From the NCBI GenBank assembly GCA_937930845.1, contig CALHBJ010000011.1:62001-126000 (forward strand): a stretch of DNA of 64,000 nucleotides. The letters run 5' to 3'. Source of the stretch: an uncultured Rhizobiaceae group bacterium. Its GTDB lineage: Bacteria; Pseudomonadota; Alphaproteobacteria; Rhizobiales; Rhizobiaceae. Positions 1-64,000 of this stretch are shown here, in pieces. Position 1 is the first letter of the stretch. Every line of letters starts with the position of its first letter. The notes under the pieces were generated by a model that was not told where the DNA came from, made no database searches, and saw only the letters and a program-made list of their open reading frames with translations. The position numbers and the translations under genes were made by a program.

Positions 1-1176
<1,176 letters not shown>

Positions 1177-1290
1177 ATTGACCTCACATGTGATTTGTTA
1201 GGGTACAGTACAGACTATCGGCCAACACGGCTTGCGGTAAGGCCAAAAGCCATCGAAAATGAAGGCCAATTTGGCAAAGGGCATGAGTAT

Positions 1291-2463
1291 ATGGTTACGA
1301 CAATTTCCGGCTTTGATCGCATCGGCGAAGAGAACGCATTCGCGGTGCTCGCCCGCGCCACCGAACTGGCATCCACAGGTATGGATGTCATTAATCTCGG
1401 CATCGGCCAGCCAGACTTTCCAACGCCCGAACATATTGTGGAAGCCGCCGTCAAGGCTTTGCGAGACGGCCACCATGGCTACACGCCGGCAACGGGGATT
1501 TTGCCCCTGCGCGAAGCCGTTGCCCGCCGCACCCTGGACACAACCGGTGTTGAAGTTTCACCCGAACGGGTGTGCATCATGCCCGGCGGCAAAGTCACCA
1601 TGTTTGCCGCCATTTTGATGATGGGTGAACCGGGCGCAGAAATAATGTATCCTGATCCCGGGTTCCCGATTTATCGTTCCATGATCGAATTCACTGGTGC
1701 CAAGCCCGTGCCAATTCCTGTGCGGGAAGAAAACGGATTTGCCTTTTCCGGCGAAGAAGCCCTGGCACTCGTCAATGAAAAAACCCGCCTGATTATCTTG
1801 AACTCACCCGCCAATCCCACAGGCGGTGTTACCCCTCGCCGCGAAGTTCAGACCCTCGTCGATGGGTTAGAGAAATATCCCGATGCGGTCATCCTGTCCG
1901 ACGAAATTTATGACGTGATGACCTATGACGGAGAAGAGCATGTATCCCTGCTGCAATTTCCCTCCATCCGCGACCGGTTGATCATCCTCAATGGCTGGTC
2001 AAAAACCTGGGCAATGACCGGCTGGAGAATGGGCTGGTCAATCTGGCCAGACTCGTTGTTTGAAAATGTGCGCAAACTGGCCGTCAATGCCTGGTCCTGT
2101 GTTAACGCGCCTGCCCAATATGCAGGCATTGCTGCAATCGACGGACCACAGGATGCGGTCGCTGATACGATGGCCGCTTTTGACCGTCGTCGGCAATTGG
2201 TGGTCGAACGGGCGAACCAGCTGGAGGGCGTCACCTGCGCCACGCCAAAGGGTGCATTTTACGCCTTCCCCAACATTGAAAAAACCGGATGGAAAGCCAA
2301 GGAACTGGCTTCATCCCTACTCGAAAACGAAGGGGTGGCAGTCATTGGCGGTCCGGATTTTGGCATATTGGGCGAAGGATTCATCCGCCTTTCCTATGCC
2401 AATTCCGAACAGAATATTTCAACCGCAATGGACCGGATTGAAGCTTTTCTCAAGAAAGGCTGA
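1291..2463 (+). CDS. pyridoxal-phosphate-dependent class I/II aminotransferase
   Basis: ORF 1195..2463; likely start at 1291 (MVTTISGFDRIGEENAF). Motifs NLGIGQPDF, NSPANPTGG, SDEIYD and NGWSKTWAMTGWRMGW (PLP lysine). Confidence 0.9.
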   Translation: MVTTISGFDRIGEENAFAVLARATELASTGMDVINLGIGQPDFPTPEHIVEAAVKALRDGHHGYTPATGILPLREAVARRTLDTTGVEVSPERVCIMPGGKVTMFAAILMMGEPGAEIMYPDPGFPIYRSMIEFTGAKPVPIPVREENGFAFSGEEALALVNEKTRLIILNSPANPTGGVTPRREVQTLVDGLEKYPDAVILSDEIYDVMTYDGEEHVSLLQFPSIRDRLIILNGWSKTWAMTGWRMGWSIWPDSLFENVRKLAVNAWSCVNAPAQYAGIAAIDGPQDAVADTMAAFDRRRQLVVERANQLEGVTCATPKGAFYAFPNIEKTGWKAKELASSLLENEGVAVIGGPDFGILGEGFIRLSYANSEQNISTAMDRIEAFLKKG

Positions 2464-2476
2464 GACCGGAACCCGG

Positions 2477-3490
2477 CTACGGCGTTTGCGAAACCCGACG
2501 CAATACCGGCAGGAACCGCGCACCGGCAGGTTCTGAATAACTGGCCCAAACAGCCGCCGCCACATCAAGCCAACGCGCTCTCTGGCGTTCGCTCAGGGCG
2601 TAAACTTCCCTGCCTGATGAAATCAGCTTGTTGCGATCCCCCCGCGCACGGCGTTTTGTTTCAAAGTCGGCCTGTTTCGCCGCCCTGGAAATCGATTGCG
2701 CCAATTGGGTGCGCAGCGCAGCAGGCAGGCCATCAAACCAGTCCGCGCGGGCAATCAGGCGATAGCCGCGATACCGGTAATTGGATTCCAAAGTGTATTT
2801 CAACTTCGCCGTGAATTCCTTTCGTGATGCCCCCGCCCAATCGGTAAAGACAGCATCTATTTCGTCCTTCTCAACAGCTGCGTTCAGCGCCTGGGACTCT
2901 GTGCGTTTGGGAACACCCCGCAACTCACTGGAAATCGCCAAATCATTGGGTGAACTGCTCACATCAATCTTCATGCCTGCCATGTCCTGAGGGTTGATAA
3001 CCCGCCGGGTCGTCACGGTTTGCACAAATCCGCGATGCAGATAAGACAGGCCACGCAGCCGGATTTCGCCAAGCTTTGTGTTCAAAACGTCCAGCTGGGC
3101 ATCTGCCGCAAAAGCTTCTGCTGCGCGAAAATGTTTAAAGGCAAATGGCAGTTGAAAGATTGAATAGGCAGGCACCTGGCGTGCAAGCGTGGCAAGTTCC
3201 GGCATCGCCATGAGAACCTTCTGATCCGCCAGTGCCTTGAGAATCTTCCGTTCACCAAATCGTTGCGGATCTGAAAGCAGTTGAATACAGGCCTTGCCCT
3301 GCATGTCTTCATCCACAACCCGTTTGATTTCCGCCAGCGCGGCCGTGCGCACCGGATTGGCCGAACCTGTCACAGAACCAATGGTAATCTGCATCTCATC
3401 GGCATCACACTTGGCCCATGCGGTTGATCCCAACACAAGACTGAAAATCATACAGCTGGAAAGCCGTGCAGAACTTCGAGACACATTCAC
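2477..3490 (-). CDS. TRAP-type solute-binding protein, DctP-like
   Basis: ORF 337 aa with signal peptide; DctP-like QLPFAF, GLSYLHRGFVQTVTTRRVINPQDMAGMKIDV. GTG start overlaps the modC stop by 4 nt. Confidence 0.7.
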   Translation of the reverse strand: MNVSRSSARLSSCMIFSLVLGSTAWAKCDADEMQITIGSVTGSANPVRTAALAEIKRVVDEDMQGKACIQLLSDPQRFGERKILKALADQKVLMAMPELATLARQVPAYSIFQLPFAFKHFRAAEAFAADAQLDVLNTKLGEIRLRGLSYLHRGFVQTVTTRRVINPQDMAGMKIDVSSSPNDLAISSELRGVPKRTESQALNAAVEKDEIDAVFTDWAGASRKEFTAKLKYTLESNYRYRGYRLIARADWFDGLPAALRTQLAQSISRAAKQADFETKRRARGDRNKLISSGREVYALSERQRARWLDVAAAVWASYSEPAGARFLPVLRRVSQTP

Positions 3491-4152
3491 TGGCCAGTCC
3501 TTTCCAAAGCATATTCATTTGGCGTTCGCTCAGCCACAACCCGCCCGGCATCCATAACGAAGACAAGATCGGCCAAACGTTTGATTTCGTCCTTATGGTG
3601 CGAAACATAAATAATGGGAACATCCGTATCGTCCCTTATACGTTCCAGATAAGGCAACACCTGATCTCGCCGCGGATCGTCAAGACCAGTGAGCGGTTCA
3701 TCCAGCAAAAGCATGGCCGGGTTGGACAGTAATGCTCTTCCAAGTGCCACCCGTTGAGCCTCCCCACCGGACAAAGTGAAGGGTCTTCGCTCCAGCAATC
3801 CGCCCAGGTCCAACAGTCCGATCACCGCATCCCAGGTCCAGTTTTTTTCCACACAACCATAGGCGAGATTGCGGGCCACATTCATGTGGGGAAACAGCAG
3901 GGCGTTTTGAAACACCACGCCCAGTTTTCTTTTATGCGTTGGCAAATTAATGCCAGAGGCTGGATCAAACAGCACAGTCTCACCGATCCGCACATGGCCT
4001 TCATCGGGCTGCCACAGCCCTGCAATTGCACGCAGGATGGAAGATTTTCCAGCACCCGAAGGACCAGCAAGCGCTGTCACACCAATACCGGCCTGAAAGT
4101 CCACATCGAGTACAAAACTGCCCACCGCTCCTTTTATTTTCACATCCAGCAT
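3487..4152 (-). CDS. modC: molybdate ABC transporter ATP-binding protein, short form without TOBE/Mop region
   Basis: Walker A GPSGAGKSS, signature LSGGEAQRVALGRAL, Walker B MLLLDEP; ModC-like LPTHKRKLGVVFQNALLFPHMNV; only 221 aa; follows modB. Confidence 0.85.
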   Translation of the reverse strand: MLDVKIKGAVGSFVLDVDFQAGIGVTALAGPSGAGKSSILRAIAGLWQPDEGHVRIGETVLFDPASGINLPTHKRKLGVVFQNALLFPHMNVARNLAYGCVEKNWTWDAVIGLLDLGGLLERRPFTLSGGEAQRVALGRALLSNPAMLLLDEPLTGLDDPRRDQVLPYLERIRDDTDVPIIYVSHHKDEIKRLADLVFVMDAGRVVAERTPNEYALERTGQ

Positions 4153-4156
4153 CGCG

Positions 4157-4852
4157 CTACGTTACCCGCTTTCGTTCCCAACGCCCCGCAAGGATTTCGG
4201 AAATCAATATCGCAACAAACGAAATGGCAATGGCGACACCAATCAAAACCAGTGCCGGACTGTCCCCAGCTGGCGATTGTAGCAAAGTGTAGATGGCCAA
4301 AGAGAGGGTTTGTGTTTCGCCAGGAATGTTTGAGACAAACGTGATGGTCGCACCAAATTCTCCCAAAGCCTTGGCAAAGCCCAATATCGTTCCCGCGATC
4401 ACCCCCGGCCAGGCCAAAGGCAAAGCGATGGTGAATAACCGCCGCAACCGGCTGGCACCCAGTGTGGCTGCCATCTCATCCAGCCCCGGTTCCTGTGCTT
4501 CAAAGGCCAACCGTATGGGACGCAAAATCAATGGAAAGGCCATAACAGCAGCAGCCAGCGCCGCCCCAAACCAGGTAAACGAGATACCAAGGCCCCAATT
4601 GTCGAGAACCGAACCAATGGCCCCGTTTTTGCCGAACACATTCAACAACACATATCCCGTGACCACCGGCGGCGTCACAAGCGGCATGTGAAAGAAAGCG
4701 CTGATGACTGCTTTGCCGCGCAGGCCAGGACGCGCCAGTAATTTTGCAACCAACAAAGCAGGAGGCAAAGACAATAAAACAGCCAGCCCGGCCACCTTCA
4801 GCGAAAGCAGCACGATCTCCCAAACAGCAGTATCGTTAAAGGCCTCAATCAC
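4157..4852 (-). CDS. modB: molybdate ABC transporter permease
   Basis: 231 aa membrane protein with EAA-type loop (AATLGASRLRRLFTIALPLAWPGVIAGTILGFAKALGEFGATITFVSNIPGETQTLSLAIY). Confidence 0.93.
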   Translation of the reverse strand: MIEAFNDTAVWEIVLLSLKVAGLAVLLSLPPALLVAKLLARPGLRGKAVISAFFHMPLVTPPVVTGYVLLNVFGKNGAIGSVLDNWGLGISFTWFGAALAAAVMAFPLILRPIRLAFEAQEPGLDEMAATLGASRLRRLFTIALPLAWPGVIAGTILGFAKALGEFGATITFVSNIPGETQTLSLAIYTLLQSPAGDSPALVLIGVAIAISFVAILISEILAGRWERKRVT

Positions 4853-4858
4853 GCCGGT

Positions 4859-5623
4859 CTACTTTTGTTGCGATGCGGAGAACCCGGCACCGGTGAGGAT
4901 TTGTTGTGCCTTAGGTGTCAGCAAAAAGGCGATGAATTGGTTGGCTTCCAGCTTCGCCTGCGGTGTGACCGACACAAAATAGCGGATCGGCGAATGGCTT
5001 TCAGAAGGAAACCGCCAGGCAATTTTCGTGCGCGGCTCGACCAAAACGTCGGACCCATAAACGATTGCGGCCGCCACCTCACCCAGTGCCAATTGGCGCA
5101 AAGTGACCCGAACGTTCTCACCGTAAACCGCCTGTTTTTGTGCCGCTTCCCACCAGCCCAGATGTTGCAAGGCCTGTTTGCCATAGCGGCCTGCCGGGAT
5201 GGCAACAGGCTCTGCCATGGCAAACCGTGACCGGGTCACCAATGCCTTGGCATCCGCCCAGTTCTCAACCTCATTGCGCACGGCAATCACCAATTCATTG
5301 CCAGCAAACGCCTGGCGTGAATCAGCCGACACCAATTGTCTTTCTTCCAGCCAGTTGATCCATGCAAGGTCCGCGGAAATAAAGATATCCGCCGGAGCCC
5401 CCGCCTCCAATTGCCGGGCCAATTGCGCGGTGCCCGCAAAAGATAGATTTAATTCGATGCCTGTTTCGTTGGTAAAATCGGTTGCCAATTGCGGCATGAC
5501 ATTGGTCATGCTGGCGGGCACGAATGCCAAAAGTTTGCCAGACGCCTCAGCCAGCCCGGCCCAAAGCCAGATGAAGGCTAGTCCGCATTTGGCCCACACG
5601 CCTGGCAACAGGATGCGCATCAC
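4859..5623 (-). CDS. modA: molybdate ABC transporter substrate-binding protein
   Basis: ModA-like: FAGTAQLARQLEAGAPADIFISADLAWINWLEE, GEVAAAIVYGSDV; signal peptide. Confidence 0.92.
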   Translation of the reverse strand: MMRILLPGVWAKCGLAFIWLWAGLAEASGKLLAFVPASMTNVMPQLATDFTNETGIELNLSFAGTAQLARQLEAGAPADIFISADLAWINWLEERQLVSADSRQAFAGNELVIAVRNEVENWADAKALVTRSRFAMAEPVAIPAGRYGKQALQHLGWWEAAQKQAVYGENVRVTLRQLALGEVAAAIVYGSDVLVEPRTKIAWRFPSESHSPIRYFVSVTPQAKLEANQFIAFLLTPKAQQILTGAGFSASQQK

Positions 5624-5625
5624 AC

Positions 5626-6285
5626 TTATCCCAGCGCTGCCGCAGCAGATGCGATTTCACTGATCCCATCCCAGTCGCCCGATTCAATCAATCCAGCAGG
5701 CGCAACCCACGAACCGCCAACACAAATCACATTATCAAGCGCCAGATAGTCAGGGGCTTTTTCTGCATTCAAGCCACCCGTTGGGCAAAAGCGAACATCA
5801 GGAAAGACCGCCGACATGGCTTTCAGATAATCTTTGCCACCCGCCTGTTCGGCTGGAAAAAATTTCAGATATTCATAACCTTCAACCAACAATCCCATGG
5901 CCTCACTGGGCGTTGCCACGCCCGGCAAAAGCGGGATGTCCGATTTGCGGTTGGCATCCATCAGCGGCTGGGTAACGCCCGGCGACACTACAAATTGCGA
6001 CCCCGCATCCACCGCTGCATTGAATGTTTGCGGGGTGAGCGCTGTACCTGCACCCACGATTGCACCCTCCACCTGGCGGGCCACTGCCGCGATACAGTCC
6101 AGCGCCTGGGCGGTGCGCATGGTAATTTCAATCACCGGCAACCCGCCCGCCACAAGCGCACGGCTGGTCAATACCGCCTGATCAACATCGGTGAACTGAA
6201 GAACAGCAACGACTGGAGACAGCCCAAGAATTTCAGACAGTCTTTCACTTTTAGATTTCATGGATTTATTCGCCGCTGGCCTCAT
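5626..6285 (-). CDS. eda: bifunctional KHG/KDPG aldolase
   Basis: ILGLSPVVAVLQF, GGLPVIEITMRT, VGAGTALT, LKFFPAEQAGG, RFCPTGGLNAEKAPDYLAL: class I KDPG aldolase motifs. Confidence 0.93.
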   Translation of the reverse strand: MRPAANKSMKSKSERLSEILGLSPVVAVLQFTDVDQAVLTSRALVAGGLPVIEITMRTAQALDCIAAVARQVEGAIVGAGTALTPQTFNAAVDAGSQFVVSPGVTQPLMDANRKSDIPLLPGVATPSEAMGLLVEGYEYLKFFPAEQAGGKDYLKAMSAVFPDVRFCPTGGLNAEKAPDYLALDNVICVGGSWVAPAGLIESGDWDGISEIASAAAALG

Positions 6286-6297
6286 CTGAAACCGTTT

Positions 6298-6795
6298 TTA
6301 TGCCATGTGCCGGGAAATTGAAAGCAGGCGGGCACGCAGATATTTTTCAACCCGGCAAATCACCACGTGCCCCCTTCCCAGTGAGCTTTTGGCTGTGCCA
6401 ACAATCCCATGTCGCCCGGATTTGATTTTTCCGCCAAGTAATTTGCGCCACCGTGCCGAACGCCCTTCCAGCAAATTCATCTCAGCCTGTCCCAATATCC
6501 CGTTTTCTTTCAGCAGATGATCGCGCTGGAACTGGCGCACCACCCGGTCTGTGATCAGCCCAAACAATCCGTCAGCCAACAACATATAGCCCCTGCCACT
6601 CAACAGGCGTTGGGCAAGCCGCACATCGTTGCCCCGGTCACCAAATTGCAATTGGTCGGCTTCACGCCCGCTGGCGATTGGAAGGGCCGTTTGCCCCTTC
6701 AACTCAACTTCAGCCGAGGCAAACAAAGTGGCGGGTGGAAAATCAAGTCTCTTTGCAATGCGCAGGATCGCGGCACGGGCGATGGATTCAAACAT
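6298..6795 (-). CDS. peptidoglycan-binding-domain protein, unknown function
   Basis: LQFGDRGNDVRLAQRLLSGRGYMLLADGLFGLITDRVVRQFQRDHLLKENGILGQAEMNLL matches PG_binding_1. Likely ATG at 6795, after GAGGAG. Confidence 0.65.
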   Translation of the reverse strand: MFESIARAAILRIAKRLDFPPATLFASAEVELKGQTALPIASGREADQLQFGDRGNDVRLAQRLLSGRGYMLLADGLFGLITDRVVRQFQRDHLLKENGILGQAEMNLLEGRSARWRKLLGGKIKSGRHGIVGTAKSSLGRGHVVICRVEKYLRARLLSISRHMA

Positions 6796-6801
6796 AAAAA
6801 A

Positions 6802-6830
6802 ATGCTCCTCGGTCAAGAACCGGGGAGCAT
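6802..6830 (-). terminator. rho-independent-type hairpin downstream of mmsA
   Basis: Reverse strand ATGCTCCCCGG-TTCTTGA-CCGAGGAGCAT followed by TTTTTTT. Confidence 0.7.
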
Positions 6831-6890
6831 CTTCACTTGATCATTCCTGGCGGGGATAAGCCGCCTTGGGATGGGCAATAGATTGCGCGA

Positions 6891-8390
6891 TCAGCCCATG
6901 GTGGGAATGGAGAATTCCGCCCCATCCTTGATCCCCGACGGCCAGCGGGACGTGATCGTCTTCGTGCGCGTATAGAAACGGAAGGCATCGGGACCATGTT
7001 GATTGAGATCGCCAAATCCTGACCGCTTCCAGCCACCAAATGTATAATAGGCCAGCGGCACAGGAATAGGCACATTCACACCCACCATCCCGATATTGAT
7101 CCGGCTTGAAAAATCCCGTGCTGCATCACCGTCGCGCGTGAATATGGCAACTCCATTGCCGTATTCATGGCTCATCGCCAGATCAAGACCATCTTCATAG
7201 TCCTTGGCGCGAACAACCGAAAGAACCGGGCCAAATATTTCTTCCTTATAGATCGACATATCGCGGGTCACATTGTCGAACAGACAGGCCCCCATGAAGA
7301 AGCCATCTTCATAGCCCTGCATGGAAAAGTCACGTCCATCGACCACCAGTTTAGCACCTTCAGATACGCCCGCATCCACATAGCCTTTCACACGTGTATG
7401 GGCCTCTTTGGTCACGAGAGGACCAAAGTCTGCATCGTCGCCCGCCGTGTAGGGGGCAATCTTGAGATTTTCCACCCGCGGTGTGAGTTTGGCCATGAGG
7501 CGGTCAGCCGTGTCTTCGCCCACGGGAACGGCCACAGATACAGCCATGCAACGCTCGCCGGCAGCGCCATATCCGGCACCGATAAGCGCATCAACCGCCT
7601 GGTCCATATCCGCGTCCGGCATGATGATCATGTGGTTTTTGGCACCGCCAAAACACTGAACCCGCTTTCCATTGGCGCACCCGCGCGTATAAACATATTC
7701 CGCAATCGGCGTGGAACCCACAAAACCGATCGCCATGATGTCTTCATGGTCCAGCAAGCCATCAACCGCTTCCTTGTCGCCATGCACAACATTGAGAACG
7801 CCGTCTGGCAGGCCCGCTTCGCTCATCAGTTCTGCCAGCATCAGCGGCACCGACGGATCGCGCTCCGATGGTTTGAGAATAAACGCATTGCCGCACACGA
7901 TGGCCGGGCAAAATTTCCACATGGGGATCATGGCTGGAAAGTTAAATGGTGTTATCCCCGCAACCACGCCAAGCGGCTGACGCACCGAATGCATATCGAT
8001 ACCCGGCCCCGCACCTTCGGAGAATTCGCCCTTAAGCAGATGCGGCGCACCGATGCAGAATTCAGCCACTTCGAGGCCACGAATAATATCGCCTTTCGCA
8101 TCAGGAATTGTCTTGCCATGTTCCCGCGAAAGCGCTTCTGCCAGCTTGTCCATATCCCGGTGCAGCAGATCGACGAATTTCATCATCACCCGCGCCCGCT
8201 TTTGCGGATTTTGCGCAGCCCAACTGGGTTGGGCGGCTTTCGCGTTTTCAATCGCGGCATTGAGTTCATCGCCGGACGCCAGTGGCACCTGGGCTTCAAC
8301 TTCGCCGGTCGCTGGATTGTAAACATCTGACGAACGTCCAGATGTTCCAGACACACGTTTGCCGCCGATGTAATGGGGAATTTCGTTCAT
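6891..8390 (-). CDS. mmsA: CoA-acylating methylmalonate-semialdehyde dehydrogenase
   Basis: 499 aa; HYIGGKRVSGTSGR, LGVVAGITPFNFPAMIPMWKFCPAIVCGN, FGGAKNHMIIMPDAD, GERCMAVSVAV, PVPLAYYTFGGWKRSGFGDLNQHG. Confidence 0.95.
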   Translation of the reverse strand: MNEIPHYIGGKRVSGTSGRSSDVYNPATGEVEAQVPLASGDELNAAIENAKAAQPSWAAQNPQKRARVMMKFVDLLHRDMDKLAEALSREHGKTIPDAKGDIIRGLEVAEFCIGAPHLLKGEFSEGAGPGIDMHSVRQPLGVVAGITPFNFPAMIPMWKFCPAIVCGNAFILKPSERDPSVPLMLAELMSEAGLPDGVLNVVHGDKEAVDGLLDHEDIMAIGFVGSTPIAEYVYTRGCANGKRVQCFGGAKNHMIIMPDADMDQAVDALIGAGYGAAGERCMAVSVAVPVGEDTADRLMAKLTPRVENLKIAPYTAGDDADFGPLVTKEAHTRVKGYVDAGVSEGAKLVVDGRDFSMQGYEDGFFMGACLFDNVTRDMSIYKEEIFGPVLSVVRAKDYEDGLDLAMSHEYGNGVAIFTRDGDAARDFSSRINIGMVGVNVPIPVPLAYYTFGGWKRSGFGDLNQHGPDAFRFYTRTKTITSRWPSGIKDGAEFSIPTMG

Positions 8391-8496
8391 GGATATGATC
8401 TCCGCAGGTACTCTGTTTCTAGCCAGTTCTAGGACAGCTTAGATCGTTTCGAAAGGGAGCCAGCGAAGAAAGCCACAATGGGACACCGAAAATCGA

Positions 8497-9384
8497 TCAG
8501 AGACCGTCCACCGGCACTTTTAGATATCGATTGCCCTTCTCATCGGGCTCCGGCAGATCCCCGGCACGCATATTGACCTGCACACTGGGGATAATCAGCT
8601 TCGGCATGGAAAGTTGCGCATCGCGCTCGGTGCGCATTTTGACATATTCAGCTTCACCGATCCCATCATGCACATGAATATTGTTGGCCCGTTGATCACC
8701 AACAGTGGTTTCCCAGGCAATATCACGCCCTCCGGGTCCATAATCATGACAGATGAACATGCGCATTTTTTCCGGCAGGCTCAGAACCTTTTTGATGGAC
8801 CGGAAAAGCATTGTCGCGTCACCACCGGGGAAGTCACACCGCGCCGACCCGCCATCGGGCATGAACAGCGTATCGCCTACAATCACGGCATCACCCACCA
8901 CATGGGCCATGCAGGCAGGCGTGTGGCCCGGCGTGGCTATGACAAACCCATCCAGCCCGCCAATTTTATAAGTGTCGCCGTCTTCAAACAGGGCGTCAAA
9001 CTGGCTGCCATCGCGCTGGAATTCGGTGCCCTCATTGAAAATCTTGCCGAAGATATCCTGAACCTCAACAACCCTGGCACCGATACCCAGCTTGCCGCCC
9101 AATTTTTCCTGTAAATAGGGCGCAGCAGACAAATGATCCGCATGCACATGGGTTTCAATAATCCACTGCACATCAAGATTGTTCTCCAGCACATAAGCAG
9201 CCAGAGCATCGGCAGATTTTTTCGACGTGCGACCCGATGAGAAATCAAAATCCAGAACACTGTCATACAGGGCACAGGCACTGGAATTTGGATCTTTGAC
9301 ACAATAGGAAATGGTGCTGGTGTCCGGATCGAAGAAACCGGTCACCACAGGGACTTGATCCATATTCACAGGATAGTTCTGCAT
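8497..9384 (-). CDS. blh: MBL-fold hydrolase, Blh/persulfide-dioxygenase-like
   Basis: HVHADHLSAAPYL (HxHxDH), TPGHTPACMAH, FMPDGGSARCDFPGGDA, HDYGPGGR; located with YeeE/YedE and an ArsR regulator, as in bigR operons. Confidence 0.85.
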   Translation of the reverse strand: MQNYPVNMDQVPVVTGFFDPDTSTISYCVKDPNSSACALYDSVLDFDFSSGRTSKKSADALAAYVLENNLDVQWIIETHVHADHLSAAPYLQEKLGGKLGIGARVVEVQDIFGKIFNEGTEFQRDGSQFDALFEDGDTYKIGGLDGFVIATPGHTPACMAHVVGDAVIVGDTLFMPDGGSARCDFPGGDATMLFRSIKKVLSLPEKMRMFICHDYGPGGRDIAWETTVGDQRANNIHVHDGIGEAEYVKMRTERDAQLSMPKLIIPSVQVNMRAGDLPEPDEKGNRYLKVPVDGL

Positions 9385-9393
9385 TTCATTCTC

Positions 9394-9819
9394 CTAAGCT
9401 GCACCAGTACGCAGCAAGGGTGCCATTCTCCCGGCCCACATGCCAATCAATAAAGCTGGCAAAAACGCGAGAATGCCGGTGGACATCAGCGGCAACGCCG
9501 TGAACGCCGGACCAGGGCAAAAACCTCCCAGCCCCCAACCCACGCCAAACAACGCAGCACCGGTGAGCATCTGTCCGTCCACATCGTTTTTAGTAGGCAG
9601 ATGAAATACATCACTCAACACGGGAGATGGGCGTTTAAGAACGTAAGAATAACCGACAAAACTGGTCAAAACGGCACCGCCCATCACGAAAGCGAGGCTG
9701 GGATCCCAGGCTCCAAACAGGTCCAGAAAATTCAGCACCTTGGCCGGGTCACTCATACCGGAAACGACAAGCCCGACACCGAACATCAAGCCGCATAAAA
9801 AACCTGCCAGCGTTTTCAT
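9394..9819 (-). CDS. YeeE/YedE-type sulfur transport membrane protein (PmpB-like half)
   Basis: MKTLAGFLCGLMFGVGLVVSGMSDPAKVLNFLDLFGAWDPSLAFVMGGA...GVGWGLGGFCPGPA; internal ATG at 9819 preferred over the ORF start at 9951. Confidence 0.85.
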   Translation of the reverse strand: MKTLAGFLCGLMFGVGLVVSGMSDPAKVLNFLDLFGAWDPSLAFVMGGAVLTSFVGYSYVLKRPSPVLSDVFHLPTKNDVDGQMLTGAALFGVGWGLGGFCPGPAFTALPLMSTGILAFLPALLIGMWAGRMAPLLRTGAA

Positions 9820-10265
9820 GTGCCTGCTCCCACAAGTAGATGACGGGTGATGTAGACCGTCAAAATTGCCGTCACCATGAAAGTGCATGTGGCGACGATT
9901 GACCTGGTCGACAAACGCGACATGCCACACACTCCGTGGCCGGATGTGCACCCTCCACCAAGAACCGCACCAAAGCCGGTAATAAGACCCGCAATAACCA
10001 TCAGCCCCACATTGGACGATACCGTTTGTTGAACGGGCTGGCCGCTCACCAACGGAACAAGTAACGGTGCCAACAAGAGGCCTGCCAGAAATGCGATACG
10101 CCAGGACAGCTCACCGGCATCCAGCTTTTGAGTCCATGGCGGCAATACCGAGACTCCAATTCCGCTGATACCAGCGATACGGCCATTGATCGCCATCAGC
10201 AGCACAGCCGAAAGCCCAATCAATATGCCACCCAGGGTCGAGGCAAGAGGCGTGAATTCAGTCAT
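9816..10265 (-). CDS. YeeE/YedE-type sulfur transport membrane protein (PmpA-like half)
   Basis: GGILIGLSAVLLMAINGRIAGISGI, TGFGAVLGGGCTSGHGVCGMSRLSTRSIVATCTFM. Confidence 0.87.
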   Translation of the reverse strand: MTEFTPLASTLGGILIGLSAVLLMAINGRIAGISGIGVSVLPPWTQKLDAGELSWRIAFLAGLLLAPLLVPLVSGQPVQQTVSSNVGLMVIAGLITGFGAVLGGGCTSGHGVCGMSRLSTRSIVATCTFMVTAILTVYITRHLLVGAGT

Positions 10266-10299
10266 TGGCCATTTCCAAGATTTGCTCTGGTCAAAACAT

Positions 10300-10315
10300 A
10301 TTAGAAATTGCTAAT
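10300..10315. promoter_or_regulatory. candidate BigR/ArsR operator
   Basis: ATTAG-AAATTG-CTAAT inverted repeat located 9 nt before the ATG of the ArsR regulator, in the divergent gap with the yeeE genes. Confidence 0.6.
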
Positions 10316-10323
10316 TTATCAAT

Positions 10324-10632
10324 ATGGAAAAGATAAGTATCGCCGACATGCAGGCCAATGCGGCAAATGTGGAAAATCTGCTCAGCCTGCTGGCCAACCG
10401 CCACCGGCTGCTGGTGCTGTGTAAATTAAGCGAGGCCGAATGTTCCGTCAGTGAACTACAAACAAGCAGCGGTTTGAGCCAAAGCGCACTTTCGCAACAT
10501 CTTGCCAAACTGCGCGACGCCAATATCGTCAAAACCAGACGCGATGGACAATCAATCCGCTACAGTTTGAAAAGCCGCGAAGCCCGCACACTGATCGAAA
10601 CCCTGTGCACGCTTTACAAGGACAATGTCTGA
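10324..10632 (+). CDS. bigR: ArsR-family HTH regulator, BigR-like
   Basis: 102 aa winged helix: LLSLLANRHRLLVLCKLSEAECSVSELQTSSGLSQSALSQHLAKLRDANIVKTRRDGQSIRYSL. Confidence 0.85.
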   Translation: MEKISIADMQANAANVENLLSLLANRHRLLVLCKLSEAECSVSELQTSSGLSQSALSQHLAKLRDANIVKTRRDGQSIRYSLKSREARTLIETLCTLYKDNV

Positions 10633-10637
10633 AACAC

Positions 10638-11627
10638 TCACGCCATCGACAGGATGATCTTCGGCGGGGCCTTGCCTTCGTGAATATCGATGAAGCTTTG
10701 AGCCCCTTCAGCCAGCGGACGAATTTCAATCCAGTCCCGGTTGCCAATCAGGCCCCGCGACAGCAGTTTCAGCGCCGCGGCAAAATCATAGCGCGTATAG
10801 CAATAAGTGCCGCTGAACACGATTTCCTGCAAGGTAATGCGCCGTGTATCGATTCCATCAGCACTGTCCTGCAACCCGATGTGAACAATTGTACCGCCGG
10901 GAACGGCCAGCTCACACGCGGCCTTGCGTGTCGCTCCCATGCCCACCGCATCGAATATCACATCGACACTTTCTGCCTCTGGCCCGCCTTGCGCTGGGTC
11001 GTAAGCTTTAACCGCACAGGCTTTTTCCAATACGGCGCGGCGTTTGGCATTGGGTTCTGCAATCCACAGATCCTTGCAGCCCTGATCGGCAAGTACGAGC
11101 GCAGTCAAGACGCCAATCGCACCGCCGCCAAGCACCGCGATCCGGCTTTCTGAAAAGGGCCGTTTGGCTGTTTTCCGCGCCACTTCAACCGCATGCACAC
11201 ACACCGCCAGAGGCTCGGCCAATGCCGCATCTTCATTGGAAAGTTCATCCGGCAAGGGATAGAGATTGCGTTCTTCCGCCACCGATTGTTCCGCATAGGC
11301 GCCGGGCAATTGCATGCTCATCAGCCGCCGGTCCGGGCAGATATGGTCGTCACCGGCAAGGCAGTGGCGACATTTGCCGCAGGTATGGAGTGGATTAATG
11401 GCGACCCGCTGTCCGGCATATTCGCCATTGCGCGGCACACCAACGGCCTCATGCCCCAAGATCAGCGGCGGCACCCGGCGCGGGTCATGTCCATGCCAGG
11501 CATGCATGTCCGAGCCACAAATGCCGCAATGGGAAACATCAATATGGACTTCGTTATTGCCCGCCACCGGATCGGGTGCGTCGCGCAATTCTGACTGCAT
11601 GGTGCCGGTATAAAATAATGCTCTCAT
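10638..11627 (-). CDS. zinc-dependent alcohol dehydrogenase (MDR family)
   Basis: CGICGSDMHAWHGH, GHEAVG, CGKCRHCLAGDDHIC (structural zinc), GGGAIGVLTALV. Confidence 0.88.
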   Translation of the reverse strand: MRALFYTGTMQSELRDAPDPVAGNNEVHIDVSHCGICGSDMHAWHGHDPRRVPPLILGHEAVGVPRNGEYAGQRVAINPLHTCGKCRHCLAGDDHICPDRRLMSMQLPGAYAEQSVAEERNLYPLPDELSNEDAALAEPLAVCVHAVEVARKTAKRPFSESRIAVLGGGAIGVLTALVLADQGCKDLWIAEPNAKRRAVLEKACAVKAYDPAQGGPEAESVDVIFDAVGMGATRKAACELAVPGGTIVHIGLQDSADGIDTRRITLQEIVFSGTYCYTRYDFAAALKLLSRGLIGNRDWIEIRPLAEGAQSFIDIHEGKAPPKIILSMA

Positions 11628-12019
11628 ACGATTGAACTCCGTTCACCCAATACCCAACGAACCACATCGATATAATCGAAAACCAATGCGACAGCGATTA
11701 CCAGCGTCAGTACACCCATGACAAATGCAAATAATCCAGGCGGCGGGTCATGGCGCAACCGGCGCACCAGATACACCAGCAATGGCGTCCAGAAAATCAC
11801 ATGGCCCAGCCCAAGCAGCCGCACCAAACCCATTTGCGTGTGGAGAAACAACACCATCGCCACACCAGGTGCCGCCAGCAAAAACACAACAAGCGCGTCT
11901 TTGCGCGTCGACTTGCTGAACAGAAATATGATCAACGAGCCAATCAGCACAAAGCCGATCGCGTTGATCCAGATTTGCACCCATTGTGGCAATAACAGGA
12001 TTTGTTCGTCGAAACTCAT
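11624..12019 (-). CDS. small multi-pass membrane protein, unknown function
   Basis: MSFDEQILLLPQWVQIWINAIGFVLIGSLIIFLF...; overlaps the ADH start by 4 nt and lies between the ADH and the HisD paralogue. Confidence 0.65.
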   Translation of the reverse strand: MSFDEQILLLPQWVQIWINAIGFVLIGSLIIFLFSKSTRKDALVVFLLAAPGVAMVLFLHTQMGLVRLLGLGHVIFWTPLLVYLVRRLRHDPPPGLFAFVMGVLTLVIAVALVFDYIDVVRWVLGERSSIV

Positions 12020-12055
12020 GGCGACAACCTCGTGCAACTGACGAACCGGCTTGGT

Positions 12056-15788
<3,733 letters not shown>

Positions 15789-16022
15789 GTGAACTCTCTC
15801 CCATTGCCCGCTTGGGGCACTTTTCATCCTGCCCTTCCCCGGGCAGAAATGTAGACTTGCCTTGATTAAAAAGCTCGTCGAATTTGGAGAAAAGTCGCTC
15901 ACCCAACACCATCACAGGCGCAGGCTCCACAAACTTCTCTCCAAGGCCGACCAAATCTTCCCGGCGGCCCCTGGAGCGCATTGTCATTTTTAAAAACGAC
16001 AAAGACCAAAAGGGCAAAGAAT

Positions 16023-16047
16023 GAAGGGCGCCACTGCGGCGCCCTTC
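16023..16047 (-). terminator. strong hairpin between dctP and dctQM
   Basis: GAAGGGCGCC-ACTGC-GGCGCCCTTC, 10-bp perfect stem, 12 nt downstream of the dctP stop. Confidence 0.65.
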
Positions 16048-16058
16048 AAAAGAAGCGC

Positions 16059-17168
16059 TTACTTCAAAGAATCGGCAAATGCCTTACCCAAAGCAGCGTT
16101 TGATGCCTGTGCACCAGCCCAGAATGGAACTGCAATTGCTGCAAATTCTTTCTGGCTGTCATACACTTTCTTGAAGAACGCATTTTCCGCAGCGTTTTTC
16201 TCGAGCAGTGCTTTTGCGGCACCCATGTAAGCTGGGAAGTAGTCAGCTGGGGTGTCATGCAGGATGACACCATCTTCTTCGACCAGTTTCTTCAGCGCCT
16301 TGCCGTTTTCGTAAATACGGTAAGACATGGCTTTCGACAAAGAAGCGTTTGCAGCAACTTCCAGGGCTTTCTTCTGGTGGTCGGTCATGCCGTTATACAC
16401 ATCGCCATTGATGTACATGTCAGCGTTCACAACAACCTGGTGAAGACCCTGAAGGTAGTAGTGCTTCAGCACTTTCTGGAAACCAAACACGGAGTCAGGC
16501 TTCGGGCAGCACCATTCAGCCGCATCGATTGTGCCTTTTTCAAGCGCTGGCAGAATGTCGCCACCGCCCATTGCAACTGACGCAACACCGATGTCCTTAT
16601 AGGCCTGACCGGGGATGCCGGGAGGCGTACGGAAACGGTATTTGCGGAAGTCAGCCATGGAATTGATCGGCTCTTTGAACCAGCCAAGAGCTTCTGGGCC
16701 AACAGGCTGCAGCATGAAGCCCTTCACGTTGACGCCCATTTCTGTCCAGAGCTGATCATAAAGCTCTTTGCCGCCAGCGAACTGGAACCAGGACAGGAAC
16801 GCGATGTTGTCCATGCCGATACCACCGCCTGCGGGCGGAGAACCGAACAATGCAGCAGCAGGGTGCTTACCGGACCAATAGTGTGTCCAGGCAAAACCAC
16901 CTTCAACCAGACCTTTGTCGACGGCATCCATAACTTCTTTGGAACCAACAACAGCGCCGGCTGGCAGCACTTCGATTTTCACCGGATCGTCTGCTGTCAG
17001 AGCAAGCACGTCTGCGGCGAAGTTTTTGAGCATCACAACTTCGTCTGCCTTTGCCGAAATAACCGACTGCACACGAATAGTGACTTCTGCTGCAATTGCT
17101 GCCGTCGTGACGGAAGCAGCTACTGCGGTTGCGGCAAGAGTTTTGCCGATTTTTGAAAGAACAGACAT
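16059..17168 (-). CDS. TRAP transporter solute-binding protein (DctP family)
   Basis: Signal peptide plus DctP-family body (GSKEVMDAVDKGLVEGGFAW, RKYRFRTPPGIPGQAYKDIGVASVAMGGGDILPALEKGTIDAAEWCCP). Confidence 0.9.
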   Translation of the reverse strand: MSVLSKIGKTLAATAVAASVTTAAIAAEVTIRVQSVISAKADEVVMLKNFAADVLALTADDPVKIEVLPAGAVVGSKEVMDAVDKGLVEGGFAWTHYWSGKHPAAALFGSPPAGGGIGMDNIAFLSWFQFAGGKELYDQLWTEMGVNVKGFMLQPVGPEALGWFKEPINSMADFRKYRFRTPPGIPGQAYKDIGVASVAMGGGDILPALEKGTIDAAEWCCPKPDSVFGFQKVLKHYYLQGLHQVVVNADMYINGDVYNGMTDHQKKALEVAANASLSKAMSYRIYENGKALKKLVEEDGVILHDTPADYFPAYMGAAKALLEKNAAENAFFKKVYDSQKEFAAIAVPFWAGAQASNAALGKAFADSLK

Positions 17169-17335
17169 GGTTTTCCTCCCTTGTGTCTCTCTTCTTCCTC
17201 CGACGAATGCGATGCCATCATGTTATCCCGCCGAAGGCTCGGGATGATGTAAATTCACCACAATTATTCAGTTGGTCATATAACCTGAAAACCAACTTTC
17301 ATGGACCGGCACCAAAGGGCACCCACCCATAATTT

Positions 17336-18001
17336 CTAACCCAGTCCGGGCAAACCTCCCGAACCATTGATATAAGCCAGTATGCCCCGATTGGGATCAA
17401 ACACACCCTTATACAACATTTCCGCAGCCACATAGATCAACACGAATAAGCCAAGCCAGGATATCCAAGGATATGTCGAAAGCAGCCGCATGATCAGTGT
17501 GGCAAAAAAGGCCATTGCGATAATGGCGATAGCCAACCCTACGACAAGCTTTGTGGAATCGCCATCGGCGATGGCGGCAACCGCCAACACATTATCAATT
17601 GACATGGAAACGTCGGCCAGGGTGATCGTCCACAATGCAGAGGCCAGCGTGCGCCGGGGTGGGCCGGTATAGCCTTCCCCCATATCTTCCGCCGTTTCCA
17701 ATGCTTCGGCAGCTTCTTCATCCAGATTTGCACGAATTTCCTTGTAGAGACCCCAGCACACCCAAAACAGCAACAGGCCACCCACCATAAGCAAACCGGG
17801 AACCGCCAACAGCTTGGTGGCAACAAGGGCAAACACGACACGCAAAACGGCTGCGACAACCATGCCAAAAAGGATGGCTTTCTTGCGCAATTCTGGAGCC
17901 AGGCCTGCGGCCGCCATGCCAATAATCAGCGCATTGTCGCCAGACAACACAATGTCCGCCACGATGATCTTGCCGTAGTCAGCAATCAAATCCCACATCA
18001 C
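17336..18001 (-). CDS. TerC family integral membrane protein
   Basis: ADIVLSGDNALIIGMAAAGL, TLADVSMSIDNVLAVAAIADGD: paired TerC signature motifs. Confidence 0.92.
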   Translation of the reverse strand: MMWDLIADYGKIIVADIVLSGDNALIIGMAAAGLAPELRKKAILFGMVVAAVLRVVFALVATKLLAVPGLLMVGGLLLFWVCWGLYKEIRANLDEEAAEALETAEDMGEGYTGPPRRTLASALWTITLADVSMSIDNVLAVAAIADGDSTKLVVGLAIAIIAMAFFATLIMRLLSTYPWISWLGLFVLIYVAAEMLYKGVFDPNRGILAYINGSGGLPGLG

Positions 18002-19593
18002 GCAGCATCCTCTAAAATGAAGTCGGAAGCGCGCTCACCAATCATAATGGCCGGCGCATTGGTATTGCCAGACACGATGATCGGCATGATGGACGCATCC
18101 ACCACGCGCAGATTTCCAACACCGTGCACACGCAAACGCGGATCAACCACTGCGCGGTTGTCATTCCCCATCTTGCAGGTGCCCGTTGGGTGATAAATTG
18201 TCGTCGACGTGTTGCGCGCCCAATCCAAAATGGCCTCATCATCGTCATGGGCCACCGTCTTACCGGGCGCATATTCCTCAATAATCTCGGATCGCGCAGG
18301 TTCAAAACCGGCAATTCTTCGCGCCACTTTGATGCCATCCACAATCGTTTGCTGGTCCAGCCGGGTCGCCAGATAATTGGGGTGAATAATTGGATGGTCA
18401 TCAATGCTGGAAGACCGCAGTTCCAAATGACCAGCACTTTCGGGCCGCAATTGCAGCACAGATGCGGTAAACGCATCAAACGAATGGGTGCCTGTGCCAA
18501 CCTTATCCGTGGAAAACGGCTGTAGATGAAATTGGATATCCGGCGTCTCAAGCTCTTCGCGCGTGCGCAGATAGCCCGTGCCAAGGCTGGCAGCCATCGT
18601 CATGGGCCCCGTGCGCTTGAGCATATATTCAATGCCAATCAGCGCCTGTTTGAAGATCGAATTGGTTTCGGTATTGATCGTTGAAGAACGGCATTTAAAT
18701 ATGGGACGGGCCTGCAAATGGTCCTGCAAATTGCGCCCCACCCCTTCTAGCTCCTTGACGATTTCAATCCCATTGGCGGACAGGTTTTCCCCCGGCCCAA
18801 TACCCGACAACATCAATATCTGCGGCGACCCGATAGCCCCGGCGCACAAGACAACCTCGCGGCGCGCTTTGACAATGACATCCCCTTCACCGCCCCGGGC
18901 CAGAATACCCGACGCTTCACCGTTCTCGATCATCACCTTGCGTGTGACCAGCCCTGTCAAAACCGTCAGATTCTGCCGGCTGCGAATGGGCTTGAGATAA
19001 GCGGTGGCCGAGGAACAACGGCGTCCGCCCATGGCTGTCATTTGAAAATAACCGACACCCTCCTGGGACTCGCCATTATAGTCTTCATTATAAGGATATC
19101 CGGCAGCCTGCGCCGCCTCCACATAGGCGTCAATGCTTCTGCGGCTCAATCTTGTGCTGGAAACCGAAAGAGGCCCGGAGCCACCGCGCACATCGTTTTC
19201 GCCACCTTCCCAGGATTCCGAGCGCTTAAAGCAGGGCAAGACATCATCCCAGCCCCAGCCCACATTGCCCAATTGACGCCACTGTTCGTAATCTTCTTTT
19301 TGGCCACGCACATAAAGCAGACCATTGATCGACGACGAACCACCCAGCACCCGCCCCCGGGGCCAGTTAATGGCACGTCCGTTCAGGCCTGGATCCGGCT
19401 CAGTCGTATAGGCCCAATCCATTTTTGGATTGCCCATAGTTTTGAAATAACCGACGGGAATGTGAATCCACGGGGAGCGGTCACGCCCACCGGCTTCGAC
19501 AAGTGCGACCGTGTACCGACCGTTTTCAGACAGCCGTGCCGCAAGGGCACAGCCAGCGGAACCCGCACCCACTATGACGAAGTCAAATTCCAA
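17998..19593 (-). CDS. GMC-family oxidoreductase (choline/alcohol dehydrogenase-like)
   Basis: FDFVIVGAGSAGCALAARLSE, GRVLGGSSSINGLLYVRG, CAGAIGSPQILMLSGIGP, C-terminal NTNAPAIMIGERASDFI. TTG start at 19593 preceded by GGGAGG. Confidence 0.9.
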   Translation of the reverse strand: MEFDFVIVGAGSAGCALAARLSENGRYTVALVEAGGRDRSPWIHIPVGYFKTMGNPKMDWAYTTEPDPGLNGRAINWPRGRVLGGSSSINGLLYVRGQKEDYEQWRQLGNVGWGWDDVLPCFKRSESWEGGENDVRGGSGPLSVSSTRLSRRSIDAYVEAAQAAGYPYNEDYNGESQEGVGYFQMTAMGGRRCSSATAYLKPIRSRQNLTVLTGLVTRKVMIENGEASGILARGGEGDVIVKARREVVLCAGAIGSPQILMLSGIGPGENLSANGIEIVKELEGVGRNLQDHLQARPIFKCRSSTINTETNSIFKQALIGIEYMLKRTGPMTMAASLGTGYLRTREELETPDIQFHLQPFSTDKVGTGTHSFDAFTASVLQLRPESAGHLELRSSSIDDHPIIHPNYLATRLDQQTIVDGIKVARRIAGFEPARSEIIEEYAPGKTVAHDDDEAILDWARNTSTTIYHPTGTCKMGNDNRAVVDPRLRVHGVGNLRVVDASIMPIIVSGNTNAPAIMIGERASDFILEDAA

Positions 19594-19626
19594 ATCGATC
19601 CTCCCGGCAACCGATTTCAATCGAAA

Positions 19627-19768
19627 AGCACAAAAAGTCTCATTTTTTGGGGTCAAAAGCCTGTTTGGGGCTTGACCAGACATATCAAAAAATGAGACTT
19701 TTTGTCTCGTTATTTATACAATCATGTTGCGGGATGCGTTGCAATGGCAAACTGCGACTTTTTGTACA
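19627..19768. promoter_or_regulatory. operator-like region with three copies of GAGACTTTTTGTCTC-type sites
   Basis: Copies at 19627-19641 (reverse strand GAGACTTTTTGTGCT), 19694-19708 (GAGACTTTTTGTCTC) and 19754-19768 (GCGACTTTTTGTACA); also exact 19-nt inverted arms 19631-19649 / 19686-19704. Confidence 0.6.
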
Positions 19769-19798
19769 CAGCTCCCAAGAGCCTTGAAAGTTGCTGAT

Positions 19799-20569
19799 AT
19801 GACCAACAAAGACACCGCGGAGTCTCGCGTAGCAACCAATTTGCGAACGCTGCTGATTCTTGAAGAAGTCGCCCGATCAGCAGAACCCCTGTCGCCTACG
19901 GAAATCAACAAGGCAATTGGCCTTCCCAAGCAATCCATTCATCGCCTGTGCCAGACCCTTACCGATGAGGGATTTCTGATCCGCGACGAAAGCGGACGCA
20001 AACTTCTTGCAGCACCGCGCACCACCGCCATGGCCCAGGGCCTGCTCAGTTCGCGCCACTATGGTGCAGCGCGCCACCAGGTTTTGCTGGCGCTGTCCAA
20101 CGCAACCCGCGAAACGGTCAACTTCGCCGTGCCGGAATCCGACGGCATGACCTATCTTGACCGCGTGGAGACCGACTGGATCTTCCGCATCGAACTTCCC
20201 ATTGGCTCGCGCGTGCCGTTCAACTGCACAGCAAGTGGCAAGTGTTTCCTGGCCAGCTTGTCGGATGACCGGCTCAACCGCTTGTTGAAAACAATGCCCT
20301 TTGAGGCGCGCACGCCCAACACCATCACCTCCGCAGACGCCTTGAGGAAAGAGCTCGATGGGGTGCGGGCAAATGGGTATTCCATCGACAATGAGGAATT
20401 GTTTGAGGGCATGGTTGCCCTGGCCGTTCCCGTTCACAACAAACAGGGCGAATATTTTGCCTCTGTTGCCTTCCATGGTCCCACGCAAAGGCTCAACACC
20501 AGCAGCATGCTGGATCACCTGGCGTTAATGCGCGATGGCGCCCGCAAGCTTGCAGATATCGCCACGTAA
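19799..20569 (+). CDS. IclR-family transcriptional regulator
   Basis: HTH (LLILEEVARSAEPLSPTEINKAIGLPKQSIHRLCQTLTDEGFLI) plus IclR effector domain (SRVPFNCTASGKCFLA). Confidence 0.9.
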   Translation: MTNKDTAESRVATNLRTLLILEEVARSAEPLSPTEINKAIGLPKQSIHRLCQTLTDEGFLIRDESGRKLLAAPRTTAMAQGLLSSRHYGAARHQVLLALSNATRETVNFAVPESDGMTYLDRVETDWIFRIELPIGSRVPFNCTASGKCFLASLSDDRLNRLLKTMPFEARTPNTITSADALRKELDGVRANGYSIDNEELFEGMVALAVPVHNKQGEYFASVAFHGPTQRLNTSSMLDHLALMRDGARKLADIAT

Positions 20570-20602
20570 ACCCCACCGGCCTGCAACACCATTTAAGCTG
20601 GA

Positions 20603-21547
20603 TCAGCGCCCGCGAATGCGTGGATCAAGCGCGTCCCGCAGGCCATCCCCCATATAATTGACGCTCAGCACGGTCAGCGAAATTGCCAGCCCCGGCCAAA
20701 CTACCCACATGGGATATTGCGGCATGTAGTCAATCGCATCGAACAACAGGCGTCCCCAGGTGGGGAAGTCCGGCGGAAAGCCCAGACCCAGAAATGACAG
20801 GGCGGATTCTGTGATGATGGCATTGGCAATACCAAGAGTGGCCGACACCAATATGGGAGACAGGACATTTGGCAAAATATGCCGCGTAATCATGCGCCGG
20901 GGCGGCGTACCAATGCTGCGCGCGGCCAGTACGAATTCCCGCTCCTTAAGCGCCAGCACATCGCCGCGCACAATACGGGCGGTTTGCATCCAGGACGTGA
21001 TCCCGATGGCCGACACCATGAGAATAAAAATACCGCCTTCAGGGCCAAATGAAGCCGCAAGGGGTTCGCGAAAAAGGGTCACGATCACGAGCAACAGCGG
21101 CAACAATGGCAGCGCCAGAAACAGGTCCGTGAAACGCATCAGCGGCCCATCCAGTTTCTGGAAGAACCCTGCCACAACGCCGATCAGAGTTCCCAGAAGC
21201 ACCGCCAGCAACATGGCTGTAAGACCAACCGCCATGGACACCTGCCCCCCGGAGAGAATGCGCGCCAGCAAATCGCGCCCCAGTTGATCCGTGCCAAACG
21301 GATGGGCAAGCGACACGCCCTGATTGCGCGAACGAATGTCCACAAAGCTGGGATCAATTGTCCAGATAAAGGGGCCGATAAGCACGGCAATCAAAATTCC
21401 AAAGAACACGATAGCGCCGATCAAAGCGCCTTTATGGGTCTTGTATTGATCCCACACATCTCCCACCAGAGAACGGTGTTTTTTGTTCAGACCTGTGAGC
21501 CGCTCAGCAACAGCAGCCTCGTCAACTTTTACCGCGCGATCAGTCAT
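20603..21547 (-). CDS. peptide/opine-type ABC transporter permease (DppC-like)
   Basis: HPFGTDQLGRDLLARILSGGQVSMAVGLTAML, EFVLAARSIGTPPRRMITRHILPNVLSPILV, SFLGLGFPPDFPTWGRLL. Confidence 0.92.
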   Translation of the reverse strand: MTDRAVKVDEAAVAERLTGLNKKHRSLVGDVWDQYKTHKGALIGAIVFFGILIAVLIGPFIWTIDPSFVDIRSRNQGVSLAHPFGTDQLGRDLLARILSGGQVSMAVGLTAMLLAVLLGTLIGVVAGFFQKLDGPLMRFTDLFLALPLLPLLLVIVTLFREPLAASFGPEGGIFILMVSAIGITSWMQTARIVRGDVLALKEREFVLAARSIGTPPRRMITRHILPNVLSPILVSATLGIANAIITESALSFLGLGFPPDFPTWGRLLFDAIDYMPQYPMWVVWPGLAISLTVLSVNYMGDGLRDALDPRIRGR

Positions 21548-22544
21548 AACGGATCCTTGGATCAAGCATGCCGTAAAGGACATCGGCAATCAGGTTAAAC
21601 AGAACAATCAACACGGCAAAGATGACGGTCACGGTTTGCACCATCGGCACATCGCCCCCCTGAATGGCCAAAATGAGCAATTGCCCAAGCCCGTTGACCT
21701 GGAACACCTGCTCCGTGATCAGCGCACCGCCAAACACACTTGGCAGGTTCAGGGCAATCACGGTGACCACCGGAATCATGGAATTGCGCAACACATGGAC
21801 CAGCACAACGGTCTGTTCCTTCACACCCTTGGCACGGGCGGTGCGCACATAATCCTGGGTAAGATTATCGAGCATCGACGCGCGCATGTAGCGCGATATC
21901 TGGGCTGCATTGAACAGGCCAAGCACCATGACAGGCATAATCATCTGCTTGATCTGATACCAAAACGACCCCCAGCTATCGACCACATGGGTCGTGTCAT
22001 AGATCGACGGAAACCATCCCAGATTGACCGAAAAAATGAGGATCAACAGCACGCCGGTAAAGAATGTCGGCACGGAAAACCCGATCATCGAAATGAATGT
22101 GCCGATCTGGTCGAAAACCGAATATTGCTTATAGGCTGATATGATTCCCAGCGGCACAGCGATAATGATGCCAACAATGTAAGATGTGCCCACCACCCAA
22201 AGCGTCTGGGGAATGCGCTGAACAATCAGGTCCAGCACCGGCGACCGCGTTTGATAGGAAATCATCCGCTGGCCGATTTCAAACTCAGTGCCGAATTTCT
22301 GATTCATCCAATAGAGCGGTTCGGTGACAACCAATTGCTTCAGCCACAAGAAGAACTGAACGATAAACGGCTCATTGAAACCCAACGCTTCGCGAATTTT
22401 TTCGCGCACCTCCGGCGGAATCGTCAGCGGCAATCCCGCCGTTGGGTCAGAAGGTGAAAGCTTGATAATTGCGAAAATCACAAAGCTGATGAACAGCATT
22501 GTGGGAACCGCAAGGATCAGGCGTCTGATTGTATAATTGAGCAT
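21540..22544 (-). CDS. peptide/opine-type ABC transporter permease (DppB-like)
   Basis: MLNYTIRRLILAVPTMLFISFVIFAIIKLSPSDP; DYVRTARAKGVKEQTVVLVHVLRNSMIPVVTVIALNLPSVFGGALITEQVF. Confidence 0.92.
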   Translation of the reverse strand: MLNYTIRRLILAVPTMLFISFVIFAIIKLSPSDPTAGLPLTIPPEVREKIREALGFNEPFIVQFFLWLKQLVVTEPLYWMNQKFGTEFEIGQRMISYQTRSPVLDLIVQRIPQTLWVVGTSYIVGIIIAVPLGIISAYKQYSVFDQIGTFISMIGFSVPTFFTGVLLILIFSVNLGWFPSIYDTTHVVDSWGSFWYQIKQMIMPVMVLGLFNAAQISRYMRASMLDNLTQDYVRTARAKGVKEQTVVLVHVLRNSMIPVVTVIALNLPSVFGGALITEQVFQVNGLGQLLILAIQGGDVPMVQTVTVIFAVLIVLFNLIADVLYGMLDPRIRYD

Positions 22545-22654
22545 TGAATATCCAGCCCCGGCAAATCATCTCGCCTTTTACAAAATCAGCTATACGAACG
22601 TGTCGACCCGGCGGGCGGGGCAAACTTGAATGCTGAATTTGGAAAAAGGGAGAA

Positions 22655-22680
22655 TGGGGCGGCAGTTGCCTGCCACCCCA
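22655..22680 (-). terminator. hairpin between the peptide-type SBP gene and its permease genes
   Basis: TGGGGCGGCAG-TTGC-CTGCCACCCCA imperfect stem. Confidence 0.5.
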
Positions 22681-22689
22681 AAATGCGAG

Positions 22690-24408
22690 TTACTTTTTAC
22701 GGTACCAGTCGGCAACGTTCCAAAGCTCGGAATCCCAGGTGTTCAAAACAACACCACCAAGGGTAACCGATGCCGCTGAAACACGACCACGATCAACCAG
22801 AGGAACGATTGTCATGCTGTCTTTGGTCAACATGTCGTTCATTTTCTTGGCCAGTTCCTGGCGCTTGGAAAGCTCAGCCGTACGGCCCAGCTCTACGGCA
22901 AGCTTGTCATAATCGGCATTGCAGTAACGGTTGATGTTTTCACCCTGCCACTGTGTTTCAGGGCGCGGAGCCTTCTCACATGTGTACTGGGTCAGATACT
23001 GCTCAGGGTCGGTGCCATCAAAGTTGTTGGCGTACATTTCCACATCCGCATAGAATTTCTGGAACGTGTCCGGGGAAGCCGGGTCGCCACCAAAGAATAC
23101 GGAACCGGAAATGTTGCGCAGCTCGGTATCAACACCGATCTTTGCCCAATCCTGCTTGATGATCGCCTGGAAATCCTGACGAACAGCGTTTGTGGAAGTC
23201 TGGTAAGTCAGCTTGAGTTTCTTACCGTCTTTCTCGCGGATGCCACCGGCACCAACTTTCCAGCCTGCATCTTCAAGCAGTGCCTTGGCGCCTTCGATGT
23301 CCTGAGTAAGGCAAGCCGTGTTGTCGGATGCCCATGCAGCAGGTGCAGGAACCAGATTACAGGTAGGACGTCCAGCCTGGCCGTAACCGACTTCCACCAG
23401 AAGCGGGCGATCGATCGCCATAGACAACGCACGACGAACACGCTCATCAGAAAGGATCGGATGTGGATGCTTGGCCGTTCCGCGCTCGCCTTCTGGCAGG
23501 CTTGGGCTTGGGTCAGTCATGTTCATTTCAATGCGCTCAACCAGCGTACCGAATGCGGAAATCGGCGTGCCTTTGCCGCCTTCAGCCATTTTCTTCAGCA
23601 CGTCAGGTGCCAGCTGCATGTTCCAGGCGTAATCGAATTCACCGGTTTCCATCACAGCGCGACCGGCTGCAGCAGCATCACCACCGCCTTTGAAGGTGAC
23701 CGATGCAAATGCGGGCTTGCCTTCTTCGCGGTAATTGTCATTGGCCTTCATCTGGATCACATCGTTGGGCTTGAAGTTCGTCACGACGAACGGGCCTGTG
23801 CCGATTGGGCCAAAGTTGGCGTCTGTGCACTCCGGTGCTTTAGCGCCCAGGCATTCCTGGAACTGAGCTTTTTGGATTACAGGGGACTGACCGCCCACAA
23901 ACGCAGCATAAGGAACCGGCTTGGGTTCTTTGAATGTCACCTTGACGGTCAACGGATCAATGGCCTCAACCGTATCAACGCCATCAAACTTGGCAGACTG
24001 GGCGCAACCGCCTTCGGGGTGCATGCAATATTCTGCAGTGAATTTCACATCTTCCGATGTGAAGTCAGTACCATCGGACCATTTGATGCCCGGCTTGATT
24101 TTCCATGTGATGGTTTTCAGATCAGCAGATACGCCACCGTTTTCAACGGTCGGAATGCTTTCCACCAGAAACGGAACAAGCACGCCGTTTTCGTCAAAGC
24201 GTGCCAGCGGCTCAACAATCATGGAAGCAGACTCAATATCTTTCGTACCACCTGAAAGATATGGATTGAGGATTGAAGGCGCTTGCCAATAGATGATTTT
24301 GACTTCGCCATCGCGACCGCGTGGCCCTTCGTGGCCATCCGCCAGCGCGCCTGTCAGCGCAACCGCTGATGCGGCAGACGCTAACAATAGTGTCTTGAGG
24401 TGTTTCAT
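22690..24408 (-). CDS. peptide-type ABC transporter substrate-binding protein (family 5)
   Basis: Signal peptide MKHLKTLLLASAASAVALTGALA; ITWKIKPGIKWSDGTDFTSEDVKFT; DERVRRALSMAIDRPLLVEVGYGQAGRPTCNLVP. Confidence 0.92.
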   Translation of the reverse strand: MKHLKTLLLASAASAVALTGALADGHEGPRGRDGEVKIIYWQAPSILNPYLSGGTKDIESASMIVEPLARFDENGVLVPFLVESIPTVENGGVSADLKTITWKIKPGIKWSDGTDFTSEDVKFTAEYCMHPEGGCAQSAKFDGVDTVEAIDPLTVKVTFKEPKPVPYAAFVGGQSPVIQKAQFQECLGAKAPECTDANFGPIGTGPFVVTNFKPNDVIQMKANDNYREEGKPAFASVTFKGGGDAAAAGRAVMETGEFDYAWNMQLAPDVLKKMAEGGKGTPISAFGTLVERIEMNMTDPSPSLPEGERGTAKHPHPILSDERVRRALSMAIDRPLLVEVGYGQAGRPTCNLVPAPAAWASDNTACLTQDIEGAKALLEDAGWKVGAGGIREKDGKKLKLTYQTSTNAVRQDFQAIIKQDWAKIGVDTELRNISGSVFFGGDPASPDTFQKFYADVEMYANNFDGTDPEQYLTQYTCEKAPRPETQWQGENINRYCNADYDKLAVELGRTAELSKRQELAKKMNDMLTKDSMTIVPLVDRGRVSAASVTLGGVVLNTWDSELWNVADWYRKK

Positions 24409-24537
24409 ATGAGAACTCCCGTTTGTGTTGCGGCCAACCAGGTTGACCATTTCCCAAAATTCTTGACAGCCGTGTTGTAGCGGCCATCTGTTTTTGCCAT
24501 CCGGTCTTTTGACATACCGGCTGGGCTATCGCGTTCG

Positions 24538-25572
24538 CTATTCCACCAAATGGCAGGCAACGAACTGATCTGGATTAAGTTCACGCCAAACAGGCGGAAC
24601 GGTAAAGCACTTTTTCACCGCCACCGGGCAGCGCGTGCAGAAAACACAGCCTTCTGGTGGGTTGGACGGATTGGGCACATCGCCGGTCAGGATAACCCGC
24701 TCGCGGCTGGCCTCGATTTCAGGATTGGCCACCGGAACCGCTGAAAGCAGTGCTTGTGTGTAGGGATGTTTGGGATCGTCGAACAGTTTCTCCACAGTCG
24801 ACAATTCAACAATCTTGCCCAGATACATCACAGCCACCCGGTCTGCGATGTGGCGCACCATGGAAAGATCATGACTGATAAATAGATAAGTCAGCCCACG
24901 TTCACGCTGCAAATCTTCAAGCAGGTTCACCACCTGCGCCTGAATAGAAACATCAAGGGCAGCAATGGGTTCATCGCAAACGATAAAATCCGGGTCCAAC
25001 GCAAGTGCCCGTGCGATACCAATGCGTTGGCGTTGGCCGCCGGAAAATTCGTGTGGATATCGATTCACATAATCCGCGTTCAGCCCAACGGCTTCCAGCA
25101 GTTCCATAACCTTTTCCCGGCGCTGCTGGCCACTCAAAGAAGTATGCTCAACCAGCGGTTCAGCAATGATGGATCCCACCGTCATGCGCGGATTAAGACA
25201 TGCCTGCGGGTCTTGAAATATCATTTGCATGCGTGGCCGGGTCGCGCGCATTTCTTCCGCCGACAGGGCGGCAATGTCCCGGTCTTCAAATATGACCTCG
25301 CCCGCTGTTGGATCATACAATCGCAAAACAGCACGCCCGGTGGTGGATTTCCCACAACCGGATTCCCCAACCAGACCCAGCGTTTCGCCCTGCTTGATCT
25401 CAAACGACACGCCGTTGACGGCTTTGACTTCGCCCACCCGTTTGCGAAACAGGCCCTTGTGAATCGGAAAATGAATTTTCAGATCCGACACTTTCAAAAT
25501 GGTCGCGGCCTTGGATTTTTCGCCAGCAGGGGCGCGGGAACCATCTTCCTTGTTTATGACTTCAGCGCTCAT
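24538..25572 (-). CDS. peptide-type ABC transporter ATP-binding protein (DppF-like)
   Basis: Walker [44 protein letters not shown]-terminal oligopeptide domain CVFCTRCP. Confidence 0.93.
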
Positions 25573-26606
25573 GCGGTGCCACCTTCACTTTCCAGCCAGC
25601 AGGCGGAAGAATGTTGCCCATGAATGTCGAACAATGGGGGGTTGGCCGCCCAGCACTTGGGCCCAACATGTTCGCAGCGTGGTGCAAAGGAACACGCCGC
25701 CGGAGGTGCATTGAGATTTGGTGCCTGCCCTGGAATACTCACCAACCTGCCGGTTCGGCCACCTTCCTGGGTTGGCAGTGTGCGCAATAATGCCTGCGTA
25801 TAAGGATGGCGCGGATCGCTGTAGATGCTGGCCACATCCGAATATTCAACAATCTGCCCACCATACATCACCGCCACTTTGTCGGCGATGCCAGCAACCA
25901 CACCCAAATCATGGGTAATCCAGACAATCGCCATTCCAAGCTTCTGGCGCAGTCCTTTGACGAGTTCGATGATCTGCGCCTGAACCGTCACGTCCAGCGC
26001 CGTGGTCGGCTCATCGGCAATCAGCACTTTCGGGTCGCACGCCAGCGCAATGGCAATCATCACCCGCTGGCGCATACCGCCGGAAAACTGGTGTGGAAAA
26101 TCCCGCAACCGCTGACGTGCGGAAGGAATTCCCACCAATTCAAGCAATTCAACAGCGCGGTCAGCCGCCTGTTTCTTGTTCATGCCCATATGAATGCGCA
26201 GGGGTTCCATGATCTGGAAACCGATATTGAACACCGGATTGAGCGAAGTCATGGGATCTTGAAAAATGAATCCGATATCGCCGCCGCGCAATTGGCGCAG
26301 CTCAGCATCACTCAACTGTAGCAAATCGCGCCCGCCAAAATGCACTGAACCCTCGACAATTTCAGCCGGGGGCATGGGCAGCAATTTAAGCAGCGACATC
26401 ATTGAGACGCTTTTGCCCGAACCGGATTCACCAACAACGCCCAACAACTCACCGGGAGCGAGCGTGAAACTGATCCCGTTCACCGCGTGAACGAGGCCAT
26501 CCTGTGTGTGAAATACGGTGCGCAAATCCTGCACGGACAATACGCTGTCACCTTTTTGAACCACAGGCACTTCTTCTGTTGAATTACGCAATACGCCGCC
26601 ACTCAT
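25569..26606 (-). CDS. peptide-type ABC transporter ATP-binding protein (DppD-like)
   Basis: [62 protein letters not shown]. Confidence 0.93.
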
Positions 26607-26793
26607 GCCCAAAGCCTAGCGCCTTGCGCCAAGGGTGCAAGCGTATTTTTTCCAAATGATCAATTTTTGCCATTAATTCGACTTCTCCGCTCACACCCTT
26701 GGAAAATTGCAGCATATAATAGGCAAAATGCTTGATTTGTGGGCACTTTTGGTGAGCTATCATCAATCGATAGCCAAGATTTGGGAGCAATCC

Positions 26794-27780
26794 ATGTCCA
26801 GCGACTTTTTCCAACCGGTATCGGGATTCGATTTACCCAGATTCGCCGGTGTCCCAAGCTTCATGCGATTGCCCACACTAACCTCTGCGCACGAACGTTA
26901 TGACGAAGTCGAAATCGGCCTGATTGGCATTCCCTGGGATGGCGGGACAACCAATCGCCCCGGCGCGCGCCACGGCCCAAGGCAATTGCGTGATTTGTCG
27001 ACAATGATCCGCGCTGTCCATCCGGTGTCGCATATCAACCCGTTTAAGCTGTGCAATTGCGCCGATCTGGGCGATGTGCCGCCCAACCCGGCAGACCTGA
27101 TGGAAACGCTCAACCGCACCAGCGCCCATTATGAGCAATTGCGGAAGGCTGGCATTGTGCCGCTCACCGCCGGTGGCGACCACCTCATATCCTTGCCCGT
27201 CTTGCGCGGCCTCAATACGGGTTCACCGGTTGGCATGATCCATTTCGACGCCCATACGGACCTTTTCAACGAATATTTCGGCGGCACCCGCTACACCCAT
27301 GGAACCCCTTTCAGGCGCGCCATAGAAGAAGGTCTGCTGGATCCCAAGCGGGTGGTGCAGATCGGCGTTCGTGGCACCATGTATGATGGCGAGGACATTG
27401 AATTTGGCCGCGCCAACGGGGTCACGATCATCATGATCGAAGAATTGATGGATCGCGGGTTTGCCGATGTCATGGCCCAGGCTCGTGACATTGTTGGTCA
27501 GGCGGATACCTATGTCAGTTTCGATATTGATTTTATCGACCCCGCATTTGCACCGGGAACCGGAACGCCTGAAATCGGCGGGCCCAACACCCATACCGCC
27601 CAGCGCATGGTGCGTGAATTGCGCGGGCTCAATCTGATCGGCGCTGATTTGGTGGAAGTCTCGCCACCTTTTGATGCCAGCGGCAACACCGCCTGGGTTG
27701 GCGCATCGATCATGTTTGAACTGCTGTGTGTTCTGGCCGAAAGCGTATCAATGCGAAACAACCCAGGTTCTGCCGCGTAA
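26794..27780 (+). CDS. speB: agmatinase/ureohydrolase family protein
   Basis: GGDHLISLPVLRG, MIHFDAHTDLFNEYFG, SFDIDFIDPAFAPGTGTPEIGG: Mn-binding arginase-family motifs. Start at 26794 (MSSDFFQPVSGF). Substrate not certain. Confidence 0.87.
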   Translation: MSSDFFQPVSGFDLPRFAGVPSFMRLPTLTSAHERYDEVEIGLIGIPWDGGTTNRPGARHGPRQLRDLSTMIRAVHPVSHINPFKLCNCADLGDVPPNPADLMETLNRTSAHYEQLRKAGIVPLTAGGDHLISLPVLRGLNTGSPVGMIHFDAHTDLFNEYFGGTRYTHGTPFRRAIEEGLLDPKRVVQIGVRGTMYDGEDIEFGRANGVTIIMIEELMDRGFADVMAQARDIVGQADTYVSFDIDFIDPAFAPGTGTPEIGGPNTHTAQRMVRELRGLNLIGADLVEVSPPFDASGNTAWVGASIMFELLCVLAESVSMRNNPGSAA

Positions 27781-27943
27781 ATGCCGCATTTTGCGCCTTA
27801 ATCGCCCATGGTCCGATAATGGACACGGCCTGAGCGGCAGTTAACGGGTCTTTAACCACCTTTCTTGAGCCGCCCTTAACGGGATTTGGTTATCAAATCC
27901 TCACCACAACCAGTTCAATTTTATTCGCACGCGGAGCAGTTCT

Positions 27944-28462
27944 ATGCACCTCTCACTTTCAACCACGCCAGTGTCGAAGTTGGCCATTGCGCTTCCGATG
28001 GTGGCCCTCATGGTGATCACCGGGTGCGCCAAAAAGCAGCCCCTTCCAAACAACGCAGCCCAGCTAGGCTTAAACAGCGCCGGTTCGGCCACACCCGGCT
28101 CAACCCAGGATTTCACAGTCAATGTGGGCGACCGGGTATTCTTCACAACGGATTCCACGTCCCTGTCTGCTGAAGCCCGTCAGACACTCGACAAACAGGC
28201 CACATGGCTTGCCCGTTACAATTCCTACAGCATTACCATCGAAGGCCACGCCGATGAGCGCGGTACGCGCGAATACAACCTGGCTTTGGGGGCCCGCCGC
28301 GCCGCCGCCACTCGCAATTATCTGGCCAGTCGGGGCGTGACAGCTTCACGGATCAAGACGATTTCCTTCGGCAAGGAACGCCCCGTAGCCGTTTGTGACA
28401 ACATTTCATGCTGGTCTCAAAACCGCCGCGCCGTTACTGTCCTGAACGGTGGCAGCAGCTAA
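27944..28462 (+). CDS. pal: peptidoglycan-associated lipoprotein Pal
   Basis: Lipobox VITGCAKK; OmpA-like ITIEGHADERGTREYNLALGARRAAATRNYLASRGV. Confidence 0.93.
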   Translation: MHLSLSTTPVSKLAIALPMVALMVITGCAKKQPLPNNAAQLGLNSAGSATPGSTQDFTVNVGDRVFFTTDSTSLSAEARQTLDKQATWLARYNSYSITIEGHADERGTREYNLALGARRAAATRNYLASRGVTASRIKTISFGKERPVAVCDNISCWSQNRRAVTVLNGGSS

Positions 28463-28488
28463 ACAACGCAGCAGCGTTGCAAAGTTTC

Positions 28489-28530
28489 ACGGCGCCCTGC
28501 ACTTGAATTGCAGGGCGCCGTTTTATTTTA
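28489..28530 (+). terminator. rho-independent terminator after pal
   Basis: ACGGCGCCCTGCA-CTTGAAT-TGCAGGGCGCCGT followed by TTTATTTTA; 13-bp perfect stem. Confidence 0.88.
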
Positions 28531-28656
28531 TAAAGGCGTCACCAAAATTTAGCCCACTTCTGGCCGAAGATCGGCACATGAAGATCGGACTTCTGGTCGC
28601 GCATTTTTTAAATAGTACAAGCTGTCTATTTTTTCAGCTTCGAAGAGGGGAAACTC

Positions 28657-29664
28657 ATGGTTCGAACTTTCAAATTTCTCATTCCCGCAGCATTTGCGCT
28701 TTGCATTGCTGCCCTGCCCGCACAGGCCAACCGCCTGTCGCCCCCCGCCGACATTCCATCGGCTGGCCCGTCATTCCAAAATGTTCAGTCGAGCGGCAGC
28801 GATTTTCGCGTCATCGAACTGGAGGAACAAATTCGACAGCTCAACGGGCGCGTTGAGGAACTCAATTTCCTGCTCCTGCAATTGCAGGAGAAAATGCGCA
28901 AACTTGAAGAAGACAATGAACTGCGCTTCCAGGAACTGGAGGAAAGCCGCTCCGGTGATGCAGACGGCGAAAAGTCCAATGATCTGGCAGCAACAGACAA
29001 TGCGGATGATGGAGACTCACGCCTGGGAAAGCCTGAACCGTCCGAAGACAATACGACTTCGGACGGAAAAGATAACCGGGATGAAACCATCGCATCTACC
29101 ACCAACCAGGACAGTCAGCCACAATCCAAACCCGGCACACTTCCCCGCGCGCTAGGCACATTGACCTTTGACCGCTCGGGCAATGTGGTGGACACCAAGC
29201 CGGAAGGCCCGCTTACACTCAACGCACCCAAGGGCTTGTTTGACGATGCAACACCTGGGGTTGAAGCGGCTGAATTTGGCGCAACCCCCAAAGAGGTTTT
29301 TGCAGCCGCCAAAAAGGCAATGAAAGAGCGCAATTATCTGCGCAGCGAACAGGCATTTGCCGCACTCGCCACAGCCTGGCCAAAAGACCCGCTGGTGGGC
29401 GAAGCCAAATATTATCAGGGTGAAAGCCAGTTTTGGCAGAAGAAATATTATCAGTCCGCCAACACCCATCTGGAAGCCCATCGCCAGTTCCCGGAAGCCG
29501 GCACGGCGGCCGACAATCTATTGGGTCTGGGGCTTGCTCTGGCGGGCTTGAACCAACGGGAAGTCGCCTGCGCCACCTATGCTGAAGTCCTGCAACAATA
29601 TCCCGATGCCGCCAAACGCCTGGGCGAACGCATCAAGGACGAACAAGCCGGTGCCCGCTGTTAA
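28657..29664 (+). CDS. cpoB: Tol-Pal system protein YbgF/CpoB
   Basis: N-terminal coiled coil (IELEEQIRQLNGRVEELNFLLLQLQEKMRKLEEDNELRFQELEE) and C-terminal TPR repeats (YYQGESQFWQKKYYQSANTHLEAHRQFPEAGTAADNLLGLGLALAGL). Confidence 0.88.
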   Translation: MVRTFKFLIPAAFALCIAALPAQANRLSPPADIPSAGPSFQNVQSSGSDFRVIELEEQIRQLNGRVEELNFLLLQLQEKMRKLEEDNELRFQELEESRSGDADGEKSNDLAATDNADDGDSRLGKPEPSEDNTTSDGKDNRDETIASTTNQDSQPQSKPGTLPRALGTLTFDRSGNVVDTKPEGPLTLNAPKGLFDDATPGVEAAEFGATPKEVFAAAKKAMKERNYLRSEQAFAALATAWPKDPLVGEAKYYQGESQFWQKKYYQSANTHLEAHRQFPEAGTAADNLLGLGLALAGLNQREVACATYAEVLQQYPDAAKRLGERIKDEQAGARC

Positions 29665-30746
29665 TGCATGAGACTGGAAAGCCTTACGGAAAAATTTTGC
29701 TGGCGGTATCCGGAGGCAGCGATTCTCTGGCGCTGCTTCATATGGCTGATCAGCTTTTTCCCAAGACTGAATTCGCCGTTGCAACAGTTGACCATGGCCT
29801 GCGCAAAGAGGCTGCTGACGAAGCTGCTCATGTTGCCCAACACGCTGCACAACTAAACTATCCCCATCGCACATTGAAATGGGCGCCAACTGATAAGGTG
29901 TCTTCAAGTGACGCACGAAACGCCCGTTACGAATTGCTCATCAAGGAAGCACGGCGGGTCGGTGCCAACGCCATTGCACTGGGGCATACAATGGAAGATC
30001 AGGCAGAAACCATCATGATGCGGGCACGGCGCACCACTGCTGACAGCGACACAAGGGGATTGTCCGGCATAAGCGCAATTTCAAGCTATGACGAAATCGC
30101 TCTGCTGCGTCCCCTGCTCAACCATAGACGGCATCAGCTCCGCGATTGGTTGACCCATCGGCATCACAGGTGGGTCGACGATCCCTCCAACAGCAATCCG
30201 GCATCGGAGCGTGTGCGCACACGATCCCTCTTGTCTGCCGGTGAACACCTGCCAGCTGTGGAAGATCTGGCCCGCTTTGCCACACTTGGGCAATGCCACC
30301 GAAAGTGGCTGGCAGGTCACGCCGCCGAACTCATTGCCAATCACACCACACGCACAGCCCAGGGAATCCGTTTTGAACCCGCGCCAGAAACGCCAGTCAT
30401 TTTAATTGCCGAAACATTGACGCTGCTGATTTGGACCGTTGGAGGCCAGGCCTATCGCGTGCCTAAATCAAAACTAACGGCCATCGCAACCGCATTAAGC
30501 AATGGCAAAACAACCCGCTTCGCCATTGGCAAATGTCTGATCTCAATAAAACGCGGGAGCGCCCTGTTGCAACCGGAGCAGCGCCTGCCAGCGGCGGCAA
30601 GATTGCCGGTCAAAGCCGATTGCATCTCCTGTGGTGGGGCAATGAAACGCTTTCGCCCGGACTGTGATGACTCGGTCCATGCCGCAATTTGTGCGCTCCT
30701 TGATGCGCCGGTTAAACATGACACAAACCTTATCAAGGGGAATTGA
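29664..30746 (+). CDS. tilS: tRNA(Ile)-lysidine synthetase
   Basis: PP-loop ILLAVSGGSDSLALLHMAD; DHGLRKEAADEA; ALGHTMEDQAETIMMRARR. Confidence 0.93.
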   Translation: MHETGKPYGKILLAVSGGSDSLALLHMADQLFPKTEFAVATVDHGLRKEAADEAAHVAQHAAQLNYPHRTLKWAPTDKVSSSDARNARYELLIKEARRVGANAIALGHTMEDQAETIMMRARRTTADSDTRGLSGISAISSYDEIALLRPLLNHRRHQLRDWLTHRHHRWVDDPSNSNPASERVRTRSLLSAGEHLPAVEDLARFATLGQCHRKWLAGHAAELIANHTTRTAQGIRFEPAPETPVILIAETLTLLIWTVGGQAYRVPKSKLTAIATALSNGKTTRFAIGKCLISIKRGSALLQPEQRLPAAARLPVKADCISCGGAMKRFRPDCDDSVHAAICALLDAPVKHDTNLIKGN

Positions 30747-30869
30747 CGCAGATTGCCTTGTGCACCTTGGCATTGTGGTCAATGACACCTATCTTGCAGA
30801 CAACGGGTCGGCCTGTCCGACTGAATGATATTTCGATGACGAGCTTAAGTTGCATCCCGCTCGCATCCC

Positions 30870-32822
30870 TTGGGAAACAAGCTGATGAACTCTAATTTCC
30901 GTAATTTCGCACTTTGGGGTCTGATCGCGCTTCTGCTGATCGCGCTGTTCCAGATGTTCCAGGCTCCTGCCAATCAGGCGGCAACGGATGAGATTGCGTA
31001 TTCGAGTTTCCTCGATGCGGTGGACAATAACCGAGTGCGCGAAGTGACGATCCAGGGCGATCGCATTTCCGGTTCCTACACCGATTCCAGCAGCCGCTTT
31101 AAGACCTTCGCGCCGTTTGATCCTGAACTGGTCAAGCGCCTCGAAGCGCAAAAAATCGAAATTAACGTCAAACCAGTGACCGATGGCCGTAACACATTTA
31201 CCGGCATGCTCATCAATTGGTTGCCGCTTCTGCTGCTGATTGGCGTGTGGATTTTCATCATGCGCCAGATGCAGTCTGGCCAGGGCAAAGCCATGGGTTT
31301 TGGCAAGTCCAAAGCCAAATTGCTGACCGAAACCCAGGGCCGGGTCACCTTTGACGATGTGGCCGGTGTGGACGAAGCCAAAGAAGATCTTATTGAAATC
31401 GTAGAATTTTTGCGCGACCCGCAAAAATTTCAGCGATTGGGTGGCAAAATGCCCCACGGTGTGTTGCTGGTTGGCCCTCCCGGCACCGGTAAAACCCTGA
31501 CCGCGCGCGCCGTTGCCGGTGAAGCAGCGGTTCCCTTTTTCACCATATCCGGTTCGGATTTCGTTGAAATGTTTGTCGGCGTTGGCGCCAGCCGTGTGCG
31601 CGACATGTTTGAACAGGCCAAGAAAAACGCCCCCTGCATCGTGTTCATCGATGAGATCGACGCCGTTGGTCGCCACCGTGGTGCCGGTCTTGGCGGCGGT
31701 AATGACGAGCGCGAGCAGACCCTCAACCAATTGTTGGTGGAGATGGACGGCTTCGAAACCAATGAAGGCATTATCCTGATCGCGGCAACAAACCGCCCCG
31801 ATGTTCTTGATCCTGCCTTGTTGCGCCCGGGCCGCTTTGACCGTCAGGTTGTGGTGTCCAACCCGGACATCATGGGCCGCGAAGCCATTTTGAAAGTCCA
31901 CGTGAAGAACGTGCCATTGGCACCAAATGTTGACCTGAAGGTCGTCGCGCGCGGCACGCCCGGATTTTCCGGGGCTGATTTGATGAACCTCGTCAACGAG
32001 GCTGCCCTATTGGCCGCCAGACGCGAAAAACGTCTGGTGACAGCCCAGGAATTTGATGACGCAAAAGACAAGGTCATGATGGGCGCAGAACGTCGTTCCA
32101 TGGTCATGTCCGAAGAAGAAAAGCGCAACACAGCCTACCATGAAGCCGGTCACGCCCTGGTGGCGATCTCCGTGCCTTCCTCCCATCCGGTGCACAAAGC
32201 CACAATCATTCCGCGTGGACGTGCCCTTGGCATGGTCATGCAATTGCCGGAGCGCGATCAAATTTCCATGTCCTACGAAGAGATGACATCGCGTCTGGCT
32301 GTGATGATGGCAGGCCGCGTGGCGGAAGAACTCATCTTCGGCAAGAAGAACGTCACTTCCGGTGCCCAGTCCGACATCGAACAGGCCACACGTCTGGCCC
32401 GTGCGATGGTGACCCAGTGGGGTTATTCCGACAAGCTGGGCAAAGTCTCCTACGGTGAAAATCAGCAGGAAGTGTTCCTTGGCCATTCGGTCGCCCAGAC
32501 CAAAAATATTTCAGAAGAAACTGCGCAAATTATCGATGAAGAAGTGCGCAGGCTTGTTGACGAAGGATTTGCCTGGGCCAAAAAGATATTGACCAAGCGC
32601 AAAAAACACCTCGAAGTTCTGGCCCAGGGCCTGTTGGAATATGAGACCCTGACAGGCAAGGAAATCGACGAGCTGATTGACGGCAAGCCGCCTTCCCGCG
32701 ACATGGGCGACGACACGCCGCCTTCACGTGGCAGCACCGTGCCCAAATCCGGCACGAAAGCTTCCAAGGGCCGCAAGGGCGATTCTCCTGATTCCGGTGG
32801 AATGGAACCGCAGCCCACCTGA
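30870..32822 (+). CDS. ftsH: ATP-dependent zinc metalloprotease FtsH
   Basis: AAA motif [21 protein letters not shown] region, zinc site HEAGHALV. Confidence 0.98.
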
Positions 32823-33035
32823 TACGAGAAACCTAATTGATCTCTTATGGCGGGCGCGCCGGTTGTCTATTGTTGACAAACGGTGCCCCGCCTCTCTCAA
32901 TTCATTAACCATGTGTCGCAATTCACCCCTGAAACCGGGGCGAATTTGCTATGCTTACCGGGTGGTAAACCATCTGAATTTACTTTGGTTCCCACGGTCA
33001 CGGCAGAAATCGGAATTCGTGATTTTTGCGATTAT

Positions 33036-33051
33036 GTGAATTATGATTCAC
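33036..33051. promoter_or_regulatory. palindrome in the ftsH-glmM gap
   Basis: GTGAAT-TATG-ATTCAC perfect 6-bp arms in an AT-rich promoter-like stretch. Confidence 0.4.
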
Positions 33052-33298
33052 GCTGTCATATATTGTCACTGCACAGGTTAATTGAGCCTGATAAGGTTGG
33101 CGATGGGCTTTTGAGGACCAGCGGACTTGACCATTTGGCAAGTTAGGTTGGAAGACGGACAGCAAATTGATACGAAGCGCGGTGTTTGAGGCAGGCAACC
33201 GCGCGCCAAGGCGGGCAAATTTATGATGGATTGCGCTTTTCTGCGCAAATTCGGGAATTTCCCCGGTTCCATCAAACATTTTGTGGTGTGGAGCGACG

Positions 33299-34651
33299 AT
33301 GAGTAACAAACGCAAATATTTTGGAACCGACGGTATTCGTGGGTATGCAAACCGGTCTTCAATGACCGCAGAAACCGCCATGCGCGTGGGCATGGCAGCA
33401 GGCGTTGCATTCAAGCGCGGCAATCACCGCCACCGCGTTGTCGTTGGCAAAGACACCCGCCTTTCTGGTTATATGATTGAAAATGCCCTTGTGGCCGGTT
33501 TCACGGCTGCTGGCATGGATGTGTTCTTGCTGGGCCCGGTGCCAACACCAGCTGTTGCCATGCTCACCCGGTCATTGCGTGCTGATATCGGCGTGATGAT
33601 TTCAGCTTCCCACAATGCCTATCATGACAATGGGATCAAACTGTTTGGCCCCAATGGTTTTAAACTCTCCGATGAGATTGAGGCCGAGATTGAACGTTTG
33701 ATGGACAATGATCTGACCGCAAAACTGTCCAGTGGTCACAATATTGGCCGCGCCACCCGCGTTGAGGGTGTACACGACCGCTACATCGAATTTGCCAAAC
33801 GCACCCTGCCCCGTTCCATGTCTTTGGAAGGCCTGCGCGTGGTCATCGATTGTGCCAATGGTGCTGCCTACAAAGTGGCCCCGGCTGCCCTGTGGGAACT
33901 GGGTGCAGAAGTTGTCGAGATCGGCACCAGCCCCAATGGCATCAACATCAATGCCGAATGTGGGTCCACCCACACCGCAGCGCTTGCCCGCAAGGTCAAC
34001 GAAGTGCGGGCCGATATTGGCATCGCCCTCGATGGGGACGCCGACCGGGTGATCATTGTCGATGAAAAATCAAACGTCATTGATGGCGACCAGTTGATGG
34101 CACTCGTTGCCCAGTCATGGAAAGAAAAAGAACTTCTGAGCGGCAAAGGCATTGTCGCCACGGTCATGTCCAATCTGGGTCTTGAACGTTTCCTGGGCGA
34201 TCACGACCTTACCCTCGCCCGCACCGCGGTTGGCGACCGTTATGTTGTTGAGCACATGCGCAAAAACGGCTTCAATGTTGGGGGCGAACAGTCCGGCCAC
34301 ATTGTCCTGTCCGACTACGCCACCACCGGCGACGGGTTGATTGCCGCACTACAGGTTCTTTCCGTTGTTCAATCCTGGAACAAGCCGGTCAGTGAAGTAT
34401 GCGCCCGTTTTGAGCCGGTGCCCCAGGTATTGCGCAATGTGCGCTATTCCACCGGGGAGCCGCTGAAAGACAAACTGGTGATGGAATCCATTGATGATGG
34501 CCGCAACCGGTTGGCCAATTCAGGCCGCCTTGTGATCCGCGCATCGGGCACAGAACCGTTGATCCGAGTCATGGCAGAAGGTGACGACGAAACCCTTGTG
34601 CGCAGTGTTGTCGACGACATCTGCACAAGCCTGCAGAAAATCGCCGCCTGA
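33299..34651 (+). CDS. glmM: phosphoglucosamine mutase
   Basis: [65 protein letters not shown]. Confidence 0.97.
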
Positions 34652-34668
34652 TTCTGGAAATCACCTGT

Positions 34669-35661
34669 TCAGCAATAGCCTTCCGCACCAATCCATTGCG
34701 GACGGGTATATCTGTCCCCGTGGGCCCAGCCGACAGGCAAAACCTCTTCGATACGGGCCAACACTTCTTCGTTTAGGTGAAGATCGGCAGCGGCAGCGCA
34801 CTCGCGCAAATGCGCAGATGATCTCGTGCCCGGAATCGGCAAGAGGTGCTCCCCCCGCGCCAGACACCAGGCAATTGCGAGCGTTGGTGATGTTGTGCCC
34901 ATGCCCGCAGCCAGATGTTTGAATTTCTTCACCTGCGCCACATTGCGACTGAAATTCGGTTCGGTGAAACGCGGAGACCCGCGGCGAAAGTCAATTTTGC
35001 CAAATGTTGCCGGATCCGGCGTTTTTTCCGCAAGAATGCCCCGGCCAAGCGGTGAAAAAGGGACAAACGCAACGCCAAGATCAGCGCAGGTCTGTATTAT
35101 CCCAAGATCCGGGTAACGTGACCACAGCGAATATTCGCTTTGAACCGCCGATACCGGCCCCATCGCGTGGGCAACCCGCAGTGAAGAAGGCGCAATTTCG
35201 CAAAATCCGATGCCGCCAATCTTTCCCTCTTCCTGAAACCGCAACATCGCCGCCATAACTTCCTCAATGTCGCGGGATTCCTCGCGTTTATGCACATAAT
35301 ACAGCGGCACATGGTCAACGCCGAGCCGGCGTAACGAGGCTTCGAGTTCTTCGCGCAGGAAATCGGCATCATTTCGAAACCAGCGTTCCCCCGTTTCCGG
35401 GTTGCGGTGCAACCCCCCTTTGGTGGCCACAACAAATTTGCCGGGATTATCCTTGGTAAAGCGACCAATGACCTCTTCAGCCAAACCAGCGCCGTAAGCC
35501 TTGGCCGTATCAAGGAAGTCTATGCCAAGGTCGATGCACGTATGGAGTGTGTCGCGGCTTTCCGCCTCGTCCGTTGGACCGTAAGATCCGGAAAACGACC
35601 ACGTTCCAAGACCTATTGCGGAGACTTCCGGGCCGTTTGCGCCCAACTTCCGTTTTTGCAT
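34669..35661 (-). CDS. aldo/keto reductase
   Basis: MQKRKLGANGPEVSAIGLGTWSFSGSYG; DLGIDFLDTAKAYGAGLAEEVIGRF; IPGTRSSAHLRECAAA. Confidence 0.93.
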   Translation of the reverse strand: MQKRKLGANGPEVSAIGLGTWSFSGSYGPTDEAESRDTLHTCIDLGIDFLDTAKAYGAGLAEEVIGRFTKDNPGKFVVATKGGLHRNPETGERWFRNDADFLREELEASLRRLGVDHVPLYYVHKREESRDIEEVMAAMLRFQEEGKIGGIGFCEIAPSSLRVAHAMGPVSAVQSEYSLWSRYPDLGIIQTCADLGVAFVPFSPLGRGILAEKTPDPATFGKIDFRRGSPRFTEPNFSRNVAQVKKFKHLAAGMGTTSPTLAIAWCLARGEHLLPIPGTRSSAHLRECAAAADLHLNEEVLARIEEVLPVGWAHGDRYTRPQWIGAEGYC

Positions 35662-35764
35662 TCCGATTGCTCCCATTGAATAGCAAACTGTCCATTCAGA
35701 TGGACGATATGCCAACAAGTGTTACATAGACTGTCCACCGATGAATAGCGGCAACAGACAATCC

Positions 35765-36286
35765 ATGAACCAGACTTACCCCTATGATGTGATCGTGGTG
35801 CTTGGAGCCGCCGTTTGGACTGGCGGCAATGCCAGCCCGGCGCTCATGCGCCGCACCATGCACGCCATTACGGCTTATCAGGAAGGTCTTGCTCCTTACA
35901 TATTGGGATCGGGTGGCCTTGGCAAACACCCGCCCAGCGAAGCAACGGCCATTGCAGAAATCTGCCAGCAACACCGCATTCCTCAAAGTGCCTTATTGAG
36001 CGAAGGTCACTCAACAAGCACCATTGAAAATGCCGTGTTCAGCGCCGGGATTTTAAGCGAAATCGGCGCCAAAAATCTCCTCATCGTCACCGACCGGTAT
36101 CATCTGCCAAGAACCCTGATGTGCTTCCGCGCCCTTGGGTTCAATTGCACTGGCTCAGGACCAGACTGGCAATCTTCACCCATGCCAATGCGTCATCGCG
36201 CCTGGGCGTTGATCCACGAAGCCGGTGCCCTTGCATGGTATGCCGTGCGGCTCAAATTCCACCCGGATTTTCGTAAGCCACTGTGA
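35765..36286 (+). CDS. YdcF family protein (DUF218)
   Basis: YDVIVVLGAAVW, LGSGGLGKHPPSEATAIAEICQ, EGHSTSTIENAVFSAGIL, NLLIVTDRYHLPRTLMCFR. Confidence 0.88.
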   Translation: MNQTYPYDVIVVLGAAVWTGGNASPALMRRTMHAITAYQEGLAPYILGSGGLGKHPPSEATAIAEICQQHRIPQSALLSEGHSTSTIENAVFSAGILSEIGAKNLLIVTDRYHLPRTLMCFRALGFNCTGSGPDWQSSPMPMRHRAWALIHEAGALAWYAVRLKFHPDFRKPL

Positions 36287-36308
36287 TTAAGGCACAAATT
36301 CCCACCAA

Positions 36309-36335
36309 CAAAAAAGCCCGGCACAGGGCCGGGCT
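36309..36335 (-). terminator. rho-independent terminator after ctrA
   Basis: Reverse strand AGCCCGGC-CCTGT-GCCGGGCT followed by TTTTTTG. Confidence 0.85.
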
Positions 36336-36364
36336 CATTTATCAGATATAACTTCGAAAGAGGA

Positions 36365-37066
36365 TCAGGCGGTTTCGGCCAGTTCCACATCGTCTGGCTC
36401 ACGCAGCACATAGCCACGGCCCCAAACGGTTTCGATGTAATTCTTTCCACCTGTCGCCGATGCAAGTTTCTTGCGCAGCTTACAGATAAACACGTCGATG
36501 ATTTTCAACTCAGGCTCATCCATACCACCATAGAGATGGTTGAGGAACATTTCCTTGGTCAGGGTCGTGCCCTTGCGCAAGGAAAGCAGTTCAAGCATCT
36601 GATATTCTTTGCCGGTCAGGTGTACGCGCTGTCCGTTCACTTCAACGGTTTTCGCATCAAGATTGACCTTAAGGTCGCCGGTCGTGATCACGCTTTCCGC
36701 ATGGCCCTTGGAACGACGGACAATCGCCTGAATACGCGCAACCAGCTCATCCTTATGGAAAGGCTTGGTCATGTAATCATCGGCGCCAAAGCCAAGACCG
36801 CGCACCTTGTCTTCAATGCCGGCGAGGCCGGAAAGAATAAGGATTGGCGTCTTCACCTTGGAAAGGCGCAATGTGCGCAACACTTCATAACCGGACATGT
36901 CCGGAAGGTTCAGATCCAGCAATATGATATCGTAGTCATAGAGCTTGCCGAGATCGACCCCCTCTTCTCCGAGATCGGTCGTATATACATTGAAGCTCTC
37001 AGACTTCAGCATCAGTTCGATTGACTGTGCGGTGGCGCTGTCATCTTCAATCAGCAGAACTCGCAT
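36365..37066 (-). CDS. ctrA: cell cycle response regulator CtrA
   Basis: [67 protein letters not shown]..., [30 protein letters not shown]; near-textbook CtrA. Confidence 0.97.
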
Positions 37067-37258
37067 TTCATTCCCCTTGAAGGAGGTTTGTCACCTGTCA
37101 TTCACCAGTGTGACAAACACCGTTTTCAACTAACCCGAACGCAACGCTGTCATGGAATGGTTAACAAATGATGATTCTGGAACGCAAGGCGTTACTTGCA
37201 GAATCGAACTATTTCCATCAAACCGTTGAATTCAATATGTTTTCTGTTCCTAATAAAA

Positions 37259-37277
37259 GTTAAGGTACTACCTTAAC
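37259..37277. promoter_or_regulatory. palindrome upstream of ctrA, possible CtrA-type or other cell-cycle site
   Basis: GTTAAGG-TACTA-CCTTAAC, 7-bp perfect arms (TTAA-N9-TTAAC). Confidence 0.5.
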
Positions 37278-37369
37278 AAACTCTTCCAAACCAGCGATTC
37301 CGCAAAATCTGAAAAAATGAATCAGTTGGGACACCGAACCACTGGGGTTTGCATGTCTTGAACACATCA

Positions 37370-37398
37370 TTAACCGATCAGGTTAACGGCAGGTTACC
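37370..37398. promoter_or_regulatory. palindrome plus CtrA-like half sites upstream of ctrA/fliJ
   Basis: TTAACC-GATCA-GGTTAA (37370-37386), overlapping TTAA-N7-TTAC (37383-37397). Confidence 0.5.
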
Positions 37399-37628
37399 GT
37401 GGAAGGGTTTAGTAATAACAATTAATGAGAACCTAATCGGGCAAGGGCGAATAAAGGACTGCTTATTGTAGGTCGGGCGGCAATTTTGGCCTCACCATCA
37501 ATAAAATCCATCCCGGTTAGGAACATTTTTAACATTTGCAGGTCATAACGGATGCGTCCACGGAGTTTGCGTGGAAGCGTCGCGTGTATTGTGGCGGTGA
37601 GTATCACGCTGATGCGGGAGTATTGAGT

Positions 37629-38015
37629 ATGAAGTCGCGTGAAAGTGTTCTGCGCCTGAAACGTTTTCAGGTTCAGGAAAAGGCCAGGCAAGTGGCCCAG
37701 ATTGAAACCATGATTTCGCAATTCAAATCCATGGCCGATGATCTTGATGGGCAAATCGCCTATGAAGAGAAAAAGGCTGGAATTGATGATGTGAATCACT
37801 TCGCCTATCCAACCTTTGCAAAAGCTGCGCGATTGCGCCGCGAAAATCTGCAAACTTCCATTCAGGATCTTCAGGATCAGCATGCGGCAGCCCGTTTGGC
37901 GCTGACGGATGTGGAAGAGGAACTCGCCAAAGCTGAGAAGCTTGAAGAGCGTGATGGCAAGAGCATCGAAGTCGAGAAAGTTTCCGACTACGACCGCGCG
38001 GCAATGATTGGCTAA
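37629..38015 (+). CDS. fliJ: FliJ-like coiled-coil protein
   Basis: MKSRESVLRLKRFQVQEKARQVAQIETMISQFKSMADDLDGQIAYEEKKAGIDDVNHFAYPTFAKAARLRRENLQTSIQDL; N-terminal FliJ-type pattern, divergent from ctrA. Confidence 0.6.
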   Translation: MKSRESVLRLKRFQVQEKARQVAQIETMISQFKSMADDLDGQIAYEEKKAGIDDVNHFAYPTFAKAARLRRENLQTSIQDLQDQHAAARLALTDVEEELAKAEKLEERDGKSIEVEKVSDYDRAAMIG

Positions 38016-38078
38016 AGCCCGTGCCGCCCGTTCGTTCAGGCGAACAAGCGACACAATTCATTGACGACCCAGAAAAAA

Positions 38079-38107
38079 GGCCGCCGGGCAATGCACGGCG
38101 GCCTTTT
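38079..38107. terminator. bidirectional terminator-like hairpin between fliJ-like gene and small secreted protein gene
   Basis: AAAAAAGGCCGCC-GGGCAATGCAC-GGCGGCCTTTT. Confidence 0.8.
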
Positions 38108-38191
38108 CATTTTGGCATTGGCAGTTATGGCAGTTTCAATTCTCCTTCTTGGTTAGAGTAAGCGGTGTAATCCACACCGTCGCCACCCCGG

Positions 38192-38563
38192 CTAAAACGT
38201 TGATCTGAATGTGCTGTGGCCAAAGCTGTCAAAGCTGTTGTTCCCGAACTGACCACTGTTGCGAAAGCTGCTGTGGCCATGGACATCGCCACGCCTCAAA
38301 TTATTGTTGCGGTTGAAATTCCGGCTCAACAGGCGGCCAAGGCTGCGATTTAAAGTAATGCCGCGATTGTTGCGAACACTGCGCGTGCTGCGTGAGGCAC
38401 GGTTGGTTGTAAATTGCACCTGTTTAGCCACAACCGGCCCATCAATTGGCACAAAATTGGCCCTGTTTGATGCGAAATCTGATGAAACAGCGTGAGCTGT
38501 TGCTGCCATTGGCAAGGTTAAGAGACCGAGCGCTGCAACAAGTATTTTTAGGGAGGCCTTCAT
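38192..38563 (-). CDS. small secreted basic protein, Arg/Asn/Ser-rich, unknown function
   Basis: Signal peptide MKASLKILVAALGLLTLPMAATAHA; body rich in R/N/S; ends STFRSTF; RBS AAGGAAAG upstream. Confidence 0.7.
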   Translation of the reverse strand: MKASLKILVAALGLLTLPMAATAHAVSSDFASNRANFVPIDGPVVAKQVQFTTNRASRSTRSVRNNRGITLNRSLGRLLSRNFNRNNNLRRGDVHGHSSFRNSGQFGNNSFDSFGHSTFRSTF

Positions 38564-38656
38564 TTTGTTTCTTTCCTTATCCCGCGCACCCTGTCGGGGC
38601 TGAATTGTCTGTTGGAGGCAGGGCCGGCTACCAACCGGCCCTGGTCTTTTGGATTT

Positions 38657-39025
38657 TTAGAATTTGAAACTGCCATGGAAACCGCGATGGCCGTGGCCAC
38701 TGTGGAAGCTAAAGCTGCGGCCGGAGTGGAAACCCCGGTGACCACGGAAATTCCGATGGCTGCGGACGCCGCGATGATTGCGGAAACCACGATGGCCACG
38801 GAAGCTGCGGCTGGAGCGGAACCCCCGGTGACCACGGAAATTCCGGTGGCTGCGAAATCCGCGATGGCGTTTAAACTTCACTTCAGTAGCGCCCAAAGGC
38901 GCTTCTACTGATGCCGCGTTGGTCAGGTTCAAACCAACCGATGGAGCCGCTGAATGGGCTGCGGAGACAAATGGAATGGCCAGAAGGCCAACGGCGGCTG
39001 CGATCATGGTTGCTGTTTTTTTCAT
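38657..39025 (-). CDS. small secreted protein with tandem (H)RGFRS-type hexapeptide repeats, unknown function
   Basis: Signal peptide MKKTATMIAAAVGLLAIPFVSAAHSA; HRGFRS HRNFRG HRGFRS SRSFRG HRGFRN HRGVRS HRNFRG HRGFHS GRSFSF; RBS GAAGGAAA upstream. Confidence 0.75.
   Translation of the reverse strand: MKKTATMIAAAVGLLAIPFVSAAHSAAPSVGLNLTNAASVEAPLGATEVKFKRHRGFRSHRNFRGHRGFRSSRSFRGHRGFRNHRGVRSHRNFRGHRGFHSGRSFSFHSGHGHRGFHGSFKF
38705..38866 (-). repeat. 18-bp coding tandem repeat (nine hexapeptide units)
   Basis: Nine 18-nt units; exact 23-nt copies CCCCGGTGACCACGGAAATTCCG at 38733-38755 and 38823-38845, 90 nt (5 units) apart. Confidence 0.85.
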
Positions 39026-39376
39026 TTTTCAATTTCCTTCTTTCATACGCCCACTGGGAGCCGGATTGTTATCTCGTTGTCTTGCAGGCGGCTGTCTCAG
39101 CTTTATTAGAAGCGACGGCATCGTCTGCTGCCCCCTACAGATTGGCATGCAAACACCAACCCACAAGGTGCTTCACGCCGATGTCACTCAGCGTGATTAG
39201 GAACCATTTGATCTAATATTATTCGTTATTTATCAGATAGATAATACGACACGGAAAGAAGATTTTTGGAAAAAGCCCGCACTGCGATGTGCGTAAACGC
39301 ACACTTTCAAACAATAATTTTCTCATGCCCCTTGGCAATTTTGCCAATTATTGGGTGCCGCGACGCCTATCAGCAC

Positions 39377-40282
39377 CTATGGATGCTGAACGCCCTGGCG
39401 GTTCAGGATGATTGAATACACGCTGGTTGTCGCGGTGATGAACAATTGGCACTTGCCGCGCCCGCCAAAACAGATGTTTGATACCAGTTCCGGCACCAGA
39501 ATCTTGCCCAGCAATTTCCCCTGCGGACTGATGCAATGCACCCCGTCAGCCGCCGAAGACCAGACATTTCCATCTTCGTCCAGGCGAATGCCATCGGCAG
39601 CACCAGGATCAATCGTGTGAAAATGGCGGCCATTTGCGGTCCCATTGCCCGCCACATCATAAACGCGGATGTGCCGTTTGGCATGGGGGTCAAACATTTT
39701 ACCCGTGTCAGCAACATAAAGCAGGCTCTCATCGGGCGAAAACGCAAGCCCATTGGGACATTCCATATCGGTCACCACCGCTGTCATGTCACCATTGTCC
39801 GGATCAACCCGGTAGACCTGGCAGGGCAATTCCTGTTCGGATTTGAACCCTTCGTAATTCGTCATGATGCCGTAATGGGGATCTGAGAACCAAATTGACC
39901 CGTCCCGCATCACCACCACATCATTTGGCGAGTTCAGCGGTTTGCCTTCAAATTCATCAGCAATCACGGTGATCGTGCCATCATGTTCGGTGCGCGTCAC
40001 ACGGCGCGTGCCATGTTCGCAGGAAATCAAACGCCCCAGCCCATCGCGCGTGTGCCCATTGGAATAATTAGAAGGCACCCGGTAAGTGGTCACACCTTCG
40101 CCCGGCGTCCAACGCATGATGCGGTTATTGGGAATGTCCGAAAACAGCAGGCAATTGGCATCCCCAAACCAGACCGGCCCTTCGACCCAGTCGAAACCCG
40201 TTGCCAATTGCTTGACGGGCGCATTGCCCATCACAAATGAATTGAAAACCGGATCGACGGCTTCGTAAAAAGACATGGTCAT
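39377..40282 (-). CDS. SMP-30/gluconolactonase/LRE family protein
   Basis: GFDWVEGPVWFGDANCLLFSDIPNNRIMRW, NSPNDVVVMRDGSIWFSDPHYGI, CPNGLAFSPDESLLYVADTG, DGIRLDEDGNVWSSAADGV. Confidence 0.93.
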   Translation of the reverse strand: MTMSFYEAVDPVFNSFVMGNAPVKQLATGFDWVEGPVWFGDANCLLFSDIPNNRIMRWTPGEGVTTYRVPSNYSNGHTRDGLGRLISCEHGTRRVTRTEHDGTITVIADEFEGKPLNSPNDVVVMRDGSIWFSDPHYGIMTNYEGFKSEQELPCQVYRVDPDNGDMTAVVTDMECPNGLAFSPDESLLYVADTGKMFDPHAKRHIRVYDVAGNGTANGRHFHTIDPGAADGIRLDEDGNVWSSAADGVHCISPQGKLLGKILVPELVSNICFGGRGKCQLFITATTSVYSIILNRQGVQHP

Positions 40283-40299
40283 CTCCCAATCAATCAGTA

Positions 40300-40313
40300 T
40301 GTTATCGATAACA
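40300..40313. promoter_or_regulatory. GntR/IdnR-type (LacI family) operator candidate, copy 1
   Basis: TGTTATCGATAACA perfect palindrome in the divergent gap between the gluconolactonase and GlcG/HbpS-like genes. Confidence 0.75.
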
Positions 40314-40346
40314 CGGCTCGCCTCCCAATCAAAGAAGGAACCTGTT

Positions 40347-40766
40347 TTGCAGCACTTTCAAACAACCCAAATCCTCACTCATCGCGCGGTGATGACCATG
40401 CTGGAAGCCGCTGTGAAAACGGCGGAAGATATGGACCAACCCCAATGCATCGTCATCGTCGACGCCAGCGGTGAAGTGTTGGGAGAATTGCGCATGACCG
40501 GGGCAAAATTCCTCAGCCGCAAGAGCGCCCTTGCCAAGGCACTGACCGCTGCATCAATTAACGGGCCGGGGACAAATCTGCCCGAAGCGGTGCGCCCGGC
40601 CATTGCCGCTGCAACTGATGGCACGGTCAGCGGGTTGCCCGGTGGGTTGCCAATTCGCCATGACGGACATTTGCTCGGTGGCATTGGAATTGGCTCCGGC
40701 AGCGGCGACCAGGATTTCAAGGTCGCCCGAGCCGCACTCGCAGCCATTGACGCCGATCCCGTGTGA
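40347..40766 (+). CDS. GlcG/HbpS family heme-binding-like protein
   Basis: ALTAASINGPGTNLPEAVRPAIAAATDGTVSGLPGGLPIRHDGHLLGGIGIGSGSGDQDFKVARAAL; putative TTG start at 40347. Confidence 0.8.
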   Translation: MQHFQTTQILTHRAVMTMLEAAVKTAEDMDQPQCIVIVDASGEVLGELRMTGAKFLSRKSALAKALTAASINGPGTNLPEAVRPAIAAATDGTVSGLPGGLPIRHDGHLLGGIGIGSGSGDQDFKVARAALAAIDADPV

Positions 40767-40827
40767 GACCCGGGATAACAATCCAAGGGTCACGATCCCA
40801 CAGTCACGACCTCAGAGTCTCGCCAAA

Positions 40828-41859
40828 TCAACTGAATGCAATTTGCGCCTTCATGGCCTGATTTCTGTCGGACGCGATCTCAAACGCTTCCACTGCCCGA
40901 TCCAGCGGCAGTGTGTGGGAAATCAGCGGCTTCACGTCGATACGTCCCGATTGCATCAGCCCAACAGCCATGGCGAATTCTTCGTGAAAGCGGAACGACC
41001 CGCGCAGGTCGAGCTCTTTCGCTGTAATTTGCATCATCGGCACACTCATGTCGCCGCCCAAACCCAATTGCATGACCACGCCGCGCGGCCGCATCGCGGC
41101 AATACCCCCCGCCAGGGCCTGGGGCGCACCTGAACATTCAAACAGAACATCAAATGTGCCTTTGCCCGCACTGTAATGAGACAGCACTTCCGGTTCCGTT
41201 GCCATATTGATCACCCGGTCCGCGCCAACAGTGCGGGCAAATTCCAATGCATTGGCCGACAAATCCGTTGCCACAATTTCAGCCGCGCCAGCCGCCCGCG
41301 CCGCCAATATGCTCAATGTGCCGATGGGGCCGCAGCCGGTGACCAATACCCGCTTACCAAGCATTTCCCCCGCCCGGCGCGTGGCATGAAGCACCACAGA
41401 CAATGGCTCAGCCATGGCCGCCTCGCCCGACGACAGGCCGTTGGCTTTCACACATTGGGTCGCATCAGCCACCAGCATTTCGCGAAACGCCCCCTGGATG
41501 TGGGGAAACGGCATGGCAGACCCATAAAACCGCATGTTTTCGCAATGATTGTGCCGCCCTTCCTGACAATATTTGCACGAACCGCATGGGCGCGAGGGAG
41601 ATACGGCAACCAGATCACCCACCGCCAACCCATCAACACCATCGCCCAGCGCTTCAATATGCCCGGCCACCTCGTGGCCCAGGATCATCGGTTCCTTCAG
41701 TCGGATCGCGCCAAATCCGCCATGATTGTAATAGTGCAGATCTGAACCACACACACCACCGGTCGCAAGACGCACACGCACCTGCCCGGACCCAGGCTGA
41801 TCAATTTCACAATCTTCAATGCGCAAATCACGGGCTTCATGGATAACAATAGCGCGCAT
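40828..41859 (-). CDS. idnD: L-idonate 5-dehydrogenase-like zinc ADH
   Basis: GGVCGSDLHYYNHGGFGAIRLKEPMILGHEVAGHI, CGSCKYCQEGRHNHCENMRFYGSAMPFPHIQGAFRE. Confidence 0.88.
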   Translation of the reverse strand: MRAIVIHEARDLRIEDCEIDQPGSGQVRVRLATGGVCGSDLHYYNHGGFGAIRLKEPMILGHEVAGHIEALGDGVDGLAVGDLVAVSPSRPCGSCKYCQEGRHNHCENMRFYGSAMPFPHIQGAFREMLVADATQCVKANGLSSGEAAMAEPLSVVLHATRRAGEMLGKRVLVTGCGPIGTLSILAARAAGAAEIVATDLSANALEFARTVGADRVINMATEPEVLSHYSAGKGTFDVLFECSGAPQALAGGIAAMRPRGVVMQLGLGGDMSVPMMQITAKELDLRGSFRFHEEFAMAVGLMQSGRIDVKPLISHTLPLDRAVEAFEIASDRNQAMKAQIAFS

Positions 41860-41883
41860 AAAACCGCTCCGGCTGACTTGAAA

Positions 41884-41899
41884 ATGTTATCGATAACAT
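41884..41899. promoter_or_regulatory. GntR/IdnR-type operator candidate, copy 2
   Basis: ATGTTATCGATAACAT perfect 16-bp palindrome between idnD and idnO; contains the same 14-mer as 40300-40313. Confidence 0.78.
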
Positions 41900-41926
41900 A
41901 TAGCTGTCAACGCGGTGGTGTCCAGC

Positions 41927-42718
41927 ATGAAAAGGCCTTGCAAATTGAAACCCGGAAACGAACTTTTTCACCTGAACGGCAAGACGGCATTAATCACGGG
42001 CTCGTCCCAGGGCATTGGCTTTGCACTGGCCAGAGGCATGGCGCAGGCTGGAGCCAAAGTGGTGCTCAACGGTCGCGATACCGACAAGCTGGCCAAAGCC
42101 GCAGCAGAACTTTCAGCCGAAAATCTGAGCGTTGAAACATTGGCCTTCGACGCCACCGATCTCGATCGGGTACAATCCAGTATCGACGGCTATGAGGCCG
42201 ATAGCGGTGCGATTGATATTCTCGTCAATAATGCGGGCATGCAATTTAGAACACCGCTGGAAGACTACCCCGCCGACATGTTTGCCAAATTGATGGAAAC
42301 CAATGTCACCACCGTATTCAATGTGGGCCAAACAGTGGCCCGCCACATGATCGGGCGAAAATCGGGCAAGATCGTCAACATCGCCTCGGTTCAAACCGCA
42401 TTGGCACGGCCTGGAATCGCACCCTATACCGCCACCAAAGGTGCGGTTGGAAACCTCACCAAGGGCATGGCGACCGATTGGGCAAAATACGGTCTTCAGG
42501 TCAACGCAATCGCACCGGGATATTTTGACACACCGCTAAACGCGGCACTGGTTGCCGATCCCGAATTCACCACCTGGCTGGAAAAGCGCACACCGGCAGG
42601 CCGTTGGGGCAATGTGGAGGAACTTGTCGGAGCCTGTATCTTCCTGAGCAGTGACGCATCCACATTTGTTAACGGCCACATCCTGTATGTCGATGGCGGC
42701 ATCACTGTGAGCCTTTAA
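41927..42718 (+). CDS. idnO: gluconate 5-dehydrogenase-like SDR
   Basis: FHLNGKTALITGSSQGIGFALARGMAQAGAKVVLNGRD, LVNNAGMQFRTPLEDYPADMF, YTATKGAVGNLTKGMATDWAKYGLQVNAIAPGYFDTPLN. Confidence 0.9.
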   Translation: MKRPCKLKPGNELFHLNGKTALITGSSQGIGFALARGMAQAGAKVVLNGRDTDKLAKAAAELSAENLSVETLAFDATDLDRVQSSIDGYEADSGAIDILVNNAGMQFRTPLEDYPADMFAKLMETNVTTVFNVGQTVARHMIGRKSGKIVNIASVQTALARPGIAPYTATKGAVGNLTKGMATDWAKYGLQVNAIAPGYFDTPLNAALVADPEFTTWLEKRTPAGRWGNVEELVGACIFLSSDASTFVNGHILYVDGGITVSL

Positions 42719-42724
42719 GCACCC

Positions 42725-43225
42725 ATGCGATTATTTGTCGTCATGGGTGTCGCCGGATGTGGAAAATCCACCATTGGCGAAGGTTTGGCCCACGTCATTG
42801 GGGGCCAGTTTCTCGATGGAGATGCCTACCACCCCAAAGCCAATATTGAAAAAATGAGCCGGGGCGAGCCGCTCACCGATGAGGATCGCTGGCCCTGGCT
42901 GACAAGGTTTGGCGAGGAAATTGCTGCCCGGTCCGGCATTGTGGTTGGCGGATGTTCTTCTTTAAAGAAAAGCTATCGCGATCACATTACCAAAGCAGCT
43001 GGTGAACCGGTCATGTTCATCTATCTGGAAGGCAGCCGCGAATTGATCGCCCGGCGCATGGGCGAACGCGAAGGCCATTTCATGCCCACATCATTGCTGG
43101 AAAGCCAATTTGCTACTCTGGAGGTGCCCGGCCCGAATGAATGTGCCCTGTCGGTCAACATTGATGCGACGAAAGATATGATCATCGAGCGTATTCGTGG
43201 CGCCGTTGCTGACCTGATTGACTGA
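42725..43225 (+). CDS. gntK: gluconokinase
   Basis: VVMGVAGCGKSTIGEGLA (P-loop), FLDGDAYHPKANIEKMSRGEPLTDEDRWPWL: classic GntK. Confidence 0.95.
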   Translation: MRLFVVMGVAGCGKSTIGEGLAHVIGGQFLDGDAYHPKANIEKMSRGEPLTDEDRWPWLTRFGEEIAARSGIVVGGCSSLKKSYRDHITKAAGEPVMFIYLEGSRELIARRMGEREGHFMPTSLLESQFATLEVPGPNECALSVNIDATKDMIIERIRGAVADLID

Positions 43226-43230
43226 ACAGT

Positions 43231-43947
43231 TCAGCCCGCCCGACGGTGAATGCCAAAGCCAATGGGCTTGCGTTGATTGCCGGGCAAATCAGGATCCGGC
43301 CCCCAGATCGCCTGATAGGTGTCAAATGCCAGCCCCATGCGCTGCAATTTTACAAACAGCGCGACCAGCACCACATACCAGATCGACAAGATCAAAAACA
43401 TCCAGACCGGCGCATTGGCAACCCACAGACCCAACAGGGTCGTGACCCAGGATGCCAGCAGCGCAAAATAGCCAAGATATTTGTGCAGATATTCAAATGC
43501 CAAACGCCGGGGAGTCATGTCGTAATGGTCACCATGAATCGATCCATCCTTGGCAGGATGGGTTGGGCCACCCTTTGACCCCCGCAACCAACCGGCCAAA
43601 AATTGCAACACACAAAACCCGGCAACCGTCCAGCCCATGAGATGATGAATGCCAACGGCACTGAGCACGGGTGCGCCCTCGTCTCCCATCCCCCAGATCA
43701 GCCAAAGCGCGGCCACAACTGCAATGCCGCCCAGCGATTGCAAAATCCAGTGGCTGTGCCACCAGGTCAAATTGTCCAATTGATTGGGCCAATCCTGCTT
43801 TGGCGAAATTTTCATGAACCGCGCGATCAGAACACCTGACGGGAAAATCACACTCCAGGCAATCACCATCAGCCGTCCATGCCAGGCAATATTGTCGGGG
43901 ATCAGGTGAGCGCGCGACACATCTATGGGAAGCAAAAGCCACTCCAT
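43231..43947 (-). CDS. cytochrome b561-domain membrane protein
   Basis: WHGRLMVIAWSVIFPSGVLIARFMK, WWHSHWILQSLGG, HHLMGWTVAGFCVLQFLAGWLRG, EYLHKYLGYFALLASWVTTLLGL: paired His in TM helices. Confidence 0.78.
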   Translation of the reverse strand: MEWLLLPIDVSRAHLIPDNIAWHGRLMVIAWSVIFPSGVLIARFMKISPKQDWPNQLDNLTWWHSHWILQSLGGIAVVAALWLIWGMGDEGAPVLSAVGIHHLMGWTVAGFCVLQFLAGWLRGSKGGPTHPAKDGSIHGDHYDMTPRRLAFEYLHKYLGYFALLASWVTTLLGLWVANAPVWMFLILSIWYVVLVALFVKLQRMGLAFDTYQAIWGPDPDLPGNQRKPIGFGIHRRAG

Positions 43948-43949
43948 GA

Positions 43950-44828
43950 TCAGCCCTTCACAGCGCCAGCCGTCATGCCGGTAATAATCTGTTTGGATGC
44001 AACGAAGGTGAATATCACCGGTGGAATGGCAAGCAACATGCCCGTGGCCATGATCACCCCCCAGTCAATATCATATTCCGTAATCGAGTTTACGATTGTA
44101 ACCGGAACCGTGCGCGTGCTGCGGCCTGACAGGGCATTGCCCAACAGGAATTCATTCCAGGCAATACGAAATGTGAAAATCGCCGCCGCCGCCAGTCCGG
44201 GTTTGATGATCGGCAATACCACCAAAAAGAACACCTGAAGCGGATTAGCGCCATCCATTCGGGCCGCCTCTTCCAATTGTATCGGCACCTGAACAATGAA
44301 GCTTTGCAATATCCAGATCACGAACGGCAGATTCATCGCCACATAGACCAGTATGATGCCCGAATAAGTGCCATCGAGACCGAACTGAAATGTCCAGATG
44401 CCAAACACGGGAACAAGCAAAACGGCAGGCGGCACCATCCGCATCATCAGCGTGGTCATGGAAACAACGCCGCGCCCCATGAAGCGAAACCGCACCAGGG
44501 CATAAGCAGCCATGCAGCCGACCACCAAAGTTATGGCCGTGGATACAAGAGCAATGAATATCGAATTGCCCAGCGCCCGGCCAAAGGTTGGGTCACAATA
44601 ATTATCGCCCGCCGGCTCGTACCACAAAACATTGCACAGCACCGTTTCATAATTGCTGATTGTGGGCGTGAAGAACAACGCGCTGACATTGACATCATTC
44701 ACATCGATATTGGTTTTAAACGATGTGGCCAGCATCAACATGATGGGCCCAATCGCCATGATGATCAGGCACACCATCAGCGCATAGAACGCCGGACCGG
44801 AAGCTTTGTGAGAACTGGCTGACATCAC
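43950..44828 (-). CDS. carbohydrate ABC transporter permease (MalG-type)
   Basis: EAA loop QLEEAARMDGANPLQVFFLVVLPIIKPGLAAAAIFTFRIAWNEFLLG. Confidence 0.92.
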   Translation of the reverse strand: MMSASSHKASGPAFYALMVCLIIMAIGPIMLMLATSFKTNIDVNDVNVSALFFTPTISNYETVLCNVLWYEPAGDNYCDPTFGRALGNSIFIALVSTAITLVVGCMAAYALVRFRFMGRGVVSMTTLMMRMVPPAVLLVPVFGIWTFQFGLDGTYSGIILVYVAMNLPFVIWILQSFIVQVPIQLEEAARMDGANPLQVFFLVVLPIIKPGLAAAAIFTFRIAWNEFLLGNALSGRSTRTVPVTIVNSITEYDIDWGVIMATGMLLAIPPVIFTFVASKQIITGMTAGAVKG

Positions 44829-45746
44829 CTATGCCTCCTGCGCAGCAGCACGCAGGCGTTCCGCCCGGTTCTCTGCGCCCTTGTTGTAAAGGAACATGAT
44901 GGTCGTCAGTATAATCAGCAGGATCAGCAAATAGTTCGACATTGCAGCCGCCACGCCCAGTTCCTGAAATTCCTGCGCTGTGCGGTAAATGCGAAGACTC
45001 AATATTTCCGTTGACAGGCCAGGCCCGCCATTGGTCATTACTAGGATAACTTCCAGCACCTTGAACGCATCGATAAGGCGCAACAGCAGGGCAACGATCA
45101 GCACCGGCATCATCAGCGGCAGCTTGATGTGCCACACTTTTTGCCAGTCCGTCGCCCCGTCAATTTCCGCGGCCTCAAGCGCCGATTGCGGCAGGGATTG
45201 CAACGCCGCCAGCGACAAAATGAAAATGAAGGGGGTCCATTGCCAAACGTCAGCAATGATTACTGCCACAAAAGACCAGGTGCCATCTGACAGCCAAGGA
45301 ATGGGTTCAAAGCCCCAGTCTTTCAGCGTGCGGTTAAATATGCCCACGGTGGGGTGATACATATAACGCCACATCAGACCCACCACGATGGGCGCGATCA
45401 TCATCGGCAGGATGAAAATTGTGCGCAGCGCCGCCATGCCGCGCAGGTTCCGGTCAAGCAGCAGTGCCAGACCAACACCGATGAACATTTCCAATGTCAC
45501 CACGACGGCAGCAAATTTCAGCGTAACGCCAAAGCTTTCCCTGAAAGCCTCATCATTCCATAGATTGATGTAATTGCGCAGGCCCACAAACTCGGCTTCG
45601 CCAATATATTGCGATGGCCGCCAATCCAGAAAGCTGGCGTAAATCATATACCCAATTGGATAGAGCAGCGCGACCACCAGCAAAACAACCGCCGGGGCCA
45701 GAAACATATATGGCGTCAGTCGGTTTATTCGGGATACGGAAGTCAT
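44829..45746 (-). CDS. carbohydrate ABC transporter permease (MalF-type)
   Basis: MTSVSRINRLTPYMFLAPAVVLLVVALLYPIGYMIYASF; ALEAAEIDGATDWQKVWHIKLPLMMPVLIVALLLRLIDAFKVL. Confidence 0.92.
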   Translation of the reverse strand: MTSVSRINRLTPYMFLAPAVVLLVVALLYPIGYMIYASFLDWRPSQYIGEAEFVGLRNYINLWNDEAFRESFGVTLKFAAVVVTLEMFIGVGLALLLDRNLRGMAALRTIFILPMMIAPIVVGLMWRYMYHPTVGIFNRTLKDWGFEPIPWLSDGTWSFVAVIIADVWQWTPFIFILSLAALQSLPQSALEAAEIDGATDWQKVWHIKLPLMMPVLIVALLLRLIDAFKVLEVILVMTNGGPGLSTEILSLRIYRTAQEFQELGVAAAMSNYLLILLIILTTIMFLYNKGAENRAERLRAAAQEA

Positions 45747-45903
45747 TGTGTATCTTTCCGGCGCGCCGGCGCAAATAGCAATCAATCGGGTCCAAAAAAC
45801 GGTGCCCCGCTTGCACGGGGAAGCAGCGAGGCACCGCCGGGAGGGCCGTTTCAACCTTAGGGTAAAGGGAAACAGCAGCTACCGGGTCAGCAGTATGAAG
45901 TGG

Positions 45904-47250
45904 TTACTTCTTCCAGGTGTAGTAACCAGCCTCATCCATGATGGCGCGGGCACGATCAGCCACACCATCAAGTGCTTCCTTGGGGTCCAGACCTTCGGTC
46001 AATACCTTGGACATGGTTGTACCGATATCGGCATTGATCTTACCCCAGGTTGGGATAATCGGACGCCAGTCGGGATCAGCATGTTTCAACGCTTCACCAA
46101 ATGTTGCGGAATAGGGGTATTTCGCCTGCAGGTCCGCATTGGCATAGGTTGAGAATCTCGACGGGTTACCACCAGCCATGGCCACCATCAGGTCGCCCTT
46201 TTTGGAAGTGAGCCACTGCATCAGCAGGAAAGCTGCATCTTTGTTTTTCGCATTGCGCGGAATGCCAATGCCAAAACCACCGGTCTGAGATCCGCGACGC
46301 ACGCCTTTTGGATGCAGTGCATATCCCACCTTACCGACAACCTTGCTCTTGGAAGGGTCTTCAAAACCGGCCGCAAATGCAATTGAATCCATGAACATGG
46401 CAGACGTGCCCTGCTGGAACGATGCAGCAGCTTCCGCCGGGCCAAACGTGGTCGCACCTTCTGGCCCGCAATCCACGATGGTTTTCAGCGCCTTGGCTGC
46501 CTGAACACCCGCCTCGTTGTTGATGATCGGGTTCCACTCATCGTCAAATACCCGTCCGCCCAATGGTGCCAGATGAAGCAGGAATGCGTGGCTTGCCTGG
46601 TGGCCGGAAGCAGCGCGGGAAGCCATGCCACCCATGCCTTTTTCCACTTCTGGAATTTTGCACGCAGCGGCCAGCAATTGGTCATAGGTTTCCGGCACGG
46701 CAATACCGTGCTTTTCGAAAATATCCTTGCGATAGGCCAAGACAGATGTTTCAGAGCCGAAAGGAATACCAAACAGAGATCCCGTTGGACCAGGCAGATA
46801 ACCCTTTTTGCCGCCCGCAACGCCGATGTTTTGGACGTAACCGTCAATCAGATCATCTGGATCATATTTCGGGTCCGCCAATTTCGGGTTCATGAAAAAG
46901 CGGGCCAGGTTTTCCAGCTGGTCGGCAAACACGTAATCTGCCTTGGAAAACACCACATAGGACATCAGGTCATAATCGCCCTGACGTTTTGTCAGTTCCA
47001 GGGTCGATTTTTCCCGCAGCTTCAAATATTGCAGCTGATCAACTTCAACCTTGATGCCGGTTTCTTTGGTAAACTCAGGCAGGATTTTCATCACCGCATT
47101 GTAGTGGGGATGTGCCGGGAAAATTGCCGTTACGGTTTGCCCCTTAAAGGCATCATATGGCCCCTTGGCGTGTCCATCTGCCAGAGCGAAGCTGGTTGTT
47201 GCAACCAACATCGTTGTTGCGACCATGGTCGCTTTCAGTGAGTTCAGCAT
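45904..47250 (-). CDS. carbohydrate ABC transporter substrate-binding protein
   Basis: Signal peptide MLNSLKATMVATTMLVATTSFALA; family 1 SBP body (TVTAIFPAHPHYNAVMKILPEFTKETGIKVEVDQLQYLKLREKSTLEL). Confidence 0.9.
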   Translation of the reverse strand: MLNSLKATMVATTMLVATTSFALADGHAKGPYDAFKGQTVTAIFPAHPHYNAVMKILPEFTKETGIKVEVDQLQYLKLREKSTLELTKRQGDYDLMSYVVFSKADYVFADQLENLARFFMNPKLADPKYDPDDLIDGYVQNIGVAGGKKGYLPGPTGSLFGIPFGSETSVLAYRKDIFEKHGIAVPETYDQLLAAACKIPEVEKGMGGMASRAASGHQASHAFLLHLAPLGGRVFDDEWNPIINNEAGVQAAKALKTIVDCGPEGATTFGPAEAAASFQQGTSAMFMDSIAFAAGFEDPSKSKVVGKVGYALHPKGVRRGSQTGGFGIGIPRNAKNKDAAFLLMQWLTSKKGDLMVAMAGGNPSRFSTYANADLQAKYPYSATFGEALKHADPDWRPIIPTWGKINADIGTTMSKVLTEGLDPKEALDGVADRARAIMDEAGYYTWKK

Positions 47251-47276
47251 AGTGGTTCCTCCCTTGCTGGTTTTCT

Positions 47277-48362
47277 TCAAAGTCGTAGGCCGGTCGTTTT
47301 GTCGAACACCATGATCTCATTTGTGCGAATGCCGAATGTCAGCATGCCGCCTGATTTCACGGGCGAAGCACTTTCGTGTTCAACGAGAATGTCGCTGTCG
47401 CCGCAGCGTGTTACCAATGTCGATTGCGCCCCCAGATATTCCGAAACAACCAGTCGAAGATCGATGGTCGCGTCAGACTTTGCGGGCTTTGTCGTGAACG
47501 AAGACGGGCGAATGCCCAAAGTGACGTCCCGGGACGCATGACTTTCCAGAATCCTGGCCGTCGCAGCGGGCAGTGCGATCTTGAAACCTTCGCCTTGAAC
47601 GAAGGTCTTGGATTTTTCCGTTATGATGGTGCCATCGAGAAAATTCATCGTGGGGCTGCCAATAAAACCAGCCACAAACCGATTGACCGGCGTCTTGAAC
47701 AATTCCTCCGGCGTGCCCTGTTGCTGGATAAGCCCTTCGGACATGACCACGATACGGTCGCCCAACGTCATGGCTTCAATTTGGTCATGGGTCACATAAA
47801 TCATGTTCTTGTCGAGCGTATCGCGCATCTCCGCCAGTTCCGTGCGCATCTTGGCGCGCAGCTTGGCATCGAGATTGGACAGGGGTTCATCGAACAGGAA
47901 TGTTGAAGCATCCCTCACCAAAGCACGGCCCATGGCAACGCGCTGGCGCTGGCCACCGGAAAGCTCGGCAGGCTTTCGATCAAGCAAGTGGCCGATATTC
48001 AACATATTGGCGACCCGCTTTACCTTTTCATCGATTTCCGATGCAGGTGCACGTTTGAGGCGCAGGGCAAACGACATGTTCCTCGCGATATTCATATGCG
48101 GGTACAACGCATAGTCCTGGAACACCATCGCCAGATCGCGCTGTTTCGGCGGCAAGTGGCCGATTGGTTTTTCATCAAAATAAACTTCACCACCGCTCAG
48201 GTCTTCAAGACCGGCAAGAATGCGCAACGTGGTGGATTTGCCACAACCAGACGGGCCAACAAGTACAGTGAACTCGCCATCATCCATGGTGAGATCAAGC
48301 GGCGGCAACACTCGCACCGCGCCATAACTCTTCTCAACCTGCTCCAATCGGATTGTTGGCAA
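47277..48362 (-). CDS. carbohydrate ABC transporter ATP-binding protein (UgpC/MalK type)
   Basis: [74 protein letters not shown]. Start uncertain; TTG at 48362 proposed. Confidence 0.88.
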   Translation of the reverse strand: MPTIRLEQVEKSYGAVRVLPPLDLTMDDGEFTVLVGPSGCGKSTTLRILAGLEDLSGGEVYFDEKPIGHLPPKQRDLAMVFQDYALYPHMNIARNMSFALRLKRAPASEIDEKVKRVANMLNIGHLLDRKPAELSGGQRQRVAMGRALVRDASTFLFDEPLSNLDAKLRAKMRTELAEMRDTLDKNMIYVTHDQIEAMTLGDRIVVMSEGLIQQQGTPEELFKTPVNRFVAGFIGSPTMNFLDGTIITEKSKTFVQGEGFKIALPAATARILESHASRDVTLGIRPSSFTTKPAKSDATIDLRLVVSEYLGAQSTLVTRCGDSDILVEHESASPVKSGGMLTFGIRTNEIMVFDKTTGLRL

Positions 48363-48447
48363 CGTGTCCTCCCAGTCATCCGGTGCCGCCGTGACACCCT
48401 TAACAGAGCCCACACAGACCACCGGTTCAAACGAAAATTCAAAAAAC

Positions 48448-48465
48448 AACGTTAGCGCTAACGTT
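48448..48465. promoter_or_regulatory. LacI-family operator candidate for the sugar ABC operon
   Basis: AACGTTAGCGCTAACGTT, perfect 18-bp palindrome between the ABC operon and the LacI gene. Confidence 0.8.
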
Positions 48466-48517
48466 AAATTGGGCGTAAGATCGGGCCTCCTACGTGACAC
48501 CTAAAGAAGGGTCTTCA

Positions 48518-49555
48518 ATGTCCAATCCCGATGACCATTCCCCTCCCCGCGCACGTATTGAAGACGTGGCCCGTGAAGCAAAAGTAAGCATTATGTCGGT
48601 GTCGCGGGCGATGCGGGGCGTTGAAGGATTGTCTGCCCAAAAGCGCGCCGAAATCCTCAAGGTCGCGCGGCGTCTGGGCTACGAACCTTCCAGCGTGGCG
48701 GGTTCCCTGGCAGCCGCAAACTCCACATTGATCGGCGTCAGCGTACCCACACTCAACGACGATGTATTTGGTGAAATTTTTGCCGGAATGCGCCCGGTAT
48801 TCAGCGCTTCAGGTTTTCAGACGGTATTCGACACCACCGAATACCAACTCAAACGCGAGGAAAACTGGATCGAACGGATGATTGCGTGGCGACCGGCGGG
48901 CATCGTGCTCAGTGGTGTCGATCACAGCAAGGCCTCGCGACGTAAGCTGATCAACAGCGGCATTCCCACGCTGGAAATCTGGGACCATGCGGATACGCCA
49001 ATCGACCTGTGTGTGGGCATAGACCATTATGATGCGGGGCGTCAGGCAGCCGCTTATCTGTTGTCACTGGGCTATACCCGACCGGCATATGTGGGCGTTG
49101 AATACCAACGCGACCAACGCGCCGACAAGAGACTGGACGGATTTCAGGAAGGTTTTGAAGCCGCCGGGCACCGGCTGATTGCCATCGAACGGCTTGAAGA
49201 GGCCGTTTCATTTGAAGCAGGTAAACAGGGTGTCGATCAATTGTTCGCCCGCCTGCCCGTCATCCCGGATGTGTTATATTTCCTCAATGATCACATGGCA
49301 CTAGGTGGTCTGCTGGAATGTGAAAGCCGGGGCCTTAATGTGCCAGATGATATTGGCATAGTCGGGTTCAACGGCCTCAACATCAACCGGGTTCTGGCCA
49401 AGCCCATCACCACGTCCATCACCCCAAGACTGAACATGGGACGCACCGGCGCCAGCATGCTGGTTGCGCGGATACGCAATGCCAAAACCGAACCCAGTCT
49501 CGCTTTGCCCGTGACACTTTTTGAAGGCGAGACAACGCGCACACAAGCTGAATAA
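48518..49555 (+). CDS. LacI-family transcriptional regulator
   Basis: ARIEDVAREAKVSIMSVSRAMRGVEGLSAQKRAEILKVARRLGYEPSSVAGSLA HTH plus periplasmic-binding-like effector domain. Confidence 0.93.
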   Translation: MSNPDDHSPPRARIEDVAREAKVSIMSVSRAMRGVEGLSAQKRAEILKVARRLGYEPSSVAGSLAAANSTLIGVSVPTLNDDVFGEIFAGMRPVFSASGFQTVFDTTEYQLKREENWIERMIAWRPAGIVLSGVDHSKASRRKLINSGIPTLEIWDHADTPIDLCVGIDHYDAGRQAAAYLLSLGYTRPAYVGVEYQRDQRADKRLDGFQEGFEAAGHRLIAIERLEEAVSFEAGKQGVDQLFARLPVIPDVLYFLNDHMALGGLLECESRGLNVPDDIGIVGFNGLNINRVLAKPITTSITPRLNMGRTGASMLVARIRNAKTEPSLALPVTLFEGETTRTQAE

Positions 49556-49610
49556 CCACAATCACCCCTACGCCCATAACCGGCGTTGACCTGCCTACCT
49601 GCAATGCTAT

Positions 49611-49626
49611 TTGTTAGCGATAACAA
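49611..49626. promoter_or_regulatory. GntR/IdnR-type operator candidate, copy 3 (variant)
   Basis: TTGTTA-GCGA-TAACAA immediately upstream of the second LacI gene; shares half-sites with 40300 and 41884. Confidence 0.65.
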
Positions 49627-49642
49627 TCAGGAGTTTGCAGCG

Positions 49643-50656
49643 TTGAAAACCCGGCCCGCGACCATGGCAGATGTGGGTAAATTGGCAGGCGTTTCGCCCA
49701 TGACGGTGTCGCGCGCCCTGCGCCCGGACACGTCGGTGAGCACCAAGACCCGCGAAAAAATCGAAAAGGCGGCCAAGGAACTCGGCTATCTCATCGATTC
49801 AAATGCCGCAGGATTCGCCTCTCGCCGAACCGGTTTTGTGGCTGTGACAATTCCCTCCATCAACAATGCAAACTTCGCTGACACCTTGCGCGGCCTCACC
49901 GATGGTCTCAAGCAAAGCGGCCTTCAGGTATTGCTCGGCTACACCAATTACGATGTGGCCGAAGAGGAACGGCTGGTGGAACAATTGCTAAAGCGCCGAC
50001 CCGAAGCGATTGTCGTCACCGGGGGAAATCACACCCCCCATTGCCGCGCATTGCTGCAAAATGCCGGAATACCGGTTTTGGAAATATGGGACGATCCAGC
50101 CGACCCGGTAGACACTGTGATCGGATTTTCCAACGCTGGAGCCTGCGCCCTGATCGTTGAACATCTGGTGGCGCAGGGCCATACGCGCATTGGATTTCTG
50201 GGCAGCGACGAGACCCGCGACCGGCGCGGCAAGGATCGCCATCTTGGTTTCGTCGAGGCATTGGAGAGACACGGTCTGGTCAGCGACCGTACCATTTTCA
50301 GCGCCATTGCCCCATCTTCCATGCGCGAGGGCGCGGCCTGTGCAACCCAATTGCTGGACCGCTGGCCAGACACCCAGGCAATCATGTGCGTCTCTGATCT
50401 TGTTGCCTTTGGTGCCATGAGCCAATGCCAGCGCAGGGGGCTGAAAGTGCCCCAGGACATCGCCATTTGCGGCTTTGGGGCTTACGATCTGTCAGAATTT
50501 GCGGTTCCCGCAATCACCACAATTGATGTGGGTGCCGGACAAATTGGCGCCACTACGGCCCAGACCGTCCTTGACCGTTTGATGGGCAACACGCCCAACC
50601 CCTCCCGCATATTGCTGACACCCAAGGTGATTGTTCGCGAAAGTTCCGCAAGTTAG
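49643..50656 (+). CDS. LacI-family regulator, GntR-like (gluconate/idonate type)
   Basis: ATMADVGKLAGVSPMTVSRALRPDTSVSTKTREKIEKAAKELGYLIDSNAAGFASRRTGFVAVTIPSINNANFADTLRGLTDGL. TTG start preceded by AGGAG. Confidence 0.88.
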   Translation: MKTRPATMADVGKLAGVSPMTVSRALRPDTSVSTKTREKIEKAAKELGYLIDSNAAGFASRRTGFVAVTIPSINNANFADTLRGLTDGLKQSGLQVLLGYTNYDVAEEERLVEQLLKRRPEAIVVTGGNHTPHCRALLQNAGIPVLEIWDDPADPVDTVIGFSNAGACALIVEHLVAQGHTRIGFLGSDETRDRRGKDRHLGFVEALERHGLVSDRTIFSAIAPSSMREGAACATQLLDRWPDTQAIMCVSDLVAFGAMSQCQRRGLKVPQDIAICGFGAYDLSEFAVPAITTIDVGAGQIGATTAQTVLDRLMGNTPNPSRILLTPKVIVRESSAS

Positions 50657-50735
50657 GCAAGGATTGCATTGCCACGCTGGTACATCTGGTCAATCATCAA
50701 AGCATTGTCCACCATCCAGCAAGCGTATCGGTTCC

Positions 50736-52142
50736 ATGACGGAAAACCTGTCGAGCGATTATCTCATCATAGGCAGCGGAGCTGTGGGCATGGCCTTTGC
50801 TGACACGATGTTGTCGGACAGCGATGCCGACATGATCATCGTCGACCGCCATGCCAAACCAGGTGGGCACTGGAACCTGGCTTATCCTTTCGTGACCCTG
50901 CATCAGCCCTCCGCATTCTACGGGGTGAGTTCGCGCGAATTAAGCAACAATCAGCTCGACCAGACAGGCTTGAACACAGGATTGGCAAGTCTCGCTTCAG
51001 GGGCCGCGGTGAGCGCCTATTTCGACGCGATCATGCGTGAACGATTTCTGCCTTCCGGGCGTGTTCGGTTTTTCCCAATGTGCGATTATCTGGGCAATGG
51101 AATGTTCAAATCCCTGCTGACCGGTGCAGAATTTAATGTCAGCGTGAACCGAAAAACGGTGGATGCAACCTATCTGAAAACCACCATCCCGGCCACGCAC
51201 ACACCGTCATTTTCGGTTCAGGAAGGACAGCTTTTCATACCTGTAAATGATCTGCCCAAAGTCACCCAAAAACCCGATGGTTATGTGGTGATTGGGGGTG
51301 GCAAGACCGGCATTGATGCCTGCCTGTGGCTGATGGAAAATGGTGTATCGCCCAACGCCATTTGCTGGATCATGCCCCGTGACGGCTGGTTGCTCGACCG
51401 CCGCAACACCCAGTCCAGCGTTGAATTCTTCACGGACACGATGGGCGCCCACGCAGCTCAGTTTGAAGCCATTGCCGCCGCCACCAGCGTGGATGATTTG
51501 TTTGACCGCCTGGAAAAAGCCGGCGTTTTATTGCGCATAGATCCATCGGTGAAACCCTTAATGTTCCATGGCGCAACCGTCAGCCAGGCGGAGTTGACAC
51601 AATTACGCCGCATCAAAAACATCGCCCGCATGGGCCGGGTAAAGCACCTTGGGCTTGATCAAATTGAGCTGGTCGCGGGAACGATCAAGACCACGCCCAA
51701 CACATTACACATTGACTGTTCCGCCAGCGCGATCACCAATCTAAACACCAAACCCGTTTTTCAGGGCGACCTGATCACACCCCAGGCCGTGCGGTCCTAT
51801 CAGCCGGTCTTCAGCGCTTCGCTCATCGCCCATGTGGAAGCGACACGTAAAACCGATGAAGAGAAGAACAGCCTGTGTGAAGTCGTACCCCTGCCCAATC
51901 GTGATACCGATTGGATTCGCATGATGGTCCCCTTCATGATGAACCAGTATCAATGGTCCAGGGATTCGCAATTGCGCGCCTGGCTGGCCAATAACCGTCT
52001 GGATGGATTCAGCCGCATGGTGCGAGATGTGGACAAGGAGGATACGGAAAAACACGCCATTCTTCAGCGAATTCGGCGCAGTTCCATGCCAGCCATGGCA
52101 AATCTTCAAAATCTTATTGCCGAATTGGACAAGGCTTCATGA
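50736..52142 (+). CDS. FAD/NAD(P)-dependent oxidoreductase, monooxygenase-like, unknown substrate
   Basis: DYLIIGSGAVGMAFADTMLSDSDADMIIVDRHAKPGGHWNLAYPFVTLHQPSAFYG; second dinucleotide motif VVIGGGKTGIDACLWL. Confidence 0.82.
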   Translation: MTENLSSDYLIIGSGAVGMAFADTMLSDSDADMIIVDRHAKPGGHWNLAYPFVTLHQPSAFYGVSSRELSNNQLDQTGLNTGLASLASGAAVSAYFDAIMRERFLPSGRVRFFPMCDYLGNGMFKSLLTGAEFNVSVNRKTVDATYLKTTIPATHTPSFSVQEGQLFIPVNDLPKVTQKPDGYVVIGGGKTGIDACLWLMENGVSPNAICWIMPRDGWLLDRRNTQSSVEFFTDTMGAHAAQFEAIAAATSVDDLFDRLEKAGVLLRIDPSVKPLMFHGATVSQAELTQLRRIKNIARMGRVKHLGLDQIELVAGTIKTTPNTLHIDCSASAITNLNTKPVFQGDLITPQAVRSYQPVFSASLIAHVEATRKTDEEKNSLCEVVPLPNRDTDWIRMMVPFMMNQYQWSRDSQLRAWLANNRLDGFSRMVRDVDKEDTEKHAILQRIRRSSMPAMANLQNLIAELDKAS

Positions 52143-53239
52143 CCCAATTTCAGATTTCAAAAACCGACCTTGCCACCACAAGAATTGTAACAACCGACCT
52201 TAAGGCAATACCCCTCGCCCCCGGTGAAATTCTGGTGCGCATCGAAAAGTTTGGTTTCTCCGCCAACAATGTCACCTATGCCGTTGCGGGAGAGACCCTG
52301 AGCTATTGGCAATTCTTCCCGGCAAGTGGTGCCGACGCAGGTGACGATGCCAGCACCTGGGGCGTATTGCCGGTCTGGGGCTTTGCAAAGGTCATTGCCG
52401 CAAACGACAGTCCTATCGCTGTTGGCGAACGGTTATTTGGATATTTTCCGCCTGCAACCCATCTGGTGATGTCGCCCGTGGACACAACACCAATGCACTT
52501 CTTCGATGGTGCCCCGCACCGCGCCGAACTTCCTAAAGGCTACAATATGTATCGGCGGGTGGACGGCGAACCGGAATACAACAGCGCAGGCGACGATATG
52601 CGCATGTTGCTCTATCCGCTCTACATCACTTCGTTTTGCCTGTGGGATTTGATGAAAGACGAGAATTGGTATGGTGCCGAACAGGTCATCATCATCAGCG
52701 CATCCAGCAAAACAGCCATCGGTCTGGCCTATGCGCTGGAAGCCGATGAAGATGCGCCCTCAATCGTTGGCATGACATCCCCGCGCAACATGGATTTCGT
52801 TGACCAATTGGGCATCTATGACCAATGCGTTGGATATGATGGGTTTGAGGCCGTCCTGGCCGACAAACCAAGCATGATCGTTGACATGGCGGGCAATGCG
52901 CAGGTGCTTGGCCAACTGCACCAGCAACTGGGGGACAACATGGTCAAAACCCTCAATGTTGGACTGACCCATTGGGAGAGCAATCGCCGTGACGACAAAA
53001 TCATCCGCGACCGCAGCGAATTCTTCTTTGCACCAAGTCGAATTCAAACACGCATGAAGGATTGGGGCGCAAAAGAATTCGGTACCCGCTCCACCAGTTT
53101 CGTCATGGAAACCGCCGCCAAAAGCAGCCAATGGCTACAGCTCAAACAAATCGATGATTTGAGAGGACTGGAACAGGTCTACCTTGACGCGGTTAAGGGT
53201 AACATCGATCCGGCCGAAGGTCTGCTGATCAAACTTTAG
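52139..53239 (+). CDS. DUF2855 family protein
   Basis: MTQFQISKTDLATTRIVTTDLKAIPLAPGEILVRIEKFGFSANNVTYAVAGETLSYWQFFPA; MDR-like N-terminus; overlaps the FAD gene by 4 nt. Confidence 0.8.
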   Translation: MTQFQISKTDLATTRIVTTDLKAIPLAPGEILVRIEKFGFSANNVTYAVAGETLSYWQFFPASGADAGDDASTWGVLPVWGFAKVIAANDSPIAVGERLFGYFPPATHLVMSPVDTTPMHFFDGAPHRAELPKGYNMYRRVDGEPEYNSAGDDMRMLLYPLYITSFCLWDLMKDENWYGAEQVIIISASSKTAIGLAYALEADEDAPSIVGMTSPRNMDFVDQLGIYDQCVGYDGFEAVLADKPSMIVDMAGNAQVLGQLHQQLGDNMVKTLNVGLTHWESNRRDDKIIRDRSEFFFAPSRIQTRMKDWGAKEFGTRSTSFVMETAAKSSQWLQLKQIDDLRGLEQVYLDAVKGNIDPAEGLLIKL

Positions 53240-53249
53240 GGTCAAGAAC

Positions 53250-55112
53250 TTAGCTGCCGCGCACCACATCCATGAATATAACACCGAACTGTTCAAGCTT
53301 GCTCTTGCCCACACCTTTGACTTGCGAAAACTCTTCGTCATTGGTCGGCCTGCGTTGCGCCATGTCAGCCAGGGTTTTGTCCGGGAAAACCGCATAGGCA
53401 GGCACGCCGCGTTCCTTGGCCAATTGCAGCCGCTTGCGTTTCAATTGTGCTAGCAATTCGCGATCCCGGTCGGACAAATCCGGTGCCGGTTGCGATGTGC
53501 CAAATGCCGACGCGCCGCGCTGCGGTTTGCGGGCCGGTTTTGGCGCAAGCGCATCGGCGCGGAATTCAAACTGCCCCTGGCCCCGCGACAGGGCGTTGCC
53601 TTTTTCCGTAATCAGCAGGCTGGAATACCCGGCCACATCCACTTCCAAAAAGCCACTTGCCGTCATCTGGCGAATGATCGCCTGCCATTGCGGTTTTGAA
53701 TAACGTTCGCCGGTCCCGTGGCATTCCAGCCGGTCGTGACGGGCCTGGGTAACCTTTTCGGTTTCAGCGCCACGTAACACGTCAATGATATGCGCCTGTC
53801 CATACCGTTGTCCGGTTTCGAAAATCGCGCCGAAAACTGTCTCCGCCTCCCAGGTGCCATCGCGCATTTCCACCGGATTGCGGCAATTGTCGCAATTGCC
53901 GCATGGCGGCGTGGTTTCACCAAAATAAGCAAGCAAGGTCTGGCGTCGGCAGCCCTGGGCTTCGGCATAGGTGATCAGGGAGTTCAACCGCGAGATTTCG
54001 CGGCGCTTGTGATCCTCTTCCGTGCCTTCCTGCTCGACAAACTGGCGGCGCAGGCGAATGTCGCCGGGGCCAAATATCATATGCGCCTCTGCGGGGTCGC
54101 CGTCGCGCCCGGCCCGGCCAATTTCCTGATAATAGGCCTCGATGGAACCGGGCAAATCCGTGTGGAACACAAACCGCACATCCGGCTTGTCGATGCCCAT
54201 GCCAAACGCAATTGTGGCGGCCACCACCAGATCATCTTCGGTCACAAACCGGCTTTGGCGGGCTGAGCGTTCATCCCGTTCCAGCCCAGCATGATAGGCG
54301 GTGGCGTTGATGCCGTTTTCACGCAGCACCTCGGCTGCCTCTTCAGTCTTGCGCCGCGACAGGCAATAAACAATCCCGCTTTGTCCCTTGCGCGCACCCA
54401 CATAATCCAGAAGCTGGTTTTTCCAGCCGCCTTTGGGAGCAACATTGAGCGTGATATTGGGCCGGTCAAAACTCGATACAAATGTGCGGTGGGGGCCGTT
54501 GAACAATTGCAGTTCAATATCCTTGCGCGTGGCTTCGTCTGCGGTGGCTGTCATGGCCGCAATCGGCACATCGGGAAACCGTTGGCCCAACACCCCAAGG
54601 GCTGCATATTCCGGCCTGAAGGAAGGCCCCCACTGGCTCATACAATGGGCTTCATCGATGGCAAACAGACAGATCGGCAAGCGCGAGAGTGCGGCCAGCA
54701 TACGTTCTGTCACCAGCCGTTCCGGCGCCATATACAAAATGCGGGTTTCACCACCGGCAACACGTTGCCATGCCGCCACATTGGATTCACGGTCATTGTT
54801 GGAATGGATGGCATCAGCTGCAACACCGTTGAGCCGAAGTGCCGAAACCTGATCCTGCATCAAGGCCACAAGCGGCGACACCACAATGGTCAGCCCTTCC
54901 ATTGCCAGAGCTGGCACCTGAAAGCACAGCGATTTACCCGCCCCCGTGGGCATGACAGCCAACACAGACGTGCCGCCCAGCAATGTGTCGATAATTTCTT
55001 CCTGCCCGGGACGAAAGGCTGAATAGCCAAAAACATCGCGCAGAACCGTCAGCTTATCCGCCACATTCGCACGCACAAACGCAGCAGTGTCAGCAAGAGC
55101 AGACTGGGACAT
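53250..55112 (-). CDS. recQ: ATP-dependent DNA helicase RecQ
   Basis: GYSAFRPGQEEIIDTLLGGTSVLAVMPTGAGKSLCFQVPAL, FAIDEAHCMSQWGPSFRPEY, IGRAGRDGDPAEA, C-terminal HRDC. Confidence 0.97.
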   Translation of the reverse strand: MSQSALADTAAFVRANVADKLTVLRDVFGYSAFRPGQEEIIDTLLGGTSVLAVMPTGAGKSLCFQVPALAMEGLTIVVSPLVALMQDQVSALRLNGVAADAIHSNNDRESNVAAWQRVAGGETRILYMAPERLVTERMLAALSRLPICLFAIDEAHCMSQWGPSFRPEYAALGVLGQRFPDVPIAAMTATADEATRKDIELQLFNGPHRTFVSSFDRPNITLNVAPKGGWKNQLLDYVGARKGQSGIVYCLSRRKTEEAAEVLRENGINATAYHAGLERDERSARQSRFVTEDDLVVAATIAFGMGIDKPDVRFVFHTDLPGSIEAYYQEIGRAGRDGDPAEAHMIFGPGDIRLRRQFVEQEGTEEDHKRREISRLNSLITYAEAQGCRRQTLLAYFGETTPPCGNCDNCRNPVEMRDGTWEAETVFGAIFETGQRYGQAHIIDVLRGAETEKVTQARHDRLECHGTGERYSKPQWQAIIRQMTASGFLEVDVAGYSSLLITEKGNALSRGQGQFEFRADALAPKPARKPQRGASAFGTSQPAPDLSDRDRELLAQLKRKRLQLAKERGVPAYAVFPDKTLADMAQRRPTNDEEFSQVKGVGKSKLEQFGVIFMDVVRGS

Positions 55113-55242
55113 GAAATTCCATAGACGGAAGCGAATCGGTTGCAGCCACCATAACCCGGTGGTCGCTTGAGCTAAATGGGGGCAAATAAATGAACCTGGA
55201 AATTTGGCTTAGAAAAGCACTCACCTGGCCAGGTTCGCCCAG

Positions 55243-55977
55243 TTACACGCCGTAAATCTTTCCAGCCCGGTCGCGCCAGTGCTTGTTGCGGTCGATCTGC
55301 TCCAATTGTCGTCTGCGCCATTGGGCAAACAAGGTTTTGCGGGGCCGGGGAAGCTTTTGGCCCAGCACTTCAAGGCTGCTGATATTATCCAACCTGAAAG
55401 AACGGAAATCCTCCCGCAGGGTGCACCAGGCAACAAGAACGGTTGCGTTTTGAAAAAAGCTCAACAAAACCGGCCACACGACCCGTTTGGACTCATTGCC
55501 CTTTAGATCGCGATAGCAAATATGCAATTGCAATTCATCACCCATCGCGCCCCGCAATTCCTGCATCTCAATGGAATATTCCGGTGGGCTTTGATAGGTC
55601 GGCGCAAACAGGGGCGTGTCGACCAACCGCTCCTTGAGGTGCGCAGGCACCACCGCTGCGATTTTGGCAAGAGCATCTTGGACGGCCGTTGACATGGCCG
55701 TGTCCACCCGCCCGTCCATCATCCGCGCGCCCAGCATCAAGGCTTCCAGTTCGGCAACCGAAAACATCAGCGGCGGCACATCATAACCGTCTTCCAATAT
55801 GTAACCGACCCCAGCCTCACCCCGCACTGGAACGCCAGTAGATTCCAGCGACGCCATGTCGCGATAGAGGGTGCGCAGAGAAATTTCCAACTCCTCGGCA
55901 ATAGCAGTTCCCGCCACCGGACGGTTCATCCGGCGCAATATCTGTATAATCTGAAGCAGTCTGTCAGCACGTCTCAT
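55243..55977 (-). CDS. YafY-type WYL-domain transcriptional regulator
   Basis: MRRADRLLQIIQILRRMNRPVAGTAIAEELEISLRTLYRDMASLESTGVPVRGEAGVGYILEDGYDVPPLMFSVAELEALMLG; WYL-like effector region. Confidence 0.92.
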   Translation of the reverse strand: MRRADRLLQIIQILRRMNRPVAGTAIAEELEISLRTLYRDMASLESTGVPVRGEAGVGYILEDGYDVPPLMFSVAELEALMLGARMMDGRVDTAMSTAVQDALAKIAAVVPAHLKERLVDTPLFAPTYQSPPEYSIEMQELRGAMGDELQLHICYRDLKGNESKRVVWPVLLSFFQNATVLVAWCTLREDFRSFRLDNISSLEVLGQKLPRPRKTLFAQWRRRQLEQIDRNKHWRDRAGKIYGV

Positions 55978-55998
55978 GGTATGAACATACTACCGGCG

Positions 55999-56026
55999 CC
56001 ATGCTGACACCATGATGTCAGCATGG
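55999..56026. promoter_or_regulatory. candidate operator of the WYL regulator
   Basis: CCATGCTGACA-CCATGA-TGTCAGCATGG, 11-bp perfect arms, in the divergent WYL/DUF1801 gap. Confidence 0.78.
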
Positions 56027-56077
56027 TGATGGTAAAGATATTTCGGCAACTCAAACCGGCCACTGGAGGTAAGAAAA

Positions 56078-56494
56078 ATGTCGCATCCCGTTTCCAGGGG
56101 CGTTGAGGACTATTTCAATGCTCAGTCGGACGCTGCAAGTCAGACCCTGCACCTCTTGCGCGATCTAGTGTTCGAAGTTGCTGCTTCGAACCCCGACATC
56201 GGAGTGGTGGAAGAAACGTTGAAATGGGGCCAGCCTTCCTATCTGACTCCGCAAACCAAATCCGGAAGCACGCTGCGATTGGCGACAGACAAGCAGGGAA
56301 AGCCCGCAATTTATATCAATTGCCAGACCACATTGGCTGATCAGGTGCGCAATCTTTATCCAGATCAGTTTGAGATTCAAAAGAACCGCCAGGTGCAGCC
56401 CTTACTTCCCGTCCACGAAATGGACGCCGCTATTCGCCACGTCATCGCGCTTGTCTTGACCTATCACCGGCGACCAAAATCACTTTCCGCTTGA
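56078..56494 (+). CDS. DUF1801 domain protein
   Basis: VEDYFNAQSDAASQTLHLLRDLVFEVAASNPDIGVVEETLKWGQPSYLTPQTKSGSTLRLAT; YdhG/DUF1801-like. Confidence 0.78.
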   Translation: MSHPVSRGVEDYFNAQSDAASQTLHLLRDLVFEVAASNPDIGVVEETLKWGQPSYLTPQTKSGSTLRLATDKQGKPAIYINCQTTLADQVRNLYPDQFEIQKNRQVQPLLPVHEMDAAIRHVIALVLTYHRRPKSLSA

Positions 56495-56521
56495 CCTGAC
56501 AGCCGCCAGCGGTGACGAGGG

Positions 56522-57433
56522 GTGATGTTTGCGCTGTGGGTTCCAATAACAATAGCTGCCGCTTTTTTGCAGAACCTGCGTTCGGTTCAGCAAAAAGCAT
56601 TGAAGGGGCGACTCACCACCGCGGGTTCCGCCTATGCCCGTTTCCTCTATGCCTGGCCCCTGGCGATCATCTATGTCGCAGGCCTTTGGCATTTCCTCGG
56701 CTATGACATGCCAAAGGCCAATGCATTATTCTTGATCTATTGCGTGCTGGGCGGCCTGTGCCAGATCCTGTTTACGGTTGTCCTGTTGTGGATGTTCTCA
56801 TTTCGAAGTTTCGCTGTTGGCACGACATTCTCGAAACTCGAAGTGATTTTGATCGCGATCATGGGCGCCCTGTTGCTGGGAGATAAGGTGAACCTGTGGG
56901 CTGGCTTTGCCATTTTGCTGGGTGCCATTGGCACCATCCTGCTGGCGTTGACAGAAACCAAACTGACGATTGGCGGCCTGCTGCGGGGCATGGCAGACAA
57001 GGTCACACTGGTTGGCCTTGGGTCGGCGGCGCTATTGGGCGGTTCCGTCGTGTTTTTTCGCGCCGCAGCACTGAGCCTGAACGGCCAGGATTTTTTAATG
57101 ACTGCCGCCTACACACTAGCAGTGACACTGGTGTTTCAGACCTTGATCATGGGGTTGTGGTTTTGGGTCTATGACCGCCAGCAATTGCGGGCAGTTGTGC
57201 GCGAATGGCGATATGCGGCACCGATTGGCCTGGTTGGCATGCTGGGTTCGGTGGGTTGGTTCACCGCCTTTACCCTGCAAAATGCTGCGCTTGTGCGCGC
57301 CCTTGGGCAGATTGAGCTGATCTTCACCTACTTGACCAGCGTTTTCTATTTCCGCGAAAAAGTCACGCTCACCGAGGTCATTGGCAATGGACTTATTGTG
57401 ATTGCCATTCTGATCATCCTGCTTGCTGGTTAG
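56522..57433 (+). CDS. DMT (EamA-like) transporter
   Basis: About 10 TM helices; ALLLGDKVNLWAGFAILLGAIGTILLAL and YLTSVFYFREKVTLTEVIGNGLIVIAILIILLAG. Confidence 0.85.
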   Translation: MMFALWVPITIAAAFLQNLRSVQQKALKGRLTTAGSAYARFLYAWPLAIIYVAGLWHFLGYDMPKANALFLIYCVLGGLCQILFTVVLLWMFSFRSFAVGTTFSKLEVILIAIMGALLLGDKVNLWAGFAILLGAIGTILLALTETKLTIGGLLRGMADKVTLVGLGSAALLGGSVVFFRAAALSLNGQDFLMTAAYTLAVTLVFQTLIMGLWFWVYDRQQLRAVVREWRYAAPIGLVGMLGSVGWFTAFTLQNAALVRALGQIELIFTYLTSVFYFREKVTLTEVIGNGLIVIAILIILLAG

Positions 57434-57562
57434 ATTTTTGCCTCGAAACCAGCAGAAATTCATCGTTTTGCCTGTGTGACGATCTTGCCTTGCGCTCCCG
57501 CTTGCCTCTAAAACATCTGCAAATAGTACCCGGTCCAATTGAGTGACCCGAGGAGAGTATAC

Positions 57563-58939
57563 ATGGCACAGAAATGGTCCCCTGATTCCTGGCGTTCCAA
57601 ACCCGCGTTGCAATTGCCGGAATATCCAGATGCAGCCGCATTGGCCGCAACCGAGGCCCGTTTGGCCAGCTTTCCACCATTGGTATTTGCCGGGGAAGCC
57701 CGGGCGTTGAAAGACGATCTTGCCCGGGTCTGCCGCGGTGAAGCGTTTTTGATGCAGGGCGGCGATTGCGCTGAGAGCTTTGCCGAGCACGGCGCGGACA
57801 ATATTCGCGATTTCTTCCGCGTATTCCTGCAAATGGCCGTTGTGCTCACCTTCGGTGCGTCCAAGCCGGTTGTGAAAGTCGGGCGCATTGCCGGGCAATT
57901 CGCCAAGCCACGTTCGTCGGGTATGGAAACCCAGGGAGACGTGAGCCTTCCCTCCTACAAGGGTGATGTGGTCAACGGCATCGAATTTGACGAGACATCG
58001 CGTATTCCAGACCCGGAACGCCAGATCATGGCATACCGCCAGTCGGCCGCCACACTGAACCTGTTGCGCGCCTTCGCCCAGGGTGGATACGCCAACTTAA
58101 ACCACGTCCACCAATGGACATTGGATTTCGTCAAGAACTCCCCCCAGGCCGAAAAATATGCCGAATTGGCCGACCGCATTTCCGAAACCCTGGGCTTCAT
58201 GCGGGCTGTGGGCATGGACCCGGAAAACAATCCAAAACTGCGTGAGACAGATTTCTACACCAGCCATGAAGCCCTGTTGCTCGGCTATGAAGAAGCGTTG
58301 ACCCGTGACGATTCCATCACCGGTCAGCCCTATGCCACATCCGGCCATATGATCTGGATCGGCGACCGTACCCGCCAGGCAGACCATGCCCATGTGGAAT
58401 ATTGTCGTGGGGTCAACAATCCAATTGGCTTGAAATGTGGACCGACCACCACTGCGGACGGCCTATTAGAACTCATCGACATATTGTCACCGGAAAACGA
58501 GCCGGGTCGCCTGACCCTGATTGCCCGATTTGGCCATGACAAAGTTGAGCACCATCTGCCGGAGCTTATTCGCGCAGTGCAGCGCGAAGGCAAAAACATT
58601 GTGTGGTCCTGCGACCCCATGCACGGCAACACAATTTCTGCTGCCGGCTACAAAACCCGCCCATTCGAACGGGTGATAGGCGAAGTCAATTCATTCTTCG
58701 ATGTGCATAATGCAGAAGGCACCATTGCCGGCGGCGTTCATGTGGAAATGACAGGCAAGGACGTGACCGAGTGCACCGGTGGTGCGCGCGCCGTAACCGA
58801 CGATGATCTGGGCAATCGCTACCACACCCATTGCGACCCGCGCCTGAATGCCGACCAGTCCCTGGAACTGGCATTCCTGGTGGCGGACCGGTTGAAAAAA
58901 TCTGGCCGCACGGCTTCCGGCAAACAAGAAGCCGCATGA
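57563..58939 (+). CDS. aroG: class II 3-deoxy-7-phosphoheptulonate synthase (DAHP synthase)
   Basis: [78 protein letters not shown]. Confidence 0.95.
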
Positions 58940-59349
58940 GCAATCGCAGTTCCAATCCCGGCGGCGGCACGGGCTCCTGTCTTTGCGGCAACGTAAGCTA
59001 CGTTGTCGACGGCTCAATGCGCCAGATTGTGGCCTGTCACTGCCAACAGTGCCGCAAACAATCCGGCCATTTCTTCGCCGCCACCGATGCCAGCGATTGC
59101 GATCTGACCATCAAGGATGACGGATCATTGAAATGGTATGTGGCATCTGAAACAGCCAAGCGCGGGTTTTGCAGCAATTGCGGCTCGATCCTGTTTTGGA
59201 AAGCCAACGGGCACAACCGCACGTCAATTCTGGCCGGATCGCTCGACACGCATCCCGGCCTGAAACTCGACCGCCATATCTTCTGCGACGACAAGGGCGA
59301 CTATTACGAACTAAACGACGGCCTGCCGGTTTTTGGACAAGCCGACTGA
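58936..59349 (+). CDS. GFA (glutathione-dependent formaldehyde-activating-like) family protein
   Basis: [44 protein letters not shown]: CxC/CxxC zinc pattern. Overlaps the DAHP synthase stop by 4 nt. Confidence 0.9.
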
Positions 59350-59362
59350 GGGAAAACATTGA

Positions 59363-60181
59363 ATGGAAATTCTGAAAAAACTGCTGCGAGACCGGAGCCA
59401 ATTTGCAGAAATTCCCGACCCACCTCCGACTATCTCAGTTGGGGCAGAAAGTTCTGACGACGATACCGAGGAGGAACCATCCAGATTGAGCGAGCCAGAA
59501 GGCTTGGGTTCTGCAGAAGGGCAAACATTCTATATTGAATACAAAGATGCCAATGGAAAAAAGTCAACGCGGTCAATTACCGTATGGGGAATAACGGCAA
59601 ATGCATCGTGTGTCCCAATTTTGACAGCCAAATGCCATCTACGAAACACTAATAGATCATTTCGTATTGATAGAATACTGGAAATCATCGATCTAGATGG
59701 TGTGTATGTCGATGACATTCCTGCCTTTCTTCAAGACAATTTTGGGATGAATTCGGAATTTGCCAATTTTTCCGGGCAGAAAAAAATTGAGAATTCGACT
59801 TCCAAAAAGAAGACACCCACGCCATCTGAGATAGGCAACTGGCCGGAGCAGCGCAAATTTATCAGACCCTTTGCTGTGTTATGGATATTGCTGGCACAAT
59901 CCGATGGTTGGGTTCAGGATTCTGAGGTGAATGCCGCATCAAAAGCTTTTGAAGACCTGTTTGGGAGCAAGGCAGATACGGATAGGTTCGAAGCTTATTT
60001 CAAAAGACTGAGGCCATCGGACAAACAAGTTTACGATGCCATGGATCATTTTCGCACCATTGGCCAAATGCATTCCAGTCAGTTGGTTGAGGGGTGTCGA
60101 CAAATTTTAAACGCTGATGGCGTGATTCATTCAAATGAGGTCAAAATGATCAAAGTCTTCGCCGATGCGCTGCGAAGCTAG
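59363..60181 (+). CDS. uncharacterised protein with WYL-like segment and TerB-like C-terminus
   Basis: Middle: FYIEYKDANGKKSTRSITVWGI...ILTAKCHLRNTNRSFRIDRILEIIDLDG (WYL-like). C-terminus: LAQSDGWVQDSEVNAASKAF and ILNADGVIHSNEVKMIKVFADAL (TerB-like DG...E motifs). No HTH seen. Confidence 0.6.
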   Translation: MEILKKLLRDRSQFAEIPDPPPTISVGAESSDDDTEEEPSRLSEPEGLGSAEGQTFYIEYKDANGKKSTRSITVWGITANASCVPILTAKCHLRNTNRSFRIDRILEIIDLDGVYVDDIPAFLQDNFGMNSEFANFSGQKKIENSTSKKKTPTPSEIGNWPEQRKFIRPFAVLWILLAQSDGWVQDSEVNAASKAFEDLFGSKADTDRFEAYFKRLRPSDKQVYDAMDHFRTIGQMHSSQLVEGCRQILNADGVIHSNEVKMIKVFADALRS

Positions 60182-60263
60182 TAGCTTGCATGGAAGCCAA
60201 CAACTCAATCGCGCAATGCTAAATTTGATTGCCCACCCCTGCCCCGCGCGGTAAACCGCCTGC

Positions 60264-61955
60264 ATGACACAATTGACCAACACCCTTCGCATTGCCCTTG
60301 CCCAGTTGAACCCCACGGTGGGCGATATTCGCGGCAATTTGAAACTTGCCCGTGAGGCGCGGGCGGATGCGGCGCGCCAGGGTGCAGATCTGGTGATATT
60401 CACCGAATTGTTCATGTCTGGCTATTCTCCAGATGATCTGGTTCTCAAGCCTGCCTTTGTGCGCAATTGCATGTCTGCCTGCGAGGAATTGGCAATAGAC
60501 ACCGCAGATGGCGGGCCGGGCATTGTCATGGGATCGCCCTGGCGCGATGCGACAAGCGGTTTGCACAATGCCGTTGCTGTGCTCGATGGCGGCAAGGTGC
60601 AGACCACGCGCTACAAGGTCGACCTGCCGAATTATGGCGTATTCGATGAAAAGCGCGTTTTCGATGCCGGCCCGATGCCCGGCCCAGTCAATTTCCGCGG
60701 CATACGTTTGGGCATTCCGATCTGCGAAGACATCTGGAACGATGTCGATGTGTGCGAAACCCTGGCCGAAAGTGGTGCGGAGATTTTGATCTCCCCCAAC
60801 GGTTCGCCCTATTACCGCAACAAAATGGATGTGCGGTTACAGGTGGTCGTGCGCCAGGTCGTCGAATGTGGCCTGCCGTTGATTTATCTCAACCAGATGG
60901 GTGGCCAGGACGAATTGGTCTTCGATGGTGGATCATTCGTCGTCAATGCCGACAAAACACTGCCCATTCAGATGAACCAGTTTGAAGACAGTGTGACACT
61001 CACCACCTGGCGCAGAACCGGCGAAGGCTGGGCTTGCGACACGGGTGTACGCGCACAATTGCCCGATGTTCAGGAAGCCGATTGGCGCGCCTGCGTGATG
61101 GGACTGCGCGACTACGTCAACAAGAACGGCTTTAAAAATGTGGTGCTCGGCCTGTCCGGCGGTATTGATTCCGCCATTGTGGCGGCCATGAGCGTCGACG
61201 CGCTGGGCGAAGAGCGCGTGCGCTGCGTCATGCTGCCCTATCAGTACACATCTGATGAGTCGCTCCAAGACGCCGCAGACTGCGCCAGCGCATTGGGAGT
61301 TCGCTATGAATCCGTACCGATCAAAGAGCCGGTAGAAGGCTTCCAAAATGCCCTGGCTGACCTGTTTGAAGACACCCAATCCGGCGTAACAGAAGAAAAC
61401 CTTCAAAGCCGCGCCAGAGGCGTAATTCTCATGGCGATTTCCAATAAATTTGGCTCCATGGTCGTCACAACCGGCAATAAAAGCGAGATGTCGGTTGGCT
61501 ATGCCACACTATATGGCGACATGAACGGCGGCTTTAACCCGATCAAAGACCTGTACAAAATGCAGGTCTATGGCTTGGCTGACTGGCGCAACAAACACAT
61601 GCCGCCCAATTGTCTGGGACCGTCCGGCGAAGTCATTCCCCAAAACATCATCGACAAGGCACCCACCGCGGAATTGCGCGAAGACCAGACCGATCAGGAT
61701 TCCCTGCCCGAATATCCCGTACTGGACGCCATTCTCGAAGGTCTGGTTGAGGATGAATTATCGGTGGACGAGATTGTTGAGAAATATGATTTCGAGCGCG
61801 CCACGGTGGAACGGATGGAGCACCTGCTCTACATCGCAGAATATAAGCGCCGCCAGGCAGCCCCAGGTGTGAAGATCACCCGCCGCGCTTTCGGCCGCGA
61901 ACGGCGCTATCCCATCACCAATCGCTGGCGCGACCGCCGGGCCGACGGGAAATAA
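60264..61955 (+). CDS. nadE: glutamine-dependent NAD+ synthetase
   Basis: N-terminal nitrilase (ALAQLNPTVGDIRGN, PICEDIWND) and C-terminal synthase (LGLSGGIDSAIVAAMSVDALG, TGNKSEMSVGYATLYGDMNGGFNPIKDLYK). Confidence 0.97.
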   Translation: MTQLTNTLRIALAQLNPTVGDIRGNLKLAREARADAARQGADLVIFTELFMSGYSPDDLVLKPAFVRNCMSACEELAIDTADGGPGIVMGSPWRDATSGLHNAVAVLDGGKVQTTRYKVDLPNYGVFDEKRVFDAGPMPGPVNFRGIRLGIPICEDIWNDVDVCETLAESGAEILISPNGSPYYRNKMDVRLQVVVRQVVECGLPLIYLNQMGGQDELVFDGGSFVVNADKTLPIQMNQFEDSVTLTTWRRTGEGWACDTGVRAQLPDVQEADWRACVMGLRDYVNKNGFKNVVLGLSGGIDSAIVAAMSVDALGEERVRCVMLPYQYTSDESLQDAADCASALGVRYESVPIKEPVEGFQNALADLFEDTQSGVTEENLQSRARGVILMAISNKFGSMVVTTGNKSEMSVGYATLYGDMNGGFNPIKDLYKMQVYGLADWRNKHMPPNCLGPSGEVIPQNIIDKAPTAELREDQTDQDSLPEYPVLDAILEGLVEDELSVDEIVEKYDFERATVERMEHLLYIAEYKRRQAAPGVKITRRAFGRERRYPITNRWRDRRADGK

Positions 61956-61960
61956 CCAAA

Positions 61961-62824
61961 GTGCAATCGCCCTTTGCACCCCGTTCCTGGTCGCTGGCCC
62001 ATGGCAAATCCCTCACGCTTGGTCCAAAATCCCATATCATGGGCGTGCTCAATGTAACGCCAGATTCTTTTTCAGATGGCGGTGATTTCATTGCCCCCGC
62101 TGCTGCCTTGGCCCGCGCTGAGCAAATGCGGGACCAGGGGGCAACAATCATTGACGTGGGTGGCGAATCCACCCGTCCTGGGGCCACACCCGTGACGGGT
62201 GAAGTCGAATGCGCCCGGATTCTGCCCATCATCGAAACTCTTGCCGATGCCGGCGGCTTTATCATTTCCGTTGACACCTACCGTGCAGAAACCGCCCGCC
62301 GGGCCGTGGCGGTTGGTGCTCATATCGTCAATGACGTTTGGGGATGTCAGCGCGACCCAGCCATCGCCCAAGTCGCAGCTGAAACCGGCGCCGGCCTGGT
62401 AATCATGAGCACACGGCACAGCCGCGACGTTCTGCCCGATCTCATCGAAGACGCGCGCGTATTCCTGGACCGCTCCCTCAAAATCGCCCGCAAGGCGGGG
62501 GTCGAAGGACATCAGATCGTAATCGACCCAGGCTTTGGTTTTGCGTCAACGACCGCCCATGACATTCCCCTGCTTGCCCGATTAGATGAATTGCAGACAA
62601 TCGGCCTGCCAATGCTTGTGGGCACATCGCGCAAACGGTTCCTGGGAGAATTGACCGGGCGGGAAGCCGCTGACCGGGGGGCTGCCACCGCCGCGACAAG
62701 TGTTGTCGCCCGTCAGAAAGGGGCGGCAATTTTTCGGGTCCATGATATAGAAATCAACAAGGACGTCCTTGCTGTGGCAGATGCCGTGAGCCAACAATCG
62801 GGGCAGGCCTCAAAACCCGACTAA
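61961..62824 (+). CDS. folP: dihydropteroate synthase
   Basis: HIMGVLNVTPDSFSDGGDF, IIDVGGESTRPGA, ISVDTYRAETARRAV, VIDPGFGFA, GTSRKRFLGELTGR. GTG start. Confidence 0.96.
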   Translation: MQSPFAPRSWSLAHGKSLTLGPKSHIMGVLNVTPDSFSDGGDFIAPAAALARAEQMRDQGATIIDVGGESTRPGATPVTGEVECARILPIIETLADAGGFIISVDTYRAETARRAVAVGAHIVNDVWGCQRDPAIAQVAAETGAGLVIMSTRHSRDVLPDLIEDARVFLDRSLKIARKAGVEGHQIVIDPGFGFASTTAHDIPLLARLDELQTIGLPMLVGTSRKRFLGELTGREAADRGAATAATSVVARQKGAAIFRVHDIEINKDVLAVADAVSQQSGQASKPD

Positions 62825-62837
62825 TGGAGCCATCCCG

Positions 62838-63215
62838 ATGAGTACTAAAACGCATACTTACGAGATCGTTTTGAAAAATTGTGCCTTCTTCGCCCATCAC
62901 GGGGTCTTTGAAGAAGAAACCAAACTTGGGCAGCGTTTCTTTGTGGATGCCGTATTGCAGGTGGAGCCACGCGGCGCATTGGAGGCAGATCGCATTGAAG
63001 GCACAGTGCATTACGGCGAGGCCTTTGCGGTGATCGAAAAACACGTCACCAAGCGCAACCGCTACCTCATTGAAGCGCTGGCACTGGATATTGCCCAGGG
63101 CCTTTGTGAAGAGTTTGCCCAGATCACCCATGCCAGGGTCACGGTGCGCAAACCAAATGCGCCGGTTCCAGGCATACTCGACCATGTGGAAGTTACGGTT
63201 TGTCACCCCGAATGA
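62838..63215 (+). CDS. folB: dihydroneopterin aldolase
   Basis: TYEIVLKNCAFFAHHGVFEEETKLGQRFFVDAVLQVE; VRKPNAPVPGILDHVEV. Confidence 0.94.
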   Translation: MSTKTHTYEIVLKNCAFFAHHGVFEEETKLGQRFFVDAVLQVEPRGALEADRIEGTVHYGEAFAVIEKHVTKRNRYLIEALALDIAQGLCEEFAQITHARVTVRKPNAPVPGILDHVEVTVCHPE

Positions 63216-63727
63216 ACGATGCCTCCCGCGCCTGGCTGGGTCTGGGCGGCAATATTGGCGATGTGGAAAAGGCCATGGCCGCGGCTTTGCAGCGGCTGGA
63301 CGACGATGCGTCAATTCAGGTCATCCAGGTTTCGCCGGTTTATAAAACACCGCCCTGGGGCGTTGAAGATCAACCCTGGTTTCTCAATTGTTGCGCAGAA
63401 ATTGCCACCACATTACCGCCGGAGCATCTGCTTGATGTGTGCCAGGCAGCCGAACGGGCCGGCAAACGTGAGCGCATCCAGCGCTGGGGGCCACGCACCA
63501 TCGACATCGATATTCTTGTGTTTGAAGGGATTGAGCAAGAAGAGCAGCGGCTGACCCTGCCTCACCCAAGGATTTGCGAGCGGGCATTCGTGCTGGTGCC
63601 ATTGGCAGATATTGCGCCGCAGGTCGTACTCAATGGCTCAACCATCGCCCAACTGGCGAGTGAATGCGATCAGCCCGGTTTGGAAAAAACAACCGCTGCC
63701 ACCCACTGGTGGCAGGCAAAAGGGTAA
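63212..63727 (+). CDS. folK: 2-amino-4-hydroxy-6-hydroxymethyldihydropteridine pyrophosphokinase
   Basis: AWLGLGGNIGDVEKAMAAAL, SPVYKTPPWGVEDQPWFLNCCAEI, RWGPRTIDIDILVF, LPHPRICERAFVLVPLADIAP. Confidence 0.95.
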   Translation: MNDASRAWLGLGGNIGDVEKAMAAALQRLDDDASIQVIQVSPVYKTPPWGVEDQPWFLNCCAEIATTLPPEHLLDVCQAAERAGKRERIQRWGPRTIDIDILVFEGIEQEEQRLTLPHPRICERAFVLVPLADIAPQVVLNGSTIAQLASECDQPGLEKTTAATHWWQAKG

Positions 63728-63738
63728 CGCTTTTGAAT

Positions 63739-64000
63739 TTATTGCGACAACAGGCTGGTGCGTCTGGCAGAGCCGGTGCGGTTGAGCGTCAGACCGATAA
63801 ACGGAATAAGTTTCTGATTCACCCGCACTGATATGGTGATGTTCAGCTTGTTGTGGTTTTTCAAATTGGCCACCATCGTGCCGCGCAGCTTTTTGCGCTT
63901 CACACTCAAAACAAGCTTTTTGCCGCGCAGGCGACCGGATGTAATATCCAGGCCCTTGCCCTTGGCACCATCGAGGAATTCACCGCGATAGCTGTTACCG
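63739..64000 (-). CDS. hypothetical protein, C-terminal part only (continues past window end)
   Basis: Reverse frame open to the window edge: GNSYRGEFLDGAKGKGLDITSGRLRGKKLVLSVKRKKLRGTMVANLKNHNKLNITISVRVNQKLIPFIGLTLNRTGSARRTSLLSQ*. Confidence 0.6.
   Translation of the reverse strand, partial: GNSYRGEFLDGAKGKGLDITSGRLRGKKLVLSVKRKKLRGTMVANLKNHNKLNITISVRVNQKLIPFIGLTLNRTGSARRTSLLSQ

Follow-up and report, generated by a model that had tools for sequence, protein, structure and literature searches.

The DNA examined in this work (referred to below as the window) is a stretch of 64,000 nucleotides, which forms part of a 307-kb contig from a genome of 3.76 Mb, and its host appears to be a marine alphaproteobacterium belonging to the genus Ahrensia or placed near it. 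On the minus strand of the window are found two adjacent genes coding for small, putatively exported proteins, the features of which are listed in Table 1. One of these, the array gene, had been described in the first-pass annotation as a secreted hexapeptide-repeat protein; it is a genuine open reading frame with an ATG start and a Shine-Dalgarno sequence, and both its hydrophobic lead, recognized by its sequence pattern, and its His/Gly/Phe-rich tail agree with that description. The other gene, a diverged paralogue, was not mentioned there and represents a putative second exported gene beside the array gene.

Table 1. Features of the array gene, its paralogue and the region between them
Feature	Position	Strand	Basis
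Hexapeptide-array gene, 122 aa, basic, putatively exported	38657..39025	-	ORF, Shine-Dalgarno, frame-specific synonymous excess between units
Shine-Dalgarno AAGGA of array gene, 9 nt upstream of ATG	39035..39039	-	Sequence reading
Signal-peptide-like N-terminus, residues ~1-24, MKKTATMIAAAVGLLAIPFVSAAH	38954..39025	-	Sequence pattern (lysine and hydrophobic lead)
TEVKF, residues 47-51, preceding the array; common to relatives; V-x-x-V in BA14K proteins	38873..38887	-	Motif-before-array test
Eight tandem hexapeptides, residues 54-101	38723..38866	-	Period-6 analysis
Degenerate Gly/His/Ser/Phe tail, residues 102-122, ending in GSFKF	38660..38722	-	Sequence
90-nt direct duplication, copy 1, containing the 23-nt exact copy 38733-38755	38686..38775	-	Sequence comparison
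90-nt direct duplication, copy 2, containing the 23-nt exact copy 38823-38845	38776..38865	-	Sequence comparison
Diverged paralogue, 123 aa, decayed Asn/Arg/Ser-rich array, ending in FRSTF	38192..38563	-	E 1.6e-11, 31% identity; own Shine-Dalgarno AAGGA
GC-rich hairpin in transcript between the two array genes	38619..38643	-	No U-run on minus strand

The protein encoded by the array gene consists, in order, of the hydrophobic lead, a spacer with TEVKF at its end, the array and the tail. The array was earlier read as nine hexapeptides of the form (H/S)R(G/N/S)FR(S/G/N). A tandem array is indeed present, but it contains eight units in register (viz. HRGFRS, HRNFRG, HRGFRS, SRSFRG, HRGFRN, HRGVRS, HRNFRG and HRGFHS, followed by a degenerate GRSFSF), and only six of them fit the strict pattern, as unit 6 has V in place of F and unit 8 has H in place of R. 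The period-6 identity of this protein is 0.52, a value reached in none of 10,000 shuffles of its residues. After removal of the lead, the mature protein (98 residues) would have a pI of about 12, with 21 Lys/Arg, 12 His and 2 acidic residues, and AlphaFold predicts it as coil with low confidence (pLDDT 52).

When all pairs of the eight units were compared in the coding frame, a pS of 0.74 and a pN of 0.25 were obtained (ratio 0.34), whereas in the five other frames of the array, two sense and the remainder antisense, the corresponding ratio ranged from 0.62 to 1.25. As this excess of synonymous change is seen in the coding frame only, it indicates that the peptide is under purifying selection, a lack of which had been named beforehand as an outcome that would speak against the gene, and that the array is not young. 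The results thus support both translation in this frame and constraint on the peptide. The recent expansion proposed in the first-pass annotation is limited by the same values to, at most, the 90-nt pair, the bulk of the array being old. The exact 23-nt copy recurring at a distance of 90 nt, on which that proposal was based, is present, and no other 23-mer is repeated within the 64-kb window; the two copies of the 90-nt duplication are 79% identical. An antisense open reading frame (38612-38911) was rejected as a gene, since the selection signal in the antisense frames of the array is weaker or absent.

The paralogue shares its lead and spacer with the array gene; the alignment of the two spacers was matched by none of 2000 shuffles, and the counterpart of TEVKF in the paralogue is KQVQF. 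The hairpin between the two genes is not a standard terminator on the minus strand, because the U-run is lacking. In relatives from the same genus, the genes for CtrA and a FliJ-like protein are kept together, and among the eight such relatives read after fliJ (G009 over 227 bases only), an array gene is present at this position only in G005. In a search for CtrA boxes, the array genes showed no full site, the one-mismatch site at 38871 falls within the open reading frame, and the number of sites over the whole window is not above that expected by chance. Three one-mismatch sites of the CtrA type (TTAA-N7-TTAA) lie at 37359-37436, between the CtrA-like and FliJ-like genes; their clustering would fit autoregulation, the window total again being not above chance. 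Promoters of the EcfG type (GGAAC-N15-18-[CA]GTT) are absent within 250 nt upstream of both window genes.

No match for the window pair, or for a profile of proteins containing only the array (array-only proteins), was found in Pfam, NCBIfam, PHROG or PDB, and a plasmid search also gave no match. A scan of the genome contigs with the window protein as query likewise found nothing, perhaps owing to its low-complexity repeats. A search with the single protein identified relatives in some members of the genus and in other families. With a profile built from ten proteins, matches were obtained in 9 of 15 genomes of the genus at an E value of 1e-3 and in 30 of 249 genomes of the family at 1e-5. At 1e-6, it matched 28 of 398 genomes of the order, while the sample of the class yielded 4 of 289 and that of the phylum 6 of 399 (these counts include G000). 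Among the matches listed for the class and phylum samples, all are from the same class or closer. Homology searches yield genuine relatives across the alphaproteobacteria, mainly in Hyphomicrobiales, but their distribution, both there and within the genus, is patchy.

The array-only proteins of several families contain HRGFR, GRGFR, SRGFN or FKRHH units and they vary in length and repeat number. In units picked by an R-x-aromatic pattern, a choice by which the first Arg and the hydrophobic position are already set, a further Arg follows at a distance of three residues in 59% of array-only units and 57% of those from BA14K proteins (PF07886, discussed below), whereas the His position is occupied by His in 37% and 12% of them, respectively. 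Within the genus, there is also a subfamily of His-rich, small, putative exported proteins (L151:1100-1420, L153:976-1299, L188, L189, L195 and L202), which end in GIYLGF or similar, an aromatic pattern recalling the beta-signals of outer-membrane proteins; the window pair is also F-terminal. Left-handed beta-helix proteins with hexapeptide repeats (PF00132 type) have a six-residue period in common with the window protein; however, the latter has no Pfam match, its units are aromatic (F) and charged rather than aliphatic, and it is predicted to be disordered.

The statement that the protein belongs to no named family holds for the databases searched, but it overlooked a link with the N-terminal arrays of BA14K proteins. 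The N-terminal half of these proteins, similar to the window pair, consists of a signal peptide (in the window pair a putative one), a spacer of about 20 residues, a V-x-x-V motif and Arg-rich RGF/RGY arrays, and in some genomes their genes also occur in tandem. The V-x-x-V motif, which is not part of the Pfam model, precedes the Arg-rich array in both window proteins. Of 19 array-only proteins, 11 have it directly before the array, against a null mean of 1.8; for the BA14K proteins the count is 18 of 29, against 3.0, and neither count was reached in any of 5000 shuffles. Within the same genus, BA14K proteins with an array before PF07886 are present at L038 (RNRGFR-like units, E 1.9e-13), L041 and L046, while outside the genus at least 20 of the 27 family loci that were found with the array-only profile and read are BA14K proteins. 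Further, of 18 array-only loci for which long flanks were at hand, three, from a genus member (L046) and two other families (L206 and L212), have a BA14K gene within 1.5 kb of the array-only gene. In two of them (L206:7804-9593 and L212:8142-9670) the order is array-only gene, decayed-array paralogue and BA14K gene, which echoes the window pair. The spacers of the array-only and BA14K proteins can be aligned at L212 (4 of 2000 shuffles reach this score) but not at L206 in G301 (455 of 2000). Between the window spacer and that of L038 the alignment is weak (28 of 2000). A profile of the BA14K N-terminus separates array-only from other secreted proteins moderately (AUC 0.75, where the controls possibly include family members).

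The window pair differs from BA14K proteins in several regards. PF07886 is not matched by either protein up to an E value of 1, in comparison with scores of 40-54 bits for the BA14K relatives against a gathering score of 26; cysteines are absent, whereas C129 and C153 are invariant in BA14K set A2; and the Gly-rich hydrophobic segment which precedes the domain in the A2 consensus is not found. In an AlphaFold model of a BA14K relative, the array is disordered (pLDDT 43-49) and the BA14K domain (residues 121-158) is folded (pLDDT 88-93). A BA14K-type model had no match in PDB by fold, and the BA14K profile gave there by sequence just two weak matches to unrelated chains. EcfG-type promoters, absent from the window pair, precede 9 of the 29 BA14K genes, compared with a null mean of 0.17, and none of the 19 array-only genes, but this contrast separates the two classes poorly, because it is confounded by taxon, the BA14K genes of the Ahrensia group also being without such a promoter. 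Extra-generic BA14K genes with such a promoter upstream are found at L048, L102, L125, L137, L139, L140, L141, L148 and L149. The array gene is real and coding, and it represents a variant beside the BA14K family and outside PF07886; due to the absence of the domain, the cysteines and the hydrophobic segment, the products of the window pair are not BA14K proteins but probably domain-less relatives of them, and a kinship with that family is likely.

The explanation that we favour, and to which about even chances can be given, is that the window gene and its paralogue encode, as a protein standing alone, the array module that is otherwise N-terminal to the BA14K domain in envelope proteins of Hyphomicrobiales, while the Gly-rich hydrophobic segment is missing, as is the folded domain with its cysteines. 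After its presumed export, the protein would remain disordered and act as a flexible polycation on anionic polymers of the envelope or matrix, such as LPS phosphates, acidic polysaccharide or extracellular DNA, which the regularly placed Arg and Phe (and here also His) could hold through charge and cation-pi/aromatic contacts, the strength of this hold being tuned by repeat number and composition. Polyanion or matrix binding is our best guess from composition, as a mature protein with so high a pI and so few acidic residues points to a polyanion as its most likely ligand. The BA14K proteins of Brucella are described as secreted and lectin-like, with regulation by envelope stress and general stress (PMC10592609, PMC12354254, PMC11466379), which is, by analogy, compatible with an envelope or glycan-binding setting.

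A tentative alternative, distinctly less probable than not, is that Arg/Gly/Phe arrays have arisen convergently by repeated slippage in signal-peptide proteins of low complexity, so that the likeness to BA14K is one of composition only. Short and biased sequences can converge, the distribution is patchy and the separation by the BA14K N-terminus profile is just moderate. In addition, an RcnB-domain protein (PF11776; L215) from another alphaproteobacterial lineage carries NRGFRND arrays before its domain, and such arrays are therefore not exclusive to BA14K; RcnB proteins of this kind resemble the window protein, itself putatively exported, in export and in their Arg/Gly/Phe/Asn repeats, but the window protein lacks the RcnB domain and the host genome lacks RcnB. 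Against this alternative stand the shared V-x-x-V motif, the homology of spacers, the repeated finding of array-only and BA14K genes in tandem, and the selection at the peptide level. A periplasmic protein handling metals or heme, in which His at every sixth residue together with aromatics would bind Zn, Cu, Ni or heme, could be suggested from the presence of 12 His among the roughly 98 residues of the mature protein, from small relatives rich in His within the genus (L151, L153, L189) and from the RcnB-linked array; but this is unlikely. Relatives have Asn, Gly, Ser or Arg at the His position, and His is mostly not retained there in the syntenic G005 protein and in the window paralogue, whereas the Arg and aromatic residues persist, so that a His-based site is not the conserved feature, and the heme/metal-binding surface proposed in the first-pass annotation is weakened. 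The protein is also without Cys, RcnB is missing from the host genome as noted, and no metal gene was noted adjoining the array gene.

We regard it as similarly improbable, or slightly more so, that the protein is a self-associating (phase-separating) extracellular matrix or holdfast-like glue held together by Arg-Phe cation-pi contacts, as the regular spacing of Arg, Gly, Phe and His and the predicted disorder would allow, for it has about 100 residues and 8 repeats only and no secretion-system or polysaccharide gene adjoins it. Least probable by far is a cationic antimicrobial or bacteriocin-like peptide cut from a precursor: the high charge and putative export signal would suit it, but no processing, immunity or export genes were noted alongside, the array is long, and the relatives vary in length and repeat number.

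A broader and rather speculative suggestion is that the fast-evolving exported Arg-aromatic arrays of Hyphomicrobiales envelopes, whether they stand alone or are joined to a BA14K or RcnB domain, may serve as interchangeable disordered tethers that bind polymers; the array-only genes would then accompany those with a fused domain, and the window pair would be a free-standing case. In Brucella, BA14K proteins are surface antigens regulated by stress; they are also common in Rhizobiaceae, and Pfam models only their last 30 residues. That the array occurs by itself, is subject to selection and is found more than once next to a BA14K gene suggests that it has a function of its own as a module, and the window protein provides a small subject for testing what this array binds.
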